From positions 208,370 through 272,369 of the forward strand of contig CADAAA010000004.1 in NCBI GenBank assembly GCA_902785785.1: DNA of 64,000 nt, in the 5' to 3' direction. Numbering within the stretch: the first letter of the stretch is position 1; the number at the start of each line of letters is the position of its first letter. Position numbers and translations under genes: made by a program. The notes beneath the pieces were generated by a model. That model was not told the DNA's origin, searched no databases, and saw nothing but the letters and a program-made list of their open reading frames with translations. The stretch is from an uncultured Bacteroidia bacterium. GTDB taxonomy: Bacteria > Bacteroidota > Bacteroidia > Bacteroidales > UBA932. This document shows positions 1 through 64,000 of the stretch, piece by piece.

Positions 1-593
1 AGCGGGGAGTGGAACGCCCCGCTCACTGCGAGCGGCAGCGCCCTCTTGGCGCCGGCTTCCTTCAGCCTGGCGCAAGCCTCCGCGACTGCGTCCTTCTCTC
101 CCGAGATAACCACCTGCCCGTCACAGTTGTAGTTGGCGGCTATGACGAGGCCGTCCACCGCTGCGCAGGCTTCCTCGACCGCGGCGTCCGGCAGTCCGAT
201 AATGGCCGCCATAGTGCCGGGAACGGCCTCGCAGCATTTCTGCATCTCCGATGCGCGTATGGCAACGAGACGCAGGGCGTCGTCGAATGACATGGCCCCT
301 GCTGCTGCCAGCGCGGAGAACTCTCCGAGCGAGTGGCCGGCCACCATGTCAGGGCGGAAATCGTCCGTGCAAGCGGCAAGGATAGTGGAATGAAGGAAGA
401 TCGCAGGCTGTGTAACCTTCGTGGCCTTGAGGTCTTCGTCTGTCCCTTCGAACATGATGCGCGTGATATCGAATCCGAGTATCTGGTCAGCGCGGTCGAA
501 CATCTCCCTTGCGCGGGCGTCCTGCCCGTAAAGTTCCTTCGCCATGCCCGGGAACTGGGCCCCCTGTCCGGGGAAAACATATGCTTTCTTCAT
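1..593 (-). CDS. fabD: Malonyl-CoA:ACP transacylase FabD (partial, runs off the left edge)
   Basis: FabD moves the malonyl group from CoA to acyl carrier protein, giving the extender for type II fatty-acid synthesis in the cytoplasm. I read this frame by hand on the minus strand. It opens with MKKAYVFPGQGAQFPGM, the family N-terminus, has the nucleophile motif GHSLGEFSA (Ser88), and reaches the catalytic His in AFHSPL just before the window edge. About 197 residues are present, roughly two thirds of a normal FabD of about 300. The ATG lies at 591-593. A TACTTTTG -7 box at 614-621 sits upstream. The missing C-terminus lies outside the window and is not a truncation. Confidence 0.95.
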   Translation of the reverse strand, partial: MKKAYVFPGQGAQFPGMAKELYGQDARAREMFDRADQILGFDITRIMFEGTDEDLKATKVTQPAIFLHSTILAACTDDFRPDMVAGHSLGEFSALAAAGAMSFDDALRLVAIRASEMQKCCEAVPGTMAAIIGLPDAAVEEACAAVDGLVIAANYNCDGQVVISGEKDAVAEACARLKEAGAKRALPLAVSGAFHSP

Positions 594-613
594 AACAGTC
601 TCATTAAGTCCGA

Positions 614-621
614 CAAAAGTA
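614..621 (-). promoter_or_regulatory. Candidate fabD promoter -7 box
   Basis: Minus-strand TACTTTTG matches the Bacteroidota TAnnTTTG element and ends 20 bases before the fabD ATG. No clear TTTG occurs 19 bases further upstream, so the -33 half is weak. Confidence 0.5.
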
Positions 622-662
622 AGAAATAAGCCCGAGATTGTGAAATCGTCGCCAAATATTCT

Positions 663-670
663 TATATTTG
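663..670 (+). promoter_or_regulatory. Candidate tRNA-Arg promoter -7 box
   Basis: TATATTTG matches TAnnTTTG and ends 11 bases before the mature tRNA 5' end, which fits a transcription start just upstream of the tRNA. The -33 half is poor (a TTG near 638). Confidence 0.55.
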
Positions 671-681
671 CAGTCCCGTTC

Positions 682-753
682 GCCCCCATAGTTTAATGGA
701 TAGAATTTAGGATTCCGGTTCCTACGATTGGCGTTCGATTCGCCATGGGGGTA
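682..753 (+). tRNA. tRNA-Arg (anticodon CCG)
   Basis: The cloverleaf folds well: a 7-bp acceptor (682-688 with 746-752), a D stem 691-694/703-706, an anticodon stem 708-712/720-724 with loop TTCCGGT, and a T stem 729-733/741-745 with loop TTCGATT. The discriminator base is A753. CCA is not encoded and would have to be added afterwards. A strong terminator follows within 10 bases. Confidence 0.93.
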
Positions 754-759
754 CGAAAG

Positions 760-786
760 AGCCTGCGGTTTCCGCAGGCTTTTTCA
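760..786 (+). terminator. Rho-independent terminator after tRNA-Arg
   Basis: A perfect 9-bp stem AGCCTGCGG/CCGCAGGCT (760-768 with 772-780) with a short T loop is followed by a T run. It ends the tRNA transcript and lies tail to tail with the aldo/keto reductase gene. Confidence 0.9.
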
Positions 787-789
787 TTG

Positions 790-1977
790 TCAGCGGGCGC
801 GGCGGAGCATCACCTTCCTTACGATGGAGAGGCCGATCCGGATGGGCAGGGGCCGCAGGGCCTTGTCAGCCTCCTTGAGTTTCTCGCGGATGGGGATTCC
901 CTGCGGGCAGTGCTTCTCGCATTTGCCGCACTGGATGCACTGGGAGGCGAAGGCCGGCTCCTTGGTGAGAGCCACGGTCTGGCCGAACTGGAACCATCCC
1001 GCTTTCTTGGACTCAAGATACATGGTGTTGTAACTGAGGAAGTTACCTGGTATGTCAACACCCTTCGGACAAGGCATGCAGTAGCCGCAGCCGGTGCATC
1101 CCACCTTCTCCTTCTCACGGAACAGGCGCTTCACTTCGTCGATCAGCGCGAAATCCTCTTTACTGAAGTCGCCTATGGTGGCATCCGATGCTGTGGCGAC
1201 ATTCTCGCGGACCATCTCAACGGAGTTCATTCCGGACAGCACTACGGTGACCTCGGGCTGGTTGTATAGCCAACGCAGGCCCCACTGGGCCGGGGTCCAG
1301 CCCCGGGCATTGCCTGCGATGGCCTTCCTGGCGCCCTCGGGGAGGAGATTGACCAGTTTGCCGCCGCGGAGCGGTTCCATTATGACGACGGGGATGCCGC
1401 GGGCGGCGGCCGCCTTCAGGCCGGCGACGCCCGCCTGCGAAGTCTCGTCCAGATAGTTGTACTGTATCTGGCAGAAATCCCAGTCGTAGTCCTCAAGAAT
1501 CTTCAGGAAATTGGCGGTGTTGCCGTGGTAGGAGAATCCTATGTTGCGGATGGCGCCGGACTCCTTCTTGGAGGCGATCCAGTCCTTGATGCCCAGTTCC
1601 TTGAGCCTTTCCCACTGGACAATGTCGGTCAGGTGGTGCATCAGATAATAGTCCACCCAGCCGGTCTTCAGCCGTGAGAGTTCCTCATTGAAATACTTGT
1701 CTATGGAGTCGAGGCTCCGCACCATGTACTGGGGCAGTTTGGTGGCGATGTTGACCTTGTCACGGATGCCGTTGCGCGCCAGTATCTCTCCCAAGGCGCT
1801 TTCGCTGCCGGGATAGATATATGCCGTGTCGTAATAGTTGACTCCGGAACGGTATGCTTCGAGTATTTCCTTCTCAGTCTTGTCGATGTCGATCCCCGCA
1901 CCCTTGCGGCTGAATCGCATGCAACCGTACCCGAGTATGGACAGCCGGTTGCCGTATTTGTCAGTCCTGTATTGCAT
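790..1977 (-). CDS. Aldo/keto reductase with C-terminal 4Fe-4S ferredoxin domain
   Basis: This is a predicted cytoplasmic NAD(P)H-dependent oxidoreductase of unknown substrate. The N-terminal TIM-barrel part carries the AKR signature DTAYIYPGSES (Asp50, Tyr55), a catalytic-type Lys at residue 80 (NIATK) and His114/His115. The last ~120 residues hold two cysteine clusters of the kind that bind 4Fe-4S centres: CTGCGYCMPCPKG and CIQCGKCEKHCPQG. Length (395 aa) is normal for this fused family, which is common in anaerobes. The fusion suggests electron exchange with a ferredoxin-like partner, but that is inference. It stands alone, with tRNA-Arg beyond its 3' end and a divergent transporter upstream. 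Confidence 0.9.
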   Translation of the reverse strand: MQYRTDKYGNRLSILGYGCMRFSRKGAGIDIDKTEKEILEAYRSGVNYYDTAYIYPGSESALGEILARNGIRDKVNIATKLPQYMVRSLDSIDKYFNEELSRLKTGWVDYYLMHHLTDIVQWERLKELGIKDWIASKKESGAIRNIGFSYHGNTANFLKILEDYDWDFCQIQYNYLDETSQAGVAGLKAAAARGIPVVIMEPLRGGKLVNLLPEGARKAIAGNARGWTPAQWGLRWLYNQPEVTVVLSGMNSVEMVRENVATASDATIGDFSKEDFALIDEVKRLFREKEKVGCTGCGYCMPCPKGVDIPGNFLSYNTMYLESKKAGWFQFGQTVALTKEPAFASQCIQCGKCEKHCPQGIPIREKLKEADKALRPLPIRIGLSIVRKVMLRRAR

Positions 1978-2021
1978 GTGGACAGCCGCTGCAATAACCG
2001 TTCCTCATTTGTGAGAAAACA

Positions 2022-2052
2022 TTTGGCGGTAAGCAGATTATTCGTATTTTTG
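2022..2052 (+). promoter_or_regulatory. Bacteroidota promoter TTTG-N19-TATTTTTG
   Basis: TTTG at 2022-2025 and TATTTTTG at 2045-2052 have exactly 19 bases between them, the consensus for the Bacteroidota primary sigma factor. The implied start site near 2059 leaves a leader of under 20 bases before the TTG start of the transporter and supports that start. Confidence 0.8.
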
Positions 2053-2075
2053 CGTGAACCTTAAACCTGAATACT

Positions 2076-3038
2076 TTGGCACCTGAAATCGCAAGCAAGA
2101 TCGACAGCATCTCCGTCGCTCTGAACGCCGGTGGGATGAACACTGTCAATATTGTCCTCGCCTTCATAATGTACGGCGTTGCACTGGGTATCAAGCCCCA
2201 GACTTTCGTAGACCTCTTCAAGAGACCCAAGCCCATCTTCGCAGGCATGCTCAGCCAGGTGGTTTTCCTGCCGCTGCTGACTTTCCTGCTCACTCTGGTT
2301 TTCGGCAAGAGCATCACCTGGACTATGGCTATCGGCATGATACTCGTGGCCTCTTGCCCGGGAGGTAACATCTCCAATTTCATGAGTTCGCTCTCCAAGG
2401 CTGACATCGAGCTGTCAGTCTCACTGACAGCCATCAGTACGGCTTTGTCTATTCTGATGACACCTTTCAACTTCTGGCTGTACGGCAACCTTTACATCAA
2501 GGCTGCCGGTCTGACGGCCGAAGTGCCTCAGCTCGTGATTCCCTTGATGGATGTTCTGAAAACGATCTTCATCCTCCTCGGCCTTCCGCTTACGCTGGGC
2601 CTTCTGACGACGACTTTCCTGCCCAAGGTCGCAAAGGTACTGAGGAAGCCCTTGCAGTACTTCAGCATAGTGTTTTTCCTCGGAATGGTAGTCATGCTTT
2701 TCGCCGGCAACTTCGAAGCGTTCATGCAGTGCATCAAGTATGTCTTCGTGGTGGTCCTCATCCACAACCTGCTCGCTTTCTCGATCGGTTTCGGAACGGC
2801 GACGGCTTTCCGCCTGTCCAATCCTGACCGCCGCACCCTCACGATCGAGACCGGCATCCAGAACAGCGGTCTCGCCCTTGTGCTCCTGCTTGGAACTCCG
2901 ATCTTCGCGAGTTTCCCGGCTCACGGTGGCGCACTGGTCATCGCTGCCTGGTGGGGAGTCTGGCATATCGTCAGCGGTTTGACTATCTGTTCGATATTCA
3001 ATGCTATCGACGCAAAAAAGAAAACTGCCGTAGCCTAA
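2076..3038 (+). CDS. Bile acid:sodium symporter family transporter
   Basis: A predicted inner-membrane transporter of the bile acid:Na+ symporter (BASS) fold, 320 aa with about nine or ten hydrophobic segments. Family-like features include MILVASCPGGNISNFM early in the protein and ETGIQNSGLALVLL near the C-terminus. The substrate cannot be told from sequence; bile acids, sulfonated compounds or pantoate-like acids are all known for the fold. The start is a TTG: no ATG fits at the N-terminus, and a consensus promoter ends just upstream. The stop (TAA) overlaps the end of the convergent hrpB gene by 4 bases. Confidence 0.85.
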   Translation: MAPEIASKIDSISVALNAGGMNTVNIVLAFIMYGVALGIKPQTFVDLFKRPKPIFAGMLSQVVFLPLLTFLLTLVFGKSITWTMAIGMILVASCPGGNISNFMSSLSKADIELSVSLTAISTALSILMTPFNFWLYGNLYIKAAGLTAEVPQLVIPLMDVLKTIFILLGLPLTLGLLTTTFLPKVAKVLRKPLQYFSIVFFLGMVVMLFAGNFEAFMQCIKYVFVVVLIHNLLAFSIGFGTATAFRLSNPDRRTLTIETGIQNSGLALVLLLGTPIFASFPAHGGALVIAAWWGVWHIVSGLTICSIFNAIDAKKKTAVA

Positions 3039-5530
3039 TTCTTTTTCCGTCCTGTACCCCGGACCGGGTCGGCTTCCAGCGGATTGTCCGGCCAGGAGTG
3101 CTTGGGGTAGCGGCGGCGGAGTTCCTTACGTACTTCGAAATAGGTGTCCTGCCAGAAACTGTGCAGGTCCTGCGTGAGCTGCACCGGCTTGAAGCCGGGG
3201 GAGAGCAGCTCCAGCAGGACCGGGCGGCGTCCGTCATCCACGCGTGGCGTGTCGGCAAGGCCGAAACACTCCTGCAGACGGACGCGCAGGACGGGGAGTT
3301 CCGCACCCTGGCGGTATTCGACGCGGATACGGCTGCCGGTGGGGACAGTAATGTGTGTGGGCGCCAGCCGGTCGACAGCCTGCTGCTGGCCGTAGTCCAG
3401 CAGGGTCCACAAGGCTTGTGTCAGGTCTATCTTTTTCAGTTCCTGGGCAGTTGTGGCTTTCCCGATGAATGCGGGTAGCCAGTCAGCGGCGTGTGCGAGA
3501 ACGCTGTCGGTGGACAGGTCCGGGAGTTCCAAATCCGGATGCCAGGCGGCGACGGCGGCCACGCGGCGCTGGAGGTTTCCGACTTCGTCGGAGAAGTCCA
3601 GCATGCTGCGGCCGTCGCGCGTTGCAGCCTCGCAGATGATGCGTGCGATTTCCTCCCGGGGAATGTCGTTAATGGGTTTTGCAGAGATGACGAGGCCGCC
3701 GATGCGGGTCTCGCGCTGCGCCGTGACTGCACCGCGGCGGGAGTCCCAGGTGACATTGTCGCGCTCTGTGCGCATATCGCCGAGATCCTCGGGGTCGAGC
3801 GGCGCGGCGAGGAAGATGCGTCCGTCAGCGCCCTCACGCGCATTGAGGCTGGCGACCGCCAGCCAGTCGTAGGCACTCATCGGGTCCTCCCGGTCGACGA
3901 ATGCGAGGCCGCCTCCTGCAAGGAGGTAGCGGCCGCAGCCGTCGTCGTGGGCTTTGGCGATCCTTTCAGGAAAGGCCGCAGCCACCAGCACTCCTGCGGC
4001 ATAAGGGTCCGGATCGGAGTTGTCTTCCGCGCAGCGTGTCAGGGCGCGGTATTGCTCCGCTACACGTGCTATACGGTTCCATGTGCGGCCTTCCCGATGG
4101 TCGCGTCGGGCACGGCGCAATGCTGAGATACGAGCGGCCAGGTCAGTCCCGTCCTGCGCCATCGGGTCCTTCTCTTCGAGGAGGGCCGCGATGTCGGCGG
4201 CCAGGGCTTTGGCCTCCGGCTTAATCGCCTCGACAAGCATGTGCGCGATGCGAGGATGGCAGGGGAGCGCAGCCATCTGGCGGCCGCAAGGCGTGATGGC
4301 GCCCGCTGCGTCGATGGCGCCGAGCGCCTGCAGCAGGCCGCGCGCCTGCCGGAGGCTGAACGCCGGAGGCGGAGTCAGCCACGGCAGCGCCTCGGCTTCA
4401 CATCCGCCCCAGGAGGCGATGGAGAGCAGCATCTGAGACAGGTCCGCTTCCAGTATCTCCGGCCGGCGGTTTTCCTCCATACGGGCTTCAGTGCCGGGAC
4501 TCCATAGGCGGTAGCAAGCGCCGGGGGCTACGCGGCCGGCGCGGCCGGCGCGCTGCCTGGCCATGTCCCGGCTGATGCGCACGGTCTCCAGCCGGCTCAG
4601 GCCGCTCTGCGGGTCGAAGACAAGTTTGCGGCAAAGCCCCGAGTCTACGACTATGCGAACATTCTCTATGGTGAGTGATGTCTCGGCAATAGGAGTAGCT
4701 AGGACTGCTTTTCTTCGGCCGTTCTCGCCAGGAGCAATGGCCTTGCGCTGTGCTTCAGGAGACAGCATCCCGTATAGGGGACAGACTTCGGTATCCCCCA
4801 GCGCTGTTCCCAGCAGTTCGGCGCAGCGCCTGATGTCGGCTTCGCCTGGAAGGAAGGCAAGTATGTCGCCTTCCTGATCCCTGTGAGCCTGGCGTACGAC
4901 GTGCGCCACGGCTTCCGCCGCATTTTCCGGCACTGCCTCTTGACCAGTCCGGAGCATTTCCACAGGAAACATCCTTCCTTTTCCCTCGATGACCGGCGCC
5001 CCAAGTTCCTTGCAAATAGCCTCAGTATCGATGGTAGCCGACATTATGACAATCTTGAGGTCAGGTCTGACAACCCGTTGTGTCTCACGCGCTAATGCCA
5101 GTGCAAGATCACAATTCAGACTGCGTTCGTGAAATTCGTCGAATATGACGGCGGAGACTCCGTCCAGCGTAGGATCCTCCTCAAGCATCCTTGTCAGTAT
5201 GCCTTCGGTAAGTACTTCTATGCGAGTGGATGAAGATACCTTTGACTCGAAACGGACTCGATAGCCGGCCGTGCGCCCTACGGGTTCACCGAGCAGCCAG
5301 GCCATACGCTCCGCGATCTGCCTGGCCGCGAGCCGCCGCGGCTCAAGCATGAGCACGCGGCCCTCTCCGAGCCCTTCCAGGATCGTGATGGGCAGCAGGG
5401 TGGATTTGCCCGCGCCGGGCGGAGCCGTAACGACAAGACACGCATGCTCCTTGAGCAGCGTGTCTACGTCTCCGGCTATCGCCGCGGCGGGCAGCTTACC
5501 CGCCCGCTCCATGACCCTGGATATATCCAT
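3035..5530 (-). CDS. hrpB: ATP-dependent helicase HrpB
   Basis: A DEAH/RHA-type ATP-dependent helicase; the cellular role of HrpB is poorly defined. The 831 aa match the usual length. Walker A APPGAGKS lies at residues 36-43, motif II DEFHERSL at 131-138 and motif III SAT at 164-166. These are followed by the RecA2 part (QRAGRAGRVAPG), a winged-helix/ratchet region and the HrpB-specific C-terminal domain ending near KHSWPDNPLEADP, a family hallmark. It is the last gene of a leftward run, starting 4 bases after the S9 peptidase stop, so it is probably co-transcribed with recG, the WYL regulator and the peptidase. Confidence 0.95.
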   Translation of the reverse strand: MDISRVMERAGKLPAAAIAGDVDTLLKEHACLVVTAPPGAGKSTLLPITILEGLGEGRVLMLEPRRLAARQIAERMAWLLGEPVGRTAGYRVRFESKVSSSTRIEVLTEGILTRMLEEDPTLDGVSAVIFDEFHERSLNCDLALALARETQRVVRPDLKIVIMSATIDTEAICKELGAPVIEGKGRMFPVEMLRTGQEAVPENAAEAVAHVVRQAHRDQEGDILAFLPGEADIRRCAELLGTALGDTEVCPLYGMLSPEAQRKAIAPGENGRRKAVLATPIAETSLTIENVRIVVDSGLCRKLVFDPQSGLSRLETVRISRDMARQRAGRAGRVAPGACYRLWSPGTEARMEENRRPEILEADLSQMLLSIASWGGCEAEALPWLTPPPAFSLRQARGLLQALGAIDAAGAITPCGRQMAALPCHPRIAHMLVEAIKPEAKALAADIAALLEEKDPMAQDGTDLAARISALRRARRDHREGRTWNRIARVAEQYRALTRCAEDNSDPDPYAAGVLVAAAFPERIAKAHDDGCGRYLLAGGGLAFVDREDPMSAYDWLAVASLNAREGADGRIFLAAPLDPEDLGDMRTERDNVTWDSRRGAVTAQRETRIGGLVISAKPINDIPREEIARIICEAATRDGRSMLDFSDEVGNLQRRVAAVAAWHPDLELPDLSTDSVLAHAADWLPAFIGKATTAQELKKIDLTQALWTLLDYGQQQAVDRLAPTHITVPTGSRIRVEYRQGAELPVLRVRLQECFGLADTPRVDDGRRPVLLELLSPGFKPVQLTQDLHSFWQDTYFEVRKELRRRYPKHSWPDNPLEADPVRGTGRKKN

Positions 5531-5534
5531 TACC

Positions 5535-7694
5535 CTATTTCATCCACCTTTCGAGCCAGTCGAAATAGGTCCTGTGCCAGTAGAGGGCGTTCTGCGGCTG
5601 GAGGATCCAGTGGTTTTCGTCGGGGAAAACAACGAGCTTGGAAGGCACTCCCATCATCTGGGCGCAGTTGAAAGCGGCCATTCCCTGGGTGTACGGGATG
5701 CGGAAGTCCATTCCTCCGTGGATACAGAGGATGGGCGTATTCCATTTCTCGACGTTCAATTTCGGGTTGTGGGCATAGTGGCGGACGGCCTCTGGATATT
5801 TGCTCCAAGGCGAGCCGCTGAGATATCCGCGGCCGAGGCCGCCGTTGTCCCAATCCGCGAACCACATTTCCTCGGTGGTATAATACAGGGCTTCCTCGTC
5901 GAAGATGCCTGCATGAGCGATGAAGCAGTCGAAGGTATTCTCGTGCATTCCTGCCAGGTAATACACGGAATAGCCGCCATAGCTGGCGCCGCACGCCGCG
6001 ATCTTGTCGATGTAAGGCTCCGCCTTCATCTCGCGCGCGGCGCTCAGGTAATCCTGGATGTTCAGGCCGCTGTAATCTCCTGAGATCTGCTCGCACCATT
6101 CCTGTCCGAAGGCGGTGGTGCCACGGCGGTTAGGAAGGATCACGACATATCCCTGGGAGGCCATCAGGCGGTAGTTCCAGCGATATGACCAGCCCTGGCT
6201 GAGAGTGCCCTGTGGGCCTCCCAGGCAGATCTCGATGGCGGGATATTTCTTCGATGCGTCGAACTTAGGAGGGAAGAGCACCCATGTAAGCATATCCTTG
6301 CCGTCAATGGTCTTGACATAACGCATCTCCGTTTCGTGCGGGGCGACCTGGTCGAGTATCCTGTCGTTCTCGCGCGTGATGCGCTGCGGCTCGCTGCCGT
6401 CCAGCTTAATGGCTACGAGCTCGTTGGGGAAGTCCATCGAGCAGTAGCTCGCCAGAAGGGTGGTGACTCCGTCCTTCTCAACGATACCCCAAGGGGAATC
6501 GAAGTCAAACCAGAGATTGTCGGCGGTCAGGCGGTTGATAGTCCAAGTGTCGCCTGACTTCTCAGCCTTGTAAATGGCCTGCAGACCTTCAGCAAGGGCA
6601 TTGAAGTAAAGACCCTTGCTGTCCGGGGCCCATACCAGACCCGCTGCGTTGTACTTGAAATCCGCGGTCAGTTCGCAGCGTTTTCCGAAGTTGAATTCGT
6701 TTTCATTGATCACTATGTCCTGGACCATGATGCGGGACTTGTCCGACTCATAGCCCTGGCGTTCCATGCTCAGCCAGGCTATCTGGCTTCCGTCGGGAGA
6801 CCATACGGGATCGGTGTCGTATCCGCCGTCCATCTCAATGCGCTTGCACTCTCCGGTGAGGATGCAATAGACATATATCTCGGTGTCGGTAGAGAAAGCA
6901 TATTCCTTTCCGACAGCCTTCCTGCAGCTGTATGCGACAAAGCGCCCGTCAGGGCTCCAGCTCAGCTGCTCCAGACCGCCGAAAGGCTCGGTAGGGAGTT
7001 CGTAAGGCTCATCGCCGAGAAGGTCGAAGGAATTGTCCGGAGTGATCATCGCTCCGGCGAAGGGGGCGACATAGGTGCGGGGTGTCTCTGTCACCCAGTG
7101 GTCCCAATGGCGGTACATGAGATCTTCGGTTGCGTAGGCCTGAGCCTTGTCCAGCGCAGGATCACTGTCCACCGGGGTCTGGATAGCACTATGGATTGTG
7201 CTGGTATACAGGATGTTGGACTGGTTGGGAGAAAGCTTGAACTCTCCAATGCCCGCAGGAACGTCACTGATCTGGACCTTCTTGCCGAGCTTGTTGCCCT
7301 GCAGGGGAGCCTTCCATACCTGTCCTCCCTGGAGGAAATAGATTTCCTTGCCGTCGAGCGACCAGCGCGCGTTGGAGACGCTCTTGGCATACCGGGTAAG
7401 CTGGACCTTGTCGGAGCCGTCGATGTTGCTCATGAAGAGGTTGCGGCAACTGCGGTTGTCCGCGAGGGATGTGTAGCTGACCCCGTAAAGGACCTTGGTC
7501 CCGTCAGGGGAGAGCTGGGGGTCGCTGAGCCGCCCGAGGGACAGCATCACTTCCGGGGTCATGAGACCGTCCGTCACGGTGATGTCGGAAGGTCCGATAT
7601 ACCCGCTTTCATTCTCTTGTTTCTGTTTGCAGCTCATTGTGCTGAAAAGGATTGCGGCAGCGCAGAATGCTGCGCCTAAAAGGTTGGTTCTCAT
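5535..7694 (-). CDS. S9 family serine peptidase, DPP-IV/acylaminoacyl-peptidase type lipoprotein
   Basis: A predicted prolyl-oligopeptidase-family exopeptidase trimming oligopeptides in the periplasm or at the outer membrane. The N-terminus MRTNLLGAAFCAAAILFSTMSC is a lipoprotein signal with the lipidated Cys at residue 22. A beta-propeller region with WSPDG repeats follows. The C-terminal alpha/beta-hydrolase domain has nucleophile motif GASYGGY (Ser571), an acid in HGGMDF (Asp663) and the His in DENHW (His695), so the triad is intact. Length is 719 aa. It lies 4 bases from both neighbours in the recG-WYL-peptidase-hrpB run. The substrate preference (X-Pro versus acyl-blocked residues) is not decidable here. 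Confidence 0.93.
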   Translation of the reverse strand: MRTNLLGAAFCAAAILFSTMSCKQKQENESGYIGPSDITVTDGLMTPEVMLSLGRLSDPQLSPDGTKVLYGVSYTSLADNRSCRNLFMSNIDGSDKVQLTRYAKSVSNARWSLDGKEIYFLQGGQVWKAPLQGNKLGKKVQISDVPAGIGEFKLSPNQSNILYTSTIHSAIQTPVDSDPALDKAQAYATEDLMYRHWDHWVTETPRTYVAPFAGAMITPDNSFDLLGDEPYELPTEPFGGLEQLSWSPDGRFVAYSCRKAVGKEYAFSTDTEIYVYCILTGECKRIEMDGGYDTDPVWSPDGSQIAWLSMERQGYESDKSRIMVQDIVINENEFNFGKRCELTADFKYNAAGLVWAPDSKGLYFNALAEGLQAIYKAEKSGDTWTINRLTADNLWFDFDSPWGIVEKDGVTTLLASYCSMDFPNELVAIKLDGSEPQRITRENDRILDQVAPHETEMRYVKTIDGKDMLTWVLFPPKFDASKKYPAIEICLGGPQGTLSQGWSYRWNYRLMASQGYVVILPNRRGTTAFGQEWCEQISGDYSGLNIQDYLSAAREMKAEPYIDKIAACGASYGGYSVYYLAGMHENTFDCFIAHAGIFDEEALYYTTEEMWFADWDNGGLGRGYLSGSPWSKYPEAVRHYAHNPKLNVEKWNTPILCIHGGMDFRIPYTQGMAAFNCAQMMGVPSKLVVFPDENHWILQPQNALYWHRTYFDWLERWMK

Positions 7695-7698
7695 ATGG

Positions 7699-8604
7699 TT
7701 ATTTGTATTTGTTTGCAGCTTCTTGCAGCTCCTCCGCCATGCGCTTGCGCAGGGAGAGAGGGGAGAGTATCTCCACCTCGGAACCGAGGCGTTTCAACTC
7801 CATCAGCAGGTCTTCATTGGGGATCACGCGGATTCGGAACTTGATATATCCTTCTCCTTCAGGCCCGATCTCGAACTGCGACGGGTGAAGTGGCAGGTCG
7901 CGGAGGAAATTGGCTTCGTGTTCCGTCACCTTCAGGTAAATGCTCTCCGGTTCAGTCTTTCCGTCCTGGTATATGCCTATGGTCTGGGAGTAGAGATCGT
8001 CAATGTCGTAATCCCTGGGCATCTTGAAGGTCCATCCCGTCGCAGTCAGGGAAGTGATGCGGTCGAGGGCGTACACACGCTCGGCTCCGCGTTCGTGACA
8101 GTATCCGAGCAGGTACCAGCGCCGCTGGTATTCCTTGATGCCGTAAGGGTCGACATGGAACATCTCGCCTTCCTCCTCGCCGTATTTCCTGTAGAATATC
8201 TCCAGGGTGCGGTCGTCCTTCATCGCCGAGATGATACCGGTGAGGTGGATCTGCCCCGAAGGGATGTTCTCGACCGAAACGCGGCCCGTCAGCCGTTCAC
8301 GGCTGAGGGAAAGGAGATTGTTGACCGTGAATGTGTTGATGAGCCATCCCACGGATGACTGGCGGTCGATGGCGTCCTCTCCATAGCGGATGAAATAGCA
8401 GTTCGTACTGCGGTTGCATTCGATCTCTATGCCGAAGATCTCGGCTATGGCCTCGCGGTGGTTGTTGAAGGTCCTCCGGTGATACTCGGTGCCGTAGCGC
8501 CGCTCCCAGCGGGTGGTGACCTGCTCCAGAGTGAGGCCTCTCTCTCCCGCGTCTATGAATGTCTGGATGAGCCAGATATACTTGTCGATGAGCTCGGTAA
8601 TCAT
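7699..8604 (-). CDS. WYL-domain transcriptional regulator
   Basis: A predicted DNA-binding regulator, 301 aa. The N-terminal ~90 residues form a winged-helix region (LTLEQVTTRWERRYG ... RTFNNHREAI). The WYL ligand-sensing domain lies around residues 120-220, with the signature RRWYLLGY and the DRI segment, followed by a WCX-like C-terminus. WYL proteins often sense nucleic acids or nucleotides and commonly control DNA-repair or defence genes. Here the start codon overlaps the recG stop by one base, so the regulator is made with a DNA-repair helicase. Whether it controls this operon is inference. Confidence 0.9.
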   Translation of the reverse strand: MITELIDKYIWLIQTFIDAGERGLTLEQVTTRWERRYGTEYHRRTFNNHREAIAEIFGIEIECNRSTNCYFIRYGEDAIDRQSSVGWLINTFTVNNLLSLSRERLTGRVSVENIPSGQIHLTGIISAMKDDRTLEIFYRKYGEEEGEMFHVDPYGIKEYQRRWYLLGYCHERGAERVYALDRITSLTATGWTFKMPRDYDIDDLYSQTIGIYQDGKTEPESIYLKVTEHEANFLRDLPLHPSQFEIGPEGEGYIKFRIRVIPNEDLLMELKRLGSEVEILSPLSLRKRMAEELQEAANKYK

Positions 8605-11033
8605 CAGCTTATCTTGCTATAATCCTTGATGTTGTATTTATCCTTTTGAAGTTCCCGTGCAAGCGGGATATTCTTGGGTGAGGAGAGGAACGGATCCGAC
8701 TCCAGTATATGCTCGGCATATACTCTCGCTTCGTTCAGGATGCGGCTGTCATGGACGAGTGATGCGATGTTCAACGCGATAGGCAGGCCGCTCTGTTGCG
8801 TACCCTCCAGGTCGCCGGGGCCGCGCATCTTCATATCCTCCTCTGCCAGTTCGAAACCGTTCTCGGTCGCGACCATAAGGTCAAGGCGGCGCTGCGACTC
8901 CTTTGACACCTTCTCGTCTTTGACGAGGATGCAGTAGGACTTCTCGCTGCCTCGCCCGACCCGGCCGCGCAGCTGATGCAGCTGGCTCAGACCGAAGCGC
9001 TGGGCGCTCTCGATGACCATGACCGATGCGTTCGGGACATCCACGCCCACCTCGATGACTGTCGTTGAGACGAGGATATCCGCACGGCCGGCTGCAAATG
9101 CGGACATGTTGAAGTTCTTGACTTCGTTGGTCTGTTGTCCGTGCACTATAGCGACCTTGTAGTCCGGCAGCGGGAAAGCCTTGACAATCTCCTCATATCC
9201 TGCCTCGAGGTTCTTCAGGTCCATCTTTTCGCTTTCGAAGATGAGCGGGAATACCACGAAGACCTGTCTGCCTTTGGCAATCTCGTCGCGCATGAACTTG
9301 TACAGTGCGCGACGCTTGCCTTGCCCTATGAGCATGGTCTGGACGGGCTTTCGGCCAGGCGGCAGTTCATCGATGACCGAAACATCCAGATCACCGTACA
9401 ACGTCATCGCCAACGTCCGCGGAATCGGCGTCGCCGTCATTACCAGTACGTGTGGTGGCACACGTACCGGTCCTTCGGATGATTTCACCCCCTGCACCCC
9501 CTCGAGGGGGATTGCACGGATATCGCTGTCTCGACCGTGCGGCCCACGCACTATTTCCTGTTCAGAGGGAGTGCTGTCTTCGGAAACCGTGGCCGCCCGT
9601 GGCCTCGTGAACGGGGGGACCGCAAGCGAAGCGCTGCGGTGGGATGAGCGAAGCGAAGTTTCAGAAGGCAGCACTCCCTCCTGAGGAAGGATGACAGGGC
9701 CTTTGGCCCAGAGCTTCGAGCGCTGGTCGACGCCGAAGCGGTGCTGCTCGTCGATGATGGCGAGGCCGAGGGCGCGGAAGCGGACGTCATCTTCGATGAG
9801 CGCGTGCGTGCCGATGAGGATGGCGATACTGCCGTCCTCGAGGCCGGCGTGTATCTCGCGGCGCTCCTTGGCGGTGCTGCTGCCCGTAAGGAGCGCGCAC
9901 CGCACGCCAGTTCCTTCGAGGTACCTGCTCACATTGGCGTAATGCTGCTGCGACAGGACTTCCGTCGGAGCCATGATGCACGACTGGAATCCGTTGCCGT
10001 AGGCAATCAGGCATGTCAGCACGGCGACCATGGTCTTGCCGGAACCGACGTCTCCCTGCAGCAGGCGGTTCATCTGATGGCCGCTGGTCAGGTCGGCACG
10101 TATTTCCTTAATGACGCGTTTCTGGGCGCCGGTGAGGTCAAATGGCAATTTCCTGTACAGGGCATTGAATGACTCGCCGACCTTGGGCATGCGGATGCCG
10201 ATTTCGCTGCGGCTGCGTATGTATTTCTGCTTCAGCAGGGAAAGCTGAAGGAAGAAAAGCTCCTCGAACTTGAGGCGGTAGGATGCCTTGAGCAGCGCAT
10301 CCGCATCCTGCGGGAAATGGATGTTGCGCATGGCGAACTTCAGCGGGACCAATTCCTTTTCGTGCAGGATGTATTCCGGAAGGGTTTCTTCGATCTCCGG
10401 GAGGCAAGCATTGAGCGCGGCGGCCTGAAGGCGGTTCATAACCTTGCCGGTTATGCCTGCGTTCTTGAGCTTCTCAGTGCTTGGATAAACTCCGGTGAGG
10501 GTGCCTATGCCGGTGTGGACCTCGCCCGGTGACGGGGGATTGTCCACTTCCGGGTGGACGATATTCATGCGGCTGCCGAAAGTCTGCGGCTTGCCGAAGA
10601 AAACGAACACACTTCCCGGCGTAAGCCGCTCCCAGTTCCACTTGATGCCCTTGAAGAACACCATCTCCATCTCGCCGGTACTGTCCGCGACAATCACGCT
10701 CAGGCGTTTGACGGCATTGAAACGCAAGGTCTTGGCTCCGGTCTTGTCCTTCGGGCAATTGTCTATCTCGGTACCGGCCTGGCTGCGCTGTATGAATATC
10801 GAACTGCCGGGGCCATAAAGCGTGGCCCGTATTACTCTGGCCATGACCTGGACATGAGCGACGTCAGGAGTGATTTCGGCTATCCGCTGGATGCTGCTCC
10901 TGTCGATATACCGGAACGGATACAGATGGATGAGATCGCCGAAAGTGGCGACCTCCAACTCTGTCTTCAACAGCTGGGCCCTTTTCGGCCCCACGCCCGG
11001 CAGATACTGTATGTCCGATTTTAATTGTGTCAT
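8604..11033 (-). CDS. recG: ATP-dependent DNA helicase RecG with an in-frame palindromic insertion
   Basis: RecG remodels stalled replication forks and branch-migrates Holliday junctions. From the ATG at 11033 it is 809 aa. It has an N-terminal wedge/OB region, Walker A GDVGSGKT at 327-334, DEQH at 428-431, motif III TATP at 533-536, and a normal helicase C domain (QLRGRVGRG). A TTG four codons upstream also opens the frame, but the -7 box at 11043-11050 puts the transcript start too close for it. Between motif II and motif III about 79 residues (roughly 446-524) have no counterpart in other RecG proteins; they are encoded by a palindromic element (see 9565-9680). The frame is intact, so the gene is probably functional. 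It is the first gene of the leftward operon. Confidence 0.95.
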   Translation of the reverse strand: MTQLKSDIQYLPGVGPKRAQLLKTELEVATFGDLIHLYPFRYIDRSSIQRIAEITPDVAHVQVMARVIRATLYGPGSSIFIQRSQAGTEIDNCPKDKTGAKTLRFNAVKRLSVIVADSTGEMEMVFFKGIKWNWERLTPGSVFVFFGKPQTFGSRMNIVHPEVDNPPSPGEVHTGIGTLTGVYPSTEKLKNAGITGKVMNRLQAAALNACLPEIEETLPEYILHEKELVPLKFAMRNIHFPQDADALLKASYRLKFEELFFLQLSLLKQKYIRSRSEIGIRMPKVGESFNALYRKLPFDLTGAQKRVIKEIRADLTSGHQMNRLLQGDVGSGKTMVAVLTCLIAYGNGFQSCIMAPTEVLSQQHYANVSRYLEGTGVRCALLTGSSTAKERREIHAGLEDGSIAILIGTHALIEDDVRFRALGLAIIDEQHRFGVDQRSKLWAKGPVILPQEGVLPSETSLRSSHRSASLAVPPFTRPRAATVSEDSTPSEQEIVRGPHGRDSDIRAIPLEGVQGVKSSEGPVRVPPHVLVMTATPIPRTLAMTLYGDLDVSVIDELPPGRKPVQTMLIGQGKRRALYKFMRDEIAKGRQVFVVFPLIFESEKMDLKNLEAGYEEIVKAFPLPDYKVAIVHGQQTNEVKNFNMSAFAAGRADILVSTTVIEVGVDVPNASVMVIESAQRFGLSQLHQLRGRVGRGSEKSYCILVKDEKVSKESQRRLDLMVATENGFELAEEDMKMRGPGDLEGTQQSGLPIALNIASLVHDSRILNEARVYAEHILESDPFLSSPKNIPLARELQKDKYNIKDYSKIS
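9498..9510. repeat. CCCCCTCGAGGGGG palindrome within the recG insertion
   Basis: A perfect 14-bp palindrome at 9497-9510, inside the non-conserved recG segment and about 55 bp from the larger inverted repeat. It suggests that the insertion contains more than one palindromic unit. Confidence 0.7.
9565..9680. repeat. Intragenic palindromic element in recG
   Basis: Two 23-base arms, 9565-9587 and 9658-9680, are inverted copies of each other with two mismatches. The shared core is GAGGGAGTGCTG. The 70-base interior is rich in GCGAAGCG-type repeats and includes a GGTCCCCCC motif on the minus strand. The element is read through in frame by recG. A related element lies in mtaB at 23407-23535. The whole non-conserved stretch is wider, about 9450-9700, and is flanked by small palindromes (GGGCCTTTGGCCC near 9698 and TACGTGTG/CACACGTA near 9447-9466). 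Confidence 0.85.
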
Positions 11034-11042
11034 GACTTGGCA

Positions 11043-11050
11043 CAAATATA
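11043..11050 (-). promoter_or_regulatory. Candidate recG promoter -7 box, near-leaderless
   Basis: Minus-strand TATATTTG matches TAnnTTTG and ends 9 bases before the recG ATG. Transcription would start within a few bases of the start codon. No -33 TTTG at the expected distance. Confidence 0.55.
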
Positions 11051-11055
11051 CGCAT

Positions 11056-11160
11056 TTCTGCTCAAATCCTTTCCATCTCTTCCACTCTTCTTGTCTCTTT
11101 CCCTTACTCTTTTTTATCCACTCCTTTCAATCTTCCTTTCCACCTCATTTCAAGCTTTAA
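11056..11160. other. Polypyrimidine tract upstream of recG
   Basis: About 100 bases of almost uninterrupted C and T on the plus strand lie between the recG promoter and the REP-like repeat. No coding frame is supported here. The function is unknown. Confidence 0.7.
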
Positions 11161-11166
11161 TCATCC

Positions 11167-11248
11167 ATCCGTGCGGGTTTTGGCCGTTTTTCCGCACGGA
11201 TGGGCCTATTTTGCCTGATCGGTGCGGGAAAAGGGCAAAATCCCGCAC
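11167..11248. repeat. 82-bp double-hairpin REP-like repeat, copy 1
   Basis: Hairpin 1 has a perfect 10-bp stem, ATCCGTGCGG/CCGCACGGAT, with a 15-base loop. Hairpin 2 has an 8-bp stem, GTGCGGGA/TCCCGCAC. Read on opposite strands the two hairpins share the pattern GTGCGGG-TTTTG-CC-TTTT-CCGCAC, so this is an inverted pair of REP units (BIME-like). It lies 6 bp past the RAYT stop codon and is identical over all 82 bases to copy 2 at 12350-12431, in the same orientation. Confidence 0.93.
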
Positions 11249-11254
11249 GCCCAG

Positions 11255-12220
11255 CTACTGCTTTAAGGATTTCAAGGGGTATAAGGTATTGACGGTATGC
11301 ATGTCAAGATTCAGGATGCGATGGATCTGAGAATTGCTGGAGGCATAGTCTTCATGCATGACTTTGGCTATCTCTACTTTCTCTTTGAGGCTCAATTCCG
11401 ACGGTCTCCTGATGGCAAACCTTTTCTTACACTCCAACTGCACAGCCGAATACATCTCTTCGTCAGTCAGTATGACGGAGTCTCCCAAACGTCTGGCTTC
11501 TTCGCTGTAAGCTTCGATATTCTTGGACAGCAGAGTGAAATACTGATGGGCATCCCTGAAGAATCCCTCTCCCTGGTCGATCCTGCAGAAACTTGGCGGG
11601 TAGATGAATCCGTTCCTGAATCTATATGCCTCAGGTAGGTCTATGATCCTTCCGTGGAAGACTTCGCGGCGCTTCTGATGGGTCAGCGAAGAGAATGGAA
11701 CTCCTTCATCCTCGCGTGACAGGGGATTGAAGTAGTAGGCTCCTGTGCCCCAAGGATAAGAGAACGGGGTGTATCTAGGGTTGACGACGTATCCGTTCCG
11801 ATGGATGTAGATGATTTCGTTCCTGAGCATATGAAGGCTGGTAACCGGGATAGGTTCACACTTGAAAGCAGACAGGTCGACATCCCTTCCCTGCAGCCTG
11901 AGGTACCTCTTCAGTCTTTCGCGTCTCTTTGAAATGTACTGGATGCAGAGGTCCCTGCTACCTTCGGCCAGGTCATGGATATGATTTCCCATCAGCGTAT
12001 GAGAGTAAATGACCACGCCTGTCTCTGCCGAACATATAGCTGCCGAGGACATGCCGAAACGGTAGTCGTCTTCCGTAATGAATAGGTCTTCCTGTAACTG
12101 GCCTGGTGTTGTAAGGTGCCAGAACGGACCGGAGTTCCTGAACCGGTACTCACAAAGGGATTCTTTCTCAGAAAAGGACATCGGACGTTTGCCGATCTGG
12201 GTAGGATATCGGTCTTCCAT
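11255..12220 (-). CDS. REP-associated tyrosine transposase (RAYT), HUH/Y1 nuclease
   Basis: A Y1-family HUH endonuclease related to IS200 TnpA; RAYTs cut and join single-stranded REP hairpins. In 321 aa it shows FWHLTTPG (residues 33-40), the metal-binding HIH within LMGNHIHDL (80-82), candidate catalytic tyrosines (Tyr95, Tyr106) in the following helix, and the family block NEIIYIHRNGYVVNP then YPWGTGAYY. The last ~45 residues look like a helix-turn-helix (SLKEKVEIAK ... SQIHRILNLD). Identical double-hairpin repeats flank it 6 bp downstream and 129 bp upstream, the expected arrangement for a RAYT and its cognate REPs. Codon use is less GC-rich than in neighbours, suggesting transfer. The exact active-site Tyr is inferred. 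Confidence 0.88.
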   Translation of the reverse strand: MEDRYPTQIGKRPMSFSEKESLCEYRFRNSGPFWHLTTPGQLQEDLFITEDDYRFGMSSAAICSAETGVVIYSHTLMGNHIHDLAEGSRDLCIQYISKRRERLKRYLRLQGRDVDLSAFKCEPIPVTSLHMLRNEIIYIHRNGYVVNPRYTPFSYPWGTGAYYFNPLSREDEGVPFSSLTHQKRREVFHGRIIDLPEAYRFRNGFIYPPSFCRIDQGEGFFRDAHQYFTLLSKNIEAYSEEARRLGDSVILTDEEMYSAVQLECKKRFAIRRPSELSLKEKVEIAKVMHEDYASSNSQIHRILNLDMHTVNTLYPLKSLKQ

Positions 12221-12349
12221 AGTGTCTGTTTAAGTTTCTCCCTGCTTAACGTGTGGCAGATATGCCTGCCAGTAGCAGAGAATGGTTTCTTCAATACAAT
12301 TATCGACAAACGCAATGATACTCGCAAGTAAACAAAGGTGTTTTTGTTT

Positions 12350-12431
12350 ATCCGTGCGGGTTTTGGCCGTTTTTCCGCACGGATGGGCCTATTTTGCCTG
12401 ATCGGTGCGGGAAAAGGGCAAAATCCCGCAC
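12350..12431. repeat. 82-bp double-hairpin REP-like repeat, copy 2
   Basis: An identical direct copy of 11167-11248. Here hairpin 2 gains one more pair (GGTGCGGGA/TCCCGCACC). It lies upstream of the RAYT gene. The span between the outer edges of the two copies is 1265 bp and may be a mobile unit. Confidence 0.93.
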
Positions 12432-12467
12432 CGTTTGTGGAGTGGGGGTACTCTTTAGTCGAGAGGA

Positions 12468-13307
12468 CTAGCGGGAGCGGCGAAGCCAGGCGATGATGAG
12501 GAGGGCGGAGAGGAGGGAGCCGATGACGACGGCGACTATGGAGGCTTCGGCGCCGAAGGGGCCGCCGGTGATGATCTCCGGGCCGGAAATTTCGGGAATG
12601 AACAGGCTTTCCCTGGCGTTGCCTCCGGATACTGCGAATCCGAGGATGTTGCCCTGGGTGTAGTTCCAGGCCCAGTGAATGCCTATCGGCATCCACAGAG
12701 TGCCGGAATACTTGTATGCGGCGCTGAGCATGATGCCGGCCTCGATGGCTATCGCCAGGCCGGCCCACCATGTCGCGCCGGGATTGGCAAGGTGCGCTGC
12801 CCCGAAGACCAGTGCGGAGACGACGAATGCGGCTACTGTGTTGAACCGTTCGTCGATCATGCGGAAAAGGATACCTCGGAAAATGACTTCCTCCAGAACC
12901 GCAACCAAGAAGAAAAGGGTCAGGAAGCGCAGCTGAGCCATGAAGTCGAAATTGACTTCCTTGATCCTGTAGCATCCTGCAAGTGCTATGACTCCTGCAA
13001 CAAGAGCGAAGTAGATGATCCCGGTCAGGAATCCCTTTCCCGTCTCGGGGAGACAGCGCTCCATGGGGATGTCATTCTCTTTCCGAAGGTCTGCCAACCC
13101 GTCCCATACCCTGTTCCACAGGGAATAGAGTCCGAGCACACCTATGCCGCAGAGTAATGCGGCAGCCGAGGCCGCCCCTTGGCCGGCCCTTCCTGCCAGA
13201 CCGGTAAGGCCTTGTGTCAAGGCATATATGACGAAGAAAAACAGGAGACCGCATACAAGGCACGGAATCCAGAACAAAAGCTTCATTTTCCTTCCGGGAA
13301 CTGACAT
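12468..13307 (-). CDS. CPBP family intramembrane glutamic endopeptidase
   Basis: A predicted inner-membrane protease of the CAAX/Rce1-like (Abi) family, 279 aa with about seven or eight hydrophobic segments. The catalytic motif EEVIFR has Glu139/Glu140 and Arg144. His172 lies in FGAAHLA, and His211 and Asn215 in IHWAWNY; all family catalytic positions are present. Bacterial members are variously linked to peptide maturation, bacteriocin immunity or membrane-protein processing, and nothing here identifies the substrate. It follows ThrE after a 21-base gap on the same strand and may be co-transcribed. Confidence 0.9.
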   Translation of the reverse strand: MSVPGRKMKLLFWIPCLVCGLLFFFVIYALTQGLTGLAGRAGQGAASAAALLCGIGVLGLYSLWNRVWDGLADLRKENDIPMERCLPETGKGFLTGIIYFALVAGVIALAGCYRIKEVNFDFMAQLRFLTLFFLVAVLEEVIFRGILFRMIDERFNTVAAFVVSALVFGAAHLANPGATWWAGLAIAIEAGIMLSAAYKYSGTLWMPIGIHWAWNYTQGNILGFAVSGGNARESLFIPEISGPEIITGGPFGAEASIVAVVIGSLLSALLIIAWLRRSR

Positions 13308-13328
13308 GGTGCAGGCAAGATATAGGGA

Positions 13329-14564
13329 TCAGCGGCTGACCGAGGCAATCTTGTTCCATCGAAGTACATTGGCGGCAATGATGATGCCGAGGACGATGGC
13401 GATAGTGACCTTGACCGCGGTGAATCCCGCATTCAGTGATGCATTCATCTGCTCTGAAACCACATAGTAGGAACTCCAGAAAACTCCTGCTCCCGGAATC
13501 AGGGGGAAATCTCCGCAGATCAGGAAGACAGTTCCGGGGCATTTCAGCCGTACGGCGAACAACCGGGACATGAATGCGACTATGGTGGAAGCGATCAGCG
13601 TACCGCCGACCACCGAAAGGGGAGTGTAACGGGATACCAGCAGATATGCCAGCCATCCGAACATCCCCACGACGCCGGCTGCGAAATAATACTTGCGCGG
13701 GACGCCGAACAGGACAGCAAATGAGGCGGTTCCAATCAGCGCGGCCATCAATTGAACAGGCAGTGCGGCAGTCACCGGATCCGTAACGGTGCCGCTGAGC
13801 TGGATCATGCTTCCGGCTATGTAACTGTGTACCAAGAATGTGATGCACACACCAATAGCAATGGACAGGAATACCAGCAGTGCGTCAAGCATCCTGGCAA
13901 CTCCGGCAAGATAGTCTTCGTTCGAGATATCCCTCAGCCCGTTGGTGAAAGCCACTCCGGGAATCAGGGGGATAAGGGTTCCGATGATCATGTTGCCCAG
14001 ATTGACCCCGAAGCCCCATTTGTAAAACAGGATGCAGAGCAAGGTACCGAACGCTCCCGAACATATGTTGCCCAAGGCTTTGGACATGTATGGTATACAT
14101 GCCAGCGAAAGGAACATGAAAACTGCGGTTCCCGAAATAAACGTGGCGGCGCAGTCAAGCAGGCTGCCGCCGAAGATGGCGCAGAATGCGCCGCTTCCGA
14201 GGGCAGCGCCGAGGAACTGCTCCCATCTGGGCTTGGGAGGAGCGTTCCTGATCTCATCCAGGCGTACCCTTGCCTCTTCCAGGGTATACTTTCCCGCAGA
14301 AATCTCGCGGGATAGCTGGTTGACCTCGACGACCTTGTCGAGGCTGGCCCCTTTGATCGGGATGAATTCGACGTTGGCGTAGGAACTGCCTGTCGTGAAA
14401 ATGCCGTTGCTCAGGACGAAAAAATGCTCCTTGTCCACTCCGTATGAAGCGGCAACTATCTTCATCGTCTCCTCCACACGGGAGATTTCCGCGCCGTTTT
14501 CCAACAGCGTATGGCCGACTTCAGCCGCGAAGGCGAGGATTTCGTTTGATTGCTCTGTCGTCAT
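13329..14564 (-). CDS. Threonine/serine exporter family protein (ThrE type)
   Basis: A predicted inner-membrane amino-acid exporter. The N-terminal ~130 residues are the soluble DUF1212 part (GHTLLENGAEISRVEETM, FVLSNGIFTTGS). About ten hydrophobic segments follow, in two groups that correspond to the fused ThrE_1 and ThrE_2 halves. Length is 411 aa, as expected for the fused form. The ATG at 14562-14564 sits 7 bases from a TATTTTTG -7 box, leaving almost no leader. Substrate assignment to threonine or serine is by family only. Confidence 0.88.
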   Translation of the reverse strand: MTTEQSNEILAFAAEVGHTLLENGAEISRVEETMKIVAASYGVDKEHFFVLSNGIFTTGSSYANVEFIPIKGASLDKVVEVNQLSREISAGKYTLEEARVRLDEIRNAPPKPRWEQFLGAALGSGAFCAIFGGSLLDCAATFISGTAVFMFLSLACIPYMSKALGNICSGAFGTLLCILFYKWGFGVNLGNMIIGTLIPLIPGVAFTNGLRDISNEDYLAGVARMLDALLVFLSIAIGVCITFLVHSYIAGSMIQLSGTVTDPVTAALPVQLMAALIGTASFAVLFGVPRKYYFAAGVVGMFGWLAYLLVSRYTPLSVVGGTLIASTIVAFMSRLFAVRLKCPGTVFLICGDFPLIPGAGVFWSSYYVVSEQMNASLNAGFTAVKVTIAIVLGIIIAANVLRWNKIASVSR

Positions 14565-14571
14565 GACAGTG

Positions 14572-14579
14572 CAAAAATA
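14572..14579 (-). promoter_or_regulatory. Candidate promoter -7 box for the ThrE-type exporter
   Basis: Minus-strand TATTTTTG fits TAnnTTTG and ends 7 bases before the ATG. There is no -33 TTTG at the expected distance. It implies a very short leader. Confidence 0.55.
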
Positions 14580-14634
14580 CTATTTTTTTGTTAACTTGCT
14601 GGCAATAGATCAAAACGATAACGACTGAAACGCT

Positions 14635-15270
14635 ATGAGAAAGACTTTAATTGCCATTATGGCCCTTCTTGCCTGTGCATTGCTCTGTATTTCATGCGGA
14701 GAGCGCAAGACGATGCTTTTCAACGGAAAGAACCTTGACGGTTGGACTTTCTTCGTCAACCCTGAAGCCGGAGTACCTGCAGCGGACGTTTTCGGTGTAA
14801 AGGACGGCGTCATCACGATCTCCGGACAGCCTTACGGTTTCATGATGACCGATGCTTCCTTCGACGATTATGAACTCCATGTGGAGTGGCGGTGGATAGG
14901 CGAGCCATCGAACAGCGGACTCTTCCAGAGGGTCGAGCCTGCCGAAAAGCTCTGGCCCCGCTGCGCGGAGGTCAACCTGAAGGCAGGGAGTGCCGGAGAC
15001 ATGATCTCTTTCGCGGAGATCCCTTTCGACGAGCAGAAAGAAAGCGGAAGCCGGTTCAAGACCGGCTTCGAGACTGGTGACCTGGAAGTTCAGGCGGGAG
15101 AGTGGAACAGCGCTGACATCATCTGCGAAGGGCATCTGATCCGTGTATTCATCAACGGCGTCCTTAAGAATGAGGCCCATTACGTCGGAACCGAAGGGCA
15201 CATCGCCATACAGAGCGAGGGTGGTCCGCTCGAGGTCCGCAATGTCTATATCAAACCTGTAAAGGACTGA
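14635..15270 (+). CDS. DUF1080 (3-keto-disaccharide hydrolase-like) lipoprotein
   Basis: A predicted periplasmic or outer-membrane lipoprotein of 211 aa. The signal MRKTLIAIMALLACALLCISC ends in a lipobox Cys at residue 21. The mature part is one DUF1080 jelly-roll domain with the family opening LFNGKNLDGWTFF, then DYELHVEWRW and NSGLFQRV. Some DUF1080 proteins cleave 3-keto-glycosides made by sugar oxidoreductases, and others are carbohydrate-binding. No partner oxidoreductase is adjacent, so the activity stays a family inference. It is transcribed alone and divergently from the exporter. Confidence 0.87.
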   Translation: MRKTLIAIMALLACALLCISCGERKTMLFNGKNLDGWTFFVNPEAGVPAADVFGVKDGVITISGQPYGFMMTDASFDDYELHVEWRWIGEPSNSGLFQRVEPAEKLWPRCAEVNLKAGSAGDMISFAEIPFDEQKESGSRFKTGFETGDLEVQAGEWNSADIICEGHLIRVFINGVLKNEAHYVGTEGHIAIQSEGGPLEVRNVYIKPVKD

Positions 15271-15273
15271 CGC

Positions 15274-16086
15274 TTACTGGGCTGCCTCAGTTTTCGGAGG
15301 TCTTGGATTGGTGGCGATTTCTTCCAACTGGACCAGCACCTCGAGGGATGAAGCCAGCTCTTCAGGCGGGCATTCTTCCATGACTACGTCCCTGAAGGCC
15401 CTCACTTCCTGCAGGGCTGTCTCCGCCTCGCCATAGTCGCTAAGGAACTGTACCCTGTAGTACAATACTGCCAGACGGCTGGGTATGTCACCATATCCGC
15501 AGGCCATGTAACCCCTGTAAATCTCTTCACAGAACGACTCCATTACTGACCGGTCTCCGATCAGCCGGTAGATCATGCCCATGGAGCGCAGCAGGTCGGT
15601 ATAGTGCGGAGGGACATAGCCGCCTTCGCCGCCCATGGCGATGACGGTCTTGACCATCGCCAGGTTGAAATTCAGCAAGTCGTCCATCTCCCGGTAGAAA
15701 TCCTCCGAGGCCTTCATGTTGAAGATGACGTCCGACCAAGCGCTCGTGAAGAACACATACTGGGCGGTGGTATTGCGCAGGTAAATGACTATGTTGCTGA
15801 AATTGTTGTCCTCCTGGGCGAAGTCATATGCACCGGCATAGTCGCCTGCGCTGAAGCGTTCTGCGAAGCCGATCCACGACCGCAGCAGCGAGTCCGGTGT
15901 GACGGTCACATCCTCAGGATACTCCGGCCCGCCGGTATTGTATCGCAGGCTGTCGATGAACTGTATCTCAGGAGAATACAGGGAAGGGTCGAACTTGAGG
16001 CCCCGCGAGCATCCTGCAAAGGCCATCAGGGCAACAATTACCGTCAGGAAGACTGCCGGCAGGGTATCATTAAGAAAGCGTTTCAT
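15274..16086 (-). CDS. Hypothetical lipoprotein
   Basis: I do not recognise this 270-aa protein. It starts with a clear lipoprotein signal (MKRFLNDTLPAVFLTVIVALMAFAGC, Cys26). The rest is soluble, rich in aromatic and acidic residues and apparently helical; segments such as FAERFSAGDYAGAYDFAQ and YGEAETALQEVRAF look TPR-like but no repeat is clear. It lies 8 bases from the MBL-fold lipoprotein gene on the same strand, so the two are likely co-transcribed and both exported. It overlaps nothing. A role at the cell envelope is all that can be inferred. Confidence 0.75.
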   Translation of the reverse strand: MKRFLNDTLPAVFLTVIVALMAFAGCSRGLKFDPSLYSPEIQFIDSLRYNTGGPEYPEDVTVTPDSLLRSWIGFAERFSAGDYAGAYDFAQEDNNFSNIVIYLRNTTAQYVFFTSAWSDVIFNMKASEDFYREMDDLLNFNLAMVKTVIAMGGEGGYVPPHYTDLLRSMGMIYRLIGDRSVMESFCEEIYRGYMACGYGDIPSRLAVLYYRVQFLSDYGEAETALQEVRAFRDVVMEECPPEELASSLEVLVQLEEIATNPRPPKTEAAQ

Positions 16087-16094
16087 CCTTGGAT

Positions 16095-16832
16095 CTATCG
16101 GAGGGATTCGTGCAGCCTGACTTCTATGCCAGAGCCCTCGAGCCCGTCCTTGATGGCTTGCATGTCAGTGTTGCCGAGGTGGTAGGGGACAAGGACTTTG
16201 GGCTTGATGACCTGGGCGGCATGGATGCACTGCTCGACAGTCATCGTATAAGGCTGGTTGGCTGAAAGGAATGCAACGTCTATGTCCTTGATGTTGGCAT
16301 ACTCTTCAATGTCTTCGGAGTCGCCGGAGACGAAGACACGCAGCCCTCCGATAGTCAGAAGATAGCCGTTGCCGTTGCCCTTGGGGTGGAACTGGGTCCT
16401 GCCCTCCGTAGTGTTGTATGCGGGGGTGGCGTCGATCTTGATGCCCTTGTCGGCCTTGGTGCTCTCACCGTTGTCCATGGTCTCTCCGTAGCCGAGGAGG
16501 CCGTGTACCGTACCGTTGGTGATCACACGGGTGCCCTCCTTGGAAAGCTGCTCGATGGTCTCCTTGTTGTAGTGGTCGCCATGCTCATGGGTGATGAGTA
16601 TGAGGTCGGCCTTGGGGAAGGAGTCATAGTCCAGTTCCTTTCCACCGTAGTTCTTGACCGGGTCGATCTGGATGAGATAATCCTTGTACGAGACGGCTAT
16701 CGAGCCGTGGTTGATGCAGGTGATGTCCACCTTGCCGCCTTTGGCCTTGAAGGTCTCGACGTCAGGGTTTTCAACTTTCGGGGCGCATGCTATTGTCATG
16801 ACGAGTGCGGTAAGAAGTGCCAAGTGTTTCAT
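16095..16832 (-). CDS. MBL-fold metallohydrolase lipoprotein (UlaG-like)
   Basis: A metallo-beta-lactamase-fold hydrolase of 245 aa. The signal MKHLALLTALVMTIAC suggests export as a lipoprotein (Cys16). The metal motif HEHGDH is at residues 82-87, a metal-bridging Asp occurs in SGDSEDIEEY, and a final His sits in VPYHLG. This pattern resembles the UlaG/YtnP branch of small hydrolases rather than true beta-lactamases, since the core is short and lacks substrate-binding loops. The substrate is unknown. It is read just before the hypothetical lipoprotein gene. Confidence 0.87.
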   Translation of the reverse strand: MKHLALLTALVMTIACAPKVENPDVETFKAKGGKVDITCINHGSIAVSYKDYLIQIDPVKNYGGKELDYDSFPKADLILITHEHGDHYNKETIEQLSKEGTRVITNGTVHGLLGYGETMDNGESTKADKGIKIDATPAYNTTEGRTQFHPKGNGNGYLLTIGGLRVFVSGDSEDIEEYANIKDIDVAFLSANQPYTMTVEQCIHAAQVIKPKVLVPYHLGNTDMQAIKDGLEGSGIEVRLHESLR

Positions 16833-16884
16833 TGTAGTCGGTTTATATTATATACAAAGTTAAGACTTTTCTTTGAAAATGCAT

Positions 16885-16892
16885 TATCTTTG
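16885..16892 (+). promoter_or_regulatory. Candidate promoter -7 box for the DMT transporter
   Basis: TATCTTTG fits TAnnTTTG and ends 23 bases before the ATG. No well-spaced TTTG lies upstream. Confidence 0.5.
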
Positions 16893-16915
16893 CCCACCGT
16901 ATATGGAATGAACGA

Positions 16916-17857
16916 ATGAAAGTCAAGTCCCTGTTGGCATATCATCTCCTCGCCCTCCTCGTAGTGGCTGTTTGGGGCGTCACCTTCGTCTGCACGAAGA
17001 TCCTGATCGCGGCCGGCCTTAAGCCGGCAGAGATATTCGCCATCCGCTTTACCCTTGCCTATGCCGGTATCTGGGCGTTCTGCCTTTATCGCGGAAGGAA
17101 AGGAGGGGATCACCAGGCTTCCAAGCTGTTCAGTTCCACAGCTTTCCATGAGGCCATATTTGTTTTCCTCGGTATAACCGGCGGATCTTTCTATTTCCTT
17201 ACGGAGAACACGGCCCTGGTATATACCCAAGCCTGCAACGTGGCGTTCCTCGTGTGCAGCGCGCCCCTGTTCACGGCACTTCTGACTCTGGCCGTCAAGC
17301 GTTTCTGCCATGGCAAACTGGTGGACGGACTGGAGGACATCCATGTAGGATGGCCGCTGGTCACCGGTACGCTTTTGGCGCTTGGGGGCATGGCGATGGT
17401 TGTCTTCGAGCGGCAAACCCTGCAGCTCTCTCCCAAAGGAGACTTTTTCGCTATAGGCGCTGCCGTATGCTGGGCCCTGTACAGCATCTTCATGGCCCAG
17501 ATGACATCTGAGTACGGCGCGCTTTTCGCCACTCGCAAGGTTTTCTTCTACGGCCTTCTGACCATTATCCCGTTCCTGTTCGGAGGGGACGGAGCAGCGG
17601 TCGCTTCAGCCCTTGTGCAGCCCCGTGTTATACTCAATCTCCTGTTCCTCGGACTCATCGCCTCACTGGCGTGTTTCATCGTTTGGAACAAGGTGATGTC
17701 CAAGCTGGGCAGTTTCACTACTACCAACTACGTATATCTCAATCCTTTCTTCACGCTCGTATCCTCGATGATAATCCTCGGTGAGAGGATGACCGTCATG
17801 TCCGCCGTGGGGTCGCTCGCCATCATCCTGGGCGTCATCCTTGCGGGAAAGAAATGA
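16916..17857 (+). CDS. EamA-family (DMT superfamily) transporter
   Basis: A predicted inner-membrane metabolite exporter of 313 aa with ten hydrophobic segments arranged as two EamA repeats. The first repeat opens with VVAVWGVTFVCTKILI and the second contains GAAVCWALYSIFMAQM. The C-terminus has the typical YLNPFFTLVSSMIILGE and a short Lys-rich tail. Family members export amino acids, purines or other small molecules, and the cargo cannot be told. The ATG at 16916 is 23 bases from a TATCTTTG box. A strong two-way terminator separates it from pckA. Confidence 0.88.
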   Translation: MKVKSLLAYHLLALLVVAVWGVTFVCTKILIAAGLKPAEIFAIRFTLAYAGIWAFCLYRGRKGGDHQASKLFSSTAFHEAIFVFLGITGGSFYFLTENTALVYTQACNVAFLVCSAPLFTALLTLAVKRFCHGKLVDGLEDIHVGWPLVTGTLLALGGMAMVVFERQTLQLSPKGDFFAIGAAVCWALYSIFMAQMTSEYGALFATRKVFFYGLLTIIPFLFGGDGAAVASALVQPRVILNLLFLGLIASLACFIVWNKVMSKLGSFTTTNYVYLNPFFTLVSSMIILGERMTVMSAVGSLAIILGVILAGKK

Positions 17858-17872
17858 TCCTTGCCGGATAAC

Positions 17873-17912
17873 AAAAAAATCAGCGGGTCCCGAAGGATCC
17901 GCTGATTTCTTA
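17873..17912. terminator. Bidirectional terminator between the DMT transporter and pckA
   Basis: A 13-bp stem (17878-17890 with 17895-17907, one G-T pair) closes on a CGAA tetraloop. A runs precede it and T-rich sequence follows, so it can stop transcripts from both convergent genes. Confidence 0.9.
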
Positions 17913-17925
17913 TCGTACTGAAATA

Positions 17926-19542
17926 TTAGAGCTGGGGACCGGCGGCTACGAGGGCCTTGCCGGCTTCGTTGGACTCGTACTTCTTGAAGTTCTTGATGAA
18001 GCGGCCGGCCAGATCCTTTGCCTTCTCCTCCCACTCGCAGGCGCACTTGTAGGTGTCGCGAGGATCGAGGATACCGGTGTCGACGCCCTTGAGGACTGTC
18101 GGGACGGTGAAGTTGAAGTAAGGGATCTGCTTGGTCGGGGCCTCGTCGATCGAGTGGTCGAGGATGGCATCGATGATACCGCGGGTGTCGCGGATCGAGA
18201 TGCGCTTGCCGGTGCCGTTCCAACCGGTGTTCACGAGGTAAGCCTTGGCGCCGCTCTTCTCCATGCGCTTGACAAGCTCCTCGGCATACTTGGTCGGGTG
18301 GAGCTCAAGGAAGGCCTGGCCGAAGCAGGCGGAGAAGGTCGGGGTGGGCTCGGTGATGCCGCGCTCAGTACCTGCGAGCTTGGCGGTGAAGCCGGAGAGG
18401 AAGTAGTACTTGGTCTGCTCGCTGTCGAGGATGGAGACCGGAGGGAGGACACCGAAAGCGTCGGCGGACAGGAAGATCACCTGCTTGGCGGCAGGGCCGT
18501 GGCTGTCGGGACGTACGATGTTATTGATGTGATAGATAGGATAAGAGACGCGGGTATTCTCGGTAACGCTCTTGTCGTTGAAGTCGATCTTGCCGTTCTC
18601 GTCTACGGTGACGTTCTCGAGGAGAGCGTCGCGGCGGATGGCGTTGTAGATATCGGGCTCGGACTCCTTGTCGAGCTTGATGACCTTGGCGTAGCAGCCG
18701 CCCTCGAAATTGAAGACGCCCTCGTCGTCCCAGCCGTGCTCGTCATCACCGATGAGGAGACGCTTGGGATCGGTGGAAAGGGTGGTCTTGCCGGTGCCGG
18801 ACAGACCGAAGAAGATAGCGGTGTTCTCACCGTTCATGTCGGTATTGGCCGAGCAGTGCATGGCGGCGATACCCTTGAGAGGGAGGTAGTAGTTCATCAT
18901 GGAGAAGAGGCCCTTCTTCATCTCGCCACCGTACCAGGTGTTGAGGATGACCTGCTCCTTGCTGGTGACGTTGAAAGCGACGCAGGTGTCGGTACGGAGG
19001 CCGAGCTCCTTGTAGTTGTCGACCTTGGCCTTGGAAGCGCAGTAGACCACGAAGTCAGGCTCCTGGTCGAACTCATCCTGGCTCTTCGGGCGGATGAACA
19101 TATTGGTGACGAAGTGTGCCTGCCAGGCGACCTCCATGATGAAACGGACCTTCATACGGGTGTCCTTGTGGGTGCCGCAGAAGCCGTCTACTACGAAGAG
19201 GCGCTTGCCGCTGAGCTGCTTGAGGGCGAGCTTCTTGACCTCGGCCCAGACATCCTCGGACATCTTGTGGTTGTCGTTGGGATAGCCTTCGGTTGTCCAC
19301 CAGACCTCTCCGGGAGCTCCTTCCTTGGAGGTCTCGTCATAGACGATGTACTTGTCTTTAGGGGAGCGGCCGGTGAAAACGCCGGTCATGACGTTGACGG
19401 CGCCAAGCTCGGTCACCTGACCCTTGTCAAAGCCCTCGAGTCCGGGCTTGGTCTCCTCATTGTAGAGGACTTCATAGGTCGGGTTGTAGAGAACTTCGGT
19501 AACACCGGTGATACCGTACTTTGATAAATCCATCTTAGGCAT
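17926..19542 (-). CDS. pckA: Phosphoenolpyruvate carboxykinase (ATP)
   Basis: PckA interconverts oxaloacetate + ATP and PEP + CO2. In gut Bacteroidales it usually works in the carboxylating direction on the way to succinate. The 538 aa match the ATP-type enzyme. The kinase P-loop [12 protein letters not shown] lies around residues 245-256, with RSPKDKYIV near 59, WYGGEMKKG near 203-211 and the metal-binding HCSAN near 229. A consensus promoter (19586-19616) lies upstream with a leader of about 35 bases. The strong codon bias (repeated AAG, GAG, GTC) fits a highly expressed gene. Confidence 0.97.
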
Positions 19543-19585
19543 AATGCAATAATTATTTTAAGTTTGACTAATTTTCTAAATCATG

Positions 19586-19616
19586 CAAATTTACTCTTTT
19601 TTTATAAGAAGTCAAA
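19586..19616 (-). promoter_or_regulatory. pckA promoter TTTG-N19-TAAATTTG
   Basis: On the minus strand TTTG (19613-19616) and TAAATTTG (19586-19593) are separated by exactly 19 bases. This is one of the best promoter matches in the window and suits a highly expressed gene. Confidence 0.82.
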
Positions 19617-19627
19617 CAAGAAATCAT

Positions 19628-19635
19628 TACTTTTG
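19628..19635 (+). promoter_or_regulatory. Candidate recQ promoter -7 box and leader hairpin
   Basis: TACTTTTG fits TAnnTTTG. A short hairpin GCGGAAA/TTTCCGC follows at 19643-19658, just after the implied start site. The leader to the ATG is about 40 bases. Confidence 0.5.
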
Positions 19636-19680
19636 TGTCAACGCGGAAACATTTCCGCACTTTTATCGTTTTACCGTTGG

Positions 19681-21606
19681 ATGACAGCCGGGGAAGTACT
19701 CAAGGAATATTGGGGATATGACAGTTTCCGCCCGATGCAGAGTGAGATCATAGACGCCGCCCTGCAAGGGAAGGACGTGCTCGCGATACTTCCGACCGGC
19801 GGCGGCAAGTCAGTGTGTTTCCAAGTCCCGGCGTTGATGAAGGATGGGCTTGCCCTGGTCGTCACCCCTCTCATCGCCCTGATGAAGGACCAGGTCCAGG
19901 GGCTGAACGATCGCGGTATCAAAGCCATCTTCATCCATTCCGGGATGTCACGGCGCGAAGTGGACCTTGCACTTAACAATGCCGCTTACAGCGGCTGCAA
20001 ATTCCTGTATGTATCCCCCGAGCGTCTGAACACTGCTTTGTTCCGCTCATATCTAGATGTACTGGACATCAGTTTCATCGTAGTTGACGAGGCGCATTGT
20101 ATTTCCCAATGGGGCTATGATTTCCGCCCGGATTACCTTCAGATCGGACGTTTGCGGGAGAGGGTAGATGCTCCGGTGATCGCGCTGACTGCGACTGCTA
20201 CGCCGCGCGTGGCGGAGGACATACAGTGCCGCTTGGCACGGCCCGAGGCCGTCCGCGCGGCACAGGTTTCGGGGAAGCCCGTCGCACACGGCTTCACGCT
20301 CCTCAAGAGTGGCTTCGAGCGCCCCAATCTGAGTTATATAGTCCGCAATACAGACGATAAGTTAGGTCAGCTTTCGAGCGTCTGCGCCGGCGTCCTCGGC
20401 TCCGGAATAGTGTATATGCGGAACCGTCGCAAATGCGAAGAGACCGCGGCTTTCCTCAAGGCTGCCGGGCACAGCGCCGAATACTACCACGCAGGACTTG
20501 ATTCCCGTACCCGTTCCGAAAGGCAGGCCGCCTGGAAGAAGGGAGATATCCGCATCATGGTCTGCACGAATGCCTTCGGCATGGGTATTGACAAACCCGA
20601 CGTCAGGTTTGTCGTACACATGGGAGTCCCGGAGAGTCCGGAGGCGTATTTCCAGGAGGCCGGCCGCGCCGGCCGTGACGGTCTCCGCTCCTATGCCGTC
20701 CTTCTTTGGAACTCAGCCGACATCCGGCACCTGCACCAATTGGAGGGCGTCTCGTTCCCTTCCCTGGAGTTCATCGAGGATGTGTACCAGAAGCTGCATC
20801 TGTTCTTCGGGATACCGTATGACACCGGCATCGGCCGGCAATTGAAGTTCGACCTCGAGGCCTTCTCGAAAGAATACGGATTCAACAGGGCCTCAGTGCA
20901 TTATGCCGTCAAGTACTTGGAACGCGAGGACCATCTGACATTCAGCGAGGACGTGGATATAGATACGCGCGTCATGATCGTCGTGGACAGGAATGCATTG
21001 TACGATATAGACCTGCCCGACCCGCACATGGCTGACCTGCTCGACGCCTTGATGCGCGGGTATCCCGGTATATTCTCTTTCCCCGTACAGGTGGACGAGG
21101 ATGCCCTTTCACGTAATTGCGGAGTGTCCGTCTCCCAGTTGAGGATATTGCTCTACAATATGTCCCTTGAGCATGTCATCAAGTACATTCCAGCCGACCA
21201 TTCGAGTGTCGTTTTCCTGCATCACGACCGCCTGCGCCCAGGCAATGTTGCCCTTTCTCCCGCCAAATACTCGCAGCTTAAGGATGCTTACCACGACCGT
21301 GTCGAGGCCATGCTGGAGTATGTCTCCGAGACGGACGAATGCCGCGCGCACTTCCTGCTCCGGTATTTCGGGCAGGAGGAGAGCGCGCCCTGCGGCACCT
21401 GCGACCTTTGTCGCTCCGGTGCCGCCCGCCCCGCCTCTACTGAGGAATGGCTGTGTTCGCAGGTGAAATCCAGGGGAGGGAAGTATTCCCTGATGGACAT
21501 CCGTCAGGCATACGAGTCCGCCCAACTCGGGCTCTCTCCCGACTGGACGTCCATACTCCGCGACCTCATAGAATCCGGCATCCTTCCTCCTCCTTCCTCC
21601 GTCTGA
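19681..21606 (+). CDS. recQ: ATP-dependent DNA helicase RecQ
   Basis: RecQ is a 3'-5' DNA helicase of recombination and fork repair. From the ATG at 19681 it is 641 aa. It has motif 0 YWGYDSFRPMQ (10-20), Walker A TGGGKS (39-44), DEAH (136-139), the RecQ Zn-binding block with CRAH...CGTCDLC, and a winged-helix RQC region. The frame stays open about 40 codons further upstream, but that extension is not RecQ-like and contains the -7 box, so I reject it. No clear HRDC domain is seen; the protein ends soon after a short RQC-like tail. Confidence 0.95.
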   Translation: MTAGEVLKEYWGYDSFRPMQSEIIDAALQGKDVLAILPTGGGKSVCFQVPALMKDGLALVVTPLIALMKDQVQGLNDRGIKAIFIHSGMSRREVDLALNNAAYSGCKFLYVSPERLNTALFRSYLDVLDISFIVVDEAHCISQWGYDFRPDYLQIGRLRERVDAPVIALTATATPRVAEDIQCRLARPEAVRAAQVSGKPVAHGFTLLKSGFERPNLSYIVRNTDDKLGQLSSVCAGVLGSGIVYMRNRRKCEETAAFLKAAGHSAEYYHAGLDSRTRSERQAAWKKGDIRIMVCTNAFGMGIDKPDVRFVVHMGVPESPEAYFQEAGRAGRDGLRSYAVLLWNSADIRHLHQLEGVSFPSLEFIEDVYQKLHLFFGIPYDTGIGRQLKFDLEAFSKEYGFNRASVHYAVKYLEREDHLTFSEDVDIDTRVMIVVDRNALYDIDLPDPHMADLLDALMRGYPGIFSFPVQVDEDALSRNCGVSVSQLRILLYNMSLEHVIKYIPADHSSVVFLHHDRLRPGNVALSPAKYSQLKDAYHDRVEAMLEYVSETDECRAHFLLRYFGQEESAPCGTCDLCRSGAARPASTEEWLCSQVKSRGGKYSLMDIRQAYESAQLGLSPDWTSILRDLIESGILPPPSSV

Positions 21607-21614
21607 TCCGTCCG

Positions 21615-22523
21615 TCAGTCGGAGATTACGAGACCGTCGTAGGCGGGGGAGATGCCGGGGGGAAGTTCGCTGTCGAACTGTGAATGCGAAGGGAAAGTGT
21701 GCGATAGGTGCGTGAGCCAGGTATGCTCCGCACCTATCCTCTGTGCAAGCGCGACAGCTTCCGAAAGGCTGAAGTGGGAATGATGGGGATGGTAGCTCAC
21801 CGTGTTGAGGGTCAGATGCTTAAGTCCGCGCAGTTTACCAAATTCGCTTTCAGGTATGCTGCTCATGTCGGTAATATATGCGATATCTCCGAAGCGGAAT
21901 CCCAGTACCGGCATCTTGTCGTGATAGCCTCTGATTGGAATGATCTTCACGCCTCCCGCCGCAAGGACATCCTCCGTGGGCTTCTTCGCATCATTGACTA
22001 TGTCATTGCCGCATGGAATGACCGAACCGTCCGGCATCTGCATGCAGTAACCCTTTTCGTGCATCCAGACAAGGTCTCCGCCTTCCACTGGCATGACCGC
22101 GAATGGACTGTCATCGATAAGATGGATGCGCCATTCCGGGGATCCGGGATATTTGTGTTCGGCAAAGGCGTAGCCGAACATTATCTTGAGTGTTTCCAGC
22201 ACCTTCGGCTCACAGTAGATGTGTACCGCCTTGCGGTCGATATAGTTGAGCGCGCGGACATCATCAAGTCCTCCAGTGTGGTCCATGTGATTGTGTGTCA
22301 GGAGAATGGCGTCGATATGACATACATCCTCCCGGAGCATCTGTATGCGGAAATCCGGCCCGGCGTCGACGAGTATCGTCAAGCCGCCGTACTCCACCAG
22401 GGCTGCGGAACGCAGCCGCTTGTCGTGCGGGTCGGCGGAGCGGCATACGGGGCAGTGGCAGCCGATGATCGGTACGCCCTGCGATGTGCCGGTTCCGAGG
22501 AATGTCAGTTTAGCCTTTCCCAT
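21615..22523 (-). CDS. MBL-fold metallohydrolase, PhnP-like
   Basis: A cytoplasmic MBL-fold hydrolase of 302 aa, closest in pattern to PhnP cyclic phosphodiesterases. It opens with LTFLGTGTSQGVP, has a Cys-rich loop CHCPVC (22-27) that in PhnP binds a structural metal, and the metal motif THNHMDHTGG (76-85). No phosphonate genes are near, so a PhnP role is doubtful and the substrate is unknown. The ATG at 22521-22523 lies 2 bases after the mtaB stop. The frame extends upstream within mtaB, but that part is a shadow. Last gene of the tamB operon. Confidence 0.87.
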   Translation of the reverse strand: MGKAKLTFLGTGTSQGVPIIGCHCPVCRSADPHDKRLRSAALVEYGGLTILVDAGPDFRIQMLREDVCHIDAILLTHNHMDHTGGLDDVRALNYIDRKAVHIYCEPKVLETLKIMFGYAFAEHKYPGSPEWRIHLIDDSPFAVMPVEGGDLVWMHEKGYCMQMPDGSVIPCGNDIVNDAKKPTEDVLAAGGVKIIPIRGYHDKMPVLGFRFGDIAYITDMSSIPESEFGKLRGLKHLTLNTVSYHPHHSHFSLSEAVALAQRIGAEHTWLTHLSHTFPSHSQFDSELPPGISPAYDGLVISD

Positions 22524-22525
22524 GG

Positions 22526-23875
22526 TCAGATGATGATGTCTGTCAGCCGCCCGACGAGCGAAGCGTCGTAAGGCCGCACAATACGTATGTAGTTTCCGGT
22601 ATATCCCGACATGTTCCCGTCCTTTTCCTTCGATTCGAAAAGCACGCGCTCGCGAATGCCGCGGTTCTCCTCGACGAATTCGTCGTGGAGGCGGGAGCAC
22701 AGCTCCTCAAGGGCGAGGACGCGCTCATGCTTGACGGCTTCCGACAATTGTCCGGGCATCTTCGCCGCCGGAGTCCCTGGCCTGCGGGAATAGGGGAATA
22801 CATGTATGAAAGCCGGTCTCAGCCGGGCGATGAAATCATAAGTTTCCTTGAACAGCTCCTCAGTCTCGCCCGGAAGACCGACCATCGTGTCTATGCCGAA
22901 GAACACCTTCGGCTTGCCAGGACCTTCCATGCGGGAACGGATATAGGCTATCCGGTCCGCGAAGAATGCGGTGTCGTATTTACGACCCATGGCCTTCAGG
23001 AGCGTGTCGCTGCCAGTCTGGAGCGGTATGTGGAAATGCGGCTGGAACTTTGTCCCGGAAGCGATCCAGTCGACGATCTCCTCCGTGATGAGGTTCGGCT
23101 CAATCGATGAGATGCGGTAACGCTCTATGCCTTCGACCTTGTCCAATGCCTTAAGAAGGTCGAGGAAAGACTCGCCGGTGGTATGCCCGAAATCCCCGGT
23201 GTTGACCCCCGTCAGGACGATTTCCTTCACGCCTTCGGCTGCAATCGCCTCTGCATTCCTTACGCACTCGCAAATCGGAATGTTCCGGCTCTCACCACGG
23301 GCATATGGCACAGTGCAATACTTGCAGAAATTGTTGCACCCGTCCTGCACCTTCAGGAACGACCTCGTCCTTTCCCCTGTGCTGTACGCCCCGAAGACGG
23401 AATTTCTTTTCTCCGGGGGTAGTGTCCCGGAAAATGCCTCACTATGTTCGGCCCCCCCCATTGCGAGCAATGGGTCCCCCCCTCTTATGTTGCCGAGGGT
23501 GGCACAATTCTCCGGGGCACTACCCTCGGAGAAAAATCCTGTCAGGGCCAGGGTTTCGGGGACTACGAGGGATTTCTCGTGGGCGCCGAAGACGCGGGTG
23601 ACTCCTTCGATGGCCTCGAATTCGGCCCTGTGAAGCTCTGCGCTGCATCCGGTAACGATGATGCGCGCATCGGGGTTGATGCGATGCATCTTCCGCACGA
23701 TGTTTCGGGATTTTGCGTCAGACGTACCGGTGACGGTACAGGTGTTGACCAGGTAGATGTCGGCTTTCTCCTGCCACGGGACTACCTTGAGTCCTGCGGC
23801 CTTGAACTCCCGCTCGTAAGTGGAAGTCTCCGCATAGTTGAGCTTGCAGCCCAGTGTCAGGAAAGCTATTACCAT
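22526..23875 (-). CDS. mtaB: tRNA (t6A37) methylthiotransferase MtaB with an in-frame palindromic insertion
   Basis: A radical SAM enzyme that adds a methylthio group to t6A37 of tRNAs decoding ANN codons. From the ATG at 23873-23875 it is 449 aa. The N-terminal cluster cysteines are Cys10, Cys46 and Cys77, and the SAM cluster is CNNFCKYC (180, 184, 187) followed by a C-terminal TRAM-type region. About 47 residues, roughly 113-159, sit between VVPETLALT and SVFGAYSTGERTRSF where other MtaB proteins have a short linker. They are encoded by a palindromic element at 23407-23535. The start overlaps the folB end by 7 bases, and the enzyme shares substrate logic with tsaD (29557), which makes t6A. 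Confidence 0.94.
   Translation of the reverse strand: MVIAFLTLGCKLNYAETSTYEREFKAAGLKVVPWQEKADIYLVNTCTVTGTSDAKSRNIVRKMHRINPDARIIVTGCSAELHRAEFEAIEGVTRVFGAHEKSLVVPETLALTGFFSEGSAPENCATLGNIRGGDPLLAMGGAEHSEAFSGTLPPEKRNSVFGAYSTGERTRSFLKVQDGCNNFCKYCTVPYARGESRNIPICECVRNAEAIAAEGVKEIVLTGVNTGDFGHTTGESFLDLLKALDKVEGIERYRISSIEPNLITEEIVDWIASGTKFQPHFHIPLQTGSDTLLKAMGRKYDTAFFADRIAYIRSRMEGPGKPKVFFGIDTMVGLPGETEELFKETYDFIARLRPAFIHVFPYSRRPGTPAAKMPGQLSEAVKHERVLALEELCSRLHDEFVEENRGIRERVLFESKEKDGNMSGYTGNYIRIVRPYDASLVGRLTDIII
23407..23535. repeat. Intragenic palindromic element in mtaB
   Basis: Two 29-base arms, 23407-23435 and 23507-23535, are inverted copies with three mismatches; the shared core is GGGTAGTG. The interior has poly-C runs around a small hairpin CCCATTGC/CAATGGG and a GGTCCCCCC motif. 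It is translated in frame by mtaB. Architecture and core resemble the recG element at 9565-9680. Confidence 0.85.
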
Positions 23876-24252
23876 TTCCTGTCGAGGATTCTTCCGGACT
23901 TGGTCTCGTGAGGATATGACACGGTCACGCGTGACCATTGGCATGCCCCGCCGACAGGCGGAGTGCACTTGGATATCCTTATCTGGAAACGGATGAATTC
24001 CGGGAACTTCGCGGCAATGCCCTTGACTATCCTCCAGGCCACGTTTTCCATGAGGTTCGACGGTTTGTCCATCTCCTCGCGGATGACCTTGTAGACGTCG
24101 GCGTAATCGACCGTGTCATCCAGACGGTCGGACTTGGCCGCGGTCTTGAAATGGTATTCCGCCCTGAAGTCGACCACGAAAAGGTTGCCCTCGGCCCTTT
24201 CCTTTTCGAAGCAGCCGTGGTACGCATGGAACTCCATCCCGCTGAGTTCCAT
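23869..24252 (-). CDS. folB: Dihydroneopterin aldolase FolB
   Basis: FolB cleaves 7,8-dihydroneopterin to 6-hydroxymethyl-dihydropterin in folate synthesis. The family pattern is present: GMEFHAYHGCFEKER near the N-terminus, VDYADVYKVI in the middle and the C-terminal RISKCTPPVGG. I chose the ATG at 24250-24252, which overlaps the upstream stop as TAATG, giving 127 aa. ATGs at 24276 and 24312 would add 8 or 20 residues and deepen the overlap. It is coupled to mtaB downstream, whose ATG lies inside its last codons. Confidence 0.9.
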   Translation of the reverse strand: MELSGMEFHAYHGCFEKERAEGNLFVVDFRAEYHFKTAAKSDRLDDTVDYADVYKVIREEMDKPSNLMENVAWRIVKGIAAKFPEFIRFQIRISKCTPPVGGACQWSRVTVSYPHETKSGRILDRKW

Positions 24253-24956
24253 TATGCCAACATCAGAAATACGCATGGTCTTTTTCCTATTATCGGGTTT
24301 TCTTTTTTCCATTCTGCTACGGTCTTGGTACGTATGAACTCATCAGGCATCGTGATGTCCGCTGCAATGCAGATCCTGGTCGAAGGACGGCAGGATTGGA
24401 GCAGATCGGAGAACATCGCATCGTTGCGGTACGGAGTCTCTATGAATATCTGCGTCTGCCGTTTGGACTGCGAAGTCTTCTCGATGCTTTTTATGGCGCT
24501 GCGCCTCTCCTCCGTCTTGGCGGGGAGGTAGCCGCAGAACGTGAATGACTGGCCGTTCAGCCCGGAGGCCATGAGAGCCATCATCAGGGATGACGGCCCG
24601 ACCTGGGGCACGACTTCGATGCCGTGGCGATGGCAGAGCGCCACCAGCGCGGACCCCGGGTCCGCCACTGCCGGCAGCCCGGCCTCGCTGATGAGGCCGA
24701 CGTCCCTGCCGTCTTCGAACAGCGCTACGAGCCGTTCAACTTCCGCCGCCGAGGTGTGCTCGTTGAGTTCGTGGAATTCGAGTTCCTGGATGTGCCCCTT
24801 GAGCCCTGCGCGCGACAGATAACGCCTGGCCGTCCTGACCTCCTCGACGACATAGCAGCCTATGCGCTGCAGCAACTCGAGGGTAGGGGCGGGAATCACC
24901 ACTTCAGGGTCGTAATCTCCAAGCGGAGACGGTATCAGATACAGTTTTCCTTTCAT
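24252..24956 (-). CDS. SAM-dependent methyltransferase, RsmI-like (tetrapyrrole methylase fold)
   Basis: A 234-aa member of the YraL/RsmI family, whose founding enzyme 2'-O-methylates C1402 of 16S rRNA. It begins KLYLIPSPLGD and has the cofactor-loop pattern VGLISEAGLPAVADPGS and the VGPSSLMMALMASG segment. The family opening in RsmI itself is usually LYLVATPIGN and the protein is longer, so this may be the second, divergent paralogue common in Bacteroidota rather than RsmI itself. It overlaps tamB by 4 bases (ATGA) and folB by one base. Confidence 0.88.
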   Translation of the reverse strand: MKGKLYLIPSPLGDYDPEVVIPAPTLELLQRIGCYVVEEVRTARRYLSRAGLKGHIQELEFHELNEHTSAAEVERLVALFEDGRDVGLISEAGLPAVADPGSALVALCHRHGIEVVPQVGPSSLMMALMASGLNGQSFTFCGYLPAKTEERRSAIKSIEKTSQSKRQTQIFIETPYRNDAMFSDLLQSCRPSTRICIAADITMPDEFIRTKTVAEWKKENPIIGKRPCVFLMLA

Positions 24957-27900
24957 TCCGGCTTCTCTACTTCGATGGTCACTTTTTCCTCGTCCCTTGT
25001 CGGAACGGCATCCTGGGACTGGCGTTTGGACTTGGGTGTAAACAGGTCGCGAAGGAACAGCTTCAGCGAGTCGAACTCTTTCTGGTAAGCGACGCCTACT
25101 CCGTTCCTCTGCAGGTTGTCGAGATAGTTGGTATATTCATCGGCAGAATGCGAGAACAGGTTCAGGCGCACCTGCCCGCTCTTGTCCATCTTGACTTCGA
25201 TGTCCAGGTCTCCTACGACGTCCCCGCTCCCGGAGGACATGTATTGCCGGTTTCCGACACTGCCGTTGACGCTTACCCGGTTGTTGAACAGTTGCGTTGA
25301 AAGGGCGACGTCGAAGATGCTCCGACCGCTTCCGCTCTCTGCGTAGTTCAGGCCGAGGTCAAGCGGGATGTCCAGCTTCTGCAGGATGTTGTTCAGCTGG
25401 TTGGCCATGAGGTCGGCGACATTGGACGTCAGGAGGTTGGAATTGTTCACGATGCCGGACTGCTCGTCGGGGATGAAGTTGTTCGTCACGAGCAGGGCGA
25501 TGAATTGCTTCTGGACCTTGTCGTCAGTACTGAGGGCGCTCTCGACCCTGGACTTGGTCATTGGATCGAGGTCGGGAATATCGATGGAGAAATCGAGCTT
25601 GGGATTGCGGATCTTGTCCGAGATGTTGACGCCGCAAATCACGTTCCTTCTGGAAGAGACGGAAGTAGTGTCGGCGATGAGGTTGGACAGGGAAGTCCTG
25701 AGGGCGTACTTCGCACCGATGGACAGGTCGCTGTCCATGATGTCTCCATTGAACTTGATGGAACTGCCGTCGTCCACGGTGAAATCCTTGCTGGTGATGC
25801 CCATGCCGTTGAAGTGGTAATGGCCGCTGTTGAGGGTGTAGTCTCCGTTGATGGTAAAGACATCCTTGGAGGGGCGAACTTCAAGGGCTATGGTACCGGC
25901 GCCGCGTCCTATAAAGACATTGCCCGTGGCCTTGTCCACTTCGAGATGGGCCTCCACCTGCGGCGTGGCGTTGACACGCACGCGTACGGCCAGGTCGCTC
26001 TCTTCCTTGCGCGTCTCCACGAGACGGTTCATCATGAGCTCGTATGGATCCATGTAGACTTCGCGCACCGGCTCCTTGAATATAAGGAGGTCGCTGCCGC
26101 CCATAGCAGTCGAGCCGTTCAAAGGGATGTGGAAGTGTCCACCCTTGACCGTCGTGGCATTCACATCAAGCAAAAGGGATGAGAATGGCCCTGTAATGTT
26201 GACGCGTCCTGTACCGAATACGTTGCCATAGAATGCTTCGCCGTCGGACTCCCGGAGATCGACGACCTCCATGTTGTTGAGCCTGATACGGGTATCCATG
26301 CGAATGTTCTTGAAATGGTCGTATGAGATGCCTCCCGTGATGGTTCCGGACCCGTCGGAACGGTCCTTTATGGCGATGTCGTCAAAGAAGACTCCGCGGC
26401 TGTTGACATGCAGCCCTCCGTTCAGGTAATAGGGAACCTGGGTGAAAGCGACCTTCAGCAAGCCGTCTTCTATCTTCAGGTCATCTCCCTCCAGTTCAAG
26501 TGAACTCAGCGGGCCGTCAGCACTGACCTGGCCGGTAAGCTTGCCGCCAATATCGCTGAATACCGACTTCAGGAAAGGTGCGGCATATCCGAGATCGAAA
26601 CCCTCGAGGCCGGCGAACAGGCCAAGTGACTTGTCTTTAGGTATGTAATAGCCTCGGGCGTCCATGGAGGTGTTGCCGTCGATGGAGTTGCGGAGGGCAT
26701 AGTCGAGCAATCCGTTCTCAAGGTCCCATGATCCACCGAGGGTGACTGTTCCGGCCGGCCGGCCGGCGATGGTCGTGGAATCGGTGGAGACGTTGACCAT
26801 GAGCCCTAGCTTGTCCTTGACCGGAGATGTGATCATGGCCCTGCCGTACGCGATGCCGGAGATGCCAAGATCCTCCAGGGAGAAGGTGTTGACAAGACCT
26901 AGGTCGACATTGTTTATGCTGACCATCAACGTGTCCGGCTTGTCCTGGGATACGCCGCCGTCGATGGCGAAGTTCTGCTCTCCGTTGGAGATGTTGAGCC
27001 CGTTCACTTCGACGGAACCCTCCGAGTAGTGGTACGCGGCGGGATCGAAGCGCCACTGCTGTCCCTTCAGGTAGATGTTGGAAGTGAGGCTCCTTGCGTC
27101 GAGCACCGGCTTCTTGGGCGAACTGCCCGACAGGTCTCCGGTAAGATAAAGCTCGCCACGGTCCTCAGGATCGTTCATGTTGTTGAAATTGAATCCTAAG
27201 CCGACGTTGTTGTCATTGGCATAGAGCATCAATGCATCGTTCCTGAGGATAAGGCTGCGGGAAAGGCTCAATTCAGACCCGGTCACTGTGCAGTTGAGGG
27301 CATCGTCGCCGTTGTCGAGGTCGAGGCTCATGTTCCTCAAGTACTTATCCTTGAAAGCAAGGCGCGGCGACGTGATGCGCCCGGTGAGCCTTCCGCCCTC
27401 CGTGACGCGCAGCCGGAGCGCGGTGCTGTCCGCGATGTAGGCGCCCGGCGCCAGGAAGGACAGCAGGTCACGGCTGTCATGGAAATTGAGCGCTATGCGG
27501 TATGATGTGCCGTCCCAAGGCTTTGCCTCCTCCTCGTACAGTGCGGCGACTTCCTTCTTGGTGGTGATCTCCTGCAGGTCCTTGACCAGGGAAGCGATGC
27601 TCTTGGAACCGTTGTACGTGCCGTCCAGGAATGCCGAACTGAGTTTGATGGAGTAGCCGTCGTCAGCGGAGGAAGAATCTACATGGATGTCACCGATGTC
27701 GTGCATGCCGTTCGCGCTCTCGAGCATCAGGTCTTCGGCATCGACCCTTCCGATGAGGCCGCGTTGCGGTACATTGACGAAGTCGGCATTGATGCTGCCG
27801 AGGGAAACGCGTGAGATCTCACGCTTGTCGATGTTGAGCGCGTGAAGGTCGGCATAGCCGAGCGATGCATAGAAGCGGTAAAGGGCGTTGTCCGAATTGG

Positions 27901-29410
27901 GCGACAGGTTGAACAGACCCTGGAACATGAAGTTGATGTTGGGGTCGTTGCAGATGATGCGGCCGTCGAAAGCATTATCCTCGTATTTGCCTGTGGCATG
28001 AATGTCGGAATAGTCGTATCCGAGGAGGTTCAGACGGTCGATGCGCAACGAATCGATGCCGACGGCAGGGGCTCCCTTACCTAGCGTGGCATTTATGCCG
28101 GTGCGGAGCGAAACCGGACCGATGAAGTCCTTGCCGATAAAGCGTCCAACATCAACGTTGTCGGTAACAAGGTCGCCGTTGACCCTCATGGGGGCAGTGG
28201 ATACGATGTCCCGTATATTGAGGTCAGCCCTGGCCGTGCCGGAAGGGGAGTCCATGGTGCCGTTCACCTTGAGATCGGCCAGGCTGCCTGACGTGGAGCC
28301 GTTGAAACGGAAAGTCTCGCCCTTGGCGAGGTTTCCGAGACTGATGGGCTTTCCGGGAATCCACTGGCTCAGGAAACCTCCCAGGCCGTCCGTGGTGAAG
28401 GTGAAATCCTTGAGCTCGGTGTTGAGGCCCATGTTGGATATGTCAGTGACATTGTTCAGGGCTACATTGGCAGTCCCGCCGAATCCGGAGGTCCTGTCCT
28501 TGAAGTTGAGGTCGTATACGCGGAGGTTGTTGACCGGACCGCTTACCCTTCCGGAATTGATGTCCGCAACTATGCCGTTGTCCTTGAACGAAGGCACGAA
28601 ATAGGACAAGGTCTTGAATGCAAGCGTGCTGCGGCCAAGCTCTCCGTTTATCCTTACCTTGTCCACGAAATCACTGAAGTCTTCCGTGCCGTTGTATGAG
28701 AGCGTCAGCTCGGGTACGGAGAGGTTGGACGATGCATCGCGGAGGCGGAGACCGGTGATGGCGGTCCTGCCGTTGCCTACGCTGGCTTCACCGCTCAAGG
28801 TGGCATCAAGACCGCTTTTTTCCCGGACCCTGACCGTCTTGGCGTGGCCTGACATTACGCCACCGGACATCTTGAGATCACTGCCCTCGATGTCGGCAAT
28901 GAGGTCAAGGTCGCCCCAGTCTATTCCGAAATCGGGCTTCTCGACCGGCTTTCCGGTACGGTCGATCATCCTGAAATTGAAATCCTTGACAGATACGTTC
29001 CTTATGGAGAATACATCGCCCTCTTTCTTCTCCTTCTCTTCCTCAGGAGGTTTGAGCCTGAAGATACGGGCGATGTTGGAGGTATATTCGCCGGATTCAT
29101 TTACGAGGGCGAAACGTGCGTGCTCGACTTCGACATCCCTTAGTTGGATGCCGTTTTGTGAAAGCAGACCCTGAAGGGTGAAGCGTGCGGCCACGGTCTC
29201 TGCATTGAAGAGGGTATCCACACGGGGATCTCCCTGCAAGGGGTTGTTGTCGATTATCGCTATGTTCTTGATGACCAGACCGTTGAAAGGCACGAAAGTC
29301 ATGTCCGAGAACTCGATGCGCCCGTCGATGCTCTTCTCGATCGAGTGCAGGACCTTGCGGGCAAGGGCAGTCTGTGCCGCAGGGATCTGCAGCACGAGCA
29401 GGGCGGTCAA
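24953..29410 (-). CDS. tamB: TamB-like translocation and assembly module / AsmA-type envelope protein
   Basis: A giant (1485 aa from the TTG at 29410) beta-helical envelope protein anchored in the inner membrane and spanning the periplasm, implicated in outer-membrane biogenesis or phospholipid transport. Repeated beta-rich segments fill the protein and the C-terminal ~400 residues carry the TamB/DUF490 signature (ANQLNNILQKLDIPLDLGLNY). The hydrophobic anchor extends upstream of the TTG: the same frame reads RIRKALKIIARVLVLLVTLL back to a TAG near 29479, but has no ATG, GTG or TTG there. The true start is therefore uncertain, either ATC/ATA or a sequence error. First gene of the tamB-rsmI-folB-mtaB-MBL operon. 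Confidence 0.9.
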   Translation of the reverse strand: MTALLVLQIPAAQTALARKVLHSIEKSIDGRIEFSDMTFVPFNGLVIKNIAIIDNNPLQGDPRVDTLFNAETVAARFTLQGLLSQNGIQLRDVEVEHARFALVNESGEYTSNIARIFRLKPPEEEKEKKEGDVFSIRNVSVKDFNFRMIDRTGKPVEKPDFGIDWGDLDLIADIEGSDLKMSGGVMSGHAKTVRVREKSGLDATLSGEASVGNGRTAITGLRLRDASSNLSVPELTLSYNGTEDFSDFVDKVRINGELGRSTLAFKTLSYFVPSFKDNGIVADINSGRVSGPVNNLRVYDLNFKDRTSGFGGTANVALNNVTDISNMGLNTELKDFTFTTDGLGGFLSQWIPGKPISLGNLAKGETFRFNGSTSGSLADLKVNGTMDSPSGTARADLNIRDIVSTAPMRVNGDLVTDNVDVGRFIGKDFIGPVSLRTGINATLGKGAPAVGIDSLRIDRLNLLGYDYSDIHATGKYEDNAFDGRIICNDPNINFMFQGLFNLSPNSDNALYRFYASLGYADLHALNIDKREISRVSLGSINADFVNVPQRGLIGRVDAEDLMLESANGMHDIGDIHVDSSSADDGYSIKLSSAFLDGTYNGSKSIASLVKDLQEITTKKEVAALYEEEAKPWDGTSYRIALNFHDSRDLLSFLAPGAYIADSTALRLRVTEGGRLTGRITSPRLAFKDKYLRNMSLDLDNGDDALNCTVTGSELSLSRSLILRNDALMLYANDNNVGLGFNFNNMNDPEDRGELYLTGDLSGSSPKKPVLDARSLTSNIYLKGQQWRFDPAAYHYSEGSVEVNGLNISNGEQNFAIDGGVSQDKPDTLMVSINNVDLGLVNTFSLEDLGISGIAYGRAMITSPVKDKLGLMVNVSTDSTTIAGRPAGTVTLGGSWDLENGLLDYALRNSIDGNTSMDARGYYIPKDKSLGLFAGLEGFDLGYAAPFLKSVFSDIGGKLTGQVSADGPLSSLELEGDDLKIEDGLLKVAFTQVPYYLNGGLHVNSRGVFFDDIAIKDRSDGSGTITGGISYDHFKNIRMDTRIRLNNMEVVDLRESDGEAFYGNVFGTGRVNITGPFSSLLLDVNATTVKGGHFHIPLNGSTAMGGSDLLIFKEPVREVYMDPYELMMNRLVETRKEESDLAVRVRVNATPQVEAHLEVDKATGNVFIGRGAGTIALEVRPSKDVFTINGDYTLNSGHYHFNGMGITSKDFTVDDGSSIKFNGDIMDSDLSIGAKYALRTSLSNLIADTTSVSSRRNVICGVNISDKIRNPKLDFSIDIPDLDPMTKSRVESALSTDDKVQKQFIALLVTNNFIPDEQSGIVNNSNLLTSNVADLMANQLNNILQKLDIPLDLGLNYAESGSGRSIFDVALSTQLFNNRVSVNGSVGNRQYMSSGSGDVVGDLDIEVKMDKSGQVRLNLFSHSADEYTNYLDNLQRNGVGVAYQKEFDSLKLFLRDLFTPKSKRQSQDAVPTRDEEKVTIEVEKPE

Positions 29411-29490
29411 CAGGAGGGTGACCAGAAGGACCAGGACCCTGGCGATTATTTTTAATGCCTTTCTGATACGGATACAGTTTTTCTAACCTA

Positions 29491-29498
29491 CAAATTTA
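29491..29498 (-). promoter_or_regulatory. Candidate tamB operon promoter -7 box
   Basis: Minus-strand TAAATTTG fits TAnnTTTG. The implied start near 29484 lies just before the first possible residues of the TamB anchor. No -33 TTTG at the right distance. Confidence 0.55.
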
Positions 29499-29522
29499 AT
29501 AAATAAATCGCGTATTTATTGC

Positions 29523-29530
29523 TAACTTTG
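29523..29530 (+). promoter_or_regulatory. Candidate tsaD promoter -7 box
   Basis: TAACTTTG fits TAnnTTTG and ends 26 bases before the tsaD ATG. It is divergent from the tamB promoter, with about 25 bases between the two boxes in AT-rich DNA. Confidence 0.55.
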
Positions 29531-29556
29531 CCGCTGCATTTGGAGAAAAAACGATT

Positions 29557-30579
29557 ATGTCTGATATCATACTCGGCATCGAGTCGTCATGCGACGATAC
29601 TTCGGCGGCTGTCATCAAGGACGGATACCTGCTGTCCAACGTCATAGCCAGCCAGGCGGTGCACGAGTCCTTCGGAGGAGTGGTGCCGGAACTGGCTTCA
29701 AGGGCCCACGAGCTTAACATCGTTCCTGTCGTAAGCGAGGCGCTCTCGCGGGCCGGGGTTAAGGCTTCGGACCTGACGGCGATCGCCTTCACGCGCGGCC
29801 CGGGCCTGCTCGGTTCCCTTCTGGTCGGTACATCCTTCGCCAAGGCAATGGCGGTGTCGCTCGACATCCCCCTGGTGATGGTAAACCATCTCCAAGGCCA
29901 CATCCTGGCAAACTTCGTCAAGCAGTACGACAAGGAGAACCGCCAGCCGTCCTTCCCTTACCTCTGCCTGCTGGTCTCCGGAGGCAACTCCCAGATAGTC
30001 AGGGTGAACAGCCCTTTGGACTTCGAGATCCTCGGCCAGACCATCGACGATGCCGTAGGGGAGGCTTTCGACAAATGCTCCAAGATGATGGGACTCGGCT
30101 ATCCCGGAGGCCCCATCATAGACAGGCTTGCAGCCCAGGGCGATCCGGATCGCTTCAAGTTTGCCAAACCTCACATCCCAGGGCTCGACTACAGCTTCAG
30201 CGGCATCAAGACTTCGCTGCTGTACTTCGTCCGTGACGAGATGGCCAAGGACCCGGAGTTCATGGAGAAAAACAAGGAGGACATCTGCGCATCGTTCCAG
30301 AAGACGCTGATAGACATCTTGATGGACAAACTCATCAAGGCTGCCAAGCAGACGGGTATCAAGGAGATCACGATTGGCGGTGGAGTCTCTGCCAACAGCG
30401 GCCTCCGCCGCCGTATCGAGGAGGAAGGCCGCAAGCGCCGCTGGAACACTTATCTCCCTGAATTCAAGTTCACTACGGACAACGCTGCGATGATTGCGAT
30501 AGCCGGCTATTTCCACTATCTAGCCGGCGAGCGCTGCCCCCTCGACGTCGCTCCCGTCTCCCGCATCGCAGATTTCTAG
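29557..30579 (+). CDS. tsaD: tRNA N6-adenosine threonylcarbamoyltransferase TsaD
   Basis: TsaD transfers the threonylcarbamoyl group from TC-AMP to A37 of ANN-decoding tRNAs, with TsaB and TsaE as partners. The 340 aa match the family. It opens ILGIESSCDDTSAAV, has metal ligands His111 and His115 in MVNHLQGHI, a LVSGGNSQI phosphate loop and a C-terminal Asp in FTTDNAAMIA. t6A is the substrate of MtaB, encoded about 6 kb away in the divergent operon, so two successive steps on the same nucleotide lie either side of one promoter region. Confidence 0.97.
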   Translation: MSDIILGIESSCDDTSAAVIKDGYLLSNVIASQAVHESFGGVVPELASRAHELNIVPVVSEALSRAGVKASDLTAIAFTRGPGLLGSLLVGTSFAKAMAVSLDIPLVMVNHLQGHILANFVKQYDKENRQPSFPYLCLLVSGGNSQIVRVNSPLDFEILGQTIDDAVGEAFDKCSKMMGLGYPGGPIIDRLAAQGDPDRFKFAKPHIPGLDYSFSGIKTSLLYFVRDEMAKDPEFMEKNKEDICASFQKTLIDILMDKLIKAAKQTGIKEITIGGGVSANSGLRRRIEEEGRKRRWNTYLPEFKFTTDNAAMIAIAGYFHYLAGERCPLDVAPVSRIADF

Positions 30580-30628
30580 CAGGTCAACCGCATAATAGCT
30601 ACCTTTACGGAGGAATTCCATTTCATTG

Positions 30629-32260
30629 ATGAGAGAAATCGAGATAGCAGTCCCGCTGGGGAAAATCCTTAGGGCTGACGAGGTCAAACGGACCGTGGCG
30701 AAGATGTTCCGCCTGAGCCGGAATGCCGTCATACGGGTCGTGGACCCGACGCGCCCGGCTGCGGATGCCAAGTCTGCAGACGCGGCGCCACGGGCGTCGG
30801 CGACCTGCGTGATAACGCGCAGGAGCATCGACGCGCGCGGCAAGGCCGTATGGCGCTACCGCGTCGAGGTCTATGGCGCGGATGAAGTCTACGAGCCGTA
30901 CAGGTTGCCGGAGCTGCGCGATGCGCACGGAGCACAGACAGTGATAGTCGTAGGCGCAGGTCCGGCGGGCATGTTTGCCGCACTGAAGCTCCTGAGCCTC
31001 GGGCTGAGGCCCGTCGTGCTGGAGCGCGGCAAGGACGTGCACGCCCGCAAGGCGGACATGGCACGCCTCTCGCGCGACGGCGCGCTCGATCCCGACTCCA
31101 ATTATTGTTTCGGTGAAGGTGGAGCCGGGGCTTTTTCCGATGGAAAACTCTATACCCGCTCCTCCAAGCGCGGTGACAACCGCGAAGTCCTGTACAGGCT
31201 TGTCGAGATGGGAGCCTCTCCTGAAATACTCATAGATGCCCATCCCCATATCGGGACTGACAGGCTTCCTCTTGTGGTTGAGAATATCCGTCACCGTATC
31301 GAGGATCTCGGAGGGGAGTATCATTTCGGAGCTAAGGTCAGCGACATCTCAGTCGAGGACGGCGGTGTGCGCGTAAATACGGCCGACGGCCGGGATTTCC
31401 GCGCCGGGGCCGTCATACTTGCCACGGGTCACTCCGCCCGTGATATATATGAGATGCTTGATTCAAAGGGAGTTGGCCTGGAAGCAAAGGGCTTTGCCCT
31501 GGGAGTCCGGGTTGAGCATCCACAATCACTTGTCAATGATTCCAGGTATCATGGCTCATATACTTCCGGGATGCCTGCCGCCGAGTATTCTTTCGTAGAG
31601 CAGGTTGACGGTAGGGGAGTGTTCTCTTTCTGCATGTGCCCGGGAGGCATTCTGGTCCCTTCTTCAACTGAGGAAGAAACTGTCGTACTGAACGGCATGT
31701 CCAACTCCGCCCGCAATTCCAGATGGGCGAATGCCGGCGTCGTGGTTCAGATCGAGCCGGAAGATACGCCGGAACGGTATGCCGGAGACGGGCCGTTCGC
31801 CCTGCTGAACTTCCAGCGTGACGTGGAACGGAGCATGTATGCCGCGGTGCGAGAGATTGCCCCTGATGCGCACCCGTTTGCTGCACCGGCCCAGCGCATG
31901 ACTGATTTCTGCAAGGGCAGGAAATCCAAGGATCTCCCGGAGACTTCCTACCATCCAGGGGCGGTGTCTGTGCCTCTCCATGAAGTCTTGCCCCCTATGG
32001 TGGCAGGTCGTTTGCAGAAAGCTTTCCCTTTGGTAGACAAGAAGATACGCGGGTACTATACCTCCGATGCCCTGCTGCTGGGCACAGAGTCGCGGACTTC
32101 CTCTCCGGTGCGGATCATCCGTGACCCGGAGACGATGCAGTGCCCTGCAGCCCCGCGCGTGTTCCCCTGTGGGGAAGGCGCGGGCTATTCCGGCGGCATC
32201 GTCTCCTCGGCCATTGACGGTATACGCTGCGCCGTCGCCGTCGCAACACTTTTCTTCTGA
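30629..32260 (+). CDS. FAD-dependent NAD(P)/FAD oxidoreductase
   Basis: A 543-aa flavoprotein of the conserved family annotated only as FAD-dependent oxidoreductase. The first ~100 residues form a small basic N-terminal domain (EIEIAVPLGKILRADEVKRTVAKMF). The Rossmann FAD motif VIVVGAGPAGMFAALKL follows, then FGEGGAGAFSDGKLYTR, and a C-terminal FAD site GEGAGYSGGIVSSAIDG. The reaction is unknown. The ATG at 30629 is preferred over the TTG immediately before it. It follows tsaD by about 50 bases and may be read with it. A large palindromic element lies just past its stop. Confidence 0.9.
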   Translation: MREIEIAVPLGKILRADEVKRTVAKMFRLSRNAVIRVVDPTRPAADAKSADAAPRASATCVITRRSIDARGKAVWRYRVEVYGADEVYEPYRLPELRDAHGAQTVIVVGAGPAGMFAALKLLSLGLRPVVLERGKDVHARKADMARLSRDGALDPDSNYCFGEGGAGAFSDGKLYTRSSKRGDNREVLYRLVEMGASPEILIDAHPHIGTDRLPLVVENIRHRIEDLGGEYHFGAKVSDISVEDGGVRVNTADGRDFRAGAVILATGHSARDIYEMLDSKGVGLEAKGFALGVRVEHPQSLVNDSRYHGSYTSGMPAAEYSFVEQVDGRGVFSFCMCPGGILVPSSTEEETVVLNGMSNSARNSRWANAGVVVQIEPEDTPERYAGDGPFALLNFQRDVERSMYAAVREIAPDAHPFAAPAQRMTDFCKGRKSKDLPETSYHPGAVSVPLHEVLPPMVAGRLQKAFPLVDKKIRGYYTSDALLLGTESRTSSPVRIIRDPETMQCPAAPRVFPCGEGAGYSGGIVSSAIDGIRCAVAVATLFF

Positions 32261-32278
32261 GTGTCCGGACGTCTGTCA

Positions 32279-32389
32279 CCGTGATTTGTAAGTTCTTGTG
32301 GATTACGAATTTAGCCGAAATCTCCCTTGTCAATTATGCAAGGGAGAAAACATAGATTTCCCTCTAAATCAACATATTACAAATCACGG
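32279..32389. repeat. 111-bp AT-rich element with 13-bp terminal inverted repeats
   Basis: The ends CCGTGATTTGTAA (32279-32291) and TTACAAATCACGG (32377-32389) are perfect inverted copies. Inside is a hairpin CTCCCTTG/CAAGGGAG (32322-32329 with 32339-32346) and an alternative pair GAAATCT/AGATTTC. A T run follows at 32391-32397, so it might also act as a terminator. It is much more AT-rich than its surroundings and no gene is seen. It looks MITE-like. Confidence 0.75.
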
Positions 32390-32550
32390 CCTTTTTTGGG
32401 GGGGGAATGCGGTTATTGCGTCAGCGCCGGGGGCGAAGGAGGTGGAGTCCATCACCTCGATGACAGGCGTGTCGATATGGGCCATAAGGATTATCTCGCG
32501 GTCAGCTTTTGTTCCCGGGAGGGGAGAAAGCGTTTTCATGGAGAGAAGGG
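32390..32550. other. Intergenic stretch, no supported gene
   Basis: Between the palindromic element and the tRNA terminator are T6 and G8 runs and a 51-codon minus-strand reading frame (32384-32539) whose product contains MAHIDTP and FAPGAD. That faintly recalls a metallopeptidase, but the frame is too short and isolated to call. It may be a decayed remnant or chance. Confidence 0.4.
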
Positions 32551-32580
32551 AATTAAAAAAGGGGATTCCGGAGAGTCCCC
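32551..32580 (-). terminator. Rho-independent terminator after tRNA-Thr
   Basis: On the minus strand, immediately after the tRNA CCA, GGGGA/TCCCC (32561-32565 with 32576-32580) forms a stem followed by a T6 run. Confidence 0.85.
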
Positions 32581-32656
32581 TGGAGCCACTTGACAGACTT
32601 GAACTGACGACCTGCGCGTTACGAATGCGCTGCTCTACCGACTGAGCTAAAGTGGC
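32581..32656 (-). tRNA. tRNA-Thr (anticodon CGT), with two stem mismatches
   Basis: Read on the minus strand, the acceptor GCCACTT/AAGTGGC is perfect, the D arm is GCTC/GAGC, the anticodon loop is TTCGTAA and the T loop is TTCAAGT. CCA is encoded, unlike in tRNA-Arg. The last anticodon-stem pair (31:39) is A-C and the T stem has a T-T opposition (50:64), so the molecule is slightly degenerate. It is probably still a tRNA gene, as it has its own promoter box and terminator. Confidence 0.88.
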
Positions 32657-32665
32657 ATTGGACTG

Positions 32666-32673
32666 CAAATATA
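32666..32673 (-). promoter_or_regulatory. Candidate tRNA-Thr promoter -7 box
   Basis: Minus-strand TATATTTG fits TAnnTTTG and ends 9 bases before the tRNA 5' end. Confidence 0.55.
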
Positions 32674-32685
32674 AGCAATTTTTAG

Positions 32686-32693
32686 TATTTTTG
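32686..32693 (+). promoter_or_regulatory. Candidate promoter -7 box for the HI0933-family flavoprotein
   Basis: TATTTTTG fits TAnnTTTG and lies only 12 bases from the oppositely oriented tRNA-Thr box, so the two promoters occupy overlapping DNA. Confidence 0.55.
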
Positions 32694-32710
32694 TAAAAAA
32701 ACTGAAGAAT

Positions 32711-34114
32711 ATGAAATCGGAGATCATGGTCATCGGAGGTGGCGCTTCAGGGCTTATGGCCGCCTATGGAGCGGCAAGTTTCCTGGTGAAGGGAGGGTCC
32801 GATGCGCAGGTGACTGTGCTTGAGAAAATGCCGCGTCCCGCCCGCAAAGTCATGATCACCGGCAAAGGCCGTTGCAATTTCACCAATGTCAAGGATTGGA
32901 ATGCTTTTTCACAGCATATCCGCTCCAAATCCAATTTCGTCAAGCCGTCGTTCTATAACCTTGACAGTGAGGCTGTCCTGGATTTCTTCGAGTCCTATGG
33001 CATGAAGACGGTGGTCGAAAGGGGAGACCGCGCTTTTCCCGCATCCTATCATGCTTCGGATGTCGTGGACACACTGATGCGTGCCTGTACCGGGTACGGG
33101 GTGAAGGTCGTGACCGACTGCCCCGTGACCGGCATCGTGCGCATGCCTGACGGCTTCAAGGTCAATACTGCCGATGGCCTTGAGCATCGCTGCCGCAAGC
33201 TCATCATCGCCACCGGAGGCCTGTCCTATCCCGGTACGGGATCGACAGGCGACGGGCTTGCCTGGGCAGAGTCCCTCGGCCACGGCGTCAAGCCCTGCTT
33301 CCCGTCCCTGACCGCGCTGGTGCCGAAGGGCTACAAGACAGAGGAAGTCATCTCCCGGGGAAAGGGTCATATAGACCGCAGTACACCGCTTTCTGAATTC
33401 GGCAAGTCCCTGGCAGGCATACAGTTGAAGAATATCTCCCTCGCTGCGGTCATCGACGGTACGGTGGTGGAGAGCGAGTTCGGTGACATCGACTTTACCG
33501 ACGGCGGCATCGAAGGCCCCGTAGGATTCCAGCTCAGCCGCCGCTGTGTCAAGGCCATCATAAACGGTTCCAAGGTCACTCTCCGTCTGGACCTCAAGCC
33601 GGGTATCGAGGTCGGCGAGATCTCTTCAAGGGTAAAATCCCTTTGGGATGAGATCACCCGTGACCCCCGCAGCCGCGGGAAAGGTGACAAAGAGAAATGC
33701 CGTATCCTGCTTGGCAAGCTCATGCCATGGGACCTGATCCCTGCTTTCCTGGCTTCCCATCCAGACATCGTCACTCTCAAACGCAAGGCCGGGACCAGGG
33801 AAAGCGGCGGACGTTACAGCATCGGTGCCCAGCAGGCTTTCATCAACCTCTCCGGCATTTCCAAAGCGCTGAAAGAGTGGGACTTCCCCATAGACGGTTT
33901 TGTCGGCTACGAGCGATGCGTAGTCACTGCCGGAGGTGTCGATACTGATGAATTGCTGCCCAAAACCATGGAGTCCAGGATCGTCCCCGGAATATATTTC
34001 TGCGGGGAGGTCATGGACATGGATTCCGATACAGGAGGATACAATCTCCAGACGGCCTTCTGCACGGGATTCCTCGCCGGCCAGTCTGCCGCCAAGGCTC
34101 TGCTCGCTCAATAA
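32711..34114 (+). CDS. NAD(P)/FAD-dependent oxidoreductase, HI0933/BaiN-like family
   Basis: A 467-aa flavoprotein of the HI0933 family. Members include BaiN-type enzymes that saturate bile-acid ring double bonds, but most are uncharacterised. The N-terminal FAD motif is IMVIGGGASGLMAAYGA. It is followed by the family hallmark RKVMITGKGRCNFTN, then FPASYHASDVVD and IIATGGLSYPGTGSTGDG. The C-terminus has CVVTAGGVDTDEL and GEVMDMDSDTGGYNLQTAF. The bile-acid role should not be assumed: the family is broad and universal in Bacteroidales. Confidence 0.9.
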   Translation: MKSEIMVIGGGASGLMAAYGAASFLVKGGSDAQVTVLEKMPRPARKVMITGKGRCNFTNVKDWNAFSQHIRSKSNFVKPSFYNLDSEAVLDFFESYGMKTVVERGDRAFPASYHASDVVDTLMRACTGYGVKVVTDCPVTGIVRMPDGFKVNTADGLEHRCRKLIIATGGLSYPGTGSTGDGLAWAESLGHGVKPCFPSLTALVPKGYKTEEVISRGKGHIDRSTPLSEFGKSLAGIQLKNISLAAVIDGTVVESEFGDIDFTDGGIEGPVGFQLSRRCVKAIINGSKVTLRLDLKPGIEVGEISSRVKSLWDEITRDPRSRGKGDKEKCRILLGKLMPWDLIPAFLASHPDIVTLKRKAGTRESGGRYSIGAQQAFINLSGISKALKEWDFPIDGFVGYERCVVTAGGVDTDELLPKTMESRIVPGIYFCGEVMDMDSDTGGYNLQTAFCTGFLAGQSAAKALLAQ

Positions 34115-34124
34115 TCGGGCTTTT

Positions 34125-34155
34125 TTTGACGTATTCCGAAAAAACACTATATTTG
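34125..34155 (+). promoter_or_regulatory. SRP RNA promoter TTTG-N19-TATATTTG
   Basis: TTTG at 34125-34128 and TATATTTG at 34148-34155 are exactly 19 bases apart. The start site falls at or near the first base of the SRP RNA stem. Confidence 0.85.
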
Positions 34156-34159
34156 CATC

Positions 34160-34256
34160 GGGAAAGTCGTACACGACCAGCTCCCTCTGAACTCCCCCAG
34201 GGTAGGAATGCAGCAAGGGTAGGAGGTCGTAGCGGTGCGATGTACTAAGCTTTCCC
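34160..34256 (+). ncRNA. ffs: Signal recognition particle small RNA (4.5S)
   Basis: The RNA scaffold of the signal recognition particle, which with Ffh targets nascent membrane proteins. It shows the conserved domain IV apical region CAGGGTAGGAATGCAGCAAGG, with its GGAA-type tetraloop and the asymmetric loop bound by Ffh. The ends GGGAAAG (34160-34166) and CTTTCCC (34250-34256) pair to close the rod. A T6 run follows at 34257-34262 and acts with this stem as terminator. Length (about 97 nt) is right for a short bacterial SRP RNA. Confidence 0.93.
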
Positions 34257-34284
34257 TTTTTTCGTTTTCCAGCCGATTGCCACT

Positions 34285-35700
34285 ATGAATTCCCATTTAT
34301 TCTTTATCGCAGCCGCTTTCGCCGCGCTTTCCACCGTCGTTTCATGCAATACCGTGTCCAGTACCCCCGATGTGCTGAAACCCCGTATTGTCGTTTGCAC
34401 TGACATCGGTCCGGCGGAGGTTGAGCCTGACGACAACGAGTCGGCTGTCCGCCTGCTGTCCTATGCGGACCGATTCGAGATAGAAGCCATCATCACCACC
34501 ATCGGATGGAACTGTGATCCGTATCCGGAGGAATGGGCGGAGTATCTCTACCGTGTGATTGACGGCTACTCCGTGGACGTCGCCAATCTGATGAAGAGGT
34601 CGGGGCAGGAAGGATTCCTCTCCCGCGAGGAGGAAGAGGGTACGCAGTCGCTCGGATACTGGCCAAGTGCGGAATATATACGCGGCCGTTCGGTCATGGG
34701 CAGTACTAGGGCCGGTATCGGGGTTATCGGCGAGGGAAATGATTCGCCTGGCAGCGACCTTCTCATCAAGCTGGCTGACGAGGACGACCCGCGTCCCATC
34801 TGGGTGTGTTCCTGGGGTGGCGCGAATACCCTTTCCCAGGCCATCTGGCGCGTTCAACAGGAGCGCTCTCCGGAAGAGCTGAAGGCTTTCGTCAGGAAAT
34901 TCAGGCTCTATACTATCACCGACCAGGACATGGTGTATGCGATGCGCATGAACCGCGCGTACAGTTCGCACCAGTGGCTCCGCAGGGACTTCTCCGATGA
35001 CTTGATGCTCGTATGGGACGAGAGTGCATGGCTGAACCAGAATACTTTGGGCGTCAGGAATTGGGACAAATATGCCGAACTTATCCAGAACCACGGTGCC
35101 ATGGGCAAGGTATATCCCCATTATCTGTGGGGAGTGGAAGGAGACACCCCCAGTTTCCTTAATGTTATGCCCAACGGTCTCAACGATCCGGAGCATCCGG
35201 AGCAGGTAGGCTGGGGCGGCTGCCACCAGTTCGGCATCTCTCCCGACAGGGAGACCTATGCCTGGACCAACTGGCAGAAGCCGCTGAAGGATATTTCGAA
35301 CGAATACGAGCACAAGTTCTATCCGGATGAGTTCAATGATTTCGCGGCCCGCATGCAATGGGCTGAGGAAGGACAGGGGAACAGGAACCCTGTTGTGGTT
35401 GTAAATGGTGATAACGGTCTGAAACCTCTGGAAATCAAGACCAAAGCCGGAAAAAAGATCAGTATCGACGCTTCGAAGTCATCCGATCCTGACGGTGACG
35501 CCCTTAGCTTCAACTGGTGGTTCCAGGTGTTCCCGGACGACGGCCCGCTTCCCGGGATAACGGATGCTTCGGCTTCAAAAGTTGTTTTCACTGTTCCTTC
35601 CGATGCTTCGGGACGTACGTTCCATCTTGTGTGCGAAGTACATGACGACGGTACTTTCAACCTCGCTTCTTATAGGCGCATTATCATCACGGTAGACTGA
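34285..35700 (+). CDS. DUF1593 nucleoside-hydrolase-like lipoprotein
   Basis: An exported 471-aa protein. The signal MNSHLFFIAAAFAALSTVVSC ends in a lipobox Cys at residue 21. Then comes a nucleoside-hydrolase-like domain with the metal-type pattern RIVVCTDIGPAEVEPDDNESAVRLL, followed by GEGNDSPGSDLL, VCSWGGANTLSQAIW and the C-terminal DUF1593 beta domain (SIDASKSSDPDGDALSFNWW). Family members occur near polysaccharide-degradation genes, but none are near here. Ribohydrolase activity on nucleosides is possible and untested. Confidence 0.88.
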   Translation: MNSHLFFIAAAFAALSTVVSCNTVSSTPDVLKPRIVVCTDIGPAEVEPDDNESAVRLLSYADRFEIEAIITTIGWNCDPYPEEWAEYLYRVIDGYSVDVANLMKRSGQEGFLSREEEEGTQSLGYWPSAEYIRGRSVMGSTRAGIGVIGEGNDSPGSDLLIKLADEDDPRPIWVCSWGGANTLSQAIWRVQQERSPEELKAFVRKFRLYTITDQDMVYAMRMNRAYSSHQWLRRDFSDDLMLVWDESAWLNQNTLGVRNWDKYAELIQNHGAMGKVYPHYLWGVEGDTPSFLNVMPNGLNDPEHPEQVGWGGCHQFGISPDRETYAWTNWQKPLKDISNEYEHKFYPDEFNDFAARMQWAEEGQGNRNPVVVVNGDNGLKPLEIKTKAGKKISIDASKSSDPDGDALSFNWWFQVFPDDGPLPGITDASASKVVFTVPSDASGRTFHLVCEVHDDGTFNLASYRRIIITVD

Positions 35701-35720
35701 TCCTCTTCCCCCTTCACGTC

Positions 35721-36764
35721 ATGAATCCTGTCTCGGCCAGACTTTTGAGCCAGCAGCTCATCTGTCCTCAATTCACTTCGCCGCACGACGTGGTGGAGTG
35801 GATGGGTGCGATGCAGGCTCAGGATTACAGGATGATGCGATGGGCGGTTGCTATGAGGACGGTAAAGCCCTCGGCAAGGGCTTTTGAAAAGGATTTCAAC
35901 GAAGGCCGTATCATCCGTACGCACCTGTTCCGCACTACCTGGCATCTCGTGGCGGGTGAAGATCTGGGTTGGATGCTGGAGCTCTGCCGGGAACCGGCCA
36001 TGCGGGGGCTCCGCGGCTGGATGAATACCAATGGAGTATTCATCCCCGAGGCGGAGCAAGCCGCTGTCCAGCAGGTCTTTTCCGATGTCCTTTCCGTAAG
36101 GCGGACAGCGATGAAAAGCGACCTTGCCGCTGCATTGGAAGACCGCGGGATGTCTATGCCTGACCAGAGGCTTTCATACCATATCCGTCTGGCGGAGTAT
36201 GCCGGCCTTTTGTGCAGCGGAGACCTCCTCCCGCTCAAGAAAAGCTATTCACTGGTTTCTGAGAAGCTGCCGTCGGCGGTGCACATGCCACGGGAAGAAG
36301 CCCTGGCCCTGCTGGCCAGGAAGTACTTCCGTAGCCATGGCCCCGCCACTCTCGAAGACTTCGTCTGGTGGAGCGGCCTCGGGATAAACGACTGCCGTTC
36401 AGGTATTTCTTTGCTCGGAAATGAATTGATTCATGAGCGTTGGAAAGGCTTAGACTTCATTTCGCACTGCGACTCCCGCACCCGCGGTTTCCGCAGCGGC
36501 TGCGTGCACCTTCTTCCGCCCTACGACGAATACCTGATCGGCTACAAAAGCCGCCAAATAGTCCTTCACCCTGACCATAGCCACAAGGCCCATAACAACA
36601 GGGGCATCTTCTGGCCTGTCATCCTTCTGGACGGCGAAGTTGTCGGCAACTGGAGTGCCGCGGCCGGAAAGGTTTCCACAACCCCTTTCCATCCTGACAC
36701 TCATCTCGACTCCGATGTTCTCCAGCATCAGATCGTCCGCTTCATCCGCTTCATCGGCAAATAG
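35721..36764 (+). CDS. AlkZ-like (HTH_42) winged-helix DNA glycosylase
   Basis: A 347-aa protein of three winged-helix domains (HTH_42/YcaQ superfamily). The founding enzyme AlkZ unhooks interstrand DNA crosslinks, and its catalytic motif is Gln-X-Gln. Here the same place reads MGAMQAQDY with Gln32 and Gln34, matching the AlkZ type rather than the YcaQ type (Gln-X-Asp). Other family features are GRIIRTHLFRTTWHLVAGED and LLPPYDEYLIGYKSR near the C-terminus. It starts 20 bases after the DUF1593 gene. Crosslink or alkyl-base excision is inferred from the motif. Confidence 0.85.
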   Translation: MNPVSARLLSQQLICPQFTSPHDVVEWMGAMQAQDYRMMRWAVAMRTVKPSARAFEKDFNEGRIIRTHLFRTTWHLVAGEDLGWMLELCREPAMRGLRGWMNTNGVFIPEAEQAAVQQVFSDVLSVRRTAMKSDLAAALEDRGMSMPDQRLSYHIRLAEYAGLLCSGDLLPLKKSYSLVSEKLPSAVHMPREEALALLARKYFRSHGPATLEDFVWWSGLGINDCRSGISLLGNELIHERWKGLDFISHCDSRTRGFRSGCVHLLPPYDEYLIGYKSRQIVLHPDHSHKAHNNRGIFWPVILLDGEVVGNWSAAAGKVSTTPFHPDTHLDSDVLQHQIVRFIRFIGK

Positions 36765-36796
36765 AACCGCGTTAACCTTCTACCGCTAGGCGAAAG

Positions 36797-38020
36797 CTAA
36801 GCGTGGATTGGGAGTCCGCGGAGGAGGACGGTGCGGATGTACGGGGTGCGGTAGTGGTAGGCGAGACGGGTGAGGTTCCAACCAGGCTGAGTGACGGTCA
36901 GATTGGCAATCTTGCCGGGGGTAATGGAGCCGGCGAGATGCGCGACCCCCATGGCATAGGCGCTGTTGAGCGTGACCGCATTGAAGGCCTGGACGGGAGT
37001 AAGGCGCATCCGGATGCAGCCGAGTGCCATTACGAAACGCATGTCTCCAGAAGGGGAGGATCCGGGGTTGTAGTCCGAGGCGAGGGCGATGCCCAGGCCG
37101 GCATGGATGTAATCCTTTGCCGGGGCATAGGGGATGCCGAGGAAGAAAGACGAACCGGGGAGCATCGTCGGCATGGTCGGCGTGCCTTTGAGCGCTTCTA
37201 TCTGCGCGGGCCCGCTGCGCTCGAGGTGATCCACCGAAAGGGCGCCATACCGCACGCCGACTTCCACTCCGCCGCTCTCGGCGAGCTCGTTGGCATGGAT
37301 CTTTGCCGGAAGCCCGAAGGCTGCTCCGGCCTTCAAAATGCGTCCGGTATCCTCTGGCGTAAAGAATCCTTCATCGCAGAAAACATCCACGAAATCAGCC
37401 AGTTCCGCTGCCTGTGGCATCATTCCGGCAATAGTGTCGACATACCCGTCGTGCGTGTAGCCCCGGCCTACTGCGTGCGCGCCGAGGAACGTCGCGCGCA
37501 CCACGGCCGGGACGCTCTGCCGTATACGGCGTATTACCCGAAGCATCTTCATTTCATCTTCGGGATTGAGACCGTATCCGCTCTTGATCTCGATGGCTCC
37601 CGTACCGGCCGCCATTACCTCCCGTACGCGTTCCATTGACTGGCTGAAAAGATCATCTTCGGAAGTACGGTGGAGCAGATCGGAAGAGTTCAGGATGCCG
37701 CCGCCGCGGGCTGCGATCTCCTCATAGGATAGTCCGTTGATCTTGTCGAGGAACTCTCCTTCGCGGCTGCCAGCGTACACGACGTGCGTATGGCTGTCGC
37801 AGAAAGCCGGCATGACCATGCCGCCATCTGCATCAAGCACGTCGGAGTCGGTTTCCGGACACTCGGACATGGGACCGAAATCCTTGATGAGTCCGTCCTC
37901 GATGCGGATCCACGCGTCCTTGAGGATACCGGTCTCCGACATCTCCGCGCCCTGCTTGCGCAGCACGCCTTCCGGCACTATGCCGACGAGTTCTCCTATG
38001 TTGACTATCAACAGTTTCAC
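36797..38020 (-). CDS. hutI: Imidazolonepropionase HutI
   Basis: HutI hydrolyses 4-imidazolone-5-propionate to N-formimino-L-glutamate, the third step of histidine breakdown. The 407-aa amidohydrolase has the metal motif DSHTHVVYAGSREGEF, the family block YEEIAARGGGILNS, GAIEIKSGYGL and CDEGFFTPE. The start is GTG, overlapping the hutH stop by one base (TAGTG), so expression depends on translation of the upstream gene. It is the last gene of the threonine/histidine catabolic operon. Confidence 0.97.
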   Translation of the reverse strand: MKLLIVNIGELVGIVPEGVLRKQGAEMSETGILKDAWIRIEDGLIKDFGPMSECPETDSDVLDADGGMVMPAFCDSHTHVVYAGSREGEFLDKINGLSYEEIAARGGGILNSSDLLHRTSEDDLFSQSMERVREVMAAGTGAIEIKSGYGLNPEDEMKMLRVIRRIRQSVPAVVRATFLGAHAVGRGYTHDGYVDTIAGMMPQAAELADFVDVFCDEGFFTPEDTGRILKAGAAFGLPAKIHANELAESGGVEVGVRYGALSVDHLERSGPAQIEALKGTPTMPTMLPGSSFFLGIPYAPAKDYIHAGLGIALASDYNPGSSPSGDMRFVMALGCIRMRLTPVQAFNAVTLNSAYAMGVAHLAGSITPGKIANLTVTQPGWNLTRLAYHYRTPYIRTVLLRGLPIHA

Positions 38021-39507
38021 TATAAATACTGTTCCTGGCGGATGAATTGGACTGACTTGGCGATCAGAGGCTGCATGACAGTGTCGTTGTCGATGAACGG
38101 CACGACCTTGCGGTAGTCTTTGAAGATCCTCTCTATGACGGGCGACGACTTGGCCGGACGGCGGAATTCCAGTGCCTGGGCGGCGTTGAAAAGCTCGATG
38201 GCCAGTACGGTCTCGACGTTGTCGACAATGCGGACCAGTTTGGTAGCTGAGTTGGAGCCCATGCTGACATGGTCTTCCTGACCCTGAGAGGAAGGGATGG
38301 AGTCGCAGGAGGCGGGCCAGCAGAGGCCCTTGTTCTGGCTGACGATGGAGGCTGCGGTATATTGCGGAATCATGAAGCCGCTGTTAAGTCCCGGGTTGGC
38401 TACCAAGTACTTGGGCAGTCCGCGCAACCCATGGATGAGCTGGTATGTACGCCTCTCGGAGATACTCGCCAGCTCCGACATCGCGATGCTCAGGGCATCC
38501 ATAGGGATGGCGATCGGTTCGCCGTGGAAATTGCCGGCGGAGATGACCATATCCTCGTCAGGGAAGATATTGGGGTTGTCAGTCGCCGAATTGATCTCGT
38601 TCTCAATGACTGACTCGACATACATGATATTGTCCTTGACAGCTCCGTGGACCTGGGGTATGCAGCGGAAGCTGTATGGGTCCTGCACATGCTCCTTCGG
38701 ACGGTTGATAAGTTCGCTGCCTTCGAGGATCTCCAAGAACCGCTTCCCGGTGCTGATCTGTCCGCGGTGCGGACGAAGCTGGTGGGTGAGGGGAAGGAAG
38801 GGCTCGATGCGTCCGTCATATGCATCGAGGGACATTGCGCCGATGCGGTCGGCCCACTTGGACAGGCGTATGCTCTTGAGCAGGGCCCAGACCGCATGCG
38901 CGCTCATGAACTGGGTGCCGTTCAGCAGGGCAAGGCCTTCCTTGGACTGGAGCCGGATGGGCTGCCATCCCAGTTCCTTCCAGACTTCGGCCGAAGGCCG
39001 TACCTGTCCCTTGTACAGCACTTCACCGAGGCCGATCAGCGGCAGGCTCAGATGTGCGAGGGGAGCAAGGTCACCGGAAGCCCCGAGCGACCCTTGCTGG
39101 TATACGACTGGCAGGACATCGTTGTTGAACATGTCGATGAGCCTCTGGACCGTGACCAGCTGGGCTCCGGAGTGACCGTATGCGAGGCTCTGCGCCTTGA
39201 GGAACAGCATAAGCTTGACGATCTCCGGACGCACGGTCTCGCCGGAGCCGCAGGCATGCGACATGACAAGGTTGTGCTGGAGCTGCGACAGGTCTTCGAC
39301 GGGGATGGTGACATTGTATAACGATCCGAATCCCGTGGTGATGCCGTAGAGCGGCCTGTCAATGTCTTCCATCTTGCTGTCCAGGTACTTGCGGCATTTT
39401 ATGACGTTGTCTGTGGACTCGTGGGACAGGGCGATCTTTTCTTTGTTGTCAAGTATTTCCTTCATCCTCTCAAGGGAGAGGCGTGTCGATGAGATATAAT
39501 GTGTCAT
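38020..39507 (-). CDS. hutH: Histidine ammonia-lyase HutH
   Basis: HutH removes ammonia from histidine to give urocanate, using the self-formed MIO cofactor. From the ATG at 39505-39507 it is 495 aa. The MIO triad Ala-Ser-Gly lies at 143-145 in QGSLGASGDLAPLAHL, and the ITTGFGSL and RPHRGQ patterns are present. An upstream extension of the frame lies within hutU and is a shadow. The start overlaps the hutU stop by 4 bases (ATGA). Confidence 0.97.
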   Translation of the reverse strand: MTHYISSTRLSLERMKEILDNKEKIALSHESTDNVIKCRKYLDSKMEDIDRPLYGITTGFGSLYNVTIPVEDLSQLQHNLVMSHACGSGETVRPEIVKLMLFLKAQSLAYGHSGAQLVTVQRLIDMFNNDVLPVVYQQGSLGASGDLAPLAHLSLPLIGLGEVLYKGQVRPSAEVWKELGWQPIRLQSKEGLALLNGTQFMSAHAVWALLKSIRLSKWADRIGAMSLDAYDGRIEPFLPLTHQLRPHRGQISTGKRFLEILEGSELINRPKEHVQDPYSFRCIPQVHGAVKDNIMYVESVIENEINSATDNPNIFPDEDMVISAGNFHGEPIAIPMDALSIAMSELASISERRTYQLIHGLRGLPKYLVANPGLNSGFMIPQYTAASIVSQNKGLCWPASCDSIPSSQGQEDHVSMGSNSATKLVRIVDNVETVLAIELFNAAQALEFRRPAKSSPVIERIFKDYRKVVPFIDNDTVMQPLIAKSVQFIRQEQYL

Positions 39508-41522
39508 TTGGTCAAGGCTTTCTTTATCAAGAGTTCGTCTGCAGGGTTGGGAAGGGTGATGCGCAGGCCTGGGGTGCGCGCCATCTCGCGCTCCGCTGCG
39601 AAGCGGGCGCCGTCGTTGCGCGCCCATGAGCGGCGCGCGATGCCGTTGTTGACATCCCAGAACAGCATCTCACGGATGTGGCGGGCCGAGTCTTCAGAGC
39701 CGTCAATGACCATTCCGAAACCTCCGTTTATGACTTCGCCCCAGCCGACTCCGCCGCCGTTGTGGATGGATACCCAGGTGGCTCCGCGAAAAGCGTCACC
39801 GATGACATTCTGGATGGCCATGTCGGCGGTAAACTGTGAACCGTCATATATGTTGGATGTCTCGCGGAATGGCGAGTCGGTACCGGATACATCGTGGTGG
39901 TCGCGGCCGAGCACTATCGGCGCGGTGATCTCGCCGCTGCGGATGGCATCGTTGAAAGCGAGGGCGATCTTGGTGCGGCCTTCGCAATCGGCGTAGAGGA
40001 TGCGGGCCTGGGAACCCACCACGAGGTGGTTCCGCCCCGCTTCCTCGATCCAGCGGATGTTGTCGCGCATCTGTCCGGCAATCTCTTCCGGTGCCGTGGC
40101 GGCCATGTCCGTCAGGACCTTAACCGCCAGGGCATCTGTCCTGGCAAGATCCTCCGGATCCTCGCTCATGCACACCCAGCGGAAAGGACCGAATCCGTAG
40201 TCGAAGTAGAGAGGCCCCATGATGTCCTGCACGTACGAAGGATATCGGAAGGAACCGTCAGCTTTGAGCACGTCTGCTCCGGCGCGGGAGCTTTCCAGCA
40301 GGAAGGCATTGCCGTAGTCGAAGAAATACATCCCCTTGTCAGACAGGCGGTTGATGGCGGCGACATGACGGCGCAGAGAGGCCTGGACGGCCTCCTTGAA
40401 GCGCGCCGGTTCCTCCGCCATCATGCGCTTGGACTCGTCCAGCGAATACCCGACGGGGTAATACCCGCCCGCCCACGGATTGTGAAGCGAGGTCTGGTCC
40501 GACCCCAGGTCTACGTGGACATCCTCGTCCGCCAGGCGCTCCCATAGATCGACTACATTGCCTACGAAAGCCAAGGATACGGTCTCCTTGGCGTATACCG
40601 CCTTGCGGATACGTGCTATCAGTTCGTCTAGGTCTTCGTGCAGTTCGTCCACCCAGCCTTGTTCATAGCGCTTGCGCGCGGCCAGTGGATTGATTTCAGC
40701 AGTGACGCTTACTACTCCGGCTATGTTGCCGGCCTTGGGCTGGGCTCCGGACATGCCGCCGAGTCCGGCAGTTACGAAGAGCATACCGCTCCTGTCGTCT
40801 CCGCTCAATCCTTTCTTCTTCAGTTGTTTCCGAGCCGCATTCATCACGGTTATGGTAGTCCCGTGCACTATGCCTTGAGGCCCGATGTACATGTAGGATC
40901 CGGCTGTCATCTGGCCGTATTGAGAGACTCCGAGAGCGTTGAAGCGCTCCCAGTCATCCGGTTTCGAATAGTTGGGAATCACCATTCCGTTGGTCACGAT
41001 GACGCGCGGAGCATCCTTATGTGAAGGGAATAGTCCCATAGGATGGCCGGAGTACATAGCAAGCGTTTGCTCATCAGTCATCGTGGCCAGGTACTGCATA
41101 GTGAGACGGTATTGGGCCCAGTTCTGGAAGATCGCCCCGTTGCCTCCGTATATGATGAGTTCGTGCGGATGCTGGGCCACCCTCGGATCCAGATTGTTCT
41201 GTATCATGGCCATGATGGCTGCCGCCTGGCGGCTTCGCGCAGGGTATTCATCGATAGGCCGGGCGTACATTTCGTATGAGGGACGGAACCGGTACATGTA
41301 GATGCGGCCGTACAGTCGCAGTTCTTCGGCAAACTCCTTTGCCAGGACTGCGTGGTGCCGCTCCGGGAAATACCTGAGGGCATTCTTTACGGCGAGCACT
41401 TTCTGCTCGTATGTCAGGATATCTTTCCGCTTCGGGGCGTGGTTTACGCCGGTTTCATATGGCCTGGCCTCTGGCAGTTCCTCGGGAATGCCGGCCAGGA
41501 TTTCTTCCTGGAATGGGTTCAT
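39504..41522 (-). CDS. hutU: Urocanate hydratase HutU
   Basis: HutU hydrates urocanate to 4-imidazolone-5-propionate using a tightly bound NAD+. The 672 aa match the longer urocanase form usual in Bacteroidota, with an N-terminal extension compared with the ~557-aa enzyme. Hallmarks include IIYGGNGAIFQNWAQYRLTM, MTAGSYMYIGPQGIVHGTT and DQTSLHNPWAGGYYPVG. It overlaps ftcD by one base (TAATG) and hutH by 4 bases. Confidence 0.97.
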   Translation of the reverse strand: MNPFQEEILAGIPEELPEARPYETGVNHAPKRKDILTYEQKVLAVKNALRYFPERHHAVLAKEFAEELRLYGRIYMYRFRPSYEMYARPIDEYPARSRQAAAIMAMIQNNLDPRVAQHPHELIIYGGNGAIFQNWAQYRLTMQYLATMTDEQTLAMYSGHPMGLFPSHKDAPRVIVTNGMVIPNYSKPDDWERFNALGVSQYGQMTAGSYMYIGPQGIVHGTTITVMNAARKQLKKKGLSGDDRSGMLFVTAGLGGMSGAQPKAGNIAGVVSVTAEINPLAARKRYEQGWVDELHEDLDELIARIRKAVYAKETVSLAFVGNVVDLWERLADEDVHVDLGSDQTSLHNPWAGGYYPVGYSLDESKRMMAEEPARFKEAVQASLRRHVAAINRLSDKGMYFFDYGNAFLLESSRAGADVLKADGSFRYPSYVQDIMGPLYFDYGFGPFRWVCMSEDPEDLARTDALAVKVLTDMAATAPEEIAGQMRDNIRWIEEAGRNHLVVGSQARILYADCEGRTKIALAFNDAIRSGEITAPIVLGRDHHDVSGTDSPFRETSNIYDGSQFTADMAIQNVIGDAFRGATWVSIHNGGGVGWGEVINGGFGMVIDGSEDSARHIREMLFWDVNNGIARRSWARNDGARFAAEREMARTPGLRITLPNPADELLIKKALTK

Positions 41523-43228
41523 TATATGTCGATGTTGTCGTTGACGGCCTTGAGGACCTGCTCCTGTAGGGAAGTCGCTTCGGAAACAATCTCCGCGGCG
41601 CGGGTGAGCAGCGGGGCGGCAGCGGACTTGTCCGCGAGCCCCGCTGCGTTGATGCGCACGTTGAGTTCCGCGCCGCGGATGGCGGCCAGGGCGGCGAGTG
41701 CCGCCACGCCGGCATCCGACGTCGAGGCGGGATTGCCCTTCCGGGCCATCTCCAGTGCCAGCGGCAAGGCTTTCAGCGAAGCCTCCATGGTCTTGAGAGG
41801 CACTGTAGCGGCGTACAGTGTCGCATCTTCCATCGCAGCGGCCCTAGCAACTTTCTCCTCGGGTGTGCCTTTCGGCATGGCGAAGACATCCATTATGCGG
41901 TTGAATGCAGCTGTATCCTCGTCCACGAGGGAGGTGAGCTCATCCATTATCTTCCATCCCTTTTCAGCCACATCGGAGAACTCCTTCCAGCGCTCGTCCC
42001 AGCCGCGCTTGTGCGCGGAGAGATTGGCGACCATCGTCGCCAGAGCGGCTCCGAAAGCGCCCATAGCGGCAGACACAGAGCCGCCTCCTGGGGCGGGGGA
42101 CTCCGACGCGGTCTCTCGCGCGAAATCCTTGACACTCAAGCGTACAAGTCTCTCTGAGGCAGCCTTCGATGCCTCGTCTTCCATTAGATACTCGATGACC
42201 TTCTCCTTCGGATCGAAGGGCCTTAAATCATCCAGTGACATGGATCTTACAGCTATCTTTATGGTCTCTTCCTCGGAGATGCCGAGGGAGCGCTGCTGGC
42301 GCTCGAGATAGAAGCGCCCGGCTTCGAGCAATACGCGCTTCGGGACAAGCCCGACAATCTCGGTGCCGGTCACGCGCAGGCCGCGGGCAGCCGCGGCGCG
42401 ACTGACCTCCTCGAATGCCTTGTGCAGTGGAGTGGCATCGATATCAGTAATGTTCATAGATACCTGAGCGATGCCGTATTCGTCTATATACCAGCCGATT
42501 GCCTTGCAACCCTTGAGCGTGCCGGGAATCCATATCTGGTTGCCGTCGGCATCCTTCAGGAGCTTGCCCGTAAGCGAGCCTCCTTCGCGTGCCTTGCGAC
42601 CTTTCTCGCGGACGTCGAAGGCCACTGCCATCGCCCGGCGGGTTGAGGTCGTATTGAGGTTGAAATTGACGGCGATAAGGAAATTGCGCGCTCCTACATT
42701 GGAGGCTCCGGTGCGCGCTACCGTCTCGTCATATTCTCCTCCAAAATCGGGCTTTCGCTCCGGGTCGGCCATCTTTTCCGGCAGTGCCTCGTACTCTCCG
42801 GCGCGGCAGACAGCAAGATTCTTCCTTTCCGGCTTGAATGCCGCGGCCTCGTAGCAATAACAAGGGATTCCGAGTTCCTTGTACATCCTTTCAGCGAGCT
42901 TGCGGGCAAGGTCGGCGCACTCCTCCAGGGTTATCCCGGACACGGGGATAAGGGGCAGGACATCAGTCGAGCCGGAACGCGGGTGGGCGCCATGATGCTT
43001 CCTCATGTCTATCAGTTCCTTGGCCTTCTCCGCTCCGCGGAAAGCCGCTTCTACGACCGGACCGGGCTCGCCTACGAAGGTTATGACCGTGCGGTTGGTC
43101 GCCTGACCGGGGTCGACATTGAGGACTTTGACCCCCTCGACGGAGGCGATGGCTGCGGCGATGCCGTCTATTACCTTGCGGTCGCGTCCTTCGCTGTAGT
43201 TAGGGACGCATTCGATTATCTGTTTCAT
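41522..43228 (-). CDS. ftcD: Glutamate formimidoyltransferase-cyclodeaminase (fused)
   Basis: This fused enzyme moves the formimino group from N-formimino-glutamate to tetrahydrofolate and then deaminates it, giving 5,10-methenyl-THF, glutamate and ammonia. Residues 1 to ~300 are the transferase (ECVPNYSEGRDRKVIDGI, HHGAHPRSGSTDVLPLIP), and ~350-568 the helical cyclodeaminase (SPAPGGGSVSAAMGAFGAAL). Its presence explains why no formiminoglutamase (HutG) is encoded here: one-carbon units are saved. It follows the threonine dehydrogenase gene by 9 bases. Confidence 0.96.
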   Translation of the reverse strand: MKQIIECVPNYSEGRDRKVIDGIAAAIASVEGVKVLNVDPGQATNRTVITFVGEPGPVVEAAFRGAEKAKELIDMRKHHGAHPRSGSTDVLPLIPVSGITLEECADLARKLAERMYKELGIPCYCYEAAAFKPERKNLAVCRAGEYEALPEKMADPERKPDFGGEYDETVARTGASNVGARNFLIAVNFNLNTTSTRRAMAVAFDVREKGRKAREGGSLTGKLLKDADGNQIWIPGTLKGCKAIGWYIDEYGIAQVSMNITDIDATPLHKAFEEVSRAAAARGLRVTGTEIVGLVPKRVLLEAGRFYLERQQRSLGISEEETIKIAVRSMSLDDLRPFDPKEKVIEYLMEDEASKAASERLVRLSVKDFARETASESPAPGGGSVSAAMGAFGAALATMVANLSAHKRGWDERWKEFSDVAEKGWKIMDELTSLVDEDTAAFNRIMDVFAMPKGTPEEKVARAAAMEDATLYAATVPLKTMEASLKALPLALEMARKGNPASTSDAGVAALAALAAIRGAELNVRINAAGLADKSAAAPLLTRAAEIVSEATSLQEQVLKAVNDNIDI

Positions 43229-43237
43229 TGCTGCTGT

Positions 43238-44206
43238 TTATTCAGTCTCTTCCTTTCCGAACTTGATCCGGAGGTTCTTGATCATGTCATCTATCATCGC
43301 ATCCATGTCGTATGAATGCGACCAACCCCATTCCTTGCGTGCGCAGATGTCGTCCATGCGGTCGGGCCATGAGTCTGCTATGGCCTGACGCACCGGATCC
43401 ACCTGGTAGCGGACCTTGAGGGACGGGATGCGCTTGCGGATGGCCGCGAAGAGTTCTTCGGGCTCGAAACTCATGGCCGCGATGTTGAAGGAGTTGCGGT
43501 GCTTGAGGTACTGTGGTCTGGCGCGCATGATATCGACGGCTGCCTGCAATGCATCCGGCATGTACATCATGTCCATGTAGGTGCCGGGGGCGATGGGGCA
43601 GATGAACTCTTCACCCTTGACCGCCGCATAGAATACTTCTACGGCATAGTCGGTCGTGCCTCCTCCCGGGGGAGTGGTGTATGATATCAGGCCGGGGAAG
43701 CGGACCGAGCGGGTGTCAACACCGTACTTGGTGTAATAATAGTCGCTGAGAAGTTCCGTGGCGACCTTCGTCACACCGTACATGGATGTCGGCCGCTGGA
43801 TGGTGTCCTGGGGGGTATTGTCATGGGGGGTGCTCGGCCCGAAGGATCCGATCGAACTGGGAGTGAATACCGCCACGTGCTTTTCACGTGCGATCTCCAG
43901 TATGTTGATAAGCCCGTTCATCTGTATGTCCCAGGCGAGCAGGGGTTTACGCTCGGCCGTAGCGGAAAGCAATGCCGCGAGGTTGTAGATGGTATCGATG
44001 TCGTATTTGTCTACGATGTCGGCGATCTGCTGTGCGTTGCAGACGTTGGCCACTTCAGCCGGTCCGCTGGTCAGAAGCTTGCCTTTCGGTTCTGCTCCGG
44101 GTATATATCCTGCCACGGTCGTGCCTCCGGGAAGGTCGTGCCTGAGTTTCATTGTGAGCTCGGATCCGATCTGTCCCGTAGACCCGATTACGAGAATGTT
44201 CTTCAT
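43238..44206 (-). CDS. tdh: L-threonine 3-dehydrogenase, SDR (UDP-epimerase-like) type
   Basis: It oxidises L-threonine to 2-amino-3-ketobutyrate with NAD+, which Kbl then cleaves. This is the short-chain, epimerase-like form of 322 aa, not the zinc alcohol-dehydrogenase form. The Rossmann motif GSTGQIG is at 8-14, and the catalytic pair Tyr143/Lys147 lies in SMYGVTK. The family-specific PGLISYTTPPGGGTTDYAVE and DMMYMPDAL follow. The divergent neighbour kbl supports the assignment over a sugar epimerase. It heads the operon that continues into ftcD-hutU-hutH-hutI. Confidence 0.92.
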   Translation of the reverse strand: MKNILVIGSTGQIGSELTMKLRHDLPGGTTVAGYIPGAEPKGKLLTSGPAEVANVCNAQQIADIVDKYDIDTIYNLAALLSATAERKPLLAWDIQMNGLINILEIAREKHVAVFTPSSIGSFGPSTPHDNTPQDTIQRPTSMYGVTKVATELLSDYYYTKYGVDTRSVRFPGLISYTTPPGGGTTDYAVEVFYAAVKGEEFICPIAPGTYMDMMYMPDALQAAVDIMRARPQYLKHRNSFNIAAMSFEPEELFAAIRKRIPSLKVRYQVDPVRQAIADSWPDRMDDICARKEWGWSHSYDMDAMIDDMIKNLRIKFGKEETE

Positions 44207-44231
44207 TATGCGGTTAGTCTAAAAAGCGTTG

Positions 44232-44239
44232 CAAATTTA
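44232..44239 (-). promoter_or_regulatory. Candidate tdh-hut operon promoter -7 box
   Basis: Minus-strand TAAATTTG fits TAnnTTTG, with about 20 bases of leader to the tdh ATG. It would drive all five genes down to hutI, as no gap over 9 bases follows. Confidence 0.6.
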
Positions 44240-44240
44240 C

Positions 44241-44269
44241 TTTGAATTATCGAAAAAAACTTATTTTTG
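44241..44269 (+). promoter_or_regulatory. Candidate kbl promoter
   Basis: TTTG (44241-44244) and TATTTTTG (44262-44269) are 17 bases apart, slightly short of the 19 consensus. The box is divergent from the tdh promoter and shares its DNA. Confidence 0.55.
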
Positions 44270-44304
44270 TAAGAGATATTTGCAACGATTTAAAAATTTA
44301 AAAT

Positions 44305-45495
44305 ATGTACGGCAATTTCCAGAAATTCTTGAGCGACGAGCTCGCCTCTATCGAGGCTGCAGGTTTGTACAAAAGGGAACGCAACATCGCTTCCGCTCAG
44401 TCAGCGGAGATCACTCTTGAAGACGGTTCGAAGGCGCTGAACTTCTGCGCCAACAACTACCTCGGCCTGGCTGACAATCCCAGGTTGATCGAGGCTGCGA
44501 AGAAGATGATGGATATCCGTGGATACGGCATGTCTTCAGTGCGTTTCATCTGCGGAACGCAGGACATGCACAAGAAACTTGAAAAGGCCATATCCGCGTA
44601 TTTCCACACTGAGGATACCATTCTCTACGCTTCCTGTTTCGATGCCAACGGAGGTGTATTCGAACCCCTTTTCAATGCCGAGGATGCCATTATCTCCGAC
44701 TCCCTCAACCATGCTTCCATCATCGACGGAGTACGCCTCTGCAAGGCGGTGCGTTACCGCTATGCCAATGCCGACATGGAGGATCTCGAGAATTGCCTGA
44801 AGCAGGCGCAGGTGCAGCGTCACCGCATCATAGTGACCGACGGTGTTTTCTCGATGGATGGAAACGTCGCCCCGATGGACAAGATCTGTGACCTGGCCGA
44901 GAAATATGACGCGCTGGTGATGGTGGACGAGAGCCACTCAGCCGGAGTGGTCGGCCCTACAGGCCGTGGCGTTGCCGAGCAGTTCGGCTGCTACGGACGC
45001 ATCGACATCCACACCGGTACGCTCGGCAAGGCTTTCGGCGGTGCCGTGGGCGGCTTCACGACCGGCCGGAAGGAGATCATCGACATGCTCCGCCAGCGTT
45101 CACGCCCGTACCTGTTCTCCAACTCGCTGCCTCCGATGATCGTCGCAGCTGCGCTCGAGACTTTCAATATCCTTGGAGAGAATGATTTCCTGCATACAAA
45201 GCTGCAGGCCAACGTCGATTATTTCCGTGACAAGATGATCGCCGCCGGCTTCGACATCAAGCCGACGCAGTCTGCTATCTGCGCCGTCATGCTTTATGAC
45301 GCGCCGCTGTCGCAGAAGTTCGCTGCCAAGATGGCGGAGGAGGGGATCTTCGTGACCGGGTTCTATTACCCTGTCGTCCCGAAGGGTCAGGCGCGCATCC
45401 GTGTGCAGCTCTCCGCCGCGCATCGGAAAGAGCATCTCGACCGCGCCGTCGCGGCCTTTGTGAAGGTCGGCCGCGAGCTCGGTGTCATCGCCTAG
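44305..45495 (+). CDS. kbl: Glycine C-acetyltransferase (2-amino-3-ketobutyrate CoA ligase)
   Basis: A PLP enzyme that cleaves 2-amino-3-ketobutyrate with CoA to glycine and acetyl-CoA. The 396 aa match the family. The PLP Lys is Lys242 in HTGTLGKAFGG, with VDESHSAGVVGPTGRG at 207-222 and the NNYLGLADNP opening. Related acyl-CoA transferases (BioF, serine palmitoyltransferase) share the fold, but the divergent threonine dehydrogenase gene and the N-terminus support Kbl. Two strong hairpins follow its stop. Confidence 0.94.
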   Translation: MYGNFQKFLSDELASIEAAGLYKRERNIASAQSAEITLEDGSKALNFCANNYLGLADNPRLIEAAKKMMDIRGYGMSSVRFICGTQDMHKKLEKAISAYFHTEDTILYASCFDANGGVFEPLFNAEDAIISDSLNHASIIDGVRLCKAVRYRYANADMEDLENCLKQAQVQRHRIIVTDGVFSMDGNVAPMDKICDLAEKYDALVMVDESHSAGVVGPTGRGVAEQFGCYGRIDIHTGTLGKAFGGAVGGFTTGRKEIIDMLRQRSRPYLFSNSLPPMIVAAALETFNILGENDFLHTKLQANVDYFRDKMIAAGFDIKPTQSAICAVMLYDAPLSQKFAAKMAEEGIFVTGFYYPVVPKGQARIRVQLSAAHRKEHLDRAVAAFVKVGRELGVIA

Positions 45496-45522
45496 CTTCC
45501 GCTCAGGCATATTGCCTCGACA

Positions 45523-45567
45523 AAAATGCTGTAGAAGGTCCATCGATCGGACCTTCTACAGCATTTT
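45523..45567. terminator. Very long perfect hairpin after kbl (probable bidirectional terminator)
   Basis: A 19-bp perfect stem (45523-45541 with 45549-45567) with a 7-base loop, with A-rich sequence before and TTTT at its end. It shares its core GTAGA-GGTCC with the next hairpin. Confidence 0.85.
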
Positions 45568-45578
45568 AGGGCTATTTT

Positions 45579-45613
45579 GACGTAGACGGTCCAGTTCGTG
45601 GACCGTCTACGTC
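45579..45613. terminator. Second long hairpin, related to the first
   Basis: A 15-bp perfect stem (45579-45593 with 45599-45613) closing on GTTCG, followed by ACTTTTA. It stands between the convergent kbl and nhaA genes and may terminate transcripts from both. Confidence 0.8.
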
Positions 45614-45617
45614 ACTT

Positions 45618-47021
45618 TTATGCGTTCTTTCGATGAGCAATCTGGATGAGGATGGTTCCGAGGATGCCGGAGCAGAGGGAACCGAGCAGGACGGCGATCT
45701 TGCCGGCGTCACGCATCTGCATCATCACGTTTGCGGGCTGATCACCGAAGGACAGCGTATCCACGAATATCGACATCGTGAAACCGATGCCGCCCAGACA
45801 GGCGACAGCGAAGAGCATCTGCCAGGTCGCCTTCGCCGGCATTTCTCCGACCTTGCATTTGATAGCAAGCCAGCTGGCGAGGGTGATGCCTATAGGTTTT
45901 CCGAGGACGAGCCCGAGGAAAACACCCATTCCTGCGCCTCCCAATACCGGATCGATATGGAACACGTTGAAATACGACGGGTCGGTTATCTCGACGCCGG
46001 CATTGGCAAGCGCGAAGATGGGCATGACCAAGTAGTTGACCCAGGGCGAGAGGGCATGCTCCACGCGGTAGCTCATGTCCATCGATCCGCTGCAGATATT
46101 CCGTATTTCCCGGAGGTAATGGCGCTGCGGCCCGTTCGGGAATGCAGATGAGCTGATTGCCTTGTCCCAGTTGTCGATCCTTGCGTTGTACATGTCGCGT
46201 TTGTGGAAGAAATACGCCTTGTTGTAACGCGGCTTCACCGGGATGAGGAATGCCATCACGACGCCGGACATGGTGGCGTGGATGCCGGAGTAGTAGAACA
46301 GCACCCATACCATCACCGCGAAGAATAGATACGGCAGCATGCGTTTTTCTCCCAGCTTCCTTAGTAACAAGGTGCAGAGGATCATGATGAAAGCTATGCC
46401 CAGAAGGACCAGATTGATGGTCCCTCCGTAGAACAAAGCCACGACGAGGATGGCTATCAGGTCGTCTGCGATCGCAAGCGCGGTAAGGAAAACTTTCAAC
46501 GAGATGGGAACCTTGTCTCCCAGTACTGACATGATGCACACCGCGAAAGCGATGTCGGTGGCCGTCGGGATTCCCCAGCCTGTGGATGCGGCTGTCCCAT
46601 GGTTGATAAGCGTAAAGATGAGGGCAGGTACCAGAACACCGCCGAATGCAGCGATGACGGGCAGCATGGCTTTCTTGGTCGATGAAAGCTCACCGTCAGC
46701 GATCTCCCGCTTGATCTCCAGACCGACCGTGAAGAAAAAGAACACCATCAGGATATCATTGATGAATCTCTCGATGGTCATATCCCTCGGGAAGAGGAAA
46801 TCTATCTGCCCGTCAGGGCTGGAGAAATGTACTTGTACTGCGGTCTCGAGGAAATCCTTGTATAGGGTGCGCGTTGCCGGCAGGTTGGCCAGAAGCATTG
46901 CGACAATGACGCAGGCCAGGAGCAGCACGCCTTGGAACCAGGGTGCGTTCGACAGTTTCCTGGTAGAATCCCCGAACTTCCTGATAGTCTTGTTCCAGGT
47001 AAAAATCGGTATGAGTCTCAT
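45618..47021 (-). CDS. nhaA: Na+/H+ antiporter NhaA
   Basis: An inner-membrane antiporter exchanging Na+ for protons for pH and salt balance. The 467 aa include the family core of about twelve membrane segments. The paired aspartates are in ALAIADDLIAILVVALF, preceded by GWGIPTATDIAFAVCIM, and VGLEIKRE lies earlier. It has a central loop and C-terminal tail longer than the E. coli protein (~388 aa), as usual in Bacteroidota. The ATG at 47019-47021 lies 4 bases from a TAAATTTG -7 box, so the mRNA may have no leader. Confidence 0.95.
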   Translation of the reverse strand: MRLIPIFTWNKTIRKFGDSTRKLSNAPWFQGVLLLACVIVAMLLANLPATRTLYKDFLETAVQVHFSSPDGQIDFLFPRDMTIERFINDILMVFFFFTVGLEIKREIADGELSSTKKAMLPVIAAFGGVLVPALIFTLINHGTAASTGWGIPTATDIAFAVCIMSVLGDKVPISLKVFLTALAIADDLIAILVVALFYGGTINLVLLGIAFIMILCTLLLRKLGEKRMLPYLFFAVMVWVLFYYSGIHATMSGVVMAFLIPVKPRYNKAYFFHKRDMYNARIDNWDKAISSSAFPNGPQRHYLREIRNICSGSMDMSYRVEHALSPWVNYLVMPIFALANAGVEITDPSYFNVFHIDPVLGGAGMGVFLGLVLGKPIGITLASWLAIKCKVGEMPAKATWQMLFAVACLGGIGFTMSIFVDTLSFGDQPANVMMQMRDAGKIAVLLGSLCSGILGTILIQIAHRKNA

Positions 47022-47025
47022 AGTG

Positions 47026-47033
47026 CAAATTTA
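47026..47033 (-). promoter_or_regulatory. Candidate nhaA promoter -7 box (leaderless)
   Basis: Minus-strand TAAATTTG, with TTTC (one mismatch to TTTG) 19 bases upstream at 47053-47056. The box ends 4 bases before the ATG, so transcription would begin at the start codon. Confidence 0.6.
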
Positions 47034-47045
47034 TAAAAAAATCCG

Positions 47046-47053
47046 TATCTTTG
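47046..47053 (+). promoter_or_regulatory. Candidate cdd promoter -7 box
   Basis: TATCTTTG fits TAnnTTTG and ends 20 bases before the cdd ATG. It is divergent from the nhaA box. Confidence 0.55.
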
Positions 47054-47073
47054 AAAGACTAATAACCGAGTAT

Positions 47074-47547
47074 ATGGTCAAGAAAGAAATCAGGATTGAC
47101 TACGAGGAGTACGTCTCCGTTGAGGAAATGTCGGAAGCAGACCGCGCTCTTTGCCGTGCGGCGGTCGAGGCTTTGGAGGGCTCATACGCTCCTTATTCGC
47201 ATTTCCATGTCGGGGCAGCGGTACGTCTCTCCGACGGAACGGTCGTGAAGGGAGCCAACCAGGAGAATGCTGCTTATCCTTCCGGACTCTGCGCCGAGAG
47301 GACTGCCATGTTCGCGGCAGGGGCGAGTCATCCGGACCTCGATATGGAGAGCATCGCTATCGTTGCGCGCCAGGACGGCAGGATATGTTCCGAGCCGGCC
47401 GCTCCGTGCGGTGCCTGCCGCCAGGTCATGGCGCAGTACCAGACCAAGGGCGGCAAGCCCATGTCCGTCATCCTGGTAGGTGCTGACCATATCAAGAAAT
47501 TCGCGCGGGTGGACGACATCCTCCCGCTTATCTTCGACAATATCTAG
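47074..47547 (+). CDS. cdd: Cytidine deaminase
   Basis: It deaminates cytidine and deoxycytidine to uridine and deoxyuridine in pyrimidine salvage. The ATG at 47074 gives 157 aa. Zinc and catalytic residues are present: Cys73 and Glu75 in SGLCAERTAMF, Cys112 and Cys115 in PCGACRQVM. The reading frame is open far upstream, but that part is antisense to nhaA and is not coding. The stop shares the bases CTAG with the stop of the convergent mnmA. Confidence 0.96.
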   Translation: MVKKEIRIDYEEYVSVEEMSEADRALCRAAVEALEGSYAPYSHFHVGAAVRLSDGTVVKGANQENAAYPSGLCAERTAMFAAGASHPDLDMESIAIVARQDGRICSEPAAPCGACRQVMAQYQTKGGKPMSVILVGADHIKKFARVDDILPLIFDNI

Positions 47548-48929
47548 ATCACTCCGGAGCCCAGCATCTCTCCGTCTTCGCCGTACCATACGGCGAATTG
47601 CCCCGGCGTGATACCGCGCTGAGGCGCATCGAACAGCATGTACAGTCCGTTCTCCCGCATCAGGACGAATGCGTCCTGAAGGGGCTGGCGATAGCGGATG
47701 CGTACACGGTAGCGGCGCATGTCGCCTGGCTGCATACTCAGGTCGGAACGGATCCAGTGGATATCTTCCGGCGCAACGCGCAGGCAGATGCGTGACAGCC
47801 CCTTGTGCCTGTGACCTTCTCCGACATAGATGATGTTGCGGTCGATATCCGTGCCGATGACGAAAATCGAGTCCTTGTGTCCGCCGATGTTCAGGCCTTT
47901 CCTTTGTCCGATGGTATAGAACTGCGCCCCTTCGTGACTCCCCGCGATCTTGCCGTAAGGATTGGCCTTGTATCTGGTTTTCTTAACGTGATGCTTGCCG
48001 GAGCGGTAGGTCTCCGTCTCAAAGCTCAGGGCGTCGTAGCGTATCGGCTGCGAGAGCCTGAGAAGTGTCGCGTCGTCCATGGCCGCGAGTGCGGCGGGAT
48101 CGTACGCGTTGCGTACGCCTCCGCCTGCCGGCGCGGCCTTGTCCTCCGAAATGTAGTCGGTCACGAGCTGCGGCTCTGCGGACGGATCCTTGAGAAGCGA
48201 AGGAACGGTGTCTTTGATGAAACGGTATTGGGGATTGTCCTCATAAAAAGCGTCAAATACCTCGACGACATCGCCTTCGACGGATTTGAGTTTCTGCTGG
48301 AGGAAAACCGGCAGGTCGACTTTACCGACGAAGCAGATACCCTGGGAATCCTTCTTGTCGGCGGATGGCAGGTCTGCCTCTGCCGCAAGGCGCCGTACTT
48401 CGGGCTTGCAGAGGTCCCCGATGGGGAAGAGAGCCTTGGCGAGCTGCTCCTGCGAGAGTTGGCAGAGGAAATAGCTCTGGTCCTTTCCGGGATCGACGCC
48501 TTCGAGGATGCGGTAGACGGGCCCTTGGGGACCGTCAAGGACTTCCTTGCGGCAGTAATGTCCGGTTGCGACCATATCTGCTCCCAGCCTCCCGGCGGCT
48601 TTCATGAACGCGTCGAACTTGATCTCGCGGTTGCAAAGTACATCGGGATTGGGGGTGCGGCCCTTGGAATACTCGTCGAACATGTAGTCGACTACCCTCT
48701 GGCGATACTCCTTGCTCAGGTCGACGAAATAGAAAGGGATGCCTATCTTCCTCGCGACCATCTCCGCCACGAAGCGGTCCTCCTCCCATTCGCAGTCTCC
48801 GTGCAGCGTACCCTCGGTGTCGTGCCAGTTCTGCATGAACATGGCAAAGACGTCGTAGCCCTGCCGCTTGAGCAACAGGGCTGCGACGCTGGAGTCAACT
48901 CCGCCCGAGAGTCCTACACATACTTTCAT
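47544..48929 (-). CDS. mnmA: tRNA-specific 2-thiouridylase MnmA
   Basis: MnmA makes 2-thiouridine at U34 of Lys, Glu and Gln tRNAs. From the ATG at 48927-48929 it is 461 aa, longer than the ~370-aa E. coli enzyme but similar in pattern. The PP-loop is GLSGGVDSS (6-14), and the catalytic cysteines are in NPDVLCNREIKF and QGICFVGK. GQRKGLNIGG is also present. Extra residues lie between the tRNA-binding segment and the C-terminal barrel, which looks like Bacteroidota variation. It starts one base after the exonuclease stop. Confidence 0.95.
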   Translation of the reverse strand: MKVCVGLSGGVDSSVAALLLKRQGYDVFAMFMQNWHDTEGTLHGDCEWEEDRFVAEMVARKIGIPFYFVDLSKEYRQRVVDYMFDEYSKGRTPNPDVLCNREIKFDAFMKAAGRLGADMVATGHYCRKEVLDGPQGPVYRILEGVDPGKDQSYFLCQLSQEQLAKALFPIGDLCKPEVRRLAAEADLPSADKKDSQGICFVGKVDLPVFLQQKLKSVEGDVVEVFDAFYEDNPQYRFIKDTVPSLLKDPSAEPQLVTDYISEDKAAPAGGGVRNAYDPAALAAMDDATLLRLSQPIRYDALSFETETYRSGKHHVKKTRYKANPYGKIAGSHEGAQFYTIGQRKGLNIGGHKDSIFVIGTDIDRNIIYVGEGHRHKGLSRICLRVAPEDIHWIRSDLSMQPGDMRRYRVRIRYRQPLQDAFVLMRENGLYMLFDAPQRGITPGQFAVWYGEDGEMLGSGVI

Positions 48930-48930
48930 C

Positions 48931-49917
48931 TCAGAAAAGCTTACCTGACCATTTCTCGGAGAGAAGTTTGGCGGCATCAGCCACCTCGCTGTCGTTCAAC
49001 GGCTTGCGCTTTGCGGCAGCACCCGCCTTGCGCTCCGCTCCGAACTGCTCCTTGAGCAGGGCGAACTGGTGTTTGGTATCGAGCGTGAACTCTCCGTTTT
49101 CAATCCATGCGAAATATGACGGTTCAGTCTCCCATACTTCGCGTGCAGTACGGCCCTTGTGCTTGCCGAAACTGATGGTGGGCTCGCCGTTGTCGTTCAG
49201 GTACAGTCGGCCGGCGAAGTCCACGGTCCGGGCACGGGCGCCTATTTTGGAAAGCGCGTCAACATCATTCTTGAGGGTTTCCTGCTGGAACTCCGTCGGT
49301 TCGTTGTACCGGTCCAGCTGGGCCTTGAGCACTTCGTAAGTGGCAACGGTGTCGGCCTCAGCCGTGTGGGCGTTCTCAAAGTCCTTGCCTCCGCAGTAGA
49401 AACGGTAGGCAGCCTTGAGATTGCGGGGCTCCATGTGGTGATAGATGTTCTGGACATCGACCATCTTGCAGTCGTGGAGGTCGATACGCTCTATGCAGTC
49501 AAGCATCTCTTTCGCCTTCAAGCTGGCCTTCGGGTCCTTCATCCGTGTATTGCAATAGTCCCGTACGCGTTCGATCTCCTCTGCAAGGAGCGGGAGGTCG
49601 AATTTAGTCGAATTGAATCCTGCGAGATCGCTGCCTGCGAGCCATTCGGCCACTTCAGGCAGCACTTCTATGAACTTGGGGCAGTCTACGAGATCCTCGT
49701 CCTTTACGCCATTCACTTCAGAGGCGCTGGGACTGATAGGGATGACGCGATGGTTGCGGTAATCCCACGGTTTGATCTTCCATGTCTTGATCAAGGGAGC
49801 ACCCCCTTCCGGCATCACTTTCACGAAGCTCAGTTCGATGATGCCGTCCGTTGCAATATTAAGGCCGGTGCTCTCGATGTCGAAGAAGAGCAACGGCCTG
49901 TTGAGTTTCAGTTCCAT
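48931..49917 (-). CDS. 3'-5' exonuclease (DnaQ/DEDDh fold) with C-terminal DUF3820-like domain
   Basis: A 328-aa nuclease. The DEDDh motifs are FFDIESTGLN (Exo I), GFNSTKFDLPLL (Exo II) and NAHTAEADTVAT (Exo III). From about residue 240 a small domain follows (SFGKHKGRTAREVWETEPSYFAWIENGEF) resembling the DUF3820 proteins sometimes linked to exonucleases. It starts 7 bases after dnaN, so the nuclease is made with the sliding clamp; a role in proofreading or repair at the clamp is inferred. The C-terminus ends SGKLF, reminiscent of a clamp-binding peptide but not a consensus match. Confidence 0.9.
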   Translation of the reverse strand: MELKLNRPLLFFDIESTGLNIATDGIIELSFVKVMPEGGAPLIKTWKIKPWDYRNHRVIPISPSASEVNGVKDEDLVDCPKFIEVLPEVAEWLAGSDLAGFNSTKFDLPLLAEEIERVRDYCNTRMKDPKASLKAKEMLDCIERIDLHDCKMVDVQNIYHHMEPRNLKAAYRFYCGGKDFENAHTAEADTVATYEVLKAQLDRYNEPTEFQQETLKNDVDALSKIGARARTVDFAGRLYLNDNGEPTISFGKHKGRTAREVWETEPSYFAWIENGEFTLDTKHQFALLKEQFGAERKAGAAAKRKPLNDSEVADAAKLLSEKWSGKLF

Positions 49918-49924
49918 ATCAGTG

Positions 49925-51043
49925 TCAGATGGCCACCGGCATGATGATACCGCAGATCTTCTCGTTCTCCGCCTCTTCTTCGGCGGGGAGGATGAGCGCG
50001 GCCCTGCGCGGGTCCGCGAACTTCATTACGAGGTTCTCGCAGGTCATGTTGGAAAGGATGTCGACCAGGAAGGGCGACTTGAAGCCGATGGTGAGATTGT
50101 CTCCGCTGTAGTCGCAGCTGATCTTCTCATAGGCGGTGGTGGCGAAACCGAGGTCCTGCGCGGTAGTCTCCAGCTGGTCCGGCTTGAGGTCGAACTTGAC
50201 ATGGTTGGAGGCTTTGTTGGAGCAGACCGCCACGCGGCGGATGGTATTGAGGAACTGCGTGCGGTTGATCTTGAGGATGTTGGCGTTGTTCTGCGGGATG
50301 ACGTCGCGGTACTTGGGGTACTTGCCGACGATAAGGCGGCAGACCATCATGGTCGTGCCGAACTTGAACACTACGGTGGTGGAGTCGAAGATGACCTCAA
50401 CTTCCTCGATGTCCTTGCCGATGATGGACTTGAGGACGTTGGCCGGCTTCTTGTGGAGTATGAAAGAGAGCTTGCCGGGAGCCTTGACGTCACCGGTGGT
50501 GTAGCAGATGAGCTTGTGTGAATCGGAGGCTACGAGCGTGGTGCTGTCGACGTCGATGTCGAAGTAGATGCCGTTCATGACAGGACGCATCTCGTCGTCA
50601 GCAGTGGCGTAGACCGTACCGTTGATGCCGTCCACGAGGGTCTGGGCAGGAAATACGACCTTCTGCGCATCGTCACCCGTACCCTTGATCTCGGGATAGT
50701 CTTCGGCAGGGAAGTAGGGGAGGACGGAGTTGCCGCTGGACCAGCGGCACTCGAATGAGCTGTCGCTGACGGTCTTGATGCTGATAGGCTGGTCAGGCAG
50801 GGCTTTCAGCAGGTCGATGATATGACGGGCGGGTACTGCCATGCTGCCCTCTTCGGCAGTGGAGTCCACCTCCACTTCGGTGCGAAGCGTCAGTTCGGTG
50901 TCAGATGCGGTGATCTCGAGGATGTTCCCGTTCAGGACGAACAGGAAGTTCTCCAGAATTGCGAGGGCTGACTTGGAAGGGATGGCTTTGGATACGTCCG
51001 ATATGCCTTTGAGCAGTTCCTGGCTAGATACTTTGAATTCCAT
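49925..51043 (-). CDS. dnaN: DNA polymerase III sliding clamp (beta subunit)
   Basis: DnaN is the ring-shaped clamp holding polymerase III on DNA. I take the ATG at 51041-51043 (372 aa), opening MEFKVSSQELLKGISDVSKAIPS; a GTG two codons upstream is the alternative. Three clamp domains are expected in this length. Features include GNILEITASDTELTL, YFPAEDYPE, SDSHKL and a C-terminal AEEEAENEKICGIIMPVAI. It is not beside dnaA here, as is usual in Bacteroidota, but leads an exonuclease-mnmA operon. Confidence 0.96.
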   Translation of the reverse strand: MEFKVSSQELLKGISDVSKAIPSKSALAILENFLFVLNGNILEITASDTELTLRTEVEVDSTAEEGSMAVPARHIIDLLKALPDQPISIKTVSDSSFECRWSSGNSVLPYFPAEDYPEIKGTGDDAQKVVFPAQTLVDGINGTVYATADDEMRPVMNGIYFDIDVDSTTLVASDSHKLICYTTGDVKAPGKLSFILHKKPANVLKSIIGKDIEEVEVIFDSTTVVFKFGTTMMVCRLIVGKYPKYRDVIPQNNANILKINRTQFLNTIRRVAVCSNKASNHVKFDLKPDQLETTAQDLGFATTAYEKISCDYSGDNLTIGFKSPFLVDILSNMTCENLVMKFADPRRAALILPAEEEAENEKICGIIMPVAI

Positions 51044-51067
51044 ACTCACTTACTTTTTACGATTGTA

Positions 51068-51075
51068 CAAATGTA
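51068..51075 (-). promoter_or_regulatory. Candidate dnaN operon promoter -7 box
   Basis: Minus-strand TACATTTG fits TAnnTTTG, 24 bases before the ATG. No -33 TTTG at the consensus distance. Confidence 0.55.
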
Positions 51076-51124
51076 AGAATTAAATGGAAATATTTTGGCA
51101 TATATTTTGAGTTTTTCTTCCCCG

Positions 51125-51152
51125 TACGGACGAAACTGACATTTTGTCCGTA
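51125..51152. promoter_or_regulatory. Inverted repeat upstream of degQ (candidate operator)
   Basis: TACGGAC (51125-51131) and GTCCGTA (51146-51152) are perfect inverted copies 14 bases apart. The interior contains TGACATTTTGTC, itself partly palindromic. It lies 40 bases upstream of the degQ start in the only space for a promoter. A stress-regulator site is plausible, but the cognate protein is unknown. Confidence 0.45.
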
Positions 51153-51191
51153 TCCCGTGTATCGATAATGTTGTAACAAAATAGAATCATT

Positions 51192-52703
51192 ATGAAAAAA
51201 GGTTTATTGACTATCCTGGCGTCAATCCTTGTCAGTGGACTGACAGCCTATGCCATTGTCAAGAGCACCGCGCCTGACATCACTCCGGCGGCTGTTTCTT
51301 CTGATGGCGCATCCTTCCGTACTGTCAATCTCGAGCAGACTGACTACCCTGATTTCACCTATGCTGCAGAGTCCGCCGTGGACGCTGTCGTCTATGTCGA
51401 AGTCGTCGTCCGGACTACGGTCAGGAGGCAGCAGCAGTATATCGACCCGTTCGAGTATTTCTTCGGCAACCCTTGGGGTGACGGATATCCCCGTCAGCAG
51501 CAGGAGCCGCAGCAGCGCGAGCAGAGAGGCAGCGGCTCGGGCGTTATCATCCGCCCTGACGGCTACATTGTGACCAACAACCATGTCGTGTCCGAGGCCA
51601 CTGAGATCAAGGTCACCCTCAACAACAACAAGACTTACGATGCAACGGTCATCGGCACCGACGCTGCGACTGACGTCGCGTTGATCAAGATTGACGCAGA
51701 AGGCCTTCCGACCATTCCTTTCGCCGACTCCGACAAGCTTCGCCTTGGAGAGTGGGTGCTGGCCATCGGCAGCCCTTACAACCTCCGCAGTACCATCACC
51801 GCCGGTATCGTCAGCGCCAAGGGCCGTTCCACCGCTTCGATGGGAGGCCCCAGCCAGATCGATCCCCGTCAGATGCGCGGCCAGTCCCAGGAACCTCAGA
51901 TCCAGATCGAGTCCTTCATCCAGACCGATGCGGTCGTGAATCCCGGCAACTCCGGTGGAGCCCTGGTGAATAAGGCCGGTGAGCTCGTGGGCATCAATAC
52001 CATGATCTACTCCCAGACCGGTTCTTATTCCGGCTACTCGTTCGCCGTCCCTTCCAACATCGTCCACAAGATAGTCGAGGACCTCATTGACTTCGGTTCC
52101 GTCAAGCGCGCCCGCCTGGGCATCACCATGCGCCAGGTCACCGAAGATGATCAGAAAGAATTGAAACTTTCTTCTCTTGACGGCGTATATATTGAGGAGG
52201 TTTCCGCAGGAAGTACCGCTGACAAGGCTGGCCTGAAGAAGGGTGACGTCCTCGTCGCCATCGACGGCGCAAAGGTCACCAACATGGCTTTCGTCCAGGA
52301 AAAGGTCAACGGTTACCGTCCCGGTGACAAGGTTACCCTTTCCATTATCCGTAACGGTAGTGCCAGGGATGTCGCCGCCGAATTCCTCGGTACGACTGAC
52401 GAGAACGGCGTGGTCGCTTCAGACGGTACTGTCGCATTCTACGGATCCAAGCTTCGCAAGGCCCCTAAGGAGACGCTTGACAAGCTCGGAATCAAGAACG
52501 GCGTAGAGATCGTTTCCGTCGGTCCAGGAAAACTCCTTGATGCGGGTGCATCCGAAGGTTTCGTCATCCTTTATGTCAATGACCAGGCCGTCAATACACC
52601 CGATGAGGTTATCGAGATCGCCAAGAAGTCCAAGCGCGCCGTTTATATCGAAGGCGTGACCGCATACGGCAAGGCTTCGTACTTCGGTTTCGGTAAGGAA
52701 TAG
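51192..52703 (+). CDS. degQ: DegQ/HtrA-family periplasmic serine protease
   Basis: A periplasmic protease-chaperone that clears misfolded envelope proteins. The 503 aa begin with a membrane anchor or signal ([20 protein letters not shown]). The trypsin-like domain has the complete triad His131 (NNHVV), Asp161 (ATDVAL) and Ser254 (NPGNSGGAL). Two PDZ domains follow, at about 300-390 and 420-500. A Gln/Arg-rich loop (near 98-112) precedes the catalytic core, as in other HtrAs. A strong terminator follows its stop and lies just before rpoD. Confidence 0.95.
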
Positions 52704-52724
52704 ACCCGTAAGTGAAGCCGCGAG

Positions 52725-52764
52725 TTTGTCGCGTCCCCGCTTCCGGGGGCGCGACAAATTTTTT
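52725..52764 (+). terminator. Strong terminator between degQ and rpoD
   Basis: A 14-bp stem (52725-52738 with 52745-52758) with a 6-base loop is followed by a T6 run. The rpoD ATG is only 10 bases past the T run, and no TAnnTTTG box fits in between. See the finding on rpoD. Confidence 0.88.
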
Positions 52765-52773
52765 ATACTGAAT

Positions 52774-53634
52774 ATGAGACAATTAAAGATCACAAAGTCC
52801 ATCACCAACCGCGAGAGCGCTTCCCTGGACAAGTATCTGCAGGAGATCGGCCGCGAAGAGCTGGTCTCTCCCGAGGAGGAAGTCGAACTGGCCCAGCGCA
52901 TCCGCCAGGGCGATCAGGCTGCACTTGAAAAACTCACCCGTGCCAACCTCCGTTTCGTCGTGTCGGTCGCAAAGCAGTACCAGAACCAGGGCCTGAGCCT
53001 TCCCGACCTCATCAACGAGGGCAACCTCGGCTTGATCAAGGCCGCCGAGAAGTTTGACGAGACCCGCGGATTCAAGTTCATCTCCTATGCCGTATGGTGG
53101 ATCCGCCAGTCCATCCTCCAGGCCCTTGCCGAACAGTCCCGCATCGTCCGCCTGCCCTTGAACCAGGTCGGTTCGCTGAACAAGATCAACAAGGCTCTCG
53201 GCAAGTTCGAGCAGGAAAACGAGCGCCAGCCCTCTAACGAGGAGCTCGCCGAGATGATAGAGGTGCCCAAGGACAAGATCGCCGATACACTCAGGGTGTC
53301 CGGCCGCCATGTCTCCGTCGACGCCCCGTTCGTAGAGGGTGAAGACAACAGTCTGCTCGACGTCCTGCCGAACGACGATTCTCCCTCCGCAGACCGCGGC
53401 CTCGTGAGCGAGTCGCTCAGCACCGAGATCGAAAGGGCTCTGCAGATCCTCACTCCGCGTGAGCGTGAGATCATCAAGAGTTTCTTCGGCATAGGATGCC
53501 AGGAGATGACCCTCGAGGAGATCGGTGAGCGTCTCGACCTCACACGCGAGCGTGTCCGCCAGATCAAGGAGAAGGCGATACGCAAGCTCAAGAAACCCAG
53601 TGCAAGCAAACTTCTGAAAACCTATCTCGGCTGA
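52774..53634 (+). CDS. rpoD: Primary RNA polymerase sigma factor RpoD (SigA)
   Basis: The housekeeping sigma factor. From the ATG at 52774 it is 286 aa, the usual short Bacteroidota form lacking region 1.1. Region 1.2 is [20 protein letters not shown]. Region 2 includes [16 protein letters not shown] and [10 protein letters not shown]. Regions 3 and 4 end with the helix-turn-helix [22 protein letters not shown]. The frame extends 16 codons upstream, but those codons encode the degQ terminator stem. The stop overlaps the argS ATG by one base (TGATG). Confidence 0.97.
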
Positions 53635-55424
53635 TGACACCCGAATCTTTCATTGCCGGCAAGGCCGTCCTGGCCATAAAGGATCTTTACAATACTGACG
53701 TCCAACCCTCGGACATCCAGGTGCAGGTCACCAGGAAGGAGTTCGAGGGTGACTATACCTTGGTGGTGTTCCCGCTGCTGAGGATATCCCATTCGTCTCC
53801 GGATGCGACCGGAAAGGCCATCGGAGACTGGCTCACCACCAACGTTCCGGAAATCAGCGGTTTCAACGTCGTAAAGGGCTTCCTCAACATCAGCCTTTCG
53901 CAACTCTGGTGGAATGAACTCTTCTCCGAGATCGCATCCGATCCCGACTTCGGCGTACTGCCCTCGACCGGGCGCAACATCATGGTGGAGTTCTCCTCAC
54001 CTAACACCAACAAGCCGCTCCATCTCGGTCACATCCGCAACAATCTCCTCGGCGATTCCGTTTCCCGCCTGCTCAAGGCCAGCGGCAACAACGTCATCAA
54101 GGTGACGCTTGTCAACGACCGCGGCGTGCATATCTGCAAGTCCATGTATGCATGGCAGAAGTCTTTTGCCGGCGCCACTCCTGAGAGTACCGGTAAGAAG
54201 GGTGACCACCTTGTCGGAGACTGCTATGTCGAGTTCAACAACATCCTTACCCGCGAGGTGAAGGAACTTGTTGCCGCAGGAATGGATGAGGAGACCGCCA
54301 AGAAAGAAGCCCCCTGCATGAAGGCCGTGCATGAAATGCTGGTCAAGTGGGAGGAAGGCGACAAGGAGGTCCGCGACCTCTGGGCCATGATGAACGGCTG
54401 GGTATTCGACGGGTTCGACCAGACCTACAAGGCTCTGGGTATCTCTTTCGACAAGGTCTATTACGAGCATGACACTTACCTGCTGGGTAAGGAGCTTGTA
54501 CAGAAAGGATTGGAGAACGGAGCGTTCGTCCGTGACCCTGACGGCTCCGTATGGTGCGACCTGACTGCAGACGGCCTCGACCGCAAGCTCGTCCTCCGTT
54601 CCGACGGAACTTCGGTCTACATCACCCAGGACCTCGGCACGGCGGAACGCCGCTTCTCCGAGGACAGTCTTGACTCCCATGTCTATGTCGTCGGTGACGA
54701 GCAGAACTACCATTTCGCCGTCCTCAAGCTTATCCTCAAGAAGCTCGGCTTCGAGTGGGCCGACCGCATCTACCATCTGTCCTACGGAATGGTTGAACTG
54801 CCCGAGGGCAAGATGAAATCGCGCGAGGGAACCGTCGTCGACGCTGACGACCTCATCGAAAAGATGTACGAGGAGGCCAAGGCGACATCCGAGGAATCCG
54901 GCAAGCTCGAGGGTCTTTCCGACGAGGAGAAGGAGAAACTCTATCGCATGATAGGCCTCGGTGCACTCAAGTATTTCATCATCAAGGTGGATCCGAAGCG
55001 CAAGATGCTCTTCAATCCCAAGGAATCCATTGATTTCAACGGTAATACCGGACCTTTCATCCAGTATACGCACGCCCGTATCTGCAGCATTCTCCGCAAG
55101 GCGGAGGAGCGCGGACTCATGCATACGGTCGCGGAGATCCCCGCTGGCGTCGAACTTAGTCCGAAGGAGATCCGTCTCGTCAAGCTGTTGAACGGCTATC
55201 CCCAGAAGGTCGCTGAGTCCGCTGCGGCTCTTTCGCCGGCACTCATTGCGAACTATGCCTACGAACTGGCCAAGGAGTTCAACCAGTATTACCACGATAC
55301 TCCTATTCTCCGCGAGGAGGACGCCGGCCTGCTGAAGATGAGGCTCGTCCTCATCTCTACGCTCGCCGCCGTCCTCGAGAAGGCCACCGACATCCTCGGT
55401 TTCAGCCTTCCCGACAGGATGTAA
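53634..55424 (+). CDS. argS: Arginyl-tRNA synthetase
   Basis: A class I synthetase charging tRNA-Arg. The 596 aa include the N-terminal additional domain, the HIGH-type motif PLHLGHIRNN, the KMSKS-type KMKSREG and a C-terminal anticodon-binding domain with the DALR-like end. It is translationally coupled to rpoD through TGATG, so the sigma factor and this synthetase are made together. A short stem (CGGAGG/CCTCCG, 55435-55454) follows but lacks a T run. Confidence 0.97.
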   Translation: MTPESFIAGKAVLAIKDLYNTDVQPSDIQVQVTRKEFEGDYTLVVFPLLRISHSSPDATGKAIGDWLTTNVPEISGFNVVKGFLNISLSQLWWNELFSEIASDPDFGVLPSTGRNIMVEFSSPNTNKPLHLGHIRNNLLGDSVSRLLKASGNNVIKVTLVNDRGVHICKSMYAWQKSFAGATPESTGKKGDHLVGDCYVEFNNILTREVKELVAAGMDEETAKKEAPCMKAVHEMLVKWEEGDKEVRDLWAMMNGWVFDGFDQTYKALGISFDKVYYEHDTYLLGKELVQKGLENGAFVRDPDGSVWCDLTADGLDRKLVLRSDGTSVYITQDLGTAERRFSEDSLDSHVYVVGDEQNYHFAVLKLILKKLGFEWADRIYHLSYGMVELPEGKMKSREGTVVDADDLIEKMYEEAKATSEESGKLEGLSDEEKEKLYRMIGLGALKYFIIKVDPKRKMLFNPKESIDFNGNTGPFIQYTHARICSILRKAEERGLMHTVAEIPAGVELSPKEIRLVKLLNGYPQKVAESAAALSPALIANYAYELAKEFNQYYHDTPILREEDAGLLKMRLVLISTLAAVLEKATDILGFSLPDRM

Positions 55425-55472
55425 CCTTTTTGTGCGGAGGTACCGCTCCCTCCGGAAAAAAGAATCAGTGCT

Positions 55473-57194
55473 ATGCCGGACAACTACATGATACCGACCT
55501 CCGTCAAGGAGGTGCAGAGACTCGGATGGGACTACATCGATGTCATCCTGTTTACGGGTGATGCCTTTGTGGACCATCCGAGTTTCGGTTCGGCATGCAT
55601 TGCCCGCTATCTTCAGAAATTCGGCTACCGCGTTGCCGTCGTGCCTCAGCCCAACTGGCGGGACGACCTGCGTGATTTCAAGAAGTTGGGCGCTCCGCGC
55701 CTGTATTTCGGTGTCAATTCCGGCGCCATGGATTCCATGGTGAACCATTATACTGCGGGCAAGCGGCTTCGTCATGACGATGCCTATACCCCTGACGGTA
55801 AGTTCGGGCAGCGACCCGACTATGCCGTCACGGTGTATTCCCGCATCCTGAAGGACCTGTTCCCCGAGGTACCTGTAGTCATAGGCGGTATCGAGGCTTC
55901 GCTGCGTCGTGTGACGCACTATGATTACTGGCAGGACAGGCTTTTCCCCTCGATACTTGTAGACAGCCGTGCCGACTGGCTCTGCTACGGAATGGGTGAG
56001 CGCCCCATGCTCGAGCTTACCCGGGCAGTTGAAAGTGGTCGCAACCTTCATGATATCAGGAAGATACCGCAGCTGGCATTCCTCATGACAGGGAAGTGGA
56101 AGCAGACTGGCGCGCTTGTCCTGCATTCTTTCGAGGAATGCTGCCGGGACAAGAAAGCGTTCGCGGAGAATTTCCATCTGATCGAGACCCATGCCAACAT
56201 GCTCCACCCGGATACCATCATAGAACCGGTAGGAGACGGTTACGTGCAGATCAATCCTCCGTATCCGCCCGCAACGGAGGAGGAGATGGATTCGTTCTGG
56301 GACCTGCCCTTTACTAAGCTTCCTCATCCCCGTTACAAGGACAAGCGGATCCCTGCGTATGACATGATCAAGTTCTCGATCAATACCCACCGCGGATGTT
56401 TCGGGGGATGCAATTTCTGCACGATCGCTGCACACCAGGGCAAGTTCATCCAGTCCAGGTCCGAGGAGTCGATATGCAAGGAAGCGAAAGGCTTGCTGTT
56501 GCTGCCCGGCTTTGCCGGAAACATCTCCGACCTCGGGGCTCCTACAGCGAATATGTATGGAATGGGAGGGAAGGACAAGACCATCTGTGCTGTATGCAGG
56601 CGCAAGTCCTGCCTTTTCCCGAAACCGTGCAGGAATCTCGACCGCTCTCACGCCAGGGTGCTCGGCCTATATGAGAAAGTCATGTCCATCAAGGGGATCA
56701 AACATGCGTATATCGGCAGCGGCATCCGATACGACTTGTTCCTCGACGAGGAAGGCTTCGTGGATGACACTTCATACCCTTATCTCAAGGAGCTTATCCT
56801 GCACCATACTTCCGGACGCCTGAAAGTCGCTCCGGAACATACCGAGGACAAGGTGCTGCAATACATGGCCAAACCGTCCTTCAAGCTTTTCGTGAGGCTG
56901 CGCCGCGAATTCGACAAGATCACCTCCCAGGCAGGGATGAAGACAGGCATAGTTCCGTATTTCATCTCATCGCATCCCGGGTGCACTATGAAGGATATGG
57001 AAAGCCTCTCCCATAATCCTGCATTGAAAGGTATCTGGATGGACCAGGTGCAGGATTTCATGCCCACTCCGATGACCACATCGTCCGTCATGTACTATAC
57101 CGGCCTGGATCCCAGGACCATGAAACCGGTGTTCGTGGAACGCGATCCTGAGAGGAAAAAAGCACAGAAATCATTTTTCTTCAAAAAAAAATGA
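55473..57194 (+). CDS. YgiQ family radical SAM protein
   Basis: A 573-aa radical SAM protein of the YgiQ family, whose function is unknown. The N-terminal ~300 residues form a B12-binding-like domain (VILFTGDAFVDHPSFGSACIARYL), and the cluster motif CFGGCNFC sits in SINTHRGCFGGCNFCTIAAHQG. Extra Cys pairs occur further on (CAVCRRKSC), typical for the family. The C-terminus ends in a Lys/Phe-rich tail. It is followed by an 87-base gap and the small-protein/ClC/tex run. Confidence 0.93.
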   Translation: MPDNYMIPTSVKEVQRLGWDYIDVILFTGDAFVDHPSFGSACIARYLQKFGYRVAVVPQPNWRDDLRDFKKLGAPRLYFGVNSGAMDSMVNHYTAGKRLRHDDAYTPDGKFGQRPDYAVTVYSRILKDLFPEVPVVIGGIEASLRRVTHYDYWQDRLFPSILVDSRADWLCYGMGERPMLELTRAVESGRNLHDIRKIPQLAFLMTGKWKQTGALVLHSFEECCRDKKAFAENFHLIETHANMLHPDTIIEPVGDGYVQINPPYPPATEEEMDSFWDLPFTKLPHPRYKDKRIPAYDMIKFSINTHRGCFGGCNFCTIAAHQGKFIQSRSEESICKEAKGLLLLPGFAGNISDLGAPTANMYGMGGKDKTICAVCRRKSCLFPKPCRNLDRSHARVLGLYEKVMSIKGIKHAYIGSGIRYDLFLDEEGFVDDTSYPYLKELILHHTSGRLKVAPEHTEDKVLQYMAKPSFKLFVRLRREFDKITSQAGMKTGIVPYFISSHPGCTMKDMESLSHNPALKGIWMDQVQDFMPTPMTTSSVMYYTGLDPRTMKPVFVERDPERKKAQKSFFFKKK

Positions 57195-57281
57195 TATAGG
57201 CTATGGACTTTCAGAAATTTCGCTTATTATTGCACATGGAATCTGAATCCACTTTTTTAGAGATCTTAATTGGCGGAAAAT

Positions 57282-57656
57282 ATGAAAATCGATACCAGGA
57301 AAAGACACGTGGTCAGCTATGAGAACATGTCGGAGGAACTCGCAGCAGTATTTGCGGAGAAGTATCCTAAAGGCTTCAACGACTATCTTGGCGACCTTAC
57401 GAAATATACCAAGCCGGACGGCACCCCTTTCTATGCAGTGACGGTCGAGACGCCGGATTCGATATATCTTGTAAAGATTAAGGTCAAGACTGACGATCTC
57501 GAGGATATAGAGCGCTGGCTGGAGGGTGAAGAGGAGGCTGAGACCGAGCAGGTGGCCGGAACTTCCGCCGGTTCCTCGTCTGAAGGGGAGACCCTGCCTG
57601 ACGACAACATCTCCCAGTATGGCGGAGATGACGACGGTTCCGAGGGAGACGCATAA
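57282..57656 (+). CDS. Conserved Bacteroidales-type small protein with acidic tail
   Basis: I recognise no characterised family. The 124-aa protein has a folded half (residues 1-75: KRHVVSYENMSEELAAVFAEKYPKGFNDYL ... FYAVTVETPDSIYLVKIKVKTD) and a disordered, strongly acidic tail rich in Glu, Asp, Ser and Gly. Similar small proteins appear to be widespread in Bacteroidales, from memory and unverified. The ATG at 57282 is chosen over a TTG four codons upstream. Its stop overlaps the ClC start by one base (TAATG), suggesting joint expression with the channel. Confidence 0.75.
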   Translation: MKIDTRKRHVVSYENMSEELAAVFAEKYPKGFNDYLGDLTKYTKPDGTPFYAVTVETPDSIYLVKIKVKTDDLEDIERWLEGEEEAETEQVAGTSAGSSSEGETLPDDNISQYGGDDDGSEGDA

Positions 57657-59458
57657 TGTTACGGGTCGTCCATGTGGACGACCTTTTTTCGTTGAGTATG
57701 TTTGACAGGCTGCTGACATTGTTCAGGAACATGCAGGAGCGCAACAAGCTCCTGATCCTTTCGCTGCTGGTAGGTATTGCCAGCGGCTTTGCCGCAGTCA
57801 TCCTGCTCAATCTCATCCATCTCATCCAGAGGCTCCTGGCCTCGGCACTCGCAGGGTCGACACATGCTTTGTTGTACCTTGTCCTGCCGGGTATCGGTAT
57901 GTTCATTTCGCTGCTCCTTCTCCGCTTCGTGGTCAAGGACAATATCAGCCACGGAGTGACCAAGGTCCTGCAGGCGGTATCCCGCAACGAGTCCAGGATC
58001 AAGCCCCACAACATGTGGTCGTCCATCCTCACGAGTTCTGTGACCATAGGATTCGGCGGATCTGTCGGCGCCGAGGCTCCCATTGTCTATACGGGCGCCG
58101 CCATAGGCTCCAATTTCGCCAGGCTGGCCGGGATGTCCCATCGCGGGATGACCATCCTGATCGGGTGCGGTGCTGCCGGAGCCATCGCCGGCATATTCAA
58201 GGCGCCTCTTGCCGGAGTGCTCTTCACCTTGGAGATACTCCTTTTCAATATCTCGATGAATTCGATGATGCCTCTGTTGCTGTCTACCGTGTCGGCGACA
58301 GTCGTGTCATATATTTTCCTGGGGAATGAGCTTCCGTTCCAGTGCACGCTGACTCCCTTTTCCATGGTGAACATACCGTTCTACATCATACTGGGCATCA
58401 TCTGCGGCGCCATTTCGCTCTATTTCGTCCGGATGACGCTCCGTCTCGAGGACAAGCTCGGCAAGATCTCGAACAGGTATCTCAGATGGATGTGGTGCGC
58501 ATTGGCGCTGGGCCTGCTGATCTTCCTGTTCCCTCCGCTCTATGGCGAGGGGTACGAGTCGCTCGGCGTATTGCTGAACGGCGGCGAGATCGCTACGGAA
58601 GGTCCGCTCTCCTTCCTGCTGGGTTTCAAATGGGGCGTTCCCGCTTTCTTCCTCCTCATCCTGCTGCTCAAGGTCTTCTCGATGACTCTTACCAATGCAG
58701 GCGGGGGAGTGGGAGGTACTTTCGGTCCCACCCTGTTCGTCGGTGCGATCGCAGGATTCGTGGTGGCACGCGTCATCAACCTCATCCTTGCCGGGACCGA
58801 CATTTCCGTACCGGAACAGAATTTCGTGCTGGTTGGCATGGCTGCACTTATGGCTGGAGTCATGCAGGCTCCCATGACCGCTATCTTCCTTATTGCCGAG
58901 GTCTCCGGAGGATATGAACTGTTCCTTCCGCTCATCATCGCCTCGGCTTTCTCCTTCGGGTCCATGCGCCTGGTCGAGAGGTATTCTATCTATACCAAGC
59001 GTATTGCACAGTCGGGAGAGCTCCTGACGCATGACAACGACCAGGCGGTGCTGACGTTGCTCAAGACCTCCGACCTCGTCAGGGACAAATACCCGAGGGT
59101 GAGGATGACCGATACCCTCGGTGAATTCGTCGATGTCATCTCCGACAGCGACGCGCAGGTGTTCCCCGTCCTCGATGCCAGGCAGCATCTGAGGGGCATC
59201 GTGGAAATGGACCATGTACGCAAGCTCATGTTCAAGACTGACCAGTACGAAGCCATGCGCGTCCATGATTTCATGGAGCAGCCGGCTGCCGTCGTACTGC
59301 TCGATGAGAGCATGGAGAGTGTCATGGAGAAGTTCGACCGTACCCAGGCCTGGCGCCTGCCGGTCGTCGATGCGGATATGGTATACGTCGGATTCCTGTC
59401 CAAGTCGAGGATCATGTCCGCTTACCGCACTGAACTGAAAGAAATCTCTCAAGACTGA
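57656..59458 (+). CDS. ClC family chloride channel or Cl-/H+ antiporter with C-terminal CBS domains
   Basis: A 600-aa inner-membrane protein with about ten hydrophobic helices, then two CBS domains (~450-590). ClC signatures are present: GGSVGAEAPIVYTG carrying the gating Glu140, GAAGAIAGIFKAPLAG, and GGGVGGTFGPTLFVG. The first motif deviates from the classical GSGIP region, so ion selectivity cannot be settled; fluoride or chloride antiport are both possible. The start overlaps the upstream stop as TAATG; an alternative ATG lies 14 codons in. The stop overlaps tex as TGATG. Confidence 0.92.
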   Translation: MLRVVHVDDLFSLSMFDRLLTLFRNMQERNKLLILSLLVGIASGFAAVILLNLIHLIQRLLASALAGSTHALLYLVLPGIGMFISLLLLRFVVKDNISHGVTKVLQAVSRNESRIKPHNMWSSILTSSVTIGFGGSVGAEAPIVYTGAAIGSNFARLAGMSHRGMTILIGCGAAGAIAGIFKAPLAGVLFTLEILLFNISMNSMMPLLLSTVSATVVSYIFLGNELPFQCTLTPFSMVNIPFYIILGIICGAISLYFVRMTLRLEDKLGKISNRYLRWMWCALALGLLIFLFPPLYGEGYESLGVLLNGGEIATEGPLSFLLGFKWGVPAFFLLILLLKVFSMTLTNAGGGVGGTFGPTLFVGAIAGFVVARVINLILAGTDISVPEQNFVLVGMAALMAGVMQAPMTAIFLIAEVSGGYELFLPLIIASAFSFGSMRLVERYSIYTKRIAQSGELLTHDNDQAVLTLLKTSDLVRDKYPRVRMTDTLGEFVDVISDSDAQVFPVLDARQHLRGIVEMDHVRKLMFKTDQYEAMRVHDFMEQPAAVVLLDESMESVMEKFDRTQAWRLPVVDADMVYVGFLSKSRIMSAYRTELKEISQD

Positions 59459-61602
59459 TGAAAGACATATATATCCGCCATATAGCGTCCCAGCTCGGCC
59501 TCAAGCCATGGCAGGTCGAGAACTGCGTACAGATGTTCGAGGACGGGGATACCATTCCCTTCATAAGCCGGTACCGCAAGGAACGGACAGGCGGGATGGA
59601 CGACATGGAGGTTGCGTCCGTGCGCCATTGGGCGGATGTGTTCTCCGAGATGGAGAAACGTAAGGGCACCATTCTCGAGACTATCGATGGTTTGGGCAAG
59701 CTCACCCCGGAACTCCGTGCCAGGATTGAAGGCTGCATTGACGCAAGCGAGCTTGAGGACCTGTATCTTCCATACAGACCGAAGAGGCGTACGAGAGCTA
59801 CCGTCGCCCGCGAAGCGGGCCTGGAACCTCTTGCCGACAGGATGTATGCCGTCCGCGGTCTTGCAGACCCTGCGGCCGAGGCCCGAAAGTATCTGAATGA
59901 CAAGGTCGCTACCGTGGAAGATGCATTGGCGGGAGCCCGCGACATCATCGCGGAACGTCTCAGCGAGACGGCTTCGGTACGCGAGACTCTTCGCGGCATC
60001 TACCGCACCCGCAGGGTGTGCTCCAAAGCCACGAAGGCTGCCAAGGACAATCCCGATGCCGCCAAGTACCGCAGCTATTTCAACTTCTCCATGCCGGTTT
60101 CACGCATCCCTTCGCACAATCTGCTTGCAATGTTGCGGGCAGAGAACGAGGGCTTCCTGAGCGTTTCCATCGACGCTGACCAGGAGAAATGCGCCAATAA
60201 GATGTACTACGATTTCTGCCAGGAGCATTCCTACCCTTCCAAGCCGCTCGCGGAGCAGATCCGCGCTGCCGTCGAGGATTCGTGGAAGCGGTTGCTGGAC
60301 CCCTCGATCTCCAATGAGATCCTGAAGGAAGCCAAGCAAAAGGCGGACGTCGAGTCGATTGAGGTCTTCGGAGAGAATCTCAAGCAGCTCCTGCTTTCCC
60401 CGCCTGTTGGGCAGAAGCGTATACTTGCCATAGATCCCGGTTTCAGGAACGGATGCAAGACTGTCTGTCTCGACCGTCAGGGCAATCTCCTCCACCACGA
60501 GATCATTTTCCCTCATCCTCCCCAGAACGAGAAGGTCAAGTCCATCATGGCGGTGTCGTCGATGATTGAGAAATACGGTATCGAGGCAGTGGCTATCGGC
60601 AATGGTACAGCGAGCCGCGAGACCGAGGAATTCATGAAGAAGGTACACTTGCCGGAAGGTTGCAAGGTGTGGACCGTCAGCGAAGACGGAGCATCGATCT
60701 ATTCCGCTTCGGAAGTAGCACGCGAGGAGTTTCCCGACGAGGACGTCACCGTGCGCGGGGCCGTCTCCATCGGACGGCGTCTCATGGACCCGCTAGCCGA
60801 ACTTGTCAAGATCGATCCCAAGTCACTCGGAGTGGGGCAGTACCAGCACGACGTCGACCAGGGACTGCTCAAGGAGAAGCTTGACAATACGGTGGAGATG
60901 TGCGTAAACAGTGTCGGAGTCAATCTCAATACCGCCAGTCCCTATCTGCTTGCATACGTGGCTGGTATCGGACCTGCTCTGGCAGCCAAGATCGTTGCTT
61001 ACCGTACTGATACAGGTGTATTCAAGTCACGCGCTGAATTGATGAAAGTGCCGCGCCTTGGCGCCAAGGCCTTCGAGCAATGCGCGGGCTTCCTCCGCAT
61101 CCCGGATGCTTCGAATCCTCTGGACAATTCCGCCGTTCACCCTGAGTGCTACCATATAGTTGACCGTATGGCAAGGGACCTTGGTGTCAGCACCGCAGAA
61201 CTCGTGGGCAATGCTGAATTGTGCTCGGGTATTTCTGCCTCGGATTATGTGGAGGGTGATTTCGGCCTTCCGACAGTGAACGATATCCTTAAGGAACTGG
61301 CAAAACCGGGACGCGACCCTAGGGAAGCGGTATCGGAGTTTGAGTTCTCCCAGGATGTACACGACCTCGAGGATCTATTCCCCGGCATGGAGCTGCCGGG
61401 CATAGTGACGAATATCACCAATTTCGGTGCTTTCGTGGATGTAGGCTTACACGAAAACGGGCTCATTCATGTCTCGCAGATGGGTGTCCGCGGCCATGTC
61501 GACCCCGCCAAGATATTGAAACTCCACCAGAGGATACGCGTCTCCGTGCTGGACGTGGACCTGGAGCGGAAAAGGATATCCCTGAGACTTCTGAACTCCT
61601 AG
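59458..61602 (+). CDS. tex: Tex family RNA-binding transcription accessory protein
   Basis: A 714-aa nucleic-acid-binding protein related to eukaryotic Spt6. It has an N-terminal Tex domain (PFISRYRKERTGGMDD), a RuvX-like fold (ILAIDPGFRNGCKTVCLD), a helix-hairpin-helix pair (LNTASPYLLAYVAGIGPALAAKI) and a C-terminal S1 domain (GIVTNITNFGAFVDVGLHENGLIHVSQM). All are in the normal order and length. It is coupled to the ClC gene by TGATG. Its stop shares CTAG with the stop of the convergent glycosyltransferase. Confidence 0.95.
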   Translation: MKDIYIRHIASQLGLKPWQVENCVQMFEDGDTIPFISRYRKERTGGMDDMEVASVRHWADVFSEMEKRKGTILETIDGLGKLTPELRARIEGCIDASELEDLYLPYRPKRRTRATVAREAGLEPLADRMYAVRGLADPAAEARKYLNDKVATVEDALAGARDIIAERLSETASVRETLRGIYRTRRVCSKATKAAKDNPDAAKYRSYFNFSMPVSRIPSHNLLAMLRAENEGFLSVSIDADQEKCANKMYYDFCQEHSYPSKPLAEQIRAAVEDSWKRLLDPSISNEILKEAKQKADVESIEVFGENLKQLLLSPPVGQKRILAIDPGFRNGCKTVCLDRQGNLLHHEIIFPHPPQNEKVKSIMAVSSMIEKYGIEAVAIGNGTASRETEEFMKKVHLPEGCKVWTVSEDGASIYSASEVAREEFPDEDVTVRGAVSIGRRLMDPLAELVKIDPKSLGVGQYQHDVDQGLLKEKLDNTVEMCVNSVGVNLNTASPYLLAYVAGIGPALAAKIVAYRTDTGVFKSRAELMKVPRLGAKAFEQCAGFLRIPDASNPLDNSAVHPECYHIVDRMARDLGVSTAELVGNAELCSGISASDYVEGDFGLPTVNDILKELAKPGRDPREAVSEFEFSQDVHDLEDLFPGMELPGIVTNITNFGAFVDVGLHENGLIHVSQMGVRGHVDPAKILKLHQRIRVSVLDVDLERKRISLRLLNS

Positions 61603-62327
61603 GCCTGTCTGGGCCTGATCTTCCTGAACTTCAGCTTGAGCACTCCCCAGAATGCTTCGCCGAAGATGCCGCTTGACATCTTGGATGTGCCTTCCTTGCG
61701 GTCCACGAAGATGATCGGGACCTCCTTGATCTTGAATCCAAGCTTGTAGGTCGTGTACTTCATCTCGATCTGGAAACCGTATCCCTTCATCTTGATGCGG
61801 TCGAGATCGATGGCTTCCAGTACCCTGCGGCGGTAGCATTTGAATCCGGCCGTAGTGTCGTAGACCTTCATCCCGAGCACGGTCCTGACATAGACCGAAG
61901 CATAGTATGACATGATGACGCGGCCGATCGGCCAGTTGATGACGCTGATGCCGTTGCAGTAACGTGAGCCGATGGCAAGGTCTGCGCCTTCCTCGGCGCA
62001 TGCCTTGTACAGGAGAGGCAGGTCGTCGGGATTGTGGGAGAAGTCAGCATCCATCTCGAAAATGTAGTCGTATCCCTGCTCGACAGACCACTTGAAACCG
62101 GTGATGTAGGCCGTTCCAAGCCCCTGCTTTCCCGAGCGCTCTATCATGAAGAGGCGCTCGGGAAACTCCTGCTGGAGTCCCTTCACGATCCCGGCCGTTC
62201 CGTCTGGGGAACCGTCCTCGATGACGAGGATGTTGAAATGGCCGTCAAGCGAAAACACCTTGCGGATGATCCTTTCGATGTTTTCTTTTTCGTTGTAGGT
62301 AGGGATGATAACTATCTTCCTGTCCAT
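61599..62327 (-). CDS. Polyprenol-phosphate mannose synthase-like glycosyltransferase (GT2)
   Basis: A 242-aa GT-A fold transferase of the DPM1-like family that loads a sugar onto a lipid carrier at the inner face of the membrane. It opens [16 protein letters not shown] and has the DxD-type motif [23 protein letters not shown] and GSRYCNG. The C-terminal IRPRQA lacks extra membrane helices, unlike two-domain versions. The sugar (mannose, glucose or other) is uncertain. It is transcribed alone, with a TATATTTG box upstream. Confidence 0.9.
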
Positions 62328-62352
62328 CTTTTCTTTTCCTGTATCGTTTCTA

Positions 62353-62360
62353 CAAATATA
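62353..62360 (-). promoter_or_regulatory. Candidate promoter -7 box for the DPM1-like gene
   Basis: Minus-strand TATATTTG fits TAnnTTTG, with about 20 bases of leader to the ATG. Confidence 0.55.
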
Positions 62361-62371
62361 GGAAAAAAACT

Positions 62372-62379
62372 TATCTTTG
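62372..62379 (+). promoter_or_regulatory. Candidate promoter -7 box for the GT2 gene
   Basis: TATCTTTG fits TAnnTTTG and ends 22 bases before the ATG. It is divergent from the box at 62353-62360, with 11 bases between them. Confidence 0.55.
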
Positions 62380-62401
62380 TCCTCGCAACCACAGATTTGA
62401 T

Positions 62402-63826
62402 ATGAAAAGGATTGACTGTTTCATTTCCTGCTGCGGCCCTGAGGCCGCTTTCGCCACGCGGGCCAATCTTTCGGCCGAGCCCGCCGTCTCTTCCCTTCAT
62501 TTCCTTGGCTCCGACGAGCCTTTGGCTTCGACAGCCACCCTGCTCCGCGTAGCCTCGATGGCTGAGGCTGATTTCACCCTTCTCTATACCAAGCCCACTG
62601 AGCTTTCGTTCGTACATTATGCGCTCGAGCGTATGCTCTCCGTTGCAGATGATACGGGTGCGGCCATGGTCTATTCCGACCATTTCGCCATGACGGGAGG
62701 AGTGCTGAAAGCCGCTCCCGTAATTGACTGCCAGCCGGGGGCGCTGCGGGATGACTTCGACTTCGGCGGCGTGCTACTGTACAGGACCTCAGCCCTGAAG
62801 GACGCTGTGGCGCGGATGGACCGCACATACAATTATGCCGCGCTGTACGACCTCCGTCTCAAGGTGTCCCAGAAGGGGAGTCTCGTCCATATCGGAGAGT
62901 TCCTTTATTATGAAGTGGAGACGGATCTCCGGAAGTCCGGCGAGAAGCAGTTCGACTATGTCGACCCCAAGAACCGCGCTGTACAGATCGAGATGGAGCA
63001 GGCCTGTACGGAGCATCTTAAGGCCATCGGAGGGTATCTGGAGCCGGTTTTCAAACCTGTCGCATTCGATGATGGCGACTTCGAGTACGAGGCGTCCGTT
63101 GTCATTCCATGCAAGAACCGTGTCCGTACCATAGGCGATGCCATACGTTCCGCCCTTTCCCAGCGCACGTCTTTCAAGTACAATGTCATTGTCGTGGATG
63201 ACAATTCTACGGACGGGACCGTGGATGTCATCAAAGGATTCCTGGATGACCCTAAGCTTGTGTATATCGCCCAGGATACTACTTGGCATGCGATCGGCGG
63301 CAACTGGAACGCTGCGTTACATCATCCGCTTTGCGGAAGGTTTGCCTTGCAGCTCGACTCGGATGATACCTATTATGATGAGAATACCGTCCAGAAGATG
63401 GTGGATGCCTTCCATGAGCAGAACTGCGCAATGGTGGTGGGGACATACCGGATGACGGATTTCGACGGCAACACCCTGCCTCCGGGAGTCATCGACCATC
63501 GCGAATGGACTCCGGAGAACGGCCGGAACAATGCTCTCCGCATCAACGGCCTCGGAGCTCCGCGCGGATTCTATGTCCCGCTCCTTCGCAAGCTCAATTT
63601 CCCGACTACCAAGTACGGGGAGGACTATGCCGTCGGTCTTCGTGTCAGCCGCGAGTACCAGATAGGCAGGATTTACGACGTCATCTACAATTGCCGCAGG
63701 TGGGAGGGCAACTCCGACGCAGCGCTTGAAATAGAGAAAGTTAATGCTAACAACACCTACAAGGACAGGATCCGCACATGGGAGCTAGAGGCCCGTGTAA
63801 GGGCGAATTCTTTGAAAAAAGTGTAA
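62402..63826 (+). CDS. GT2 glycosyltransferase with an N-terminal accessory half
   Basis: A 474-aa protein. The C-terminal half, from about residue 220, is a typical GT2 domain: [40 protein letters not shown] and the [14 protein letters not shown] sugar-nucleotide/metal site. The N-terminal ~210 residues ([20 protein letters not shown] ... [21 protein letters not shown]) also resemble a degenerate GT-A fold without a visible DxD. This suggests a two-domain enzyme with one active half. The substrate is unknown; it is probably cytoplasmic, since no membrane helix is seen. It ends 6 bases before the rRNA promoter. Confidence 0.88.
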
Positions 63827-63832
63827 AAAAAG

Positions 63833-63863
63833 TTTGGTGATTTAAAAACTTTCCGTACCTTTG
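63833..63863 (+). promoter_or_regulatory. rRNA operon promoter TTTG-N19-TACCTTTG
   Basis: TTTG at 63833-63836 and TACCTTTG at 63856-63863 are exactly 19 bases apart. AT-rich DNA lies just upstream, as expected for a strong UP-like rRNA promoter. Confidence 0.85.
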
Positions 63864-63866
63864 CAT

Positions 63867-63896
63867 TCCCGCTTGAAACGAACGAGCGGGATTTTT
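63867..63896 (+). promoter_or_regulatory. Terminator-like hairpin at the start of the rRNA leader
   Basis: TCCCGCT (63867-63873) pairs with AGCGGGA (63885-63891), followed by a T5 run (63892-63896). It sits at or right after the implied transcription start, so it is an attenuator-like or protective leader element rather than the end of an upstream gene. Confidence 0.6.
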
Positions 63897-63904
63897 CGAC
63901 CAAG

Positions 63905-63981
63905 TTCATTGAAAAGACTGAAGGAAGTACAAGCAAGTACCGAGAATAGAAAGAATCGAGAGCGTTGATTTCTTTGAAAAG
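63905..63981 (+). promoter_or_regulatory. rRNA leader with repeated boxA-like motifs
   Basis: TTCATTGAAAAG (63905-63916) and TTCTTTGAAAAG (63970-63981) are near-identical motifs in the leader before 16S. They resemble the boxA antitermination element seen in Bacteroidota rRNA leaders. Antitermination factors probably act here, which would overcome the hairpin upstream. Confidence 0.5.
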
Positions 63982-63988
63982 CGTCAGG

Positions 63989-64000
63989 ACGAACTAGAGT
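63989..64000 (+). rRNA. 16S rRNA 5' end (partial, first ~12 bases)
   Basis: The window ends GAACTAGAGT. AGAGT matches positions 8-12 of 16S rRNA, which normally continues TTGATCCTGGCTCAG. The promoter and leader before it agree. The rest lies outside the window, so the call rests on context as well as a very short match. Confidence 0.65.

Follow-up and report, generated by a model that had tools for sequence, protein, structure and literature searches.

A dispersed palindromic element with a knotted core and copy-specific stems lies in frame in recG and other conserved genes of a Bacteroidales genus

The recG locus and its extra segment

The window analysed here, a stretch of 64,000 nucleotides from the genome of an uncultured Bacteroidia bacterium of the order Bacteroidales, carries on its minus strand a gene at 8604-11045 that is listed with 813 codons and whose product NCBIfam names RecG. 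Between helicase motifs II and III the predicted protein has a surplus of about 77-80 residues, and since residues 452 and 533 bracket a single residue of the solved RecG 1gm5 in an alignment, the insert can be placed at about residues 453-532 (9450-9689, minus strand). The frame of 813 codons is open throughout this segment, as the initial annotation had stated, and its claim that some 79 residues at this place are unmatched elsewhere held against 1gm5 and most of the genus, for which 61 genomes were searched and loci from 29 of 36 congeners were retrieved. The span from DEQHRFG to ATPIPR comprises 112 residues in the window and 34-37 in 26 of these 29 loci, the remaining three having 79 (L010), 71 (L029) and 55 residues (L021). 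A loop common to the whole order did not appear and, as 26 loci are short and three hold inserts of their own, the insert is not general and the loop has been filled more than once.

The insert is composite and consists of a palindromic element, here called element A (9565-9680), and a rarer repeat, element B (9485-9540, minus strand). The insert at L010 is likewise element A, in the orientation opposite to that of the window copy, and those at L029 and L021 are different; in addition, element A lies in recG at L109. With respect to the window genome (G000), the strand of the recG element is opposite in G015 and the same in G082. At L021 (recG of G009) we noted by eye a third type of insert in the loop between motifs II and III, which has the short arms CTGCTGGAGA and TCTCCAGCA. 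An assembly artefact or contamination could be suspected in draft genomes in which some copies sit at contig ends, yet the recG copy has an open frame and is internal to a contig of 272 kb, and recG holds element A in two other assemblies (G015, G082), so that the chance of such an error appears negligible.

An inverted-repeat search places the arms of element A at 9565-9587 (left) and 9658-9680 (right; both plus strand), exactly where the initial annotation had seen inverted repeats of 23 bases with two mismatches; they are 91% complementary and enclose 70 nt. This conserved core (9588-9657, plus strand; family model match 9578-9667) begins with a hairpin, P2 (9588-9607), in which 9588-9594 pair with 9601-9607 around the loop GCCCGT, the third pair being T-T in the recG copy. 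Loop bases 9596-9600 pair with 9611-9615 in a pseudoknot (9596-9615), for which 99.5% of cells are paired in the family alignment and two of the five pairs show double changes; a further hairpin, P3 (9619-9640; 9619-9623 with 9636-9640), varies from copy to copy; all three lie on the plus strand. The recG copy matches the family covariance model with E 4e-28, being itself among the 44 copies used to build that model. The predicted fold of 9555-9690 is 4.8-4.9 SD stabler than shuffles on both strands; of two control copies that were folded, one reached a z of -5.8 and the other a z of -0.5, with 65 of 200 shuffles equally stable. The separate 14-bp palindrome of the earlier description, CCCCCTCGAGGGGG, was found as well, at 9497-9510, and is perfect; a 13-nt inverted repeat occupies 9442-9454 and 9459-9471.

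A second element A copy lies in the window at 23407-23535 on the minus strand (arms 23407-23435 and 23507-23535; model match 23428-23516), inside an mtaB-type methylthiotransferase frame (22526-24115, minus strand) that has 529 codons from stop to stop and is open across the copy. Upstream of recG, an ORF of 321 aa (11255-12220, minus strand) contains an HUH-like motif, NHIH, which we read by eye as Y1/RAYT-like and which makes the ORF a member of a candidate mobiliser class; searches of Pfam and NCBIfam with this ORF returned no match. Identical 82-bp direct repeats (11167-11248 and 12350-12431) surround it in the manner of a REP-like pair around a RAYT-like gene.

The conserved core and the copy-specific arms

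The core shows a hairpin and a pseudoknot with covarying pairs. On the core strand, 95.3% of cells pair over P2 (7 bp), the pseudoknot (5 bp), in which the downstream partner of the P2 loop is ACGGG, and the five outer pairs of P3. Double changes occur in 8 of these 17 pairs, compared with a shuffled mean of 2.1 and none of 500 shuffles as high, although the structure was drawn by eye and counted on the same copies, which favours it, and relatedness among copies inflates such counts. Control structures slid by 1-3 columns gave at most three pairs with double changes. One of the five measures, the number of further pair types, was less distinct (15 vs 12.8 in shuffles, with 39 of 500 shuffles as high). 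When a MAFFT alignment was given to RNAalifold, it returned a weak helix only, and a fourth hairpin seen by eye is variable or absent between copies. In Rfam 15 the window copy had no significant match, and ten copy-bearing loci had none at E <= 1.

The arms behave differently from the core. The initial annotation had treated the arms as the repeat to be looked for elsewhere in the genome; when this genome was searched with the insert, the core between them did recur at dispersed places and the arms themselves mostly did not, so that the arms can be set aside as the mobile unit. Within each copy they pair well: 65 stems with a median length of 21 bp contain 1335 Watson-Crick pairs, 65 G-T, 31 A-C and 40 other mismatches. 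Between copies, terminal inverted repeats differ and are not common to the family. Where two copies are identical over the first 36 nt of the core (108 pairs), the left arms had a median identity of 0.46 compared with 0.42 in the null, 91% of pairs being below 0.6 and two at or above 0.8. Some copies nevertheless share arms (L065/L069, by eye and among the matches listed; L092/L122; L134/L135), from which it follows that arms can travel. By eye, most of the arm sequence is retained in the orthologous pairs L052/L099 and L094/L096, and in the latter pair one genome has six added right-arm bases that lengthen the stem.

Where the arms come from was approached in several ways. Element A arms matched the flanking 300 nt no more than controls did, which speaks against copying from elsewhere within that distance, and the native loop of atpG proved too variable to tell which arm is native. 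At one intergenic site (L103/L104; G023, G071), element A occurs in opposite orientations and with different arms. A pre-existing intergenic hairpin does not account for the arms at this site, as of 22 further loci in which both flanks were present, 20 are short and lack the element and two carry other inserts (six loci showed one flank only). The simplest reading of such same-site copies, here and in recG, is that tolerant places were hit repeatedly; flipping in place may be an alternative. Beside element A, L103 and L104 contain a second hairpin with the conserved loop CTCCTGTTCGTAAGGGCC and arms with, by eye, seemingly compensatory changes from one genome to the other.

Element B offers a closer view of a junction. 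It occurs at one other place in the window genome, in frame in an ORF that resembles yggS by eye, and with two places in all it is not an abundant family. At its junction in recG, 9459-9471 (minus strand) is an inverted copy of the host codons at 9442-9454. When the bases upstream of the junction were compared with each genome's own downstream codons in inverted form, 9 of 10 matched in the window, 10 of 10 in G027 and at most 7 of 10 at the other 28 loci. The window and G027 differ at synonymous sites and each junction copy tracks its own genome; because of this, fold-back copying is suggested at least for element B. That the arms of element A are rewritten in the same way, by fold-back copying of flanking DNA, is a tentative proposal.

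The stems also carry a hint as to which strand folds. Counted on the core strand, G-T mismatches exceed A-C mismatches overall (65 vs 31, p 7e-4). The excess is seen in the 40 non-spanning copies (38 vs 18, p 0.01) and again in 16 coding copies whose gene is read from the opposite strand (25 vs 8, p 0.005). In eight coding copies whose gene is read from the core strand, the counts are 0 vs 3, which differs from those 16 (p 0.02). The overall excess speaks for the core strand as the one that folds, but not in these eight copies, and since the bias is absent there, a gene-strand or mutational cause is possible. For the same reason we slightly lowered our confidence in a single-stranded DNA form.

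Dispersal and host genes

Within the window genome, parts of the recG insert are found at five other places, four of which are element A, and an 18-mer of the core occurs exactly at four places, the window counted in. A covariance model (R2), built from 44 copies that fit it by construction, detected at least 19 element A matches in this genome, a lower bound, as 150 of 858 first-look candidates were scored. Across the genus, a DNA search with the core matched 41 of 61 genomes, and the model found at least 690 matches in at least 50 of the 61 genomes, the window genome included (median 7, maximum 46); with a threshold of E <= 1e-4 and 69 first-look candidates scored per genome, these counts are lower bounds as well. 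By eye, the copies fall into two subfamilies, A1, to which the recG copy belongs, and A2, which includes the copy at 23407-23535. This dispersal over 19 places in one genome, 50 of 61 genomes and unrelated genes makes it highly implausible that the segment is just an ordinary loop that evolves fast and holds a palindrome by chance, an explanation that could draw on the different loop lengths of recG and atpG across the genus.

Outside the genus, element A is rare: among 294 other genomes sampled from the order, three gave matches, belonging to three other genera, one of them in the same family. One of these genomes (G298) holds a full element A with arms. In another (G148) the copies look like those of a congener locus, flank included, so that transfer or mis-binning is possible. 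Named records that bear the core are uncultured Bacteroidales or Bacteroidia and one Prevotellaceae, several of them from rumen, reticulum, omasum or cecum. Carriage by phages or plasmids found no support, as one exact pattern was without match in IMG/VR and blastn returned none in phage and plasmid collections. Two local arrangements may be mentioned: at the start of a contig (L278; G013 contig C2, 1-800), in a genome without a Y1/HUH-like match, three element A copies stand in tandem about 305 bp apart, and at L003 (1-100) another GC-rich repeat-like stretch, CTCCCCGGGGAGGGG, lies beside an element A copy.

In the window genome, 14 of the 19 copies lie in frame within genes, on both strands, five appear to lie between genes, including one at a contig end, and none was seen to break a gene. 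The idea that a repair helicase tolerates a mobile palindrome in its frame is thereby supported for the dispersed core and extended to further hosts. According to NCBIfam these are, besides RecG, AtpG, UvrA, RecR, TilS, TruB, shikimate kinase, RibF, PcrA, an RlmB-type methyltransferase, RsmE, MtaB, HemW and DnaX (the dnaX copy being a partial model match), and in other genomes GltA-type, YgiQ, NapH-like, MurB, DnaX, RluA-type and RsmF-type proteins. A family could be named for all 20 further host proteins tested, for 13 of them above the curated cut-off; below it were shikimate kinase, PcrA, the RlmB-type protein, HemW and the NapH-like, RluA-type and RsmF-type proteins. One match runs across the insert in eight of the 20; in seven there are two stretches or families (the position of the second stretch being mostly not printed), and in five the match covers one side only. 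The AtpG match breaks up near query residues 225-243 in atpG of G066, G017, G069, G061, G027 and G011, which suggests insertions elsewhere in that gene.

Among the fetched loci, 27 of 78 copies with arms lie in frames that stay open across the element and continue for 60 residues or more to either side; at least two of these frames (L097, L122) look like chance frames. Of the 51 non-spanning copies, 22 overlap some frame; some of these are real genes near an end (L096, L107, the second copy of L125), others are probably chance frames, and gene-breaking copies in congeners are therefore possible. The other 29 overlap no frame of at least 90 aa, and 18 of them sit between convergent frames. The latter position would suit an element kept for a host function, be it termination, the formation of mRNA ends or the regulation of a protein; as presence at the same site differs between congeners and neither the encoded peptides nor the arms are conserved, we consider such a role unlikely.

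Both orientations relative to the host gene occur. Coding copies have on average 3.3 of six frames open compared with 2.4 in shuffles, the remaining copies 3.0 compared with 2.5, and element lengths modulo 3 are even in coding and other copies, with the stem ends being approximate. Since each intragenic case found in the window genome is in frame, the cell probably translates these copies as added protein loops, and the peptide derived from element A would very probably stay in the mature protein. A conserved pseudoknotted core, stabilising arms and essential genes among the hosts are also what one might expect of an intervening sequence, i.e., a ribozyme- or intron-like knotted RNA that is removed from the mRNA or the protein. 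Such an element, however, would not need an open gene frame, which all 14 intragenic copies of this genome have; it is also at odds with the use of both orientations, and there is no Rfam match, so that excision seems quite unlikely.

Candidate mobilisers, known relatives and meaning

The HUH-like ORF next to recG has its own 82-bp repeats, and element A is therefore not the repeat of this neighbouring gene. Its family has matches in 52 of the 61 genomes, and Y1/HUH-like genes and element A co-occur: 47 genomes have both, three have element A without a Y1/HUH match, five show the reverse and six have neither (Fisher p 5e-4, Spearman 0.52, kinship ignored). Nine of 20 Y1/HUH loci carry other repeats on both sides, a count from which self-overlaps at four contig-end loci were left out, and a scan with the A1 core showed element A near one of the 20 (L176); conversely, a scan of element-bearing loci for HUH-like ORFs recovered L176 again and one more, 3.3 kb from the copy. 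In our opinion the most likely route is that the element folds as single-stranded DNA on which Y1/HUH (RAYT-like) enzymes act in trans, although we propose it with considerable reservation.

The core is knotted and RNA-like and has no gene of its own, which could also suggest a retroelement-like RNA that depends on a reverse transcriptase for copying in trans. Reverse transcriptases (PF00078) were found in 19 of the 61 genomes, not in the window genome, and in two of the eight genomes with at least 30 copies. They show no association with element A (18 genomes with both, 32 with the element only, one with PF00078 only, ten with neither; p 0.15), and we rejected them as mobiliser, this origin being very unlikely.

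The closest parallels are the Rickettsia palindromic elements (RPEs), mobile sequences of about 105-150 bp that lie in frame in unrelated conserved genes and also in intergenic regions (PMC2229807, PMC10969869, PMC6649704), each encoding a conserved peptide (PMC10969869). Element A resembles them as a palindromic repeat of about 100-150 bp that is dispersed in the genome and in frame in many unrelated conserved genes (14 of the 19 copies here). Because of this proportion it would appear to work like the RPEs, a comparison made by way of their descriptions. The resemblance proposed in the initial annotation thus stands for size and in-frame behaviour; it does not extend to a single conserved peptide, as element A uses both strands and more than one frame and its peptides differ. 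Also unlike the RPEs, it has a conserved and knotted core with copy-specific arms, and its host is Bacteroidales, for which we found no report of protein-coding palindromic elements in the open-licence literature, in line with what had been supposed.

Other systems share part of these features. A mostly Bacteroidetes subclass of RAYTs is flanked by atypical secondary structures that have copies elsewhere in the genome (PMC6006769), and like the REP/BIME-RAYT systems element A forms dispersed hairpins in genomes with Y1/HUH genes; REPs, however, measure 20-40 bp (PMC3733652), whereas element A is longer, often intragenic (14 of 19 in the window genome) and near one of 20 Y1/HUH loci. ERIC/RU-1, RU-2 and Correia elements are small, non-autonomous MITEs that are sometimes fused in frame (PMC2229807), which also applies to element A, but their terminal repeats are family-wide and those of element A differ between copies. 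In the mitochondria of Nematomorpha, both arms of coding palindromes encode conserved protein sequence (PMC6649704). Long inverted repeats inside translated genes are the common trait, with translation predicted in the case of element A, which in addition has a conserved mobile core of a kind not described in that account (PMC6649704).

Taken together, the copies of element A form a genuine, dispersed family of palindromes, in frame in many conserved genes and set apart by a knotted core and copy-specific stems. Judged from the sequences, the element is likely to be mobile and non-autonomous, a palindrome of about 100-150 bp whose translation adds a loop to RecG between motifs II and III. Its core strand would fold into the hairpin with pseudoknot, the variable hairpin and, optionally, a further hairpin, the whole being closed by a stem whose sequence varies from copy to copy. 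The element would insert widely, with those copies surviving that keep the frame in tolerant loops, of which the recG copy, read as an additional loop between the two motifs, would be one. A rather doubtful extension would be a class of mobile elements, single-stranded and pseudoknotted, whose closing stem is made anew at insertion when the target's own sequence is copied by folding back. If this were true, host genes would gain palindromes made partly from their own codons, and housekeeping enzymes would continually acquire peptides.

Selfish palindromes that are translated in conserved proteins have been described above all for Rickettsia. If our reading is true, gut Bacteroidales have such a family of their own, in which the knotted fold is conserved while the stem is different in almost every copy. 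It would provide many natural insertions in enzymes of repair, replication, translation and tRNA modification, with insert-free congeners as controls, and would open to test the movement of such elements, the origin of their stems and the ways in which proteins acquire additional segments.
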